From assembly GCA_913057165.1 (NCBI GenBank), contig CAJXNS010000012.1, positions 1 through 37,536 on the forward strand: a DNA stretch of 37,536 nt. The letters run 5' to 3'. Position numbers and translations under genes: made by a program. The number at the start of each line of letters is the position of its first letter. The stretch's first letter is position 1. This DNA comes from an uncultured Trueperaceae bacterium (lineage in GTDB: Bacteria; Deinococcota; Deinococci; Deinococcales; Trueperaceae). Below are positions 1 to 37,536 of this stretch, piece by piece. The notes beneath the pieces were generated by a model, which saw only the letters and a program-made list of their open reading frames with translations, was not told the origin of the DNA and did no database searches.

Positions 1-84
1 GCGATGGAGGAGGGGTTGCGGTTTGCGATTCGTGAGGGTGGTCGTACGGTGGGTGCGGGTGTTGTGACGGGCATCCAGGAGTAA
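1..84 (+). CDS. tuf: Elongation factor Tu, C-terminal end (partial)
   Basis: Only the last 27 codons and the TAA are inside the window. The readable end ([14 protein letters not shown], then [13 protein letters not shown]) is the conserved last strand of EF-Tu domain 3, the GTPase that delivers aminoacyl-tRNA to the ribosome. Its stop lies 2 nt before the rpsJ start, so tuf probably leads the ribosomal protein operon, as in many bacteria. Only 2 of 27 codons end in C, against 13 of the first 27 in rpsJ, an abrupt change in codon usage. Confidence 0.95.
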
Positions 85-86
85 TC

Positions 87-407
87 ATGGCTGCCCCGAA
101 GATCCGTATCAAACTGAAGGCATTCGATCACCGCAGCCTCGATAGCTCCGCCACGCGGATCGTCGAGACCGTGCGCCGGACTGGCGCCGACGTGGCTGGT
201 CCTGTGCCGCTACCTACCCGCATTCGTCGTTTCTGCGTGCTGCGCAGTCCGTTCGTTGACAAGGACAGCCGTGAGCACTTCGAAATTCGTACGCACAACC
301 GTCTCATCGACATTCAGTCGCCGACCAAAAGCACCATCGACAGCCTGATGACGCTTGACCTACCGACCGGCGTGGATATTGAGATCAAGACGGTAGGAGG
401 CCGATAA
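87..407 (+). CDS. rpsJ: 30S ribosomal protein S10
   Basis: S10 of 106 residues, normal length. It sits in the head of the small subunit and also pairs with NusB in antitermination complexes. The recognisable core is [20 protein letters not shown] (about residues 44-63) followed by [13 protein letters not shown]. The start is set by AGGAG 5 nt upstream, which lies inside the tuf stop region, so translation is probably coupled to tuf. Confidence 0.97.
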
Positions 408-410
408 GCC

Positions 411-1037
411 ATGAAAGGCATTCTAGGTACCAAGGTCGGGATGACCCAGGTTTGGCAGGACGAACAACTCGTCCCTGTCACGGTCGTCCTTGCCGGCCCG
501 TGCCCCGTGGTGCAGCGCAAGCAACCTGACACCGACGGGTACACGGCTGTCCAGCTCGGCTGGCATGAGACCTCCAACAAAAACGTCACGAAGCCTCAGG
601 CTGGCCACTTTGACAAGCATGGTGTGGCCCCACAACGTCACGTGCTTGAATTCCGCGACTACGCCCCCGAAGACGACAACGTCACTGTGTCGATCTTCGA
701 AGGTGGTGAAACCGTGGACGTGACGGGGACCTCTAAAGGCCGCGGCACCGCCGGCGTCATGAAGCGTCACGGTTTCGGTGGTGCGCCCGCCAGCCACGGT
801 GCGAAGAAGAACCACCGTCGCGGTGGTTCCATCGGTACGGGTAAAACGCCTGGCCGGGTTTATAAGGGTCGCAAAATGGCGGGTCAGTACGGCCGCGCCA
901 ACGTGACCACGGTCGGACTTGAGCTCGTTGACGTTCGCGAAGATGAAAACCTCCTGCTGATCAAGGGCGCCATTCCCGGCCCGAACGGCGGCCTCGTGGT
1001 CGTGCGTGAATCGGCACGGAAGCGAGGCCAACAATGA
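411..1037 (+). CDS. rplC: 50S ribosomal protein L3
   Basis: L3 of 208 residues, whose long loop approaches the peptidyl transferase centre. It begins [13 protein letters not shown] and contains the family core with [10 protein letters not shown], then [20 protein letters not shown]. The position of the Gln methylated by PrmB in E. coli (in GSIGQNQTPG) is Thr here, so that modification is not expected. The start follows GGAGG at 396-400, and the end overlaps rplD by 4 nt (ATGA). Confidence 0.97.
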
Positions 1038-1627
1038 GCGTGACGGTTGAAGTGGTCGGAACCAAGCGTACGGTCCAACTGGACCTGCCCGAACCCCAGG
1101 AGAACGTCCTCCACGAAGTGGTTCGTTGGCAGCTGGCCAAGCGCCGTCGTGGCACCGCGGTTACCAAGACGCGTGGGAAGGTCCGTGGCTCAACCGCGAA
1201 GATCTACCCGCAAAAAGGAACCGGTCGCGCGCGGCACGGCAGCCGTAAGGCCCCGATTTTCGTTGGTGGTGGCACCGTCTTTGGGCCCGAACAACGCAAC
1301 TACGATTACCCACTGCCCAAGCGCGTGCGTCGGCTTGGTCTGCACATGGCGCTCGCGGCACGAGCGCAAGAAGGCAAGCTCAAGCTGGTGGACTCCTTCG
1401 GTGTTGAAGGCAAGACCAAAGAGTTTGTGGCTTGGGCCAGCCAACATGGGTTTGATGGTTCAGAGCGTCTGCTTGTCGTCACTGACGACGACATGGCCCG
1501 CCGTGCGGCGCGCAACCTTCCGTGGGTTGACGTGCTGCCGGTACGCGGCTTAAACGTCTACGACATCCTTCGCTCGGATGCCGTGGTGGCCGATGCTGCC
1601 ATCTTCGAACAGGAGGATGCAGCATGA
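1034..1627 (+). CDS. rplD: 50S ribosomal protein L4
   Basis: L4 of 197 residues, lining the peptide exit tunnel; in E. coli it also represses its own operon. The extended tunnel loop is clear: [19 protein letters not shown] then [16 protein letters not shown] (about residues 53-86). Start and stop codons overlap rplC and rplW by 4 nt each, giving a coupled L3-L4-L23 block. No S10-type leader for L4 autoregulation can be seen, because tuf directly precedes rpsJ. Confidence 0.97.
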
Positions 1628-1911
1628 ACGCCAACGACGTCATCTTGCGCCCCGTGCTCAGCGAGAAAGCTGTCATGCAAATCCAGGACGGCACCTACTC
1701 GTTCTTTGTGCACCCGCAAGCCAACCGCACCCAAATCAAAGACGCTATTGAACGGGTCTTTGAGGTGGACGTTCGCAAAATCAACCTCATCCGCGTGCCG
1801 CGCAAGACCAAGCGCATGGGTCGATTCGTCGGCCGGACTGCGCTCCGTAAAAAAGCGATCGTCAAGCTTGCGCCCGGACAAACCATTCAACAGCTCGAAG
1901 GCCTTACGTAA
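1624..1911 (+). CDS. rplW: 50S ribosomal protein L23
   Basis: L23 of 95 residues, next to the tunnel exit where trigger factor and SRP dock. It begins [16 protein letters not shown], matching the usual opening (I.rPviTEKs), and continues with [19 protein letters not shown]. It starts within the last codons of rplD (ATGA overlap) after AGGAGG 7 nt upstream. Confidence 0.96.
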
Positions 1912-1928
1912 GGAAGGGAGGGACAAGC

Positions 1929-2765
1929 ATGCCAACCAAAAAATACAGACCGTATACGCCCTCCCGTCGCTTCATGACGACGTCGGACTTCGCGGAGATC
2001 ACCAAAGATCGCCCGGAAAAGTCCTTGGTCGTCCCCAAAAAGCGCACCGGAGGTCGCAACAACCGCGGACGGATCACGTCCCGATTCCGCGGGGGTGGCC
2101 ACAAACGCCGCCTCCGAATCATTGACTTTCGTCGTCGCGATAAAGAAGGCGTCGTGGCCCGCGTGGCCGGCATCGAATACGACCCGAACCGTAGCGCCAA
2201 CATCGCGCTCCTGAACTACATGGACGGCGAAAAGCGGTACATCCTGGCCCCAGAAGGCCTGTCCGTGGACGCCCGCATTCAAGCGGGCCCGGACGCCGAA
2301 CCTGTGGTCGGCAACGCCATGCCACTCCGGTTCATTCCGGTCGGTACCGTCGTGCACTCCGTCGAGTTGGTGCCACAAAAAGGTGCCCAGCTCGGTCGAG
2401 CCGCCGGAACGGGCATCCAAATTCAAGGTCGTGACGGTCGTTACGTCACGCTTCGCCTTCCTTCGGGCGAACTGCGCCGCGTGCACGGTGAGTGCTATGC
2501 CACCGTTGGCACGGTCGGGAATGCAGAACATAAGAACCTGGTGCTCGGTAAGGCCGGTCGTACGCGCTGGCTCGGACGTAAGCCCCACCAGCGCGGCCGT
2601 GCGATGAACCCAGTCGATCACCCCCACGGTGGTGGTGAAGGCCGCAGCAGCAGTGGGCGTCCACCCGTCAGCCCTTGGGGCCAGCAAGCCAAAGGCCTCA
2701 AGACCCGCGATCGCCGCAAGACGTCCAGCCGATTCATTGTCCGTCGTCGGAAAGGTAGGAAGTAA
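1929..2765 (+). CDS. rplB: 50S ribosomal protein L2
   Basis: L2 of 278 residues, full length, a core protein near the peptidyl transferase centre. The C-terminal hallmark [15 protein letters not shown], with the His implicated in peptide bond formation, then GRPPVSPWG, is intact, as is the N-terminal [23 protein letters not shown]-binding segment. A GGGAGGG box lies 6 nt before the ATG. The stop overlaps the rpsS start (TAATG). Confidence 0.98.
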
Positions 2766-3028
2766 TGGCCCGAAGCATGAAAAAGGGACCGTTCGTCGAC
2801 GAGCACCTGCTCAAGAAAGTCGACGCGGCCAACGATTCCGGCGACCGTCGCGTGATCAAGACGTGGAGCCGGCGCTCCACCGTCGTGCCTGAAATGGTCG
2901 GCCACACCATCGGTGTTTACAACGGCCGTCAGCACGTGCCTGTCTTCGTTCAAGAAAACATGGTCGGCCACAAGCTCGGTGAGTTTGCACCCACGCGGAC
3001 GTTCCGCGGTCACGGAAGGGGCGATTAA
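2765..3028 (+). CDS. rpsS: 30S ribosomal protein S19
   Basis: S19 of 87 residues, in the head of the 30S subunit beside S13. It starts [15 protein letters not shown] and has the conserved [19 protein letters not shown] and [16 protein letters not shown]. Translation restarts on the rplB stop codon (TAATG), and the stop is 1 nt before the rplV start. Confidence 0.97.
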
Positions 3029-3029
3029 C

Positions 3030-3368
3030 GTGCCAGCCTCGGCAACCCTCCGTATGCACCGCTCCACCCCCCGCAAGACGCGTCTCGTGGTGGATCTCAT
3101 CCGCGGCAAAGATGTGCGTGAAGCCGAAGACATCCTGCGCTTCACCGACAAACGTGTTGCCGGTCCGGTCCTCAAGCTGCTCACCAGCGCCAAGGCGAAT
3201 GCCGTCAACAACCACGACATGTTCGAAGACGCCCTGTTTGTGGCCGAAGCCCAGGTCGGCGAAGGCCCAACCTTGAAGCGGTTCCGCCCGCGTGCACGCG
3301 GACGTGCGGACATGATCCGCAAGCGCACCAGCCACGTCACCATCACGCTGGAGGAACGCAATGGGTAA
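3030..3368 (+). CDS. rplV: 50S ribosomal protein L22
   Basis: L22 of 112 residues, whose beta hairpin lines the exit tunnel. I chose the GTG at 3030: the protein then opens MPASATLRMHRSTPRKTRLV, matching the usual A.A..r.iR.SprKvRLV, and GGAAGGGG lies just upstream. An in-frame ATG at 3054 would remove the first helix. The tunnel hairpin is near GEGPTLKRFRPRARGRA. It overlaps rpsC by 8 nt. Confidence 0.95.
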   Translation: MPASATLRMHRSTPRKTRLVVDLIRGKDVREAEDILRFTDKRVAGPVLKLLTSAKANAVNNHDMFEDALFVAEAQVGEGPTLKRFRPRARGRADMIRKRTSHVTITLEERNG

Positions 3369-4110
3369 CAAAGTCAATCCACTGGGCTTCCGTCTCGGAG
3401 TCAACAAAACGGCGTCCGCCCGCTGGTACGCCAGCCGTAAGGACTACCCACGCCTGCTGGTCGAGGATGAACTCATTCGCGACACCATCACGCGTGAAGT
3501 TGGCCACTCCGGTATCGCCCGAATCGATATTGAGCGCGCCGCTGAAAACGTCAACGTGACCATCCACACGGCCAAGCCTGGTGTGGTGATTGGTCGTGGC
3601 GGCGAAGCCATCAAAGCGTTACGGACCCAGCTTGACCAAAAGTTGGAAGGGACCGTCGCCGTCGACGTGCAAGAGGTCGCCAACCCCAACACCAACGGAA
3701 TGCTCGTGGCTCAGCGCATCGGGGAACAGCTCGAGCGCCGCTTCGCTTTCCGTCGCGCCATGAAGCAAGCCGTGCAGCGCACCATGGAAAGTGGCGCGCA
3801 AGGCATCAAAATCCGTTGCTCAGGCCGGCTCGGTGGTGCGGAACAAGCACGCCCTGAGTGGTACAGCGACGGCCGTGTGCCCCTCCAAACGTTGCGTGCG
3901 GATATCGATTACGGCACCGCCCGCGCGAACACGACTGCTGGCGTGGTTGGCGTCAAAGCTTGGGTGTTCCTCGGCGAAATCGTTGGCGACAAGACGCGCC
4001 AAGCCGCCGTGCTGCCGCGCCCACGCTCGGACGACGATAAGAAGAAGCGCCGTCGCCCGGCCCGCCGCCGTGAAGGTGGCCCGCGACGCCGCGTCAGGAA
4101 GGATTCGTAA
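3361..4110 (+). CDS. rpsC: 30S ribosomal protein S3
   Basis: S3 of 249 residues, at the mRNA entry channel. The type II KH domain has GVVIGRGGEAIKALR (GRGG at 78-81), and the C-terminal domain has GAQGIKIRCSGRLGGAE. The last 30 or so residues form a very basic tail (DDDKKKRRRPARRREGG and onward), longer than in E. coli S3 (233 residues). GGAGG lies 6 nt before the ATG. Confidence 0.97.
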   Translation: MGNKVNPLGFRLGVNKTASARWYASRKDYPRLLVEDELIRDTITREVGHSGIARIDIERAAENVNVTIHTAKPGVVIGRGGEAIKALRTQLDQKLEGTVAVDVQEVANPNTNGMLVAQRIGEQLERRFAFRRAMKQAVQRTMESGAQGIKIRCSGRLGGAEQARPEWYSDGRVPLQTLRADIDYGTARANTTAGVVGVKAWVFLGEIVGDKTRQAAVLPRPRSDDDKKKRRRPARRREGGPRRRVRKDS

Positions 4111-4113
4111 ACC

Positions 4114-4539
4114 ATGCTGCTACCCAAACGCGTCAAGCACCGCAAGCAGTTCCGGGGCCGCATGAAGGGCGACACCAAAGGTGGCGACTACGTGGCCTTC
4201 GGCGATTACGCACTCGTCGCCATGGAGCCTGCCTGGATTCGCTCGAACCAAATCGAGGCGTGCCGGATCACCATGAGCCGCTACTTCCGCCGTGGCGGGA
4301 AGATCTACATTCGTATCTTCCCGGATAAACCCATCAGCAAAAAACCTCTCGAGGTTCGCATGGGTAAAGGTAAAGGCGCTGTGGATCACTGGGTGTCCGT
4401 CGTCAAACCCGGCCGGATTTTGTTCGAGGTTGCCAACGTCACCGAGGCCCAAGCCAAAGAAGCCTTCCGCCTCGCTGGCCACAAACTTCCTATTCGCACC
4501 AAAATGGTGACCCGGGAGATTTACGATGAAGTCCAGTGA
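4114..4539 (+). CDS. rplP: 50S ribosomal protein L16
   Basis: L16 of 141 residues, standard length, helping to position A-site tRNA. Conserved segments are [35 protein letters not shown] and [15 protein letters not shown]; the Arg before MGKGKG is the residue hydroxylated in E. coli. Its last 14 nt overlap rpmC. Confidence 0.97.
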
Positions 4540-4717
4540 CGCTCGGAAACTGACATCGGAAGAGATTCAGGTCGAGGTCAACTCCCGCCGGCAAGAGCTG
4601 CTCAACCTTCGCTTCCAGGCGGCGGTCGGGCAAGCATCCAACCCCCGGCTGATTCGCCAGACCAAGCGTGATATCGCCCGTCTGCTGACCATCGCCCGCG
4701 AGAAGGAGCAAGAATGA
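4526..4717 (+). CDS. rpmC: 50S ribosomal protein L29
   Basis: L29 of 63 residues, a two-helix protein near the tunnel exit next to L23. It reads [18 protein letters not shown], then [20 protein letters not shown], the family signature, and [14 protein letters not shown]. It starts inside rplP with GGGAG 7 nt upstream and overlaps rpsQ by 4 nt (ATGA). Confidence 0.96.
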
Positions 4718-4959
4718 AAAGGGTTCTGCAAGGCCGCGTGGTCAGCACCGCAGCCGACAAGACCGTGACCGTATCGGTCGAGCGACGCTTCAAGCATCCG
4801 CTCTACGGGAAGGTCGTCAGCACCAGCAAGAAGTACCTTGCGCACGACGAGAACAACGATTACGGCTTGGGAGACCAAGTCGAAATCATGGCCGCAAGGC
4901 CGATCAGTAAGCGCAAACGCTTCGTCGTCACCCGCCTCCTTGAGAAGGCGCGGAGTTAG
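4714..4959 (+). CDS. rpsQ: 30S ribosomal protein S17
   Basis: S17 of 81 residues, an OB-fold protein binding 16S helices 7 and 11. It reads [20 protein letters not shown], then [10 protein letters not shown] and [16 protein letters not shown], and ends with the conserved [17 protein letters not shown] lies 5 nt before the ATG, which overlaps the rpmC stop. Confidence 0.96.
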
Positions 4960-4974
4960 GGTCAGGAGGTCAAC

Positions 4975-5343
4975 GTGATTCAACAAGAAACGTATCTCGA
5001 CGTGGCCGACAACTCTGGCGCTAAACGCATCCAGTGCATCCGTGTGCTCGGTACCGGACAGCAGTTCGTGGGTCACGTCGGCGACGTCATCGTTGCCGCC
5101 GTCAAAGACGCCCTACCGAACGGCCAAGTCAAAAAAGGTGACGTCGTGCGCGCCGTGATCGTCCGCACGAAAAAAGAGGTCAATCGGAAGGATGGCTCCG
5201 CTATCCGCTTCGATACCAACGCTGCCGTGCTCGTGAACCCACAAAACGAACCGCGGGGTACCCGTGTGTTCGGCCCAGTGGCCCGCGAGCTCCGCGATAA
5301 GCGGTTTATGCGCATTGTGTCGCTGGCCCCGGAGGTTCTCTAA
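4975..5343 (+). CDS. rplN: 50S ribosomal protein L14
   Basis: L14 of 122 residues, exactly the family length, forming an intersubunit bridge and contacting L19. It opens [20 protein letters not shown] from a GTG codon placed by a strong AGGAGGT 4 nt upstream. The signature [15 protein letters not shown] and the [19 protein letters not shown] end are intact. The stop abuts the rplX ATG. Confidence 0.97.
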
Positions 5344-5667
5344 ATGGTCCGCAGCCGACTCAAGAAAGGTGACCGCGTACGCGTCATCGCTGGCAAACAT
5401 CGCGGCGAAGAAGGCACCTTGCTATCGGTCGATCGCGAGAAAAACCGCGTGTTCGTCGAAGGTGTCAACGTCATCCGCAAAGCCCAGCGCCCCACGCAGC
5501 AAAACCCAAGCGGTGGGTTTCGTGAGCAAGAGGCGCCCATTCACGCCAGCAACGTCCAGCTTCTCGACCCATCCAACAACGAACCCACCCGGGTGCGTAT
5601 GGAGGTAAACGAGGACGGCCGCAAGCAGCGCGTGAGCACCAAAACCGGAGGTAGCCTCGATGGCTGA
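5344..5667 (+). CDS. rplX: 50S ribosomal protein L24
   Basis: L24 of 107 residues, an assembly initiator with a KOW motif: [20 protein letters not shown] (residues 7-26), followed by [16 protein letters not shown]. It starts on the nucleotide after the rplN stop, with GGAGG about 8 nt upstream, and overlaps rplE by 8 nt. Confidence 0.96.
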
Positions 5668-6223
5668 AGCCGCCAACCAACAAGTGGATCTCCCCATCAA
5701 GCAGCGCTACGGCAGCGTTCGCGATCAGTTGGTGGAGCGCCACGGCTACAGCAACGTCATGGCCATCCCCACGGTCGAGAAAATCGTCCTCAACATGGGC
5801 TTGGGCGAAGCACGCGAAGACCGCAAAGTGCTTGAAAAGGCCAGCAATGAGCTTGCCCAGATCGCGCTTCAGCGTCCGGTGGTTACCAAGGCCAAAAAAT
5901 CGGTCTCAAACTTCAAGCTGCGCACCGGCATGCCGGTCGGCCTCAAAGTGACGCTGCGTGGCGACCGCATGTGGGCGTTCCTCGACAAGCTCATTAACGT
6001 GGCCCTGCCGCGTGTGCGTGACTTTCGGGGCATCAGCCCAAACAGTTTTGATGGCCGCGGCAACTACAACCTCGGCATCAAAGAGTTTTTGGTGTTCCCG
6101 GAACTCTCGTACGACAGCGTTGACGCCGTCCGAGGGTTGGATGTCACCATCGTCACCACCGCCAACGAAGACGAAGAGGCCCGCAGCCTCCTCGAGCTTC
6201 TGGGCATGCCGTTTAGGTCGTAA
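5660..6223 (+). CDS. rplE: 50S ribosomal protein L5
   Basis: L5 of 187 residues, in the central protuberance, binding 5S rRNA and contacting P-site tRNA. Family segments include [34 protein letters not shown], and [20 protein letters not shown] followed by [14 protein letters not shown]. The ATG lies inside rplX after GGAGG; the 3' end is 8 nt from rpsN. Confidence 0.97.
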
Positions 6224-6231
6224 GGAGCTTC

Positions 6232-6417
6232 ATGGCAACGAAAGCTAAAATCGCATCCGCCAAACGCCCCGCGAAGTTCTCTTCGCGCTCCATCAACCGT
6301 TGCAGCCAGTGCGGCCGTACCCGTGGTTACATTCGTGACTTCGGTCTTTGCCGTATTTGCATGCGAGAAATGGCCCACAAAGGCCACCTGCCTGGCGTCA
6401 CGAAAGCCAGCTGGTAA
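6232..6417 (+). CDS. rpsN: 30S ribosomal protein S14, zinc-binding type
   Basis: S14 of 61 residues in its short, zinc-binding (type Z, C+) form. Cys24, Cys27, Cys40 and Cys43 make the two CxxC knuckles ([20 protein letters not shown]), and the protein ends with the usual KASW. AAGGAG lies 4 nt before the ATG. It is followed by the only sizeable gap in the spc block, 62 nt with two hairpins. Confidence 0.97.
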
Positions 6418-6425
6418 ACCCCTCA

Positions 6426-6462
6426 AACCCCATTGGGGTTAAGGCCGGCTGAAGTCGGTACC
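6426..6462 (+). promoter_or_regulatory. Tandem RNA hairpins upstream of rpsH (possible regulatory element)
   Basis: Two stems occupy the rpsN-rpsH gap. Stem 1 is AACCCC (6426-6431), loop ATT, GGGGTT (6435-6440). Stem 2 is CCGGC (6445-6449), loop TGAA, GTCGG (6454-6458), with an outer GG/CC pair (6443-6444 with 6461-6462) and a TA bulge. No T-run follows, so these are not intrinsic terminators. S8 represses the spc operon in E. coli by binding mRNA, so an S8-binding role is possible, but I cannot show that the S8 consensus is present. Confidence 0.4.
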
Positions 6463-6479
6463 TACCCTAGGAGGAACAC

Positions 6480-6875
6480 GTGCACTCAGACCCAATCGCA
6501 GACATGCTCAACCGGATTCGGACGGCCGTGGCTGTTGGCCATGGTTCGGTCGATATTCCGTCGAGCAAGTTCAAGAAAGCCTTATCCGATATTTTGGTTC
6601 GCGAGGGCTACCTCAAGTCCTCAGAAGTCGTTGAGGTGGACGGTCATCCCGTCTTGCGGATCGGCCTCAAGTACGGCCCTAAACGCAAACCGATCATCAA
6701 CGACCTTCACCGCGTGTCCAAGCCTGGACGCCGTGCCTATGCCAAGTCCAAGGACGTACCGGTTGTCCGGGGCGGACTCGGCGTGGCGGTTATTTCCACC
6801 TCGGCTGGCCTACTGGCCGACCGTGAAGCCCGCCAAAAAGGTGTTGGCGGCGAAGTTATTTGTGAGGTGTGGTGA
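6480..6875 (+). CDS. rpsH: 30S ribosomal protein S8
   Basis: S8 of 131 residues, an early-binding platform protein and the known spc operon repressor in E. coli. It starts at GTG 6480 ([16 protein letters not shown]) with GGAGG 5 nt upstream. The conserved end has [20 protein letters not shown] then [19 protein letters not shown]. It follows the two-hairpin gap and overlaps rplF by 1 nt (TGATG). Confidence 0.97.
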
Positions 6876-7420
6876 TGAGCCGAATCGGTCTCGCACCCAT
6901 TCAAATTCCAAACGGCGTCACCGTTGACGTTGACACGTCAGGAACCCACGTGACGGTCAAAGGACCCAAAGGTGAACTGCACGTCACCATTAACGGCCGT
7001 ATTGAACTGATCCAAGAGGATGGTGTGGTTCGTTTCACCCGTCCGTCCGATCAGCCCCAAGATCGTGCCCAACACGGTCTTGCTCGCAGCCTTGTGAACA
7101 ATGCAGTTCAGGGTGTGGCCGAAGGCTTCACCAAGGATCTTGAGATTCAAGGTGTGGGTTACCGCTGCCAGATGAAAGGCAAAAACCTCGAGCTTGCGCT
7201 GGGTTACTCCCACCCGGTTCTGATTGAGCCGCCCGAAGGCGTCACCATTGAAGCGCCTGAACCCACCAAGATTCAGGTGTCGGGCATTGACAAGCAGCAG
7301 GTGGGGCAAGTGGCGGCCAACATTCGCGCCGTCCGCCCGCCGGACAGCTACCACGGTAAAGGCGTCCGCTACGCAGGCGAACGCGTCCGACTCAAGGCCG
7401 GTAAGGCCGCAGCCCGGTAA
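6875..7420 (+). CDS. rplF: 50S ribosomal protein L6
   Basis: L6 of 181 residues, near the GTPase-associated centre. The ATG at 6875 fits the family start [15 protein letters not shown]; two GTG codons just upstream would add only MV. The two repeated domains end with the signature [20 protein letters not shown]. The start overlaps the rpsH stop, with GAGGTG a few nt upstream. Confidence 0.97.
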
Positions 7421-7440
7421 TCCGGAAGGAGAGGTTGAGA

Positions 7441-7788
7441 ATGAACACTTACACATCCCGTCAACGCCGCACCTTCCGTACCCGCCGTTCGATCCGTCGC
7501 AACGTCGACAACGGGCGCATGCGTCTGCATGTCTACCGCAGCTCCCGTTACATCTACGCGCAGATCATCGACGATCGGACCGGGCAGACGCTGGCGGAAG
7601 CCAACAGCCGTACCCTCGGTGCGTCTGGAAACAAGACCGAGCAGGCGTCTGCTGTGGGCGCCGCGATCGCTGAACGTGCCAAGGCCGCAGGCGTGGAGCG
7701 CGTCGTTTTTGACCGCGGTCCGTTCCGCTACCACGGCCGGATTAAAGCTCTCGCCGATAGCGCCCGCGAAGGAGGCCTGGACTTCTAA
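7441..7788 (+). CDS. rplR: 50S ribosomal protein L18
   Basis: L18 of 115 residues, binding 5S rRNA with L5. I chose the ATG at 7441 ([20 protein letters not shown]), preceded by GGAAGGAG; an upstream TTG would add only two residues. The core [19 protein letters not shown]-like segment and the C-terminal [20 protein letters not shown] are typical. Its stop overlaps the rpsE start (TAATG). Confidence 0.96.
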
Positions 7789-8261
7789 TGGCAGACACCG
7801 AGTTCGAAGATAAGGTAATTTTCATCCGCCGTACCGCCAAGACCTACAAAGGCGGTCGCCGCTTCCGCTTCGGCGCCATGGTTGTCATTGGCGATCGCCA
7901 GGGACGCGTTGGGCTTGGCTTGGGCAAAGCCAAAGAGGTTCCAGTCGCCGTTCAAAAAGGCCAATACGTGGCGCGCCGCAACCTCTTTGAAGTGCCGATT
8001 GAAGAACCAGGCACCGTGCCACACGAGGTGCTTGGGGCCCATGGGACAAGTCGCGTGATGCTGAAACCGGCTGGTGCTGGTACGGGCGTCATTGCGGGCA
8101 GTGTGCCGCGGGCCATCGTTGAGCTCGCCGGTTACCGCAACCTGCTGACCAAAGAGTTGGGTTCGCGCAACCAAACCAACGTCGCCTACGCGGTGGTGGA
8201 CGGGCTTAAGCAGCTTCGTACGTTTGCCGAAGCCAAAGCCGAGAGGGACCGAGCGGAATGA
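7788..8261 (+). CDS. rpsE: 30S ribosomal protein S5
   Basis: S5 of 157 residues, at the mRNA entry site, affecting decoding fidelity. The double-stranded-RNA-binding-like N domain has [20 protein letters not shown], and the C domain has the signature [20 protein letters not shown] with [17 protein letters not shown]. It overlaps rpmD by 4 nt. Confidence 0.97.
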
Positions 8262-8437
8262 TTCAGATCACCCTCAAGCGAAGCTCGATCGGTGCATCGA
8301 AAACGCAACGTGCGACCTTACAGGCCCTCGGTTTACGTAAAACCGGTGACACGCGGACGGTGAAGGACACCCCCGATGTTCAGGGCATGATCCGCAAGGT
8401 TGAGTTCCTCCTCGACGTTCAGGAGGCGTCTAAATGA
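8258..8437 (+). CDS. rpmD: 50S ribosomal protein L30
   Basis: L30 of 59 residues. It reads [20 protein letters not shown], then [20 protein letters not shown] and [19 protein letters not shown], the standard bacterial L30 pattern (I..k..R...vlGLr..gdtv...dtp.vrGMi.kV..lv.v). It overlaps rpsE by 4 nt upstream and rplO by 4 nt downstream (ATGA), so the S5-L30-L15 order is conserved. Confidence 0.96.
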
Positions 8438-9027
8438 AGATCAATACGCTTAAACCCTCTGAGGGTTCACGCAAGTCACGCCGCCGCCTTGGTCGTGGCG
8501 TGGGTAGCGGTCGCGGTAAGACAGCCGCTCGCGGTCAAAAAGGGCAAAAGTCGCGCAGCGGGTTCAGCCAAGGCTCCGGTTGGGAGGGTGGTCGTTCACG
8601 CCTCGTGATGCGTCTTCCCAAGCGTGGTTTTAACCGCTACCGCGTCCCGATGCAGATCGTCAACGTCGAGGCACTGGATCGTTTCCGCGCGGGATCCAAA
8701 ATATCGGCTGAAACGCTGGCCGAAGCCGGCCTGATTCGTCATGCTGACCGGCCCGTGAAACTCCTCGGCCGTGGGGAACTCAAAAAACGTTTCACGGTGA
8801 CCGTGGACGCCGCCAGCGCGTCGGCCATCCAAGCGGTGGTTGATGCCGGTGGGCAGGTCGTCGGTTTCGACGTTGAGGCGCCTGCTGAAGTTGAGACGCC
8901 TGCGGCTGAGCCGGCCACTGAGGTGTCCGCGGCCGGCGAGGCCGAAACGGACGCGAGCGATGATGTGACGCCGGAGGAAGAAACGAGCGATACGGAAGGC
9001 GACGAAGGCACCGAGGAGAAAGACTGA
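8434..9027 (+). CDS. rplO: 50S ribosomal protein L15 with acidic C-terminal tail
   Basis: L15 of 197 residues against about 146 in E. coli. The normal part begins with [20 protein letters not shown], then GRGVGSGRGKTAARGQKGQK (glycine/arginine-rich rRNA-binding arm), and ends near GGQVVGFDVEAP (about residue 150). The remaining 47 or so residues are a Glu/Asp/Ala/Thr-rich tail with almost no basic residues, presumably disordered and on the surface. AGGAGG lies 7 nt before the ATG; the stop overlaps secY (TGATG). Confidence 0.96.
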   Translation: MKINTLKPSEGSRKSRRRLGRGVGSGRGKTAARGQKGQKSRSGFSQGSGWEGGRSRLVMRLPKRGFNRYRVPMQIVNVEALDRFRAGSKISAETLAEAGLIRHADRPVKLLGRGELKKRFTVTVDAASASAIQAVVDAGGQVVGFDVEAPAEVETPAAEPATEVSAAGEAETDASDDVTPEEETSDTEGDEGTEEKD

Positions 9028-10346
9028 TGCTAGCCGCCTTCCGCAACGCCGCCGCGGTTCCCGCGCTGCGCGCCAAACTCTTGGTCACAGTCGGCCTTCT
9101 TGCCGTCTATCGCCTATTGGTGTTCATCCCAACGCCAGGGGTTGATATTGACCGCTTGCGTGAGGGCGATGCGCTTGGTGGCGAGATTTTCACGTTGCTC
9201 AACTTCATTTCAGGGGGCAACTTCGAGGTCTTCTCGATTGCGGCACTGGGTGTCATTCCGTACATCACGGCCAGCATCATTGTGCAGCTCCTGCAATCCA
9301 CCTGGCCGCCGCTACAAAAGCTCGCCAAGGAAGGCGAAGAGGGCCGCAAAAAGATTACGCAGTACACGCGTTACGGCGCGACCGTACTTGGTGCCGTACA
9401 AGCGGTCTTTCTTGCCATCGCGCTCATCGGCCCGTCCGGCGTCCTAAAGGTCGGCTGGAGTAACGGACCGTTCTTCTGGTTCATTGTGCTGGTCACGCAG
9501 GTCGCTGGTATTTCCTTCGTGATGTGGCTTGGTGAAAAGATCAGCGAGCACGGGATCGGCAACGGCATCTCGCTGGTGATCTACGCCGGGATTGTGGCCG
9601 CATTCCCAAGCGCCATTGCTCAGCAATTCGCCCTGATCGGTCGCGGGGAAGGCAACCTGATTGGCTTGCTTTTCTTCTTCGCACTTATCATTGTGGCGCT
9701 CTCGGGGATGGTGATGGTCCAGCAGGCCGAACGACGCATCCCAGTCCAGTACGCAAGGAAAGTGGTTGGACGCCGGGTGATGGGTGGCCAGTCCACGTAC
9801 ATCCCGCTTCGCCTTAACGCGGCGGGCGTCATCCCGATCATTTTTGCGGTGTCCATCATTATCCTCCCGCAAACGCTGATCGGTGCGTTCCCAGACGTGC
9901 TCTGGCTTCAAGCCATCGGTGCGTGGTTCAACCCCGGTCAATGGCAGGGCCTCATCACGTCCACGGTGTTGATTGTGGCCTTCACCTACTTCTACACCCA
10001 GATCAGCTTCGACCCCCGCCGCATCAGTGAGAACCTCCGTGAGTACGGTGGCTTCGTGCCTGGGGTTCGCCCGGGACAGCCCACCACCGACCACCTCACG
10101 CGTATCACCGGCCGTATCACCCTCTGGGGTGCGCTCTTCCTCGGTGCGGTGAACGCATTGCCGCAAACCATCGCCTGGATTACGGGTGCTGGTCAGCTGT
10201 CCTTCGTCTTCAGTGGGATCGGCCTGCTCATTATGGTCGGTGTCGGCCTCGATACGCTCCGCCAGCTCGAATCGCAGCTGATGATGCGTCATTATGAAGG
10301 CTTTGTTGCCAAAGGACGGATTCGCGGTCGCGGAAGGCGCTTTTAA
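9027..10346 (+). CDS. secY: Preprotein translocase subunit SecY
   Basis: SecY of 439 residues, the channel subunit of the Sec translocon with about ten membrane helices. Hallmarks are ALGVIPYITASIIVQLLQ (helix 2, about residues 74-91), GEKISEHGIGNGISLVIYAG, RRIPVQYARKVVGRRVMGGQ (cytoplasmic loop contacting the ribosome/SecA) and FYTQISFDPRRISENLREYG. The start overlaps the rplO stop, with GAGGAG upstream. It works with the secDF gene at the far end of this window. Confidence 0.98.
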   Translation: MLAAFRNAAAVPALRAKLLVTVGLLAVYRLLVFIPTPGVDIDRLREGDALGGEIFTLLNFISGGNFEVFSIAALGVIPYITASIIVQLLQSTWPPLQKLAKEGEEGRKKITQYTRYGATVLGAVQAVFLAIALIGPSGVLKVGWSNGPFFWFIVLVTQVAGISFVMWLGEKISEHGIGNGISLVIYAGIVAAFPSAIAQQFALIGRGEGNLIGLLFFFALIIVALSGMVMVQQAERRIPVQYARKVVGRRVMGGQSTYIPLRLNAAGVIPIIFAVSIIILPQTLIGAFPDVLWLQAIGAWFNPGQWQGLITSTVLIVAFTYFYTQISFDPRRISENLREYGGFVPGVRPGQPTTDHLTRITGRITLWGALFLGAVNALPQTIAWITGAGQLSFVFSGIGLLIMVGVGLDTLRQLESQLMMRHYEGFVAKGRIRGRGRRF

Positions 10347-10912
10347 TGCAGCCTGAGGTCATCCTTCTCATGGGCCCACCTGGGGCGGGCAAAGGCACGC
10401 AAGCATCCGCATTGGCGGAACGTCGGGACTTACGCAAGCTCTCGACCGGCGACATGCTGCGCGCCAACGTCAGCGAAGGCACCGACCTCGGGATGCGCGC
10501 GAAGGCATTAATGGATGCCGGTGAACTGGTCCCCGATGACTTGATCGTGGCCATGGTTCGCTCGGAACTGGACAGCATGCGCCCCGTTCGCGTGCTTTTG
10601 GATGGTTTTCCGCGCACACCCGGTCAAGCGGAAGCCCTTGATGGCTTGCTTGCTGAATATGGTGCGGAGATGACCGCCGCGGTGCTGTTGGACGTTCCCA
10701 ACGACATGCTTGTTGAACGTCTGCTGAAGCGTGCTGCGGAAGAAGGTCGGACGGATGACACCGAAGAGACGATCCGGCACCGCATGTCGGTGTACGAAAA
10801 GTCAACGCGGCCACTCATCGATTTCTACGCTGAGCGCGGTGTGATGCATCGCGTGTCAGGTGTCGGGGCCGTGGCGGAAGTCACGTCACGCATCGAAGAG
10901 GTTCTTGATTGA
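10346..10912 (+). CDS. adk: Adenylate kinase (short form)
   Basis: Adenylate kinase of 188 residues, interconverting ATP + AMP and 2 ADP. The P-loop is GPPGAGKGTQA (residues 10-20), with STGDMLRA for AMP binding and LLDGFPRTPGQAEAL. The segment after LVERLLKR is short (AAEEGRTDDTEETIRHRM), so the long zinc-type LID of Bacillus-like enzymes is absent. It lies in the classical secY-adk-map order; the ATG overlaps the secY stop (TAATG). Confidence 0.97.
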   Translation: MQPEVILLMGPPGAGKGTQASALAERRDLRKLSTGDMLRANVSEGTDLGMRAKALMDAGELVPDDLIVAMVRSELDSMRPVRVLLDGFPRTPGQAEALDGLLAEYGAEMTAAVLLDVPNDMLVERLLKRAAEEGRTDDTEETIRHRMSVYEKSTRPLIDFYAERGVMHRVSGVGAVAEVTSRIEEVLD

Positions 10913-11691
10913 ATCTTAAACGCCCCCAGGATATTGATGTGATGCGAGAAGCGGCCGTCATCAATCGGCACGCCCTCGAGGCGGTGGAGATGGCCATTGA
11001 ACCAGGTATCACCACCCTTGAGTTGAACCGCATCGCTGAAAACGCTATCCTTCACGCCGGCGGTCGCCCTGCCTTTAAGGGCTACCGCGGGTTTCCTGCG
11101 ACACTTTGTACGTCCGTCAACGAGAACGTCGTCCACGGCATTCCAGACGATCGTGCGCTCCGAGACGGTGACATTGTGTCCATTGATGTTGGAACGTTCT
11201 ATGAAGGGTTCGCCGCGGACATGGCCAAGACCTATGCCGTTGGTACCATCCCTGAGGACGTACAGCGTCTGCTAGACGTAACCGAGCGATCCCTCTACGC
11301 CGGTATTGAGCAGATGCGCCCTGGAAACCGAATTGGTGACGTCTCCGCGGCCATACAAGACGTCATTGAGGAGGCAGGGTTTTGGGTGATTCGGGAGTTC
11401 GTGGGACACGGCATCGGCCGTGAGTTTCACGAAGCGCCAGATGTCCCCAACTACGGTCGGCGCGGGACACGTGAGGTCCTCCGACCCGGACTCGTTCTGG
11501 CCATTGAGCCGATGGTTGCGATGACGCAAACGCCGGTGATTGTGCTGGACGATGGCTGGACAGCCCCAACCGAGAATGGATCGCTGTCGGCCCATTTCGA
11601 GCATACGGTCGCCATCACCGACGATGGTGCCGAGGTTCTGACCGCAAAGGAGACGATGAACACGAGCGAAGGAGAAAAACGTGGCGCGTAA
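10909..11691 (+). CDS. map: Type I methionine aminopeptidase
   Basis: Removes the initiator Met from nascent proteins. Length 260 residues. All five metal ligands are present: Asp93 (SIDVGTF), Asp104 (FAADMAKT), His167 (GHGIG), Glu200 (AIEPM) and Glu231 (FEHTVA), matching E. coli Asp97, Asp108, His171, Glu204 and Glu235. The start is a TTG at 10909 overlapping the adk stop (TTGA), with AGAGG 7 nt upstream. The last 11 nt overlap infA. Confidence 0.96.
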
Positions 11692-11971
11692 ACGTGGAGG
11701 AGGCCGGCGTCAGTCCGCTGGACGAGGCCGAGCCGAGAACCGCCAAAAAGGCAACGAAACCGCCCAAGACTCCATCCGTACCGAAGGGGTTGTCTTGGAA
11801 GCGCGCCCGAACACGACCTTCCTCGTTCAGCTTGACGCAGGCCCGGAAATCCTTGCGCATGTAGGCGGTAAGATGCGTCGCCATTACATCCGCATCCTTC
11901 CCGGGGATCGCGTGGTCATCGAAATCAGCACCTACGACCCTGAAAAAGGTCGAATCGTCTACAGGAAGTAG
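11681..11971 (+). CDS. infA: Translation initiation factor IF-1 with basic N-terminal extension
   Basis: IF-1 binds the 30S A site during initiation. The OB-fold core ([20 protein letters not shown] to the usual KGRIVYRK end) is standard, but the protein has 96 residues against about 72. The extra 25 or so N-terminal residues are [20 protein letters not shown] then RQKGNET, strongly basic and glycine-rich. GGAG lies 6 nt before the GTG and no alternative start exists near the usual position, so the extension looks genuine. It begins inside the end of map. Confidence 0.95.
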
Positions 11972-11984
11972 AGGGAAACCAGGC

Positions 11985-12098
11985 ATGAAAGTTCGAGCCA
12001 GTGTGAAGCCAATGTGTGCAAGTTGTAAAGTCATCCGTCGTCACGGACGGGTGTACGTGATTTGCTCCAACCCAAAACATAAGCAAAGGCAGGGGTGA
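11985..12098 (+). CDS. rpmJ: 50S ribosomal protein L36, zinc-binding type
   Basis: A 37-residue protein reading [20 protein letters not shown], then [17 protein letters not shown]. Cys11, Cys14, Cys27 and His32 form the L36 zinc ribbon (C+ form). It lies between infA and rpsM as usual and is preceded by GAGGG. Confidence 0.97.
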
Positions 12099-12102
12099 GA
12101 CC

Positions 12103-12483
12103 ATGGCCCGTGTAGCAGGAGTTGACCTTCCTCGTGAAAAGCGTGTTGAGCATGCGCTTCCCTACATCTACGGAATCGGCCTGACCCGGTCGCAACGAAT
12201 CCTTACCGAAGCGGGCGTCGATCCCGACACGCGCGTGAAGGACCTCGCCGAAGCTGAGGTAGCCAAGATTCGTGAGATCGTCGACTCAACCTACAAGGTT
12301 GAGGGTGACCTGCGGCGTGAAGTGCAACTCAACATCAAACGCCTCATGGACATCGGTTGTTACCGCGGCCTTCGGCATCGTCGTGGACTGCCGGTCCATG
12401 GTCAGTCGACCAAAACCAACGCGCGGACCCGCAAGGGCCCCCGTCGCACCGTCGCGGGCAAAAAGAAAGCGCCCAGGAAGTAA
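12103..12483 (+). CDS. rpsM: 30S ribosomal protein S13
   Basis: S13 of 126 residues, in the 30S head, contacting P-site tRNA and L5. It begins [20 protein letters not shown], has the helix-hairpin-helix [14 protein letters not shown], and ends in the basic tail [20 protein letters not shown] followed by [24 protein letters not shown] lies just upstream of the ATG. Confidence 0.97.
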
Positions 12484-12495
12484 CGAGGGGTACTT

Positions 12496-12882
12496 GTGGC
12501 AACCACAACCAAATCGCGCAAGCGCACCAAACGTACGCTCACCGAAGGCAAAGCCTTCATCCATGCGAGCTACAACAACACGATCATCACGATCACCGAC
12601 CCCACGGGGAATACCGTCACCTGGTCGTCCAGTGGCTCAATCGGCTACAAGGGATCCAAAAAGGGGACGCCCTATGCAGCCCAATTGGCCGCGGCGGACG
12701 CCACTCGCAAGGCCCAAAACATGGGTCTTTCGACGCTGGATATCGTCATCCGTGGCACCGGTTCGGGTCGCGAGCAAGCCATCCGCTCGATCCAAGCCAC
12801 CGGCGTCAACGTACGCTCGATCATTGATGACACCCCAAGCCCTCACAACGGCTGCCGCCTTCGCAAGCGGCGCCGCCAGTAA
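12496..12882 (+). CDS. rpsK: 30S ribosomal protein S11
   Basis: S11 of 128 residues, on the 30S platform by the E site. It starts with GTG after GAGGGG. Family hallmarks are [59 protein letters not shown] and the terminal [18 protein letters not shown]. Confidence 0.97.
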
Positions 12883-12894
12883 GGAAGGTTAACC

Positions 12895-13512
12895 ATGGGT
12901 CGATACCGTGGACCGGTCGTAAAGCTTTGCCGTCGCGAAGGTGTGAACCTCGTCGAAACGCCGAAGGCACAAAAGTACATGGAACGCAGGCCGTACCCTC
13001 CCGGTGAGCACGGCCAACGCCGTCGCCGCCGTCCGAGCGATTACGGTGTGCGCTTGCGTGAAAAACAAAAGCTGCGCTTCATTTACAACCTGAGCGAGAA
13101 GCAGTTCGCGAACCTCTTCAACGAAGCGAGCCGGAAAGAAGGCGCGACCGGTGAGGTCTTCCTTCAGCTGCTCGAGCGTCGCCTCGATAATGTGGTCTAC
13201 CGGATGGGCATTGCGCATACGCGCCGGCAAGCTCGCCAGTTTGTCGCCCACGGTCATATTCTCGTTAACGGTCGCCGTGTTGACATTCCGTCGTACCGCA
13301 TCAAACCGGGCGACGAGATCGCCGTGGCGGAACGGGCCAAGAAAAACGCGCACATTAAAGAGAACGTTGAAGAGCGTAAGCGTGGGGGCACCCCTGGCTG
13401 GCTCGACTTCGACACGGAAAGCCTGAAGGGCACCTTTAATTCCGTGCCGTCGCGCGAAGACATCTCCGTGCCCGTCAACGAACTTCAAGTTATTGAGTAC
13501 TACTCCCGTTGA
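12895..13512 (+). CDS. rpsD: 30S ribosomal protein S4
   Basis: S4 of 205 residues, a primary 16S rRNA binder. The S4 RNA-binding fold spans about residues 95-160 ([20 protein letters not shown], then [19 protein letters not shown]). The sequence resembles Thermus S4 ([32 protein letters not shown] end). Thermus S4 binds zinc through four N-terminal cysteines; only Cys12 remains here, and position 9 is Val, so the zinc site is lost. AAGGAAGG lies upstream. Confidence 0.97.
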
Positions 13513-13529
13513 TCGTCAAGGAGACGCTG

Positions 13530-14471
13530 ATGCAAATCGTTCCAGAATTCCAAGCGAAATCCACCGAAAACTACGGGGAGTTTGTCGTCGAACCGCTGCA
13601 ACGCGGTTTCGGTGTCACGCTCGGTAACCCACTCCGCAGGGTTCTGCTTTCATCCATTCCCGGTACCGCCGTGACGAGCGTCTACATTGAAGACGTGCTG
13701 CACGAGTTCTCAACCGTGGATGGTGTGACCGAGGATGTGATGCAGATCGTCCTCAACCTCAAGGAACTCGTCGTTAAACTTCATGACGGTGAGCCTGCGA
13801 CCCTGACGCTGCGCGCGGAAGGGGCCGGTAACGTCACGGCGGGCGACCTTGAAGTGCCTGCCAATGCCGAAATCATCAACCCCGACCTGCACATCGCCAC
13901 CTTGGCCAAGAACGGCAAGCTGGTGATGGAGGTCCGCGTGGACCCAGGCGTTGGTTACGTGCCCGCAGAGCTTCTGCATGGCCATAAAGACCGCATCAAC
14001 TCAATTCCTGTGGATGCGGTATTCACGCCCGTCAGGCGCGTCGCCTACCGCGTGGAAGATACCCGCGTCGGGCAAAAGACGGACCTTGACCGCTTGGTGT
14101 TGCGGGTGTGGACCGATGGCAGCATCGCCCCCCAGGATGCTGTACTGGAAGCGGTCGATATTCTCCGCGCGCAACTCAACGTGTTTGGCGGCGACGGCAT
14201 TGAGTTTGAAGACGATGTGCCCGTGGTGACGATCCCGTCCCCAGCCAGCGACGCCGAACCTGCCGATGAACCCCCGCCACGCATGAACCTCGAAAGTCTC
14301 GAGCTGTCCAACCGCGTACTCCACTCCCTCCAAGAAGAGGGGATCGACTCGGTGAATGCCCTCATGGCCCTGTCCGAGCGTGACCTTAAACGCGTCAGTG
14401 GTATCGGTGAGAAGTCGCTCGACGAGATTCGTGACCAACTCGAACTTCGCGGGATGCGACTTAAGGAGTAA
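13530..14471 (+). CDS. rpoA: DNA-directed RNA polymerase subunit alpha
   Basis: RpoA of 313 residues. I chose the ATG at 13530 ([20 protein letters not shown]), with AAGGAG 6 nt upstream; a TTG 21 nt earlier lacks a site. The N-terminal assembly domain has [20 protein letters not shown], and the C-terminal DNA-binding domain runs from about residue 250. In that domain Arg265 (E. coli numbering) of the UP-element surface is kept ([10 protein letters not shown]), but the Asn268 position is His and the motif ends [14 protein letters not shown]. As far as I recall this RVLHSL form is Thermus-like. Confidence 0.97.
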
Positions 14472-14473
14472 CC

Positions 14474-14827
14474 ATGCGTCACCTAAGCTCAGGACGTAAA
14501 CTCAACCGCATGAGCAGCCACCGCACGGCGTTGGCTCGCTCCCAGGCAACTGCCTTGCTTCGTCACGGCCGGATTAAAACCACGGTCGCGAAAGCGAAAA
14601 ACCTTCAACCGTTCGTCGAGAAACTCATCACCACCGCTCGTGGTGGCGACCTTCACTCCCGGCGACTGGTGGCGCGGCATATTCACGACAACGACATCCT
14701 CCGCAAGCTCATGGACGAGGTTGCGCCGCAGTACCAAGACCGCGCCGGTGGTTACACGCGTATCTACCGCCTCGGCCGTCGCCGCGGCGATGCCACGCAA
14801 GAAGCCATCATCGAACTGGTTGAATAA
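14474..14827 (+). CDS. rplQ: 50S ribosomal protein L17
   Basis: L17 of 117 residues, close to the tunnel exit. It begins [20 protein letters not shown], with [18 protein letters not shown] and the end [26 protein letters not shown] lies 5 nt before the ATG, 2 nt after the rpoA stop. It is the last gene of the superoperon, followed by an intrinsic terminator. Confidence 0.97.
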
Positions 14828-14847
14828 TCCGCGCCAGTCTTGACTTC

Positions 14848-14883
14848 GCCGGGCGGTCCCATCGGATCGCCCGGCTTTGTTTT
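14848..14883 (+). terminator. Intrinsic terminator of the ribosomal superoperon
   Basis: GCCGGGCG (14848-14855) pairs with CGCCCGGC (14868-14875). GTCC/GGAT extend the stem to 12 bp including one G-U, around the loop CATC. TTTGTTTT follows at 14876-14883. It ends transcription from rplQ before the convergent deoB, whose stop codon overlaps the T-run. On the minus strand no T-run follows the hairpin, so termination there would be weaker. Confidence 0.92.
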
Positions 14884-16036
14884 AGGTAACGAGCGCTTCG
14901 ATCGCTTCGCCAGCGCCGTTCCACACAACCCCGTGCCGAGCTGCCACCGTGGCCCCAACATCCGCAAACGTCTGGCGGGTGCCCAGACTGCCAGATTGAA
15001 CCGCGGGCCCGTAACCAAGAACCAACCCGTACTCGCGCGTGTGATCCGTCCCCCGCCAAGTAGGATCGTTGCCATGATCGCTGATAATCAAGAGGGCGTC
15101 GTCGCTTGATAGGTCATTCATGATGGCCGGCAACGCCTCGTCAAACGCTTTGAGGGCGTCGGCGTAACCCTGCACATTGCGGCGGTGTCCGAAAACCGCA
15201 TCAAAGTCCACCAGGTTAGCGAACACCACGCCAGCCGATAGGGTTCGCAGGGCTTCGCGAACCCCAGCCACACCGGCAGCATTGTCCTTACTAGCGATAC
15301 GGCTCGTGATGCCCGCACCATCGTAAATATCGGCAATTTTTCCGACCGAGACCACCTCAACACCTTGATCGCTTAGGGCGTCCAGCACGTTATATGGCGG
15401 ATGCAGCGAAAAGTCTTTGCGTGCCCCGTTGAGGCGTTCAAACGCCCCCGGACGGCCCGTAAACGGACGCGCAATGACGCGAGCAACAGCGTGCTCGCCT
15501 TGGAGCAACTCCCGCGCTGAGCGGCACCAGTCGTACAGCGTCTCAAGCGGTACGTGGTCCACGTGTGCTGCGACCTGAAAGACCGAATCAGCGGACGTGT
15601 ACACGATCGGCTCGCCTGTTTTTATGTGCTGCTCACCAAGACGCTCGATGATCTCCGTTCCGCTGGCTGGCGTATTGCCTAAATGCCCGCGCCCTGTGGC
15701 TGCGTCAAAGGCCTGCATGACGACCTCTGGAAACCGTTCAAACGTCCGAAACGGCTGGGTTGACACAATCCCCATGAACTCCCAGTGGCCGGTGGTGGTG
15801 TCCTTCCCAGGCGAAACCTCCAGCATCCTGCCGTACGCACCTTCAGGGGCACTGACACACGGCAGTGACGTCACACCCTCCACGCAGCCAAGACCCAAGC
15901 GGCTGAGATGCGGCAGGGAGACCCCAGAGGCTTCCACCGTGTGGTCAAGGGTGTGCGCCCCGGCGTCACCAAAGTCGGCCGCATCGGGCAGCGCGCCGAC
16001 GCCTACAGAATCAATCACAATAATGACGGTTCTCAC
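14882..16036 (-). CDS. deoB: Phosphopentomutase
   Basis: Interconverts ribose or deoxyribose 1-phosphate and 5-phosphate in nucleoside catabolism; cytoplasmic, manganese-dependent alkaline phosphatase superfamily. Length 384 residues. It begins [20 protein letters not shown] with the first metal Asp at residue 9, has [14 protein letters not shown] around the phosphorylated Thr, and has metal ligands Asp320-His321 and Asp331-His332 ([20 protein letters not shown]). It starts at a GTG with no Shine-Dalgarno but a -10-like TAACCT 6 nt upstream. It is a single gene with no other nucleoside genes nearby. Confidence 0.96.
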
Positions 16037-16042
16037 GGAGGC

Positions 16043-16048
16043 AGGTTA
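16043..16048 (-). promoter_or_regulatory. Leaderless-type -10 box of deoB
   Basis: TAACCT on the minus strand lies exactly 6 nt before the GTG start (spacer GCCTCC). There is no ribosome binding site, and transcription from this box would begin at or next to the start codon. No convincing -35 box. Confidence 0.55.
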
Positions 16049-16104
16049 ACGAAATCTTGGGGTGGTTCGGTGGACCGTCTCACCTGCCGGACCGCGCAAA
16101 CTGA

Positions 16105-16110
16105 GATACT
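16105..16110 (+). promoter_or_regulatory. Leaderless-type -10 box of tilS-tadA
   Basis: GATACT lies 8 nt before the ATG at 16119, with no Shine-Dalgarno sequence between. It is a weaker match than the other such boxes in this window, lacking the first T. It lies in the divergent deoB/tilS gap. Confidence 0.4.
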
Positions 16111-16118
16111 TAATCCCC

Positions 16119-17783
16119 ATGCCTTCATCATCTTTCGGCCAGCAAGTCAGAGACGAGTTCCGGCAGCTAGCCCCTGCAGCAAACGTCGTGGTCGTTGGTT
16201 TTTCTGGGGGTAGCGACTCGGTCGCTATCGCAAGGGCGCTTAGGGACGATCCCGACCTTGAGGTTCACCTGGTGCATATTGATCACGCCCTCAGGCGCGA
16301 GAGTGGGGAAGACGCCCGCTGGGCAAAACGATTTGCGGAGTCCCTGGACCTGCCGATCACCCTTGAGCGGATCGACGTCAACGCCGTTGCGAAGCGACGT
16401 GGTCTAAACGTCGAACAAGCCGGTCGTGACGTACGCTACGGTGCCTTCCACGCGGCCGCAAAACGCTTAGGTGCCGACGTGATCGCCACAGGCCACACGG
16501 CCGACGATCAAGCCGAAACGGTGCTGATGCAACTCCTGCGGGGGAGCGCCTACGCCGCTGGTATTGAGGCGGTACGCGGCATGGTCGTTCGCCCTCTGCT
16601 GCGGTTCGGCAAGAACGACGCCAGGACGTGGCTTGATTCGCTCGGCCAGGCCTGGCTGGAAGACTCAAGCAACGGCGATACACAGCAGCAACGCGCTTGG
16701 ATTCGTCATGAGGTGCTCCCAAGACTCGACGGCCGCAGGCCCGGCGTTCGGCGCCGGCTGGCCGACTTCGGCACCGCCCAGAAAGACGTGAAGCATTTCG
16801 TACGGTCGGAACTACAACGGCGCATCGGATCACCACCCTACGACCGTGATGCGCTGCAACGGCTACCGACCGCGTTGAGGCGCCAGGCGGTCGTGGAACT
16901 GGTCCGTAATCAGGACGGCGGCGTCGAACGGGTCCATGTCGAGCGCATTTTGCGTGAGCTTGACCAGGGCACCATCACCCGGGTTGATGTCCCTGGCATG
17001 GTCACCGTCCGGTTACTTCCGAAGATTGTGGACGCCATGCCGCGTGCTGCAGGCGAACCGGAGGCCGTTGCGAAACCACATCAGGTGGAGCACCCCGAGG
17101 ACCTACCACCACGACTACCGGCGTCCTTGCTCGAAGACGGTCCTTGGACGTTGCGTTACCCAGAACCAGGAGACTGGATGCAAACGGAAGGCGGCCGCAA
17201 ACATGTGGCTGACCTTCTCAATGAGCGTGGCGTGCCGCGGGAAGCCAAACCGTTCGTCCGAGCCTTGGCCCGTGAGCATGAGGTCGTATGGCTTGAAGGG
17301 GTTGCTGCCGCCCCACCCCTCACCGAATGGCATGCAGACCCAGACTTGCATCACATGCGACAGGCACTCAACCTCGCAGACCGTGCCTCAAGCGAAGGTG
17401 AGGTCCCCGTAGGTGCTGTGGTTGTCTGCGATGGCAACACCGTAGGCGAGGGATGGAACCGGCGTGAAGCGACACACAACCCCACCGATCATGCGGAGGT
17501 GGTGGCCCTCAAGGCAGCGGCTGAGACCCTTGGATCGTGGAACCTTGCTGGATGCACGCTGTACGTCACCCTTGAGCCCTGCCTGATGTGCACAGGAGCG
17601 ATGCTGCACGCCCACCTTGATCGCGTCGTGTATGGCGCACCGAACCACCGGGATGGAGCCCTCGGTTCTGTGGTCAACGGCCTAGCAGGCCCTTGGAAGC
17701 AACAGCCGGAGGTGAGACGCGGTGTGCTGCGACGCGAAGCGGAACACCGCCTCAAGCAGTTCTTTGAGGCATCACGAGCGTAG
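16119..17783 (+). CDS. tilS-tadA: Bifunctional tRNA(Ile)-lysidine synthetase / tRNA adenosine deaminase fusion
   Basis: One 554-residue protein joining two tRNA wobble-base enzymes. Residues 1-400 or so are TilS, which makes lysidine at C34 of tRNA-Ile(CAU): PP-loop SGGSDS at 29-34, [19 protein letters not shown], and the C-terminal TilS domain ending VVWLEGVAA. From about residue 410 it is TadA, which makes inosine at A34 of tRNA-Arg(ACG): His458-Ala-Glu460 and PCLMC with Cys488 and Cys491 (zinc), all active-site residues present. I chose the ATG at 16119 because the extra 19 residues from an upstream GTG resemble nothing in TilS. No stop or frameshift separates the halves. Confidence 0.95.
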
Positions 17784-17829
17784 GCCTGCGCAATCCCCCA
17801 GGAAGACCGAGAGGATCGGCCTTGACGGG

Positions 17830-17835
17830 TATGCT
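17830..17835 (+). promoter_or_regulatory. Leaderless-type -10 box of lepA
   Basis: TATGCT lies 7 nt before the GTG at 17843 (spacer CACGGGC), without a Shine-Dalgarno sequence. It lies in the 59-nt gap after tilS-tadA. Confidence 0.5.
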
Positions 17836-17842
17836 CACGGGC

Positions 17843-19630
17843 GTGAACGTCCGCAACTTTTCCATCATCGCCCACGTCGACCACGGCAAGTCCACACTGG
17901 CGGACCGAATCCTCGAATTTACCGAAAGCGTTGACGAACGTTCGCGTCGCGACCAAATGCTCGATACGTTGGAGCTTGAGCGTGAGCGCGGTATCACCAT
18001 CAAAGCCACGCCGATGCGCGTGTTCTACGAAGCCAACGACGGCCAGACGTACCTGTTCAACCTGATCGATACGCCAGGACACGTTGACTTCAACTATGAG
18101 GTTAGTCGCTCACTGCGGGCTTGCGAAGGGGTTCTCCTCGTGATCGACGCCAGCCAAGGCGTTGAAGCGCAAACCATCCAAAATGCGTTCTTAGCGATTG
18201 AGAATGGCCTTGATGTCGTGCCGGTCATCAACAAAATCGATCTACCCAACGCCAACGTCGAGCAAGCCAAACAGGAACTAGAAGACGTGGTTGGCATTCC
18301 TAGCGACGATGCGGTCGCCGTGTCGGCCAAGACCGGCGAGAACGTCCAAGACATTCTTGAAGCGATCGTTAAGGTCCTCCCGCCCCCGAAGGTAAACGCA
18401 GAAGCACCGTTGCGCGCCCTCATTTTCGACGCGGTGTTCGATTCGTACCAAGGTGTGGTCACGGTGGTCCGTGTGCTTGACGGTGCCATACGGCCAGGGG
18501 ACAAAATCAAAATCATGTCGACCGGCAAAACCTTTGAAGTCGATCGGGTCGGCTTCTTTAAACCCGAACCCACGGTGGACACCGTCCTTGAAGCGGGCAA
18601 CGTTGGGTGGGTGACCGCCGCCATTAAAGACATCGCCGACACCCAGATTGGGGACACCATCACCTCAGCCGAACGACCCGCAGAGCAGCCGGTGCCAGGA
18701 TTTAAGCCTGCCCGGCCTGTGGTGTTTTCGGGGCTTTACCCGACCGATACCGAGGATTACCCCAAGCTACGCGATGCGTTAGAGCGCCTCAGTCTCAACG
18801 ATGCTGCGTTTACGTTTGAGCCTGAGACGTCAGACGCGCTTGGGTTTGGTTTTCGGTGTGGCTACCTCGGTTTGTTGCACGCTGACATCGTGCAAGCGCG
18901 CCTTGAACGCGAGTACGGCCTGAGCCTGATTGCGACGGCGCCGGCTGTTGTTTACCGTGTGATCACCACCGCTGGTGACGAGCGGATGGTGCATAATCCG
19001 TCGATGCTCCCTGAACCGACCGCCATTGCCGAAGCCCATGAGCCGTGGGTAGCCATGTCGGTGTACCTGCCTGAGGATTACGTCGGTTCGGCCATGCAAC
19101 TCCTTCAAGAGAAGCGTGGCGAAATGAAGGACATGATCTATCACGGGCAGCGCGTGGAACTGCGTTACGAGGTTCCCTTTGCCGAAATTCTTTACGAGTT
19201 TCACGACCGCCTTAAAAGCCTAACCAAAGGCTACGCGAGCATGGATTACGAACCGATCGGAGACCGCCCCGGTCAGCTGGTCAAGATCGACGTGCTTGTC
19301 AACGAGGAGCCCGTCGACGCCCTCTCGTTTATTGCCCACCGCGATAAGGCGTATGAGATCGGCCGCAAAATCGTCGACCGGATGGCGGAGGTGATCCCCC
19401 GTCAAATGTTCGCGGTGCCTGTGCAAGCGGCGATCGGTGGCAAGATTTTGGCGCGAGCCACCGTGCGCGCATTCCGTAAGGATGTGACCGCCAAATGCTA
19501 CGGCGGTGACATTACACGCAAGAAAAAACTTCTTGAGAAGCAGAAAAAGGGCAAAGACCGCATGAAGCAGCTGGGTAACGTTGACGTTCCCCAAGAAGCA
19601 TTTTTGGCGGTCCTCTCAAGCGACGATTAG
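17843..19630 (+). CDS. lepA: Elongation factor 4 (LepA), back-translocating GTPase
   Basis: Ribosome-bound GTPase of 595 residues, normal for EF4. I chose the GTG at 17843 so that the protein opens [20 protein letters not shown], like E. coli LepA; upstream TTG and ATG codons would add up to seven unconserved residues. G1 is AHVDHGKST (10-18), G3 DTPGHVDF, G4 NKID. The LepA-specific C-terminal domain is clear: [20 protein letters not shown] then [18 protein letters not shown]. Confidence 0.97.
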
Positions 19631-19727
19631 GCTTTCATCCGGTACGGACATAGCGACGGATAAGCCGCGGTAGGCACCCTTCGGTGTGGAGCGGTGATCA
19701 GGCAGATAATTGAGGTTTGATGCCGGC

Positions 19728-20183
19728 GTGCATGCGCAGTCACGCCAAGCCTTCACCCTCATTGAGGTGCTCGTGATCATCACGATCGCTTCAATCCTGA
19801 CGGCCGTGACCGCCCCGATGCTGCAACGGCCGAGCGGACGGACGACGGCCCTCCAAGTGGTTGCCGTGATGCAAGAGGCACGGTTGCAAGCCTTAGGGGG
19901 CACCAGCAAGGCGGTTGTTGTGACGCCTGGCCAGCTTGACGCGTCGGTGGTGGTCAAGGACCGATCGTGCGATGGTTCTGTGACGCAGCGGCTTGCTCTG
20001 CCCGCCGGCCTGACGGTGCACTCATCATTACGGCGCGGCGTGATCTGGCAGCCTGACGGTTCGGGGCGTACCTGTGCTGGTTCAGGCATCTACGGCGGGA
20101 CCGTGACGGTTCATGGACGCGATACGTGGAAGGTGGTTCTCTCAAGCGTGGGCCGGCTGCGTATGGCGCAGGCCATACCGTAA
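19728..20183 (+). CDS. GspH-like pseudopilin (type II secretion / type IV pilus family)
   Basis: A small protein (151 residues) with a type IV prepilin N-terminus: a short basic leader, then QA/FTLIEVLVIITIASILTA, where the slash marks the expected prepilin peptidase cut and Glu is at +5. The -1 residue is Ala instead of the usual Gly. After the hydrophobic helix, residues to about 60 (VAVMQEARLQALG) resemble GspH, followed by a beta-rich C-terminal part. The start is uncertain: GTG 19728 gives an 8-residue leader, TTG 19710 a 14-residue one. It is first of four co-directional pilin-like genes with overlapping ends. Exact GspH versus PilA/FimT assignment is not certain. Confidence 0.8.
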   Translation: MHAQSRQAFTLIEVLVIITIASILTAVTAPMLQRPSGRTTALQVVAVMQEARLQALGGTSKAVVVTPGQLDASVVVKDRSCDGSVTQRLALPAGLTVHSSLRRGVIWQPDGSGRTCAGSGIYGGTVTVHGRDTWKVVLSSVGRLRMAQAIP

Positions 20184-20359
20184 TGAGGCACGATGCTGTT
20201 TCTGGCATGACCTTGATCGAGGTGGTCGTGGCGCTCGGTTTGCTCGCGCTCGCTGCCAGTTTGTGGTCTGCGTCCGTTGCGGTTCATGCCAACCTCACCC
20301 AGGAAGCCCAGGCGCTGCAGTTGGATGTAGAACGCCTGCGTGGCACGGTTGAACCGTGA
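20183..20359 (+). CDS. Minimal GspI-like pseudopilin (58 residues)
   Basis: Fifty-eight residues consisting of a prepilin leader (MRHDAVSG), a Gly/Met cut site with TLIEVVVALGLLALAASLW (Glu at +5), and only about 25 residues beyond the helix, ending QLDVERLRGTVEP. Typical GspI proteins are roughly twice this long, so this is little more than the assembly helix. The ATG overlaps the previous stop (TAATG), and the end overlaps the next start by 4 nt, so it is translationally embedded in the cassette and unlikely to be a chance open frame. Confidence 0.75.
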   Translation: MRHDAVSGMTLIEVVVALGLLALAASLWSASVAVHANLTQEAQALQLDVERLRGTVEP

Positions 20360-20955
20360 ACCGGCATGCGACGCCAGCGGGCTTTACGCTGCTTGAGGCG
20401 TTGGTGGCGGTCACGCTGTCCATGATGGCGCTCGGGCTTGCCTCACGCCTGGCCATACCGATCATGCAGCACCCCTCGCAAGCGGCCCGCGAGACGCTTG
20501 ATGACGTGCAGGCTCAGCAAGCATGGGAGCTCATCGCAGCTGAGGTGCAGTGGGCGGGCTGGGAGGTTGAAGGTCGCTCCATTTGGATGGAGCCACAGTT
20601 TCAGAACGACCGCGGTGACGCCCTGTGGGTGCGGTATGTCGACGATCGATACCGGACCCGGCCACGCCTGGTGGAAGGGTATTTCACGGCGGGAACGGAC
20701 GGTCTTGGGCAAGCGAACCTCATGTGGACATCGGCAAGCGGTTGGCGCCAGCCGGTCGTTCGTGGTGTGACGCGGTTCCACGTGTTGCAAGCGCGTGACA
20801 AAGCGGGCCGTGAAGCGCCCGCTCATGCACCGAGCATGCGGGGCAAAACTTGGGTGGCGGTGCGAATTCGCGTCGTGTTTGAAGACGGCTCTGAAGACAC
20901 CCGCTGGTTGGCGACCCAATTTCGGACGATCGGCATGTCGGACGATGCGACGTGA
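20356..20955 (+). CDS. GspJ-like pseudopilin
   Basis: A 199-residue protein with prepilin leader MNRHATPAG then FTLLEALVAVTLSMMALGLA (Glu at +5, Gly at -1). The globular part carries WELIAAEVQWAGWEVEG, DALWVRYVDDRYRTRPRLVE and near the end VAVRIRVVFEDGSEDTRWLA, giving the helix-plus-beta layout of GspJ/PilW-type minor pilins. The GTG start overlaps the previous gene (GTGA), and the same overlap links it to the next. Confidence 0.78.
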   Translation: MNRHATPAGFTLLEALVAVTLSMMALGLASRLAIPIMQHPSQAARETLDDVQAQQAWELIAAEVQWAGWEVEGRSIWMEPQFQNDRGDALWVRYVDDRYRTRPRLVEGYFTAGTDGLGQANLMWTSASGWRQPVVRGVTRFHVLQARDKAGREAPAHAPSMRGKTWVAVRIRVVFEDGSEDTRWLATQFRTIGMSDDAT

Positions 20956-21314
20956 GAAACGAAGGATTGGCACTCGTGGCGGCACTGTGGATCCTGGCAG
21001 GCTCGTTGGCTGCGTCATCGCTGCTGATGACATCAGCCAGGGTGGAGTGGTCGGCTGCCTATCACGCCAAACAGCGCGCTGAAGCCTCGTTAGGTGCCAT
21101 GCGTCTGGATGAGGACGTCCAGCAAGCGCTCACGCAAGCGGTTGAGGTGACACCCAAGGACGTATGGCCACCGCAGCCCGATCCGTTACAGGCTTTTCTG
21201 GTTGACGGCTCGGTTGCGTCGGTGCGCTGGATGGACGACGGCGTGCGTTTGGTGATTCAAGTCAGCAGGGAAGACGTTGACGTTCGGTGGCCGCGGTATT
21301 ACCTGCGTCCGTGA
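20952..21314 (+). CDS. Short GspK-like pseudopilin
   Basis: A 120-residue protein opening MRNEG then LALVAALWILAGSLAASSLL. The Gly/Leu cut site, absence of Glu at +5 and ALVAALW.LA pattern are GspK/PilX-like. GspK is normally about 300 residues with a large alpha-helical insert; here only about 90 residues follow the helix (ending WPRYYLRP), so the large insert is missing. Position as fourth gene after H-, I- and J-like genes matches the gspHIJK order. The GTG start overlaps the GspJ-like stop (GTGA). Confidence 0.72.
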   Translation: MRNEGLALVAALWILAGSLAASSLLMTSARVEWSAAYHAKQRAEASLGAMRLDEDVQQALTQAVEVTPKDVWPPQPDPLQAFLVDGSVASVRWMDDGVRLVIQVSREDVDVRWPRYYLRP

Positions 21315-21319
21315 GCGGG

Positions 21320-21325
21320 TATCCT
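21320..21325 (+). promoter_or_regulatory. Leaderless-type -10 box of scpB
   Basis: TATCCT lies 6 nt before the GTG at 21332 with spacer ACGGGC, the same spacer as at the 28770 gene. No Shine-Dalgarno sequence precedes the start. Confidence 0.55.
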
Positions 21326-21331
21326 ACGGGC

Positions 21332-21856
21332 GTGAGTTTACGCGCTCGTTTGTGTGCCACGCTTTTGGCTGCCGGCCGGCCTGTCTCCACGCCGGATCTA
21401 TCCAAAGCCCTTGAGGTGAGCCCCGATGCCGTCGAAACGGCGGTGGCTGACCTTCAGGAGGCCTTAGATGCCGCTGACCTCGGTCTTCTTGCCGAAGCGG
21501 TCGCAGGCGGTTACCGCTTGGTGGTTCATCCACAGGTCGTTCCGAATTTGCAGTCGTTTTTTGCGCCGCCACCCCTTCCTCAGCTATCGAGCGCTGCCAT
21601 TGAGACCCTGGCGCTGGTGGCGTACCACCAACCGATTACCCGCGGTGAGTTGGAGGCGGCCCGCGGGGCATCCTGCGCATCAACGCTTGAAACGCTTCAA
21701 GAACGCGAAATGGTGAAGGTTGTGGGTCGTAAAGACGTCATCGGTCGGCCGTTGCTTTACGCCACCACCGACCGCTTCTTGGTGGAGTTTGGGTTGGCGT
21801 CTTTGAAGGACCTTCCGCCTGTGACGGACGCTCCGGCGGAGTTCTTACGAGGCTGA
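21332..21856 (+). CDS. scpB: Segregation and condensation protein B
   Basis: ScpB of 174 residues, a two-winged-helix dimer that joins Smc and the kleisin ScpA in chromosome condensation. The conserved second winged helix has SSAAIETLALVAYHQPITRG, the family motif with Leu-Ala-Ile/Val-Ala-Tyr, then LQEREMVKVVGRKDVIGRPL and LYATTDRFLVEFGL. I chose GTG 21332 because it matches the family start and lies 6 nt from a -10 box; GTG 21311, overlapping the previous stop, is possible. No scpA lies nearby. Its 3' end overlaps the convergent aroQ by 12 nt. Confidence 0.93.
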   Translation: MSLRARLCATLLAAGRPVSTPDLSKALEVSPDAVETAVADLQEALDAADLGLLAEAVAGGYRLVVHPQVVPNLQSFFAPPPLPQLSSAAIETLALVAYHQPITRGELEAARGASCASTLETLQEREMVKVVGRKDVIGRPLLYATTDRFLVEFGLASLKDLPPVTDAPAEFLRG

Positions 21857-22294
21857 CGCCGCTTGGTTATCTCGCGCCAGGGCGTAGATGGCCGCTGCGT
21901 AACTGCGAATCCCAAAGCCACCGATGGTGCCTTCGCAGACAGCGGAAAGCAAACTGTTGTGGCGGAAGCCTTCGCGGGCGTGGACGTTGGTGAGGTGAAC
22001 CTCAACCACGGGTATCGAAACCGAGGCAACGGCGTCACGCAAGGCCACGGACGTGTGCGTGTAGCCAGCTGCGTTTAGGACGACGCCACCAAACGACTCG
22101 TTGGGGGCGTTGTGTAGCCACTCAATCAGAACGCCTTCATGGTTGGACTGCCGGCATTCAACGTCCACACCAAGTTCAGAGGCCAAGTCGCGAACCTCGC
22201 CTTCTAATTCGGCGAGGGTAAACCGGCCGTACGTCTCCGGTTCGCGTTTGCCTAACTGATCCAAATTCGGTCCGTTCAAGACCAACAGTTTCAT
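21845..22294 (-). CDS. aroQ: Type II 3-dehydroquinate dehydratase
   Basis: Third step of the shikimate pathway: 3-dehydroquinate to 3-dehydroshikimate. Length 149 residues, the small dodecameric type II form. It begins MKLLVLNGPNLDQLGKREPE with catalytic Tyr22 in TYGRFTL, and has QSNHEGVLIEWLHNA, LNAAGYTHTSVALRDA with the catalytic His, and VEVHLTNVHAREGFRHNSLL. Last gene of the minus-strand aro cluster; its ATG overlaps the aroB stop by 4 nt. Confidence 0.97.
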   Translation of the reverse strand: MKLLVLNGPNLDQLGKREPETYGRFTLAELEGEVRDLASELGVDVECRQSNHEGVLIEWLHNAPNESFGGVVLNAAGYTHTSVALRDAVASVSIPVVEVHLTNVHAREGFRHNSLLSAVCEGTIGGFGIRSYAAAIYALARDNQAASAS

Positions 22295-23403
22295 GGCGTC
22301 CCCTTCCTTGCGCGTATTGTAGCCACGTCCTCAGCGTACGACGCCCATGCCTCGCGCTCCATGCGGTCGGTCACTTGCGCCAAACGCGCGTGGCCCACGT
22401 CGGGCATGAGGACCCAGCGGCGTCCTACGCCAGCATTTTTCTTGTCGCGTTTTAAGTACGGCAGTAACGCATCAAATGTCACGTCCGGAGGCAGGGGCGC
22501 ATCAATGCGGGCGAGGAGGTCGTGCGCATGCGTGGTCCATGCGTTGAAAGGTACCCGTTCGTGCGCAGCCCAAGCTGCCGAGAGGTGGGCGGCGTATAGA
22601 AGCCCCCACGCAACGGCAACGCCGTGCGCGATGGTGTGCTGAGCGATTGCTTCGTAGGCATGCGCCAGCGTATGGCCCAGGTTGAGCGTGGCGCGCGCGC
22701 CACTCTGTTCGAGGGCGTCCTCGGCAACCACGTCTGCTTTGACGGCCACCGAGCGGGCGAGCACATCGGCAAGGAGGGTCGCTTCAGCATGCGGTTCAAA
22801 GGCATCATCGAGGGCCAACGCAAGGAGCGCCGTGTCGGCAAGCAAACCGTGCTTGGCGATCTCAACGCGGCCTTCATTGAACCGGTCCTGAGGCAACGAC
22901 GCGAGCGTCGCGACGTCCATGTACACCGCGGCAGGCTGCCAGAAGGCACCCACAAGGTTTTTACCTTCAGGCAGGTTGATCCCGGTCTTGCCGCCCACTG
23001 CCGCATCGGCCATGGCCAGCAGGCTGGTAGGGATTTGCACGAAGGGTAAACCGCGCGCGTACGTGGCGGCGACAAACCCAGCGAGGTCGCCGACCACACC
23101 ACCGCCGACGGCCATAACGGTGGTGTCTCGCGTCACACCTGCGTCCGCCATGGTCCGCAAGACCGTCTGCCACGTATCCACCGACTTGCTGCCTTCACCG
23201 GCTGGGACCGTGATGTGCAAAGGCTGCCTGCCTTGGGTGGATAGGGCGTCCACCAACGCTTGACCGAGGACGCCCCGGGTGTGCTCGTCGTCAATGATGA
23301 CCGCCCGTCCGTGCGTCTCTGACGTGATGCGTTCAAGCAGGTTGACGCCGATGTGGATTGGGTAGGCCGGGTCGGCTTGCACGTGAATGGTACGCAGGTT
23401 CAT
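22291..23403 (-). CDS. aroB: 3-dehydroquinate synthase
   Basis: Second step of the shikimate pathway, converting DAHP to 3-dehydroquinate with NAD and a divalent metal. Length 370 residues. The NAD/active-site core is VMAVGGGVVGDLAGFVAATY, then RGLPFVQIPTSLLAMADAAV and GGKTGINLPEGKNLVGAFW; metal-binding His residues lie in NLGHTLAHAYEA and HGVAVAWG. It overlaps aroK upstream and aroQ downstream by 4 nt each, so the three are coupled. Confidence 0.97.
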   Translation of the reverse strand: MNLRTIHVQADPAYPIHIGVNLLERITSETHGRAVIIDDEHTRGVLGQALVDALSTQGRQPLHITVPAGEGSKSVDTWQTVLRTMADAGVTRDTTVMAVGGGVVGDLAGFVAATYARGLPFVQIPTSLLAMADAAVGGKTGINLPEGKNLVGAFWQPAAVYMDVATLASLPQDRFNEGRVEIAKHGLLADTALLALALDDAFEPHAEATLLADVLARSVAVKADVVAEDALEQSGARATLNLGHTLAHAYEAIAQHTIAHGVAVAWGLLYAAHLSAAWAAHERVPFNAWTTHAHDLLARIDAPLPPDVTFDALLPYLKRDKKNAGVGRRWVLMPDVGHARLAQVTDRMEREAWASYAEDVATIRARKGTP

Positions 23404-23999
23404 GCTTGCCCGATGCCTTTCACGGCTTCGTGGTTGGGATGCTCCGCCGCCCAGCGGCGCAAACCATCCACCACGTCTGCGACCACGTCACTGGCATCGC
23501 GGTCGTCGCTTTCCACCGTGAACGATGCAGCCTCCTGGTAGAACGACTCGCGTTCACGCAGCAGGTCTCGGATGCGCTCGGTTGGGTCGCCCACCTCCAG
23601 CAGGGGTCGCTTATGACGGCGGGTGCGTTTATAAATGGTTTCCGCCGCGGCATTCAGACGGACGACGGGCCCACGGCCCGCGAGCAAAGCCCTGTTTTCA
23701 GGACGCACCACGGTACCGCCGCCGGTGCTGATGACCGCACGGTCGAGGCGTAGCGAGCGACGTACCACCTCGGTTTCGTAATCTCGGAAGGTTGCCTCGC
23801 CGTAAAGTTCAAGAATTTCCGGGATGGTCAAACAGGTAATCCGTTCGATCACCTTGTCTGTATCAATAAACGTGAGCCGGAGGATGCGCGAGAGTTCCCA
23901 ACCGATTCGGCTTTTACCGGTCCCCATGAACCCAATCAGGGCAACCCAAGACACCGGCGGGTCAGGATCGGTTTGGATCGGCACACGCGCTTGCGCCAT
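23400..23999 (-). CDS. aroK: Shikimate kinase
   Basis: ATP-dependent phosphorylation of shikimate. Length 199 residues. Walker A is GFMGTGKS (23-30), the shikimate/Mg site is DTDK (46-49), and there is a STGGGTVVRPENRALL segment and the LID RTRRHKRPLL. About 17 residues precede the usual start, and the C-terminus is slightly long. It lies 5 nt after the aroC stop and overlaps aroB by 4 nt. Confidence 0.96.
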   Translation of the reverse strand: MAQARVPIQTDPDPPVSWVALIGFMGTGKSRIGWELSRILRLTFIDTDKVIERITCLTIPEILELYGEATFRDYETEVVRRSLRLDRAVISTGGGTVVRPENRALLAGRGPVVRLNAAAETIYKRTRRHKRPLLEVGDPTERIRDLLRERESFYQEAASFTVESDDRDASDVVADVVDGLRRWAAEHPNHEAVKGIGQA

Positions 24000-24004
24000 G
24001 ATCG

Positions 24005-25159
24005 TTAGTAACCGTCGACGTACGCTTGGTGTTGCTCCGCTCGTTCCCGGATCTCACGAACGGTGTCGGAGCCAAACTTTTCCATAACGGCGTCCGCAAG
24101 CACCATGGACGCCATCGCAAATAGGACGATCGACGCGGCAGGCACCGCGGTTGTGTCGCTACGTTCGCGAGCAGCGTCGGCCGGCTCGCCGGTCGTGACG
24201 TCCACCGTCGGCAGTGGCTTCATGAGGGTCGCGATCGGTTTCATGGCAGCGCGCACCACCAGCTCTTCACCGTTGGTGATGCCAGCCTCAAGCCCACCGG
24301 ACCGGTTGGTTTGGCGGTAGTAGCCTGCATCGCCTTTGTAGATGGCGTCGTGCACGTCGCTGCCGGGAACGGTGGCGTTGCGCCAACCATCGCCGATTTC
24401 AACGCCCTTAATGGCTTGGATGCTCATGGCTGCCTGTGCCAGTCGCCCGTCAAGTTTGCGGTCCCACTGCACGTGGCTTCCCAGGCCGATCGGCACCCCG
24501 CGAAAGCGAGCCTCGATGATGCCACCGAGCGTGTCACCGTCACGTTTTGCAGCGTCGATACGCTCAATGATTTCAGCTTCCTTATCGCGATCAAACGTGC
24601 GCAGGGGAGACTCATCGAGGGTATCGAGGTTCGACCAATCTGCTTCACCTTCGCAGTCAACCCCACCAAGGTGGGTCACGCGCGCCATGCCCTCGATTCC
24701 GATCTCTTCGAGGATGCGGTAGGCGACCGCGCCGGCGGTCACGCGGCTTGCGGTCTCGCGGGCGCTGGCGCGCTCCAAGACGTCACGAAGGTCTTTGTGG
24801 CCGTACTTGATGCCACCCGCTAAATCGACGTGGCCAGGGCGGGCTTCGGTCAGCGCCCGTTTGCGTGGCTCATTACCTGGCGCGGGAGACATAATTTCCG
24901 TCCAGTTACGCCAATCTTTGTTCTCAATCTGAAAGGCAAGCGGCGCTCCCGTGGTGCGTCCGGCGCGAAGACCTGCGCGTGCTTCGGCGGCATCCGTTTC
25001 GATCACCTGCCGGCGGCCACGTCCGTACCCACCCTGGCGTCTGCGAAGCCACGGGTCAATATCACGTTCGGTTACCAGGTCAAGGCCTGCAGGGACACCG
25101 TCGATCATGACGGTTAAGGCTGGGCCGTGAGATTCACCGGCGCTGAGAAAGCGGAACAT
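24005..25159 (-). CDS. aroC: Chorismate synthase
   Basis: Last step to chorismate, using EPSP and reduced FMN. Length 384 residues from the ATG at 25159 (MFRFLSAGESHGPALTVMID); a longer frame up to 25309 has 50 unconserved residues and is rejected. Signatures: YGRGRRQVIETD, GHVDLAGGIKYGHKDLRDVL and ERASARETASRVTAGAVAYR. It lies 52 nt after the PilN/O/P-like gene and carries its own -10-like box just before the ATG. AroE and AroA are not in the window, so the pathway is split. Confidence 0.97.
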   Translation of the reverse strand: MFRFLSAGESHGPALTVMIDGVPAGLDLVTERDIDPWLRRRQGGYGRGRRQVIETDAAEARAGLRAGRTTGAPLAFQIENKDWRNWTEIMSPAPGNEPRKRALTEARPGHVDLAGGIKYGHKDLRDVLERASARETASRVTAGAVAYRILEEIGIEGMARVTHLGGVDCEGEADWSNLDTLDESPLRTFDRDKEAEIIERIDAAKRDGDTLGGIIEARFRGVPIGLGSHVQWDRKLDGRLAQAAMSIQAIKGVEIGDGWRNATVPGSDVHDAIYKGDAGYYRQTNRSGGLEAGITNGEELVVRAAMKPIATLMKPLPTVDVTTGEPADAARERSDTTAVPAASIVLFAMASMVLADAVMEKFGSDTVREIRERAEQHQAYVDGY

Positions 25160-25166
25160 GACGCGT

Positions 25167-25172
25167 AACCTA
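25167..25172 (-). promoter_or_regulatory. Leaderless-type -10 box of aroC
   Basis: TAGGTT on the minus strand lies 7 nt before the ATG (spacer ACGCGTC), with no Shine-Dalgarno sequence. This suggests aroCKBQ can be transcribed separately from the upstream pil-like genes. Confidence 0.45.
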
Positions 25173-25211
25173 CCACTTTTGGTCCGTCTCTTTCGTGCCG
25201 GACGGCTTTCG

Positions 25212-26396
25212 TTAACGGAGTAAATCGAGTTCGTACGTCTCTCCGTCCAGCGTGACGGTGGCTTGGTTTGCATGCAAGGCAAGCAGGACCGCATCGTCGC
25301 GCTGGGCACGGCTCGGGTGCACGGCTAGAACGCTTTGCTGGGTTCGTGTGTCCATCAGTAGAACAGACTCGTGCGGGCCGGTAGCCCAAGCGTGGACGCG
25401 GACGGGTGGTTGAACCCCATCGTGCGTGCGCGCAACGGTATTTGGTTCTGATGGCGGCACCCACGGCAAATCACCGACGTCGATGTGGGTTGGGGTGCCC
25501 TCCGTCCTGGAGGCAATGCGTCCAGTGAAGGTCAGCTGGTCCGGTTGCGTGCTTGGCGCTAAGGTCCACTCCAACCAGCGGTAGGCGGGGTGGGCGTGAA
25601 AGGCGTAAATGACGTCCGTGACCGCCGCAGAGGATCCCATGCCGGTGACGTTTAGGCCTTCCGTCGTGGCGTCACCGGACGCCGTATCAAGGATGGCGGC
25701 GTGTTGCAGAAGCACGGCGTTTAACGACGGGGCGGGTTGACCGATTGTGTCGCGTTCGGTTGGTTGTGTGGTGGTGACTCCAGGTGGGCTGACGGTCCAC
25801 AGGTGCGCGGGTGTACGTCCTGCAATCGTAAGTGTCGGCTGTCCTTTGTTCGCTTCTACGTGGGTGGTCTTAAGGGCCGTACCCATGGCGGCGGTGAAGG
25901 CGTCCCATGCCTTGGCGTGTTGGACGTCAAAGGTCATGAGGATATGGGCGTCTGGGGCTTGCCGTTGGCCTTCATACGCTAAAGAATTGAGTCCCAGCTG
26001 GTGATCCCGAAGGATGACGGCCGGGTTGATTTGGGCATCACCGGTCACAGCGACAGAACGGTCGATCGGTTGATCGGGTGCCGCGGGTGTGGGGGACGGC
26101 TCAGGCTTGGCGCGATCGCCGGATGGTGTGGGTGCCGCATTCGGTTCGGCGAGACGGGTGGGGCTTTCGTTCACGCCGGGCGGTGTGGAGATCGAGGGGG
26201 CCTCGCGTTGGGTGAACGTGACTGTGGCAGCGACGGCGCCTATGGCGAGCGTTAAGGACGCCATCCACCAGCCAGCTCGCCGGGTCAACCAAGCGGGCTT
26301 GCGGGTGGCGCGTCGCACCCGACGTGATTGGCCTGCGCCAGGCTGTCCGGTTGGGCGTTCCACCAGATTCAGCGTCCAGTCGGTCGGCATGTTCAC
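25212..26396 (-). CDS. PilN/PilO/PilP-like (or GspM/GspC-like) inner-membrane assembly protein
   Basis: A 394-residue protein with a short cytoplasmic N-terminus (WTLNLVERPTG, PilN-like), one membrane helix at about 43-62 (WWMASLTLAIGAVAATVTF), a proline-rich linker to about 112, and a periplasmic part. Residues 225-295 resemble a PilO/GspM ferredoxin-like domain; the end (VLLMDTRTQQSVLAVHPSRA, then VTLDGETYELDLL) resembles a PilP/GspC beta domain. I therefore read it as a PilN-O-P type fusion, by pattern only. The GTG at 26396 overlaps the upstream stop (GTGA) and has GGAGG 9 nt before it; a longer frame running to 27083 is out of frame with the upstream gene. No secretin gene follows. Confidence 0.65.
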   Translation of the reverse strand: MNMPTDWTLNLVERPTGQPGAGQSRRVRRATRKPAWLTRRAGWWMASLTLAIGAVAATVTFTQREAPSISTPPGVNESPTRLAEPNAAPTPSGDRAKPEPSPTPAAPDQPIDRSVAVTGDAQINPAVILRDHQLGLNSLAYEGQRQAPDAHILMTFDVQHAKAWDAFTAAMGTALKTTHVEANKGQPTLTIAGRTPAHLWTVSPPGVTTTQPTERDTIGQPAPSLNAVLLQHAAILDTASGDATTEGLNVTGMGSSAAVTDVIYAFHAHPAYRWLEWTLAPSTQPDQLTFTGRIASRTEGTPTHIDVGDLPWVPPSEPNTVARTHDGVQPPVRVHAWATGPHESVLLMDTRTQQSVLAVHPSRAQRDDAVLLALHANQATVTLDGETYELDLLR

Positions 26397-27265
26397 CCGG
26401 TATGTCCTCCAGCAGCGGCCTGCCATGCCAACGTGGAGGGAGCCGGTCGTGAGGCCGCCGTTGGGGTCCACGGCCGGCGTAGGGCAGGCGCCGCAGCAGG
26501 ATGCGTCGTACCCACACTTGCGCCATCCCACCAGCCGTTGGGGGCGTCGATAATGGTGGGCGACTCCGTGCCGTCCGCGGCTCGAGGGTTGTGTTCGGCG
26601 TTGGTGCCTTCCGGGGATGGCCCGCGGCGCCGGAGGCTTTGGGGAAGACCGTCGTCCCATTCGCAGGCGAGCGCATGATCGCCTGCTTCGGTGATGTAGC
26701 GAGCCCGGTTGAGGCCTTGGGCGTTCAGGACCGCCCGTTGGTGTTGGAGCGCATGCAGCATGGCCGGTTCGATCGACACGACCGGTACGCCCCAGGCGGC
26801 GAACGCCTTGGTGTAGGTGCGAAGCATGCCGGTTCGGCAAGCGACGACAAACAGGATGGGCTGGTCGTTCCGCTCGCCGAGTGGGCAAACCCGAACGTCG
26901 ATGCGGTCGGGAGGGTAGGGCAGACGGCGTCCAAGGAACCGTTTGGTGGAGGTGAGTGGGTCCTCCTCTGGGTCGCTGGGCGTGTGGATATCGGTCCACA
27001 AATCCTTTGAGGCGATCACGAGGCGCACGGCCTCCTTCCGGCCGAGATCGCCAACGGTTGGCTTGAGGTTGTGTTTGACCCACGCTTGTAGTGACGCTTC
27101 ATTGCGTGTCCGCGGCCAGTCTGTCTCATGCCAGACGACGTCCGCTTCAGGGTCGATGGCGGCCCCTTCGGCGAAGGACGCCACCCATCCGTTGTCGACG
27201 ACCACCCGGCGAACGGCCGGAGGTGTCCGGCGTGACGGTCGCAGGAACGGGATGGGTTGGCGCAC
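26393..27265 (-). CDS. PilM/GspL-like cytoplasmic protein (divergent)
   Basis: A 290-residue soluble protein without a membrane helix. Residues about 136-180 (ILFVVACRTGMLRTYTKAFA, then AWGVPVVSIEPAMLHALQ) match the PilM/GspL pattern (vaa....v..y...l...Gl.v..ve...lAl). The phosphate-binding loop of nucleotide-binding PilM (a DIGSSSVK-like motif) is missing; the N-terminus reads RRVVVDNGWVASFAEG, closer to the GspL cytoplasmic domain, which does not bind nucleotide. The last 80 residues are low-complexity. It is coupled (GTGA) to the membrane protein that would be its partner and starts at GTG 27265, 6 nt after a TAGCCT box. Confidence 0.62.
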   Translation of the reverse strand: MRQPIPFLRPSRRTPPAVRRVVVDNGWVASFAEGAAIDPEADVVWHETDWPRTRNEASLQAWVKHNLKPTVGDLGRKEAVRLVIASKDLWTDIHTPSDPEEDPLTSTKRFLGRRLPYPPDRIDVRVCPLGERNDQPILFVVACRTGMLRTYTKAFAAWGVPVVSIEPAMLHALQHQRAVLNAQGLNRARYITEAGDHALACEWDDGLPQSLRRRGPSPEGTNAEHNPRAADGTESPTIIDAPNGWWDGASVGTTHPAAAPALRRPWTPTAASRPAPSTLAWQAAAGGHTG

Positions 27266-27271
27266 GTCCTG

Positions 27272-27277
27272 AGGCTA
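27272..27277 (-). promoter_or_regulatory. Leaderless-type -10 box of the pilM-like gene
   Basis: TAGCCT on the minus strand lies 6 nt before the GTG start (spacer CAGGAC), without a Shine-Dalgarno sequence. It lies in the 91-nt gap after dnaB, so the pil-like/aro genes need not depend on dnaB transcription. Confidence 0.5.
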
Positions 27278-27356
27278 ATCTGCACAGGTCACATGCTGTG
27301 CGGCCGCCTGCGTTTGCGCCTAGCAGGCTTAGGCAATCACCGTCTTACGCGCTGGG

Positions 27357-28694
27357 TTATGCGTTCGCTCGCGCGAGATCGTTGAAGCGCACGTGCGCGC
27401 TGTGGAACTGCAGATCAATCGACCCGACCGGTCCATTGCGTTGCTTGCCGATCAAGATTTCGGCGATGCCTTGCCGTTCACTGTTCGGATCGTAGTACTC
27501 GTCACGGTAGATGAACATCACCAAGTCTGCATCTTGCTCAATGGCTCCCGATTCCCGCAGGTCCGACAGCATCGGCCGTTTGTTGGGGCGGCTCTCCACG
27601 GCGCGTGAAAGCTGGGAAAGCACCAAGACGGGGACGTCCAGTTCGCGTGCGAGTGCCTTTAAGCCACGCGAGATGTTGGAGATCTCTTGCTGGCGGTTCT
27701 CAGGACCCCCGCGGCTTGACTGTGGGCCTGACATGAGCTGGAGGTAGTCGATGACAATCAGTCCAAGCTCGTGCTCGGCCATGAGGCGGCGTGCGCGGCT
27801 GCGTAACTCCATCACCGTCATGTCGGCTTCGTCATCGATGAAGATGCCGGCATCACGCATTTTGCCTGCGGTATCCGCCAGGCGCTTAAAGTCACGTTCC
27901 GAGAGTTGTCCGTTGCGGACGCGGCTCATGTCCACCCGTGCTTCGCTACACAGCATGCGGGTGACCAGTTGGAGGCTGGACATTTCTAAACTGAACACGC
28001 CGACCGCTTTGCCTTCGCGCAGCGCGACGTGCTGCGCCATGCTCAACGCGAGTGCGGTTTTCCCCATGGAGGGGCGAGCGGCCAGCACATTGAGGCTTGA
28101 CGGCTGTAGTCCGGCGGTCATGTGATCCAACTCTTTGAAACCGGTGCGCAAACCCGAAATCGGGTCGGGGTTCTGAAACAGCTCATGAATGTAATCAAAT
28201 GTTTCATTCACCAGGTGGTGCATGGCATCAAAGCCGTGCTGCCGGCGGCTGCTTGCCAGCTCAAAGATATGACGCTCCGCCGCATCCAGTGTCTCAGCCA
28301 GCGGCATCGACTCGTCGTACGCCGTCTGCATGATTTTCCCGGACGCTGAAATGAGGTCCCGAAGCACCGCCTTTTCAACGACAATGCGGGCGTAACTCTC
28401 CGCGTACGCCGCCGTTGGCACCCCTTCAGCAAGGCCGACAAGGTAGGGAAGACTTCCGATGGAGTCCAATTCCCCCTCCACCCGCAGGGCTTCAGCAAGG
28501 GTGACCAGGTCGATCGGTTCGCTTTGGCGGTAAAGGCGGTCCATGGCCTTAAAAATGGTGCGGTGCGCTTCCTTATAAAAGTGCTCTGGTCGAAGCGTGC
28601 CTTCAAGCGTGGCGAACACGTCGTTGTCTAGAAGGATGCCGCCTAGGACGCTTTGTTCGGCCTCTAGGTTTTGCGGCGGTGTCTTCGAGTCCAT
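27357..28694 (-). CDS. dnaB: Replicative DNA helicase DnaB
   Basis: Hexameric 5'-3' helicase of the replication fork, 445 residues. The N-terminal collar begins PPQNLEAEQSVLGGILLDND. The RecA-like ATPase domain has Walker A ARPSMGKT (206-213), LEMSSLQLVTRMLCSEA, Walker B LIVIDYLQLM, and the H4-type SQLSRAVESRPNKRPMLSDL then RESGAIEQDADLVMFIYR. No intein or insertion. The ATG start lies 6 nt after a TACGAT box. It diverges from the 28770 gene, with 75 nt between starts. Confidence 0.97.
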   Translation of the reverse strand: MDSKTPPQNLEAEQSVLGGILLDNDVFATLEGTLRPEHFYKEAHRTIFKAMDRLYRQSEPIDLVTLAEALRVEGELDSIGSLPYLVGLAEGVPTAAYAESYARIVVEKAVLRDLISASGKIMQTAYDESMPLAETLDAAERHIFELASSRRQHGFDAMHHLVNETFDYIHELFQNPDPISGLRTGFKELDHMTAGLQPSSLNVLAARPSMGKTALALSMAQHVALREGKAVGVFSLEMSSLQLVTRMLCSEARVDMSRVRNGQLSERDFKRLADTAGKMRDAGIFIDDEADMTVMELRSRARRLMAEHELGLIVIDYLQLMSGPQSSRGGPENRQQEISNISRGLKALARELDVPVLVLSQLSRAVESRPNKRPMLSDLRESGAIEQDADLVMFIYRDEYYDPNSERQGIAEILIGKQRNGPVGSIDLQFHSAHVRFNDLARANA

Positions 28695-28700
28695 GCCCGC

Positions 28701-28706
28701 ATCGTA
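28701..28706 (-). promoter_or_regulatory. Leaderless-type -10 box of dnaB
   Basis: TACGAT on the minus strand is 6 nt before the dnaB ATG (spacer GCGGGC). Its divergent partner TATGAT at 28758-28763 has the same spacing to its own start; the two boxes are 51 nt apart. Confidence 0.6.
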
Positions 28707-28757
28707 CCCGTGCCGGCAAGCCCTAATGCGCGCACGGTCGGCTGGCCGTGTGGCACG

Positions 28758-28763
28758 TATGAT
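28758..28763 (+). promoter_or_regulatory. Leaderless-type -10 box of the PlsY-like/acyl-ACP reductase-like gene
   Basis: TATGAT (one base from TATAAT) lies 6 nt before GTG 28770 (spacer ACGGGC). No Shine-Dalgarno sequence and no clear -35 box. Confidence 0.6.
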
Positions 28764-28769
28764 ACGGGC

Positions 28770-30458
28770 GTGCAGGACTGGCCTTCTCTAATCGTCTCAG
28801 TGGTTGCGGCGTATGCCATCGGGGTGCTTCCGTTGGGAGCGTTTCTTCTGACGTGGTGGCACGGTCGGGACGTTCGGCGTGTCAACCCGCATTTGATCGG
28901 GGTTGAAAATGCGTTTCGCTGGTGGCGCCCCGTCGCGCTGCTGGTTGCGTTTGTCATCGATGTCACCAAAGGGTTCGCCGTTGCGTGGCTGTTTGGTGGG
29001 GCACCTGCAGCGATCCTAGCTGTGCTTTTGGGGCACGCTTGGCCCCCGCAGCTTGGGCGTCAAGGATGGCGCGTCCGCGGACGTGGCTATGCCGTGATGC
29101 TGGGTGCGCTGCTGGCGTTACCGCTGCTTGGCATGCTGCCGGCAGGCTGGATGTTGATTGCGCTGGTGTTTGCGTTGGTTATCGCGATCGCCACCCGCTA
29201 CGTGGTGCTTGGGGTGTTGGCAGGCCTGGTGCTCCTGACCGTTGCCAGTTGGCCGGCGCCCGCGGCGCTGCTCGGGATTCTGGGTTACGCCGCCGTTCGG
29301 CTCGTGCCTTCGCTGACGCAAATTTTAGATGGGACCGAACCAAAGATTGGCGATCCGCCAGGGGTGCCAGTGGGTCATGCCGATACCGTGCGTGTCGCGT
29401 TCATGATCCACCCCATGGCTTGGGAAGATGTGGCGCAAGTCAAGAGTTTGGCCTGGTTGGTTAGGCTCGCACCCGAGGGTTCACGCCTCCAGCGTTGGGT
29501 GGTTCGCGTGTTGCCGCATATGCCACCCCAAGTGCATGACGTCCTGAAGGGCATCCGTCTTAACGATGGAAGGGATGTTGAGGTGGTGCTCCTGGGAGGC
29601 GCCATGATGCCGCACCAAATACGATCCGATGAGGTCAACGCCATGCGGACGGTACGCCGTGCCGCGCGGCTGGCCCGCTCCCTTGGGGCTTCAGGGATGG
29701 GCTTGGGTGCGCTGTGGTCAACCGTGGCCGACAAGGGGGTCACCGTCCAGCGTGAATTTCCAGACGTGCCGTTAACCGACGGGGGGACGTTCACCGCCGC
29801 GTCCAGCGAAGCGGTGGTGCCAGCGCTCATCGAACGGTTCGAACGTCGGGGTGCGACCCTTAAATCGACCACGGCAGCGGTGATCGGTGCCACCGGCATG
29901 GTGGGCTTCGGCATGGCGCGGAAGGTAGCCCCGCACGTCGGTACCCTCCTACTGATCGGCAAAGACGAGCGGCGCCTTAAGCGGTCGGCGCACACGCTTG
30001 CGAAACGCTTCAAAGACACAACGGTCAACGTGGCGACGCATTACGAGGACCTGCCGTGCGCCGATCTGGTCTTCACGGCCACGTCAGACCCCAACCCCGT
30101 GGTGCAAGCGGCCATGGTCCGCCCAGGGGCTTGGATTTACGACATGGGGCGGCCCACCGACGTGGCTGACGGCGTCTACGAGGTGCCAGGTGTGGAGGTC
30201 GTGCCTGGCGGGGTGGTGGAGGTGCCAGGGCGCCTGGAGGGCCGAATCGACCTGCATTTTGGTCAAAACGCCATCCCCGCCTGCCTCGCCGAGACGATCC
30301 TCCTTGCCGCCGATGGGGCCTGGGATCGTGTTCGGTTAGGGCAACCAGCCAGCGCCGATGGCATGGCTTGGCTTCAAGAGCGTGCGGCGCACCACGGGTT
30401 TCACGTGGTGGTCGAGCGCGCGGCGGCGGTACCCCTGCATGAGGCGGCAAGCGCATGA
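28770..30458 (+). CDS. Fusion of PlsY-like membrane domain and long-chain acyl-ACP reductase-like domain
   Basis: A 562-residue protein. Residues 1-185 contain about five to six membrane helices laid out like PlsY, the acyl-phosphate:glycerol-3-phosphate acyltransferase (VVAAYAIGVLPLGAFLL; GVENAFR; FVIDVTKG; GHAWPP), but the PlsY motifs GSGNxGxTN and FKGGKxVAT are eroded (Gly-Gly-Lys absent). Residues 205-550 resemble cyanobacterial acyl-ACP reductase: IGATGMVG (372-379) for NADPH, PGGVVEVPG (479-487), and ACLAETILLAADGAW (504-518), aligning with the reductase segment that holds the catalytic Cys (Cys294 in Synechococcus); here it is Cys505. I infer that a fatty acyl thioester is reduced to an aldehyde at the membrane. 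The start is GTG 28770 by -10 spacing and by the PlsY-like N-terminus. prmA follows with a 4-nt overlap. Confidence 0.75.
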   Translation: MQDWPSLIVSVVAAYAIGVLPLGAFLLTWWHGRDVRRVNPHLIGVENAFRWWRPVALLVAFVIDVTKGFAVAWLFGGAPAAILAVLLGHAWPPQLGRQGWRVRGRGYAVMLGALLALPLLGMLPAGWMLIALVFALVIAIATRYVVLGVLAGLVLLTVASWPAPAALLGILGYAAVRLVPSLTQILDGTEPKIGDPPGVPVGHADTVRVAFMIHPMAWEDVAQVKSLAWLVRLAPEGSRLQRWVVRVLPHMPPQVHDVLKGIRLNDGRDVEVVLLGGAMMPHQIRSDEVNAMRTVRRAARLARSLGASGMGLGALWSTVADKGVTVQREFPDVPLTDGGTFTAASSEAVVPALIERFERRGATLKSTTAAVIGATGMVGFGMARKVAPHVGTLLLIGKDERRLKRSAHTLAKRFKDTTVNVATHYEDLPCADLVFTATSDPNPVVQAAMVRPGAWIYDMGRPTDVADGVYEVPGVEVVPGGVVEVPGRLEGRIDLHFGQNAIPACLAETILLAADGAWDRVRLGQPASADGMAWLQERAAHHGFHVVVERAAAVPLHEAASA

Positions 30459-31225
30459 AGGTGCTGCGTTTTCAGGCGGACGTCGAGACCGACGATCCGC
30501 GGTTCGTGCACCTCTGGGAGGCGGGCTGTTGCGGCTTGCAGCAGGACGGTCCTGACGTGCTCGCCACCTTCCCAGAGGTGGTGAATGTGCCCGTGGAGGG
30601 CACCTGGGAAGATGCGGACAGCACCGACTATGTGGGGCGCTACCAGGCCGACTTGAGCCCCGTGGCAGTCGGTCCGCTCGTGGTGGCACCTACCCACCGG
30701 CACACCACCCTTGAGGCGTACCAGCGCGTGGTTTGGCTCGACCCGGGTTTGGCCTTCGGTTCGGGGCATCACGCCACCACCCGCATGGCCCTTGCTGCCT
30801 TGGTTGATGCAGACCCATGGGACCGTGAGGTGCTTGACGTCGGCACCGGTTCCGGTGTGCTGGCGATTGCCGCAGCGGTGCTTGGCGCGTCGCACGTGGT
30901 GGGGGTTGATATCGACCCGCAGGCGGTGGAGGTGGCACGCGTGAACGCCGAACGCAACAAGGTGCGTGGTGACTGGCGTGTTGGTTCTATAGACGTGGTG
31001 GAGGGCCGCCACTTTGATACGGTCGTCGCGAATCTTTATGCCGAACTGCATGCCGAACTTGCTCAGGATTACGTGCGCGTCATGCGGCCAGGGTCCGTCT
31101 TGATTGTGACGGGAATCCTGGACCAGCGTGAAGACCTCGTGAAGCGCGCGCTTGGGTCGCACTTAAGGCTTCTCGGCCGGCAGCAGGATGACGAATGGGT
31201 GTGTTTGCAATGGTGCAAAGACTAA
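30455..31225 (+). CDS. prmA: Ribosomal protein L11 methyltransferase
   Basis: SAM-dependent methyltransferase that trimethylates ribosomal protein L11; 256 residues, close to the Thermus enzyme and shorter than E. coli PrmA (293). The N-terminal substrate domain has RFVHLWEAGCCGLQQDG. The catalytic domain has GLAFGSGHHATTRMALAAL, the SAM motif VLDVGTGSGVLAIAAAVLGA, VVGVDIDPQAVEVARVNAER and VVANLYAELHAELA. The ATG overlaps the upstream stop (ATGA). Confidence 0.93.
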   Translation: MKVLRFQADVETDDPRFVHLWEAGCCGLQQDGPDVLATFPEVVNVPVEGTWEDADSTDYVGRYQADLSPVAVGPLVVAPTHRHTTLEAYQRVVWLDPGLAFGSGHHATTRMALAALVDADPWDREVLDVGTGSGVLAIAAAVLGASHVVGVDIDPQAVEVARVNAERNKVRGDWRVGSIDVVEGRHFDTVVANLYAELHAELAQDYVRVMRPGSVLIVTGILDQREDLVKRALGSHLRLLGRQQDDEWVCLQWCKD

Positions 31226-31941
31226 AGTTGTTGCGGGTGTTCGTTCCGGTGTTAGAGCCAGGACCTCAAGAGCTTCACGGCACCGAAGCCCACCACCTGA
31301 TTAGTGTGCTGCGAGCCCGACGCGGTACACCCATTGAGGCGTTTGATGGCAGCGGGAAAGTGGCACGAGGTTCGGTGGTCAAGCTGCACCGCAGCCACTT
31401 GGATATGGAGCTGGGCGAACCGTTTGATGTGCAGCGCGACCCGCCCACACCACTGGTGGCGTCGGTTGCCTTACTGAAGGGTGACAAACTCGCAAGCGTT
31501 GTGAAGCGTCTCACCGAAATTGGTGTGACACGTATCCGACTGTTGGTGAGTGACCACTGCGACGTGACGAGCATTCGCGATTACAAACTCGATCGGCTGC
31601 AACGCATCGCGGTGCAAGCTGTGAAGCAGTCGGGTCGGGTGCGGATACCAACCGTCGATGCGCCCCGTCCGGTTCGTGACCTGCCGTTTTGCGATTTGGA
31701 TTTTGTGGCGAGCACCAGCGCGACGATGTGGCCGCACGAGTGGGCCCAACCGGGCGCGAATGGTCACAAGTCGGTGGGCGTATGGACCGGACCTGAGGGA
31801 GGCTGGTCAGACCTTGAGGTTGAGTGGTTTGAATCGCAGCAGGTGAACCTCGTCACGCTTGGTGGCTCAACCCTACGGGCGGAAACGGCGGCTGTCGCCC
31901 TCGCTGCGCATGCCGCTCCATACGTTTGGACGCGAACCTGA
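31195..31941 (+). CDS. rsmE: 16S rRNA (uracil-1498-N3)-methyltransferase
   Basis: SPOUT-class methyltransferase making m3U1498 of 16S rRNA; 248 residues. Signatures: HLISVLRARRGTPIEAFDGS, LLKGDKLASVVKRLTEIGVT, AVKQSGRVRIP, and the SAM knot with GVWTGPEGGWSDLEVEWF and TLGGSTLRAETAAVALAAH. The start is ambiguous: ATG 31195 has AGGA 6 nt upstream; ATG 31210 or TTG 31228 would be nearer the usual LRVFV start. Either way it overlaps the end of prmA, so the two ribosome-modifying enzymes are coupled. Confidence 0.94.
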   Translation: MGVFAMVQRLKLLRVFVPVLEPGPQELHGTEAHHLISVLRARRGTPIEAFDGSGKVARGSVVKLHRSHLDMELGEPFDVQRDPPTPLVASVALLKGDKLASVVKRLTEIGVTRIRLLVSDHCDVTSIRDYKLDRLQRIAVQAVKQSGRVRIPTVDAPRPVRDLPFCDLDFVASTSATMWPHEWAQPGANGHKSVGVWTGPEGGWSDLEVEWFESQQVNLVTLGGSTLRAETAAVALAAHAAPYVWTRT

Positions 31942-32330
31942 TGCGCACCGTCGCTCTAGCGGTGGGTTTGCTCCTGACGGTCGCGGCATGCCGCCCGCTA
32001 TACCTTCCACCCGTCCCGGCTGACCTGCCTGCCATTGAAGATCGCTTGCGGGTCGTACGGGGTGAGTTTTTGGTTGCGGCCCGTCCAGCGCTTCAGTTGT
32101 CGGTTGAATCCGCCCCTGAGGAAGGTTGGCTGGTGGTGCAATGGTTCGCACCGGCAGGGGATCCACTCGCATCGGAAAGTGTACGTATCCGGCCCGATGA
32201 CGTACCCCGCGACGTGACGTTTGAGCTGCCAGAAGATGCCATGTCCGACCGTGTCAACGGCCGGCTACGCGCGGTTGTGACGTTTAACGAGTCGTTCGTT
32301 GGGCAGTGGGACACGGACTGGCCTCAATAA
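31941..32330 (+). CDS. Small predicted lipoprotein of unknown function
   Basis: A 129-residue protein with a lipoprotein signal peptide: MRTVALAVGLLLTVAAC, with lipobox VAAC and Cys17 as lipidation site, so it is probably anchored in a membrane facing outward. The mature part has an alternating pattern that looks beta-rich (GEFLVAARPALQLSVES; GWLVVQWFAP; GRLRAVVTFNESFVGQWDT), perhaps one immunoglobulin-like sandwich. I do not recognise the family. The ATG overlaps the rsmE stop (TGATG), making it last in the operon; a hairpin follows. Confidence 0.8.
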   Translation: MRTVALAVGLLLTVAACRPLYLPPVPADLPAIEDRLRVVRGEFLVAARPALQLSVESAPEEGWLVVQWFAPAGDPLASESVRIRPDDVPRDVTFELPEDAMSDRVNGRLRAVVTFNESFVGQWDTDWPQ

Positions 32331-32332
32331 GT

Positions 32333-32360
32333 CCGGCCGGAGCGCAGTGGCTCCGGCCGG
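32333..32360. terminator. Perfect 11-bp GC hairpin between convergent operons
   Basis: CCGGCCGGAGC (32333-32343), loop GCAGTG, GCTCCGGCCGG (32350-32360). The stem is perfect and very GC-rich but is followed only by TTGGGTCCTT on the + strand and by a mixed sequence on the - strand, so there is no proper T-run. It lies between the ends of the lipoprotein gene and secDF and probably terminates or blocks read-through in both directions. Confidence 0.6.
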
Positions 32361-32387
32361 TTGGGTCCTTACGGGTCTGTCTGCGCG

Positions 32388-34571
32388 CTAAGCCGCTGGA
32401 CGGCGTTTGGCGCGCTGGCGGTGGAACCACACAATCGATGGCGCAAGAATGAAGACACTGGAGTAAGTACCGATACCAATACCGATCAGTAGGGTCAGTG
32501 AGAAATCCCGAAGTACGCTGCCACCAAACAAGAGCAGGGCGAGGACCGGCAGCAAGGTCGTGCCGCTCGTGATGAACGTGCGCGACAAGGTCTGGTTAAC
32601 CGACAGGTTCACCGTTTGGGTGTACGTCCGGTCTCGGGTACGTTTCAGGTTTTCACGAATGCGGTCGGCGATCACGATGGAATCGTTGAGGGAGTAACCC
32701 ACCACGAAAAGCATGGCGGCCAGCACGGGGATGCTGAACTCGGCGCCGAGCAGGTCAATCAAGCCGAGGGTGATGCCGACGTCGTGCACCGCAGCGGCGA
32801 TGGCGCTGATGGCGACGATCCAGGTTGGCCAGAAGCGCCAGCCTACGTACAGAAGGATCAACGCGAGGGCCACAGCGACAGCGGTAATCGCGCTCTGCCG
32901 AAGGTCCGCTCCGACGGCGGGACCCACAAAGTCGGATTGCAGCAGGTTGGCATCAAGTGCTGATGCAAGATCGCTTGGGAAGCTGCTGGCGACCTCTTCG
33001 TTCTCAGTCAGACCAACACGGACGCTTACGAGACTGCCGTCGATGGTGTCGTCAATGACCGGGACGACCGTGGCACTTTCACCGTTCACGCCGTCGTAAT
33101 TGAGCGAGTCGATCGCGCCCCGTACCTCGGAGACGTCAAAGTCGTTGTCCTGCTGAAGCAGGATGGAGGTTCCCCCGGTGAAGTCCGTGGAGAACGACAA
33201 GCCTTTAATGGCAACAACCCCGATGGCACCTGCGAACAGCACACCGGAGGCAATTAAGACCGTACCGGCCCGCTCAACAAACCGGAAGCGGATGGTGCGG
33301 ATCCCGAAGAGAGGCGGAATCCGGTGGCGCTTGATCCGTAGCGTCAGCACGTCAAGGAGCCATGGAACCACGATGGTATTCACCACCACGGCAGCCACAA
33401 TGCCGATGGCGAGGGTGATGGCAAAGCCACGCACCGGGCCGCTCGTGTACTGGTAGAGCGTGGCGGCAGCAAGCAGGGTCGTGGCGTTGGCGTCGAGGAT
33501 GGCACTCAGCGAGTTGGCGAAGCCTTGCTTCATGGCAAGCCGAATGCCGCGCCCATCCACAAGCTCCTCTTTAATGCGTTCAAACGAAATGACGTTCCCG
33601 TCGACGGCAGCGCCGATCGTCAACACCAGACCTGCAAGGCCAGGCAGGGTCAACGCCGCACCAAGGCCGGCGAGGATACCGAACACGAACGTCATGGCAA
33701 TGATCACGCCGACAGCCAGCACGCCGCCAAACAGCGGCCCATAAATAAGCAGCACGGCGAGCGCAACGGCAACCGCGCCAACGATCGCGGCGACCCGTCC
33801 GGCGTCGATTGAGTCAGCACCCAACGTCGGCCCGATCGCGCGGACTTCCTGCACCGTCAGGTTGATGGGAAGCGACCCACTGCGGAGCACCAAGGCGATA
33901 TCGGTGGCTTCCTCAAGGCTGGTAATGCCGGTGATTTGGCCTTGATCACTAATGCGGGACTGCAGCGTTGGGGCGGTAATGATGCGGCCGTCAAGCACGA
34001 TCGCCATGCGGCGGCCGGTGTTCGAGCCAGTGAAATCCCCAAAGTCGCGCGTGAAGGCTGGCAGGATTTCGAAGAACACCGCTGGACCGAGCGAGGTGGT
34101 GCCCACGCGCTCGAAGTCAGCGGACGCCGTCCGGATGATCTCCCCGGTGAACGCCACATCTTCAAGGTCCTCGCGCGTCATTTGGCTGGTGGCGAGCCCT
34201 TCCGATTGGGGCCGAACCAACGCAAACTCCAAAATCGCTTGCTGCCCGATCAGTTCAAGCGCGCGATCTTGGTCTTCGGTGGTAAGGCCAGGTAGCTCGA
34301 CCACAATGCGGTTGCCCCCTGACGTCTGGATCAGGGGTTCTGACACACCAAACTCGTTGATGCGGTTTTCGACAATATTACGAGCCGTTTGCAGGTCTTG
34401 CGGATCGGGCTCATCGATTTCGGACTGCAGCACAACCCGCAGGCCACCTTGAAGGTCGAGGCCGAGCTTGAGGCTGCCTTCGGTGCCGGCGGACCACGGC
34501 TGCCAAATGTAGGCGACCGAGGCGACGACTGCAGCCAAGACCAGCAGGCCGGTGAAGATTCTTTGGTTCAT
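32388..34571 (-). CDS. secDF: Protein translocase SecDF (fused SecD and SecF)
   Basis: Proton-driven accessory of the Sec translocon, 727 residues, with SecD and SecF in one chain and two sets of six membrane helices. SecD half: first helix at 6-22, SLKLGLDLQGGLRVVLQ (33-49), and the periplasmic P1 head. SecF half from about residue 440: GLSFSTDFTGGTSILLQ, then VGYSLNDSIVIADRIRENLK, the conserved SecF cytoplasmic motif. The ATG has GGGAG 6 nt upstream. A 65-nt gap separates it from the upstream unknown gene; no yajC is present. Confidence 0.96.
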   Translation of the reverse strand: MNQRIFTGLLVLAAVVASVAYIWQPWSAGTEGSLKLGLDLQGGLRVVLQSEIDEPDPQDLQTARNIVENRINEFGVSEPLIQTSGGNRIVVELPGLTTEDQDRALELIGQQAILEFALVRPQSEGLATSQMTREDLEDVAFTGEIIRTASADFERVGTTSLGPAVFFEILPAFTRDFGDFTGSNTGRRMAIVLDGRIITAPTLQSRISDQGQITGITSLEEATDIALVLRSGSLPINLTVQEVRAIGPTLGADSIDAGRVAAIVGAVAVALAVLLIYGPLFGGVLAVGVIIAMTFVFGILAGLGAALTLPGLAGLVLTIGAAVDGNVISFERIKEELVDGRGIRLAMKQGFANSLSAILDANATTLLAAATLYQYTSGPVRGFAITLAIGIVAAVVVNTIVVPWLLDVLTLRIKRHRIPPLFGIRTIRFRFVERAGTVLIASGVLFAGAIGVVAIKGLSFSTDFTGGTSILLQQDNDFDVSEVRGAIDSLNYDGVNGESATVVPVIDDTIDGSLVSVRVGLTENEEVASSFPSDLASALDANLLQSDFVGPAVGADLRQSAITAVAVALALILLYVGWRFWPTWIVAISAIAAAVHDVGITLGLIDLLGAEFSIPVLAAMLFVVGYSLNDSIVIADRIRENLKRTRDRTYTQTVNLSVNQTLSRTFITSGTTLLPVLALLLFGGSVLRDFSLTLLIGIGIGTYSSVFILAPSIVWFHRQRAKRRPAA

Positions 34572-34636
34572 GAAGCGCTCCCTTTGATGGGGAATGGTTG
34601 GAAGGTTTGGGCGGTTTGCATGACGACTTGCGTGAC

Positions 34637-35029
34637 TCAGCCGCCTTCAAGCTTGAGGCGTTGTAGCCACACGATGTGCCGTCCGCCCGGTGGGGCCGCC
34701 GCACGTTCGGTGGATGCCATCCCGCGTTCGGGAGGTGCACCGACGTTGGTGGCAAGGATTCTTTCCCTGGGTTGGGGTGCTGCACCGTCCCTGTTGGGGG
34801 TGGCGCGGTCGACGATCCTCGGGTTTGCCAGGTTGAGCCATGCGTCGCGGTCTTCCGCCGTCCAGCCGTATTCCGTGTCTGCTGTTTGCGCTGCGGCCGG
34901 CGCAACCCCTTGCAGTCGCTGCCATGGCAGCACCGCCACCAGGGCGACCGCCACACCGATGGCCAAGAGTTGACCGATCGGCGTGCGCCGGCCTTGACGG
35001 TGGTTGCGGGGGCGGAGGAGGGCCGTCAT
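34637..35029 (-). CDS. Unknown protein with one N-terminal membrane segment
   Basis: A 130-residue protein starting 4 nt after the infB stop. A basic N-terminus (LLRPRNHRQGRRTP) precedes one hydrophobic segment at about 18-36 (PIGQLLAIGVAVALVAVLPW), then an Ala/Pro-rich exported or periplasmic part with YGWTAEDRDAWLNLANPRIV and ending RHIVWLQRLKLEGG. I recognise no family; a membrane anchor with an outward tail is the simplest reading. I chose the ATG at 35029; a longer frame to 35206 lies wholly inside infB and is rejected. No good Shine-Dalgarno sequence, so it may depend on coupling to infB. Position just before secDF resembles yajC, but the sequence does not. Confidence 0.65.
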   Translation of the reverse strand: MTALLRPRNHRQGRRTPIGQLLAIGVAVALVAVLPWQRLQGVAPAAAQTADTEYGWTAEDRDAWLNLANPRIVDRATPNRDGAAPQPRERILATNVGAPPERGMASTERAAAPPGGRHIVWLQRLKLEGG

Positions 35030-35033
35030 GGGT

Positions 35034-36851
35034 TTACCGGACGGGAACCTCGACCATCTCGTACGCTTCGATGATGTCGCCTTCTTGGACGTTGTCGTAG
35101 TTCTGCAGGCTAATCCCACATTCAAGGCCTTGGTTGACCTCGCGTGCGTCGTCTTTGAAGCGTTTGAGGCCCTCGATGGTGCCTTTGTAAACCTCTTTGC
35201 CTTCACGCGTCACACGGGCTTTCGCGTTGCGGCGAATCACACCGTCGGTGACGTAACTACCGGCCACGTTGCCGCTACGAGGGACACGAATGACCATGCG
35301 AACTTCGGCGTGACCGATGACTTGCTCCTCGTACTCGGGTTCAATTTGACCGCGGATGAGACGCTGAACGTCCTCGATCAACTCGTAGATAATCCGGTAG
35401 TTCTTCAGTGGGATGCCTTGCCGTTCCGCCGATTTTTTCACGGATCCGGCGGGGTTCACACCGAACGTTAAGACGTGCGCATCGGCGGTGGAGGCGAGCA
35501 TGAGGTCGCTCTCGGTCGCGGCACCCACGGCGGTGAGCATGAGGTTGATGTCCACATCGTCGGTGGACTCAGACTCCCGTTCGATCACGCCTTTAATGGC
35601 TTCAAGCGTGCCTTGCGTGTCGGCACGCAAAATCATGTTGATGGTGGTCTTCGTGGTGCTGCCGAACAGGTCTGCGAGCGTGAGTTCTTTCTTCTCATCC
35701 GGGGCACGCTCAGCCAGTTCACGTGCCTCGCGGCGTTCTTCAGTCATGGCTTTGGCTTCCGCTTCGCTGCCTACCGCTTCCACCACGGCGCCTGCTTCCA
35801 CTTGTTCCGAAAAACCCAAGATTTGCGCTGGAATGCTCGGTCCGGCTTCCTTGATGTTGCTGCCGGTGTGGTCGGTGAGGCGACGGATTTTGGCCCATGA
35901 TTCGCCCGAGACGACATAGTCCGACACGCGCAAGGTGCCTTCTTGGATCAGCACGGTGGCAAGAACGCCGGCTTGCTTATCGAGAATCGACTCGATGACA
36001 ACACCGGTCGTGTTGCCTGCAGGGTCGGCACGTAAATCTTCGACTTCGGCCACGAGGGCGATCATCTCAAGTAGCTCCGGGATGCCGTCGCCCGTGATCG
36101 CGCTGATCGGCACGGTGATCGTGTCGCCGCCGTACTCTTCAGGGATGAGTTCGACCTGCATGAGGTCCTGTTTGACCTTGTCTGGGTTGGCCTGCGGCAG
36201 GTCTGTTTTGTTGATGGCGACGATGATGGGCACGCCAGCTGCCTTGGCGTGGGCGATCGCTTCACGCGTTTGCGGCATCAAACTGTCGTCGGCCGCGACC
36301 ACAATGACGGCAATGTCGGTGGCGTGCGCGCCACGCTGGCGAATGGCGGTGAAGGCTTCGTGCCCTGGTGTGTCGAGGAACGTGATCGGTCCATGCTTCG
36401 TGTCCGCGACGTACGCCCCGATGTGCTGCGTGATGCCGCCGGCTTCTTTGGCGGCCACGCGGGTCTTACGGATGTAGTCAAGCAGGCTGGTTTTGCCGTG
36501 GTCAACGTGACCCATGACGGTGACAACAGGCGCGCGCAAGGGCAGGTGGGAGCGATCCACCGCCGGTTCTTCCGCGGCTGGTTCGCTATCTTCGGTCGCG
36601 TCGTCTGCGCCGGCAGTCTCGGTCGTGTCGTCGGCTTCCGGTGCTTCAGGCACTGTTTCGGCAGCTGCCTCAGGTGCCGTGTCAGCGCTTCCGCCGGTCA
36701 GAATTTCGGTGACCGTTTCGGCGGTGGCTTCGTCGAGCGAGCTGGCGTGCGACTTGTACTCCACGCCCATGTCATCGAGGGCGGCCATCAGTTCTTTGCT
36801 TTCGACGCCCAGGTCTTTTGCGAGTTGGTAGATCCTAATTTTTCCTGCCAT
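35034..36851 (-). CDS. infB: Translation initiation factor IF-2
   Basis: GTPase that brings initiator tRNA to the 30S subunit; 605 residues, a short form (E. coli 890). Residues 1-50 form one IF2-N module ([20 protein letters not shown]), followed by an acidic Ala/Glu/Asp/Thr linker to about 98 and the G domain with GHVDHGKT (114-121), DTPGHEAF and NKTD. The C-terminal domains end [26 protein letters not shown] lies 5 nt before the ATG, which directly abuts the rnpM stop. Conserved nusA-ylxR-infB order. Confidence 0.97.
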
Positions 36852-37127
36852 CTAACCCTCCTGGGCGGTCGTGAACCCGCCGTCTTGCCGTTGTAGCTGG
36901 GAATGAATCCGTTCGGCTTGCTGCCGGAACGGTCGGCGTAACCGTTTGACGTCTGCGGTGGCCATGCACGCGTCGCACATCCACGCTCCGCGTCCGGCAC
37001 TCTTGCGACGTGGATCCGCTTGCCATTCGCCCTGCGCGTCGCGCACCCAGCGGTGCAGCGCATGCTGTGGTGCGCGCTCGCGGCACACCACACACATGCG
37101 GACAGGCTGGGCCTTTGCGGTGCTCAC
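36852..37127 (-). CDS. rnpM: YlxR/RnpM family RNA-binding protein
   Basis: A 91-residue protein of the YlxR family, reported to bind RNase P RNA. It begins with [20 protein letters not shown] and has the signature GRGAWMC (45-51). Two CxxC pairs (Cys12/Cys15 and Cys51/Cys54) could bind a metal, which not all family members can do. Between nusA and infB as usual; its ATG overlaps the nusA stop by 4 nt. Confidence 0.93.
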
Positions 37128-37536
37128 TCGGTCGGCTCACCTTCTTCGGATTCAATCGTTCGGCGTTCCTCTTCGTCTAAATCGTGCTGGATGTCATCCG
37201 AGTGGAGTTCCGGCGCGTCGTCCTCGCTCGCTTCATCTAAGGCGACGGTGTCTTGATCTTCCGTGGCGGCCTCGTCGCTTTCGGCTTGGAAGAGCGCATT
37301 AAACGCGGCGCGCGATGCGTCGTCACCCTCAGGGCCTTCATCGTCCATGCGGGTGGCAGCCGCTTGCATGGCGGCGTCCAAATCGCTGGCGGTTTCTGAA
37401 CCCTCAAGGTCGATCTTGAAATCGGTCAGCTTGACGGCCAGCCGAACGTTCTGTCCGCCTTTGCCGATCGCCAAGGACAACTGGTCGCTTGGAACCTGCA
37501 CGCTAGCTTGCATGCTTTCAGGGTCGACCTCAATGG
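37124..37536 (-). CDS. nusA: Transcription factor NusA, C-terminal part (partial)
   Basis: The gene runs off the window's right end; 137 codons are visible. The N-terminal portion seen is the end of KH2: [19 protein letters not shown] then [18 protein letters not shown], the NusA KH signature. It is followed by a long acidic tail (for example [20 protein letters not shown], and ending [12 protein letters not shown]), different from the helical repeats of E. coli NusA. First in a coupled nusA-rnpM-infB operon. Confidence 0.95.

What the first reader, a model, noticed from the sequence alone, without database searches (positions are those of the whole stretch)
25160..27265. pil-like locus beside aroCKB lacks the secretin and is reduced to two genes
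As I recall, Thermus has pilM-N-O-W-Q followed by aroC-K-B. Here only a PilM/GspL-like and a fused PilN/O/P-like gene precede aroC, and the 52-nt gap leaves no room for PilQ. Combined with the small pseudopilin cassette, this suggests either a streamlined secretion/pilus machine with its secretin elsewhere, or a system that does not cross an outer membrane by a secretin.
Basis: partly seen in the sequence, partly recalled or inferred. Interest (0 to 1): 0.68.

Follow-up and report, generated by a model that had tools for sequence, protein, structure and literature searches.

The report
Dismantled pilus operon beside aromatic genes
A bacterium related to Truepera has lost the outer-membrane pore gene and most other recognisable genes of its ancestral pilus operon, keeping two strongly altered genes in their place, while a separate and nearly complete pilus-like machine with its own pore sits elsewhere in the genome; this looks like a retractable pilus rebuilt into non-retracting, secretion-like machinery.

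Summary
Upstream of aroC-K-B-Q lie only two genes (290 and 394 aa), 52 nt from aroC, with no secretin. In relatives (Trueperaceae) the same slot, between dnaB and aroC, holds pilM-N-O-W-Q; I found this order in 14 genomes, three of them in the same genus. So the slot is ancestral, and the secretin was lost here rather than never present. The secretin lies elsewhere: one gene split over two contigs (C60/C16), in a separate P-M-N-O-Q operon beside GspF/PilC and a GspE/PilB ATPase. "No secretin" is therefore refuted for the genome. The ancestral pilus decayed in place at two further loci: at the pilF locus the ATPase is 488 instead of about 885 aa and PilT1 is gone (no PilT found in the genome), and the H-I-J-K pseudopilin cassette in the window is syntenic but only 27-35% identical. 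Homology of the pair to pil proteins is partly shown: the C-terminus of gene 2 matches the PilW secretin-binding (HR-like) domain (0 of 2000 shuffles; best of 409 ORFs). The PilM match is collinear but not significant; PilN/PilO content is unproven. Likely reading: a rapidly evolving, non-retracting T2SS-like remodelling, with a reduced platform that shares or has lost its channel.

The parts
26393..27265 (-). Gene 1: 290-aa soluble protein in the ancestral pilM position; candidate PilM/GspL-type cytoplasmic protein, shorter than the 394-395 aa PilM of relatives
   Evidence: Position between dnaB and aroC as in relatives; collinear hhalign match to PilM residues 85-180 (RRLPYPPDRI... / RYIPFPIDEV...), pairwise E 0.054; 46 of 2000 shuffles score as high, so not significant alone; codon-usage signal
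25212..26396 (-). Gene 2: 394 aa, one predicted TM segment (about residues 44-62), Pro/Ala-rich linker, C-terminal domain like that of PilW (GspC-HR-like); reads as a compressed PilN/O/W region, PilN/O part inferred
   Evidence: C-terminal 66 aa vs Trueperaceae PilW C-terminal HMM: 9.7 bits, 0/2000 shuffles; rank 1 of 409 ORFs; hhalign above all 110 null proteins; single-sequence AF2 (pLDDT 36.9) shows H-E-H-E-E at 223-294
26406..26410 (-). Shine-Dalgarno-like GGAGG, 9 nt before GTG start of gene 2, which overlaps the stop of gene 1 (GTGA)
   Evidence: sequence
25160..25211 (-). 52-nt gap where pilQ stands in relatives
24005..25159 (-). aroC (chorismate synthase)
   Evidence: Pfam PF01264 2.9e-109
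23400..23999 (-). aroK (shikimate kinase)
   Evidence: PF01202 2.3e-43
22291..23403 (-). aroB (3-dehydroquinate synthase)
   Evidence: PF01761, PF24621
21845..22294 (-). aroQ (type II dehydroquinase)
   Evidence: PF01220 2.2e-56
27357..28694 (-). dnaB replicative helicase, the conserved upstream neighbour of the pil operon
   Evidence: 85% identical to the dnaB flanking the pil operon in L010
19710..20183 (+). Pseudopilin (H-like) of the 4-gene minor pilin cassette, in its ancestral place beside scpB
   Evidence: N_methyl 3.3e-6; syntenic, 30-35% identical in G034, G033, G021
20126..20359 (+). Pseudopilin (I-like), 77 aa
   Evidence: N_methyl 7.5e-5
20356..20955 (+). Pseudopilin (J-like), 199 aa
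   Evidence: N_methyl 1.5e-4; syntenic, 27-32% identical
20952..21314 (+). K-like last gene of the pilin cassette, 120 aa
   Evidence: 27% match (E 0.004) in G013 in the same place

Best explanation
The two genes are what remains, in place, of the ancestral pilM-N-O-W-Q operon of a Trueperaceae type IV pilus. pilQ was deleted between pilW and aroC. pilM was shortened to a GspL-sized soluble protein. The pilN/O/W stretch was compressed into one single-pass membrane protein that still ends in the PilW/GspC-like secretin-contacting domain. The same pilus was dismantled elsewhere: pilF lost its N-terminal GspII repeats, and pilT1, pilT2 and the syntenic pilC are gone or unrecognised. The pilin cassette stays but diverges fast. 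The genome also carries a second P-M-N-O-Q operon with GspF and a GspE/PilB ATPase. Most likely the pair is an inner-membrane connector for a non-retracting, T2SS-like pseudopilus. Gene 1 would bind the assembly ATPase, and the HR-like end of gene 2 would dock on the only secretin, supplied in trans from C60/C16. Shown: positions, losses, the second operon, the PilW-like C-terminus. Inferred: PilM homology of gene 1, the PilN/O part of gene 2, function, sharing of secretin and GspF.
For: Same slot, dnaB to aroC, holds pilM-N-O-W-Q in 14 relatives including 3 of the same genus. The PilW C-terminal domain match is at the very end of the gene next to aroC, as expected if pilQ was deleted. The in-situ pilF remnant (C17, 488 aa) keeps its neighbours HAD and leuC but lacks PilT1. 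The pilin cassette is syntenic at 27-35% identity while most neighbours are 66-83%. Only two T2SSE ATPases exist and neither is PilT; one GspF; one secretin. The secretin contigs have the window's tetranucleotide profile (0.95-0.97) and dovetail by 285 bp. Intact ORFs with coding signal and a coupled GTGA junction argue against junk.
Against: No significant similarity of gene 1 to PilM, although the same profile finds PilM in another family at E 2e-127. Nothing in sequence supports PilN or PilO content of gene 2. AF2 models of both are poor, 36.9 and 34.3 pLDDT. No homologue of either gene in 38 relatives, so no alignment depth. The MAG is 95% complete, so PilT, a second GspF or a second secretin could be missing.
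Confidence: 0.6

Rival explanations
1. Decaying relic: the C60/C16 machine took over, and the pair (with the pilF remnant and pilin cassette) is drifting to loss without function.
For: Extreme divergence of all in-situ pilus genes; the C17 ATPase branch is 1.52 changes per site against 0.02-0.06 for genus mates; other relatives (G038, G029) have no pil genes before aroC.
Against: Both ORFs are intact over 290 and 394 codons, with coding signal in the right frames and a tidy overlapping junction with ribosome site; the ATPase and pilin ORFs are intact too.
Confidence: 0.2
2. Unrelated replacement: the pil operon was deleted and two unrelated orphan genes now occupy the slot; the resemblance to PilM and PilW is chance.
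For: No database family for either gene; weak scores for PilM and none for PilN/PilO.
Against: Exact slot; matching order of a soluble protein followed by a single-pass protein with Pro-rich linker; PilW C-terminal match ranks first of 409 ORFs and beats 2000 shuffles; two other ancestral pilus loci persist in place as fast-diverged genes.
Confidence: 0.15
3. The pair is the platform of a machine that works without any secretin, like the compact GspL-E-F-M clusters without a secretin gene seen in other families of the order (L141-L144).
For: No secretin at the locus; such compact clusters exist in the order.
Against: Gene 2 keeps a domain whose PilW counterpart is reported to contact the secretin (PMC13039148); a secretin is present in the genome; the compact clusters show no HR-domain gene.
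Confidence: 0.05

Closest known systems
pilM-N-O-W-Q operon of Trueperaceae and the Thermus type IV pilus/DNA translocator
   Same: Position between dnaB and aroC-K-B; soluble first gene; last membrane protein with Pro-rich linker and PilW-like C-terminal domain
   Different: Two genes instead of five; no secretin; first gene about 100 aa shorter; no significant sequence match for M, N, O; no PilT in genome; pilF homologue about 400 aa shorter
Type II secretion system inner-membrane platform GspC/L/M
   Same: GspL-sized cytoplasmic protein, single-pass protein with HR-like domain, no PilT, GspH-I-J-K-like pseudopilin cassette
   Different: No GspD/E/F in the cluster; arrangement is the ancestral pil slot, not a gsp operon; no significant match to GspL/M/C profiles for the pair
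Second P-M-N-O-Q operon of the same genome (C60/C16)
   Same: Same functional set; its P protein also matches the PilW C-terminal profile (rank 2); M protein also short (282 aa)
   Different: Separate N, O, P genes, own secretin, adjoining GspF and ATPase; no detectable similarity between the two M proteins
Compact secretin-less GspL-E-F-M clusters in other families of the order (L141-L144)
   Same: Small pseudopilus platform without an adjacent secretin
   Different: Encode their own GspE and GspF, full-length GspL with TM, no HR-domain protein seen

Membership tests
Type IVa pilus pilM-N-O-W/P-Q operon | Five genes M, N, O, W/P, Q in order | tested here: not met
   Only two genes; no separate N, O or Q gene
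Type IVa pilus pilM-N-O-W/P-Q operon | Genomic slot between dnaB and aroC as in the lineage | tested here: met
Type IVa pilus pilM-N-O-W/P-Q operon | PilM homology of first gene | tested here: inconclusive
   Collinear match, E 0.054; 2 of 110 null proteins and 46-101 of 2000 shuffles as good
Type IVa pilus pilM-N-O-W/P-Q operon | PilW/PilP (HR-like) C-terminal domain in the last membrane protein | tested here: met
   0/2000 shuffles, best of 409 ORFs; E 0.75 in that ORF search, so modest
Type IVa pilus pilM-N-O-W/P-Q operon | PilN and PilO ferredoxin-like domains | tested here: inconclusive
   No HMM support; low-confidence model shows H-E-H-E-E at 223-294
Type IVa pilus (genome level) | Retraction ATPase PilT | tested here: not met
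   Only two T2SSE hits, both full-length assembly type; relatives have PilF plus PilT1 and PilT2; MAG 95% complete
Type II secretion system | GspD, E, F, C, L, M and pseudopilins | tested here: inconclusive
   Secretin, two ATPases, one F, GspM-like O protein and pseudopilins exist but in several loci; NCBIfam scores of E, F, D below equivalog cut-offs for both T2SS and T4P
Type II secretion system | Protein secretion across the outer membrane | not testable with these tools
   needs experiment

The most novel reading that the evidence does not exclude
A single genome in which a retractable type IV pilus was converted in place into a non-retracting machine. The PilN, PilO and PilW functions are merged into one transmembrane connector that works with a minimal PilM, and this second platform shares one secretin and one GspF with a parallel, nearly complete system.
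Probability: 0.3. Interest if true: 0.65.

Novelty: new variant of a known kind. Interest (0 to 1): 0.48.

Why it matters
[quoted passage not shown] Here, within one genus, close relatives keep a standard pilus while one member shows what may be the intermediate products at identifiable ancestral loci: retraction ATPases lost, ATPase shortened, secretin moved or replaced, platform genes merged. That makes the conversion, and the minimum inner-membrane platform, open to direct comparison and test.

Tried and rejected
Pfam, NCBIfam and PDB sequence searches with both proteins gave nothing useful. Genome searches for homologues of either gene in the family, and a genome-contig scan for gene 2, found only the window itself or chance matches. 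AF2 without an alignment gave poor models. Foldseek of the gene 2 model gave only E>0.7 matches; Amuc_1100 appears among them but I give this no weight. Alignments with distant PilM sequences were not used for AF2, because they would bias the fold. A frameshift joining gene 1 and gene 2 was considered, since frame 0 is open from 27083. It was rejected because of the GTGA overlap with a well-placed ribosome site and the frame-specific codon signal down to about 26510. Contamination of C60/C16 was considered and rejected on tetranucleotide profile. Two secretin genes instead of one were considered; the end-to-end 285-bp overlap (15 mismatches) fits one gene broken by strain variation. The origin of the C60/C16 set is unresolved: the GspF tree is weak, but both ATPases fall with Deinococcota PilF (99/98).

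Full report
What is in the window. The window (contig C12 of a 1.78-Mb, 106-contig, 95% complete MAG) holds, on the minus strand, dnaB (28694-27357), a 290-aa gene (27265-26393), a 394-aa gene (26396-25212), 52 nt, aroC (25159-24005), aroK, aroB and aroQ. The stop of the first gene and the GTG start of the second overlap (GTGA), with GGAGG 9 nt upstream. Codon usage favours the stated frames over most of both genes and is weakest around 26510-26050.

What stands there in relatives. The genome belongs to Trueperaceae: the best named aroC matches are Truepera sp. and Trueperaceae/Deinococci MAGs at 74-78% identity. I fetched the aroC region of 27 other genomes of the family. In 14 of them profiles recover pilM (about 395 aa), pilN (about 205), pilO (about 197), pilW (294-441) and pilQ in this order directly before aroC, in several with dnaB upstream; three of the 14 are in the same genus, where an FtsH-like gene also lies between dnaB and pilM. 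Named records show the same order: Truepera sp. AVDCRST_MAG86, Trueperaceae PLM2.Bin25, Deinococci BWSM_114, and Thermaceae S012_106, where the Trueperaceae profile still finds pilM at 2e-127 and pilW at 3e-10. Some relatives (G038, G029) have no pil genes before aroC. So the slot is the ancestral pil operon, and the window has lost pilQ.

Where the secretin is. PF00263 hits two contig ends, C60 and C16. They overlap end to end by 285 bp with 15 mismatches and share the window's tetranucleotide profile (0.95-0.97), so they are best read as one gene of this genome broken by strain variation. C60 carries minor pilin-like genes, a P-like protein, a 282-aa M-like protein, N-like, O-like (PilO profile 1.7e-10; GspM-like by NCBIfam) and the secretin; C16 carries GspF/PilC and a GspE/PilB-like ATPase. 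The names M and N on C60 rest on gene order and size, not on a significant profile match. The genome therefore has a nearly complete second set.

The rest of the ancestral pilus. Relatives have one PilF of about 885 aa with PilT1 next to it and PilT2 elsewhere. This genome has just two T2SSE proteins, 530 and 488 aa, and no PilT. The 488-aa one on C17 sits at the pilF locus: hydrolase, HAD protein, ATPase, then leuC, with PilT1 missing in between. In a tree both ATPases fall with Deinococcota PilF (99/98) and the C17 one has a branch of 1.52 against 0.02-0.06 for genus mates. The pseudopilin cassette at 19710-21314 in the window is also in its ancestral place beside scpB, 27-35% identical to relatives, where most neighbours are 66-83%. 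GspF/PilC is 29-36% identical to all PilC in the phylum, while PilC within Trueperaceae is 71-95% identical. The pilus genes of this lineage have thus changed far faster than their neighbours, at several loci.

Are the two genes pil genes? Neither has a Pfam, NCBIfam or useful PDB match, and neither has a homologue in 38 other genomes of the family. Gene 1 aligns with PilM in register with PilM residues 85-180, but the score is reached by 2 of 110 other proteins and 46-101 of 2000 shuffles: suggestive only. Gene 2 aligns at its extreme C-terminus with the C-terminus of PilW: hhalign score above all 110 null proteins, 66-aa tail 9.7 bits and 0 of 2000 shuffles, rank 1 of 409 ORFs, with the P-like protein of C60 at rank 2. 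In that ORF search the E-value is 0.75, so the match is modest on its own and gains weight from position. The tail was chosen after seeing the alignment. The PilN and PilO parts have no sequence support. AF2 without an alignment gave poor models; that of gene 2 shows a helix-strand-helix-strand-strand block at 223-294, the order expected of a PilN/PilO domain, at pLDDT around 50.

How it probably works. In Thermus, PilM binds the N-terminus of PilN, PilN and PilO form the membrane ring, and PilW, whose C-terminal domain resembles the GspC homology region, links them to PilQ (PMC13039148); PilM also binds the ATPase PilF (PMC6325625). By analogy, gene 1 would be the cytoplasmic adaptor and gene 2 the membrane-spanning connector ending in a secretin-contacting domain. 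As there is one secretin and one GspF in the assembly, this platform would have to share them with the C60/C16 set, or these partners are missing from the MAG, or the pair is in decay. Without PilT the filament would not be expected to retract by the usual route, as in T2SS. All of this paragraph is inference.

Verdict.

Noticed in passing
19710-21314: Four-gene pseudopilin cassette (157, 77, 199, 120 aa) between gene 17822-19630 and scpB, syntenic but only 27-35% identical in relatives while most neighbours are 66-83% identical.
   Followed up: yes
L132 5620-10170 (G000 C17): pilF locus with a shortened ATPase (488 aa) and PilT1 missing between it and leuC.
   Followed up: yes
L003 1-7147 and L004 16031-19242 (G000 C60, C16): Second P-M-N-O-Q operon with a 511-aa minor pilin-like gene, GspF and ATPase; its proteins are also very distant from relatives; origin unresolved.
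   Followed up: partly
L141-L144: Compact pseudopilin-GspL-GspE-GspF-GspM clusters without an adjacent secretin gene in other families of the order.
   Followed up: partly
L030 6329-8959, L028 1230-6047: Relatives G038 and G029 have no pil operon between dnaB and aroC (in G029 one unassigned ORF lies between).
   Followed up: no
27266-27356: The FtsH-like gene that lies between dnaB and pilM in same-genus relatives is absent from this junction in the window.
   Followed up: no
L172 (Deinococcus sp. KNUC1210 plasmid): Plasmid-borne cluster of secretin, GspF and prepilin genes in Deinococcus.
   Followed up: no
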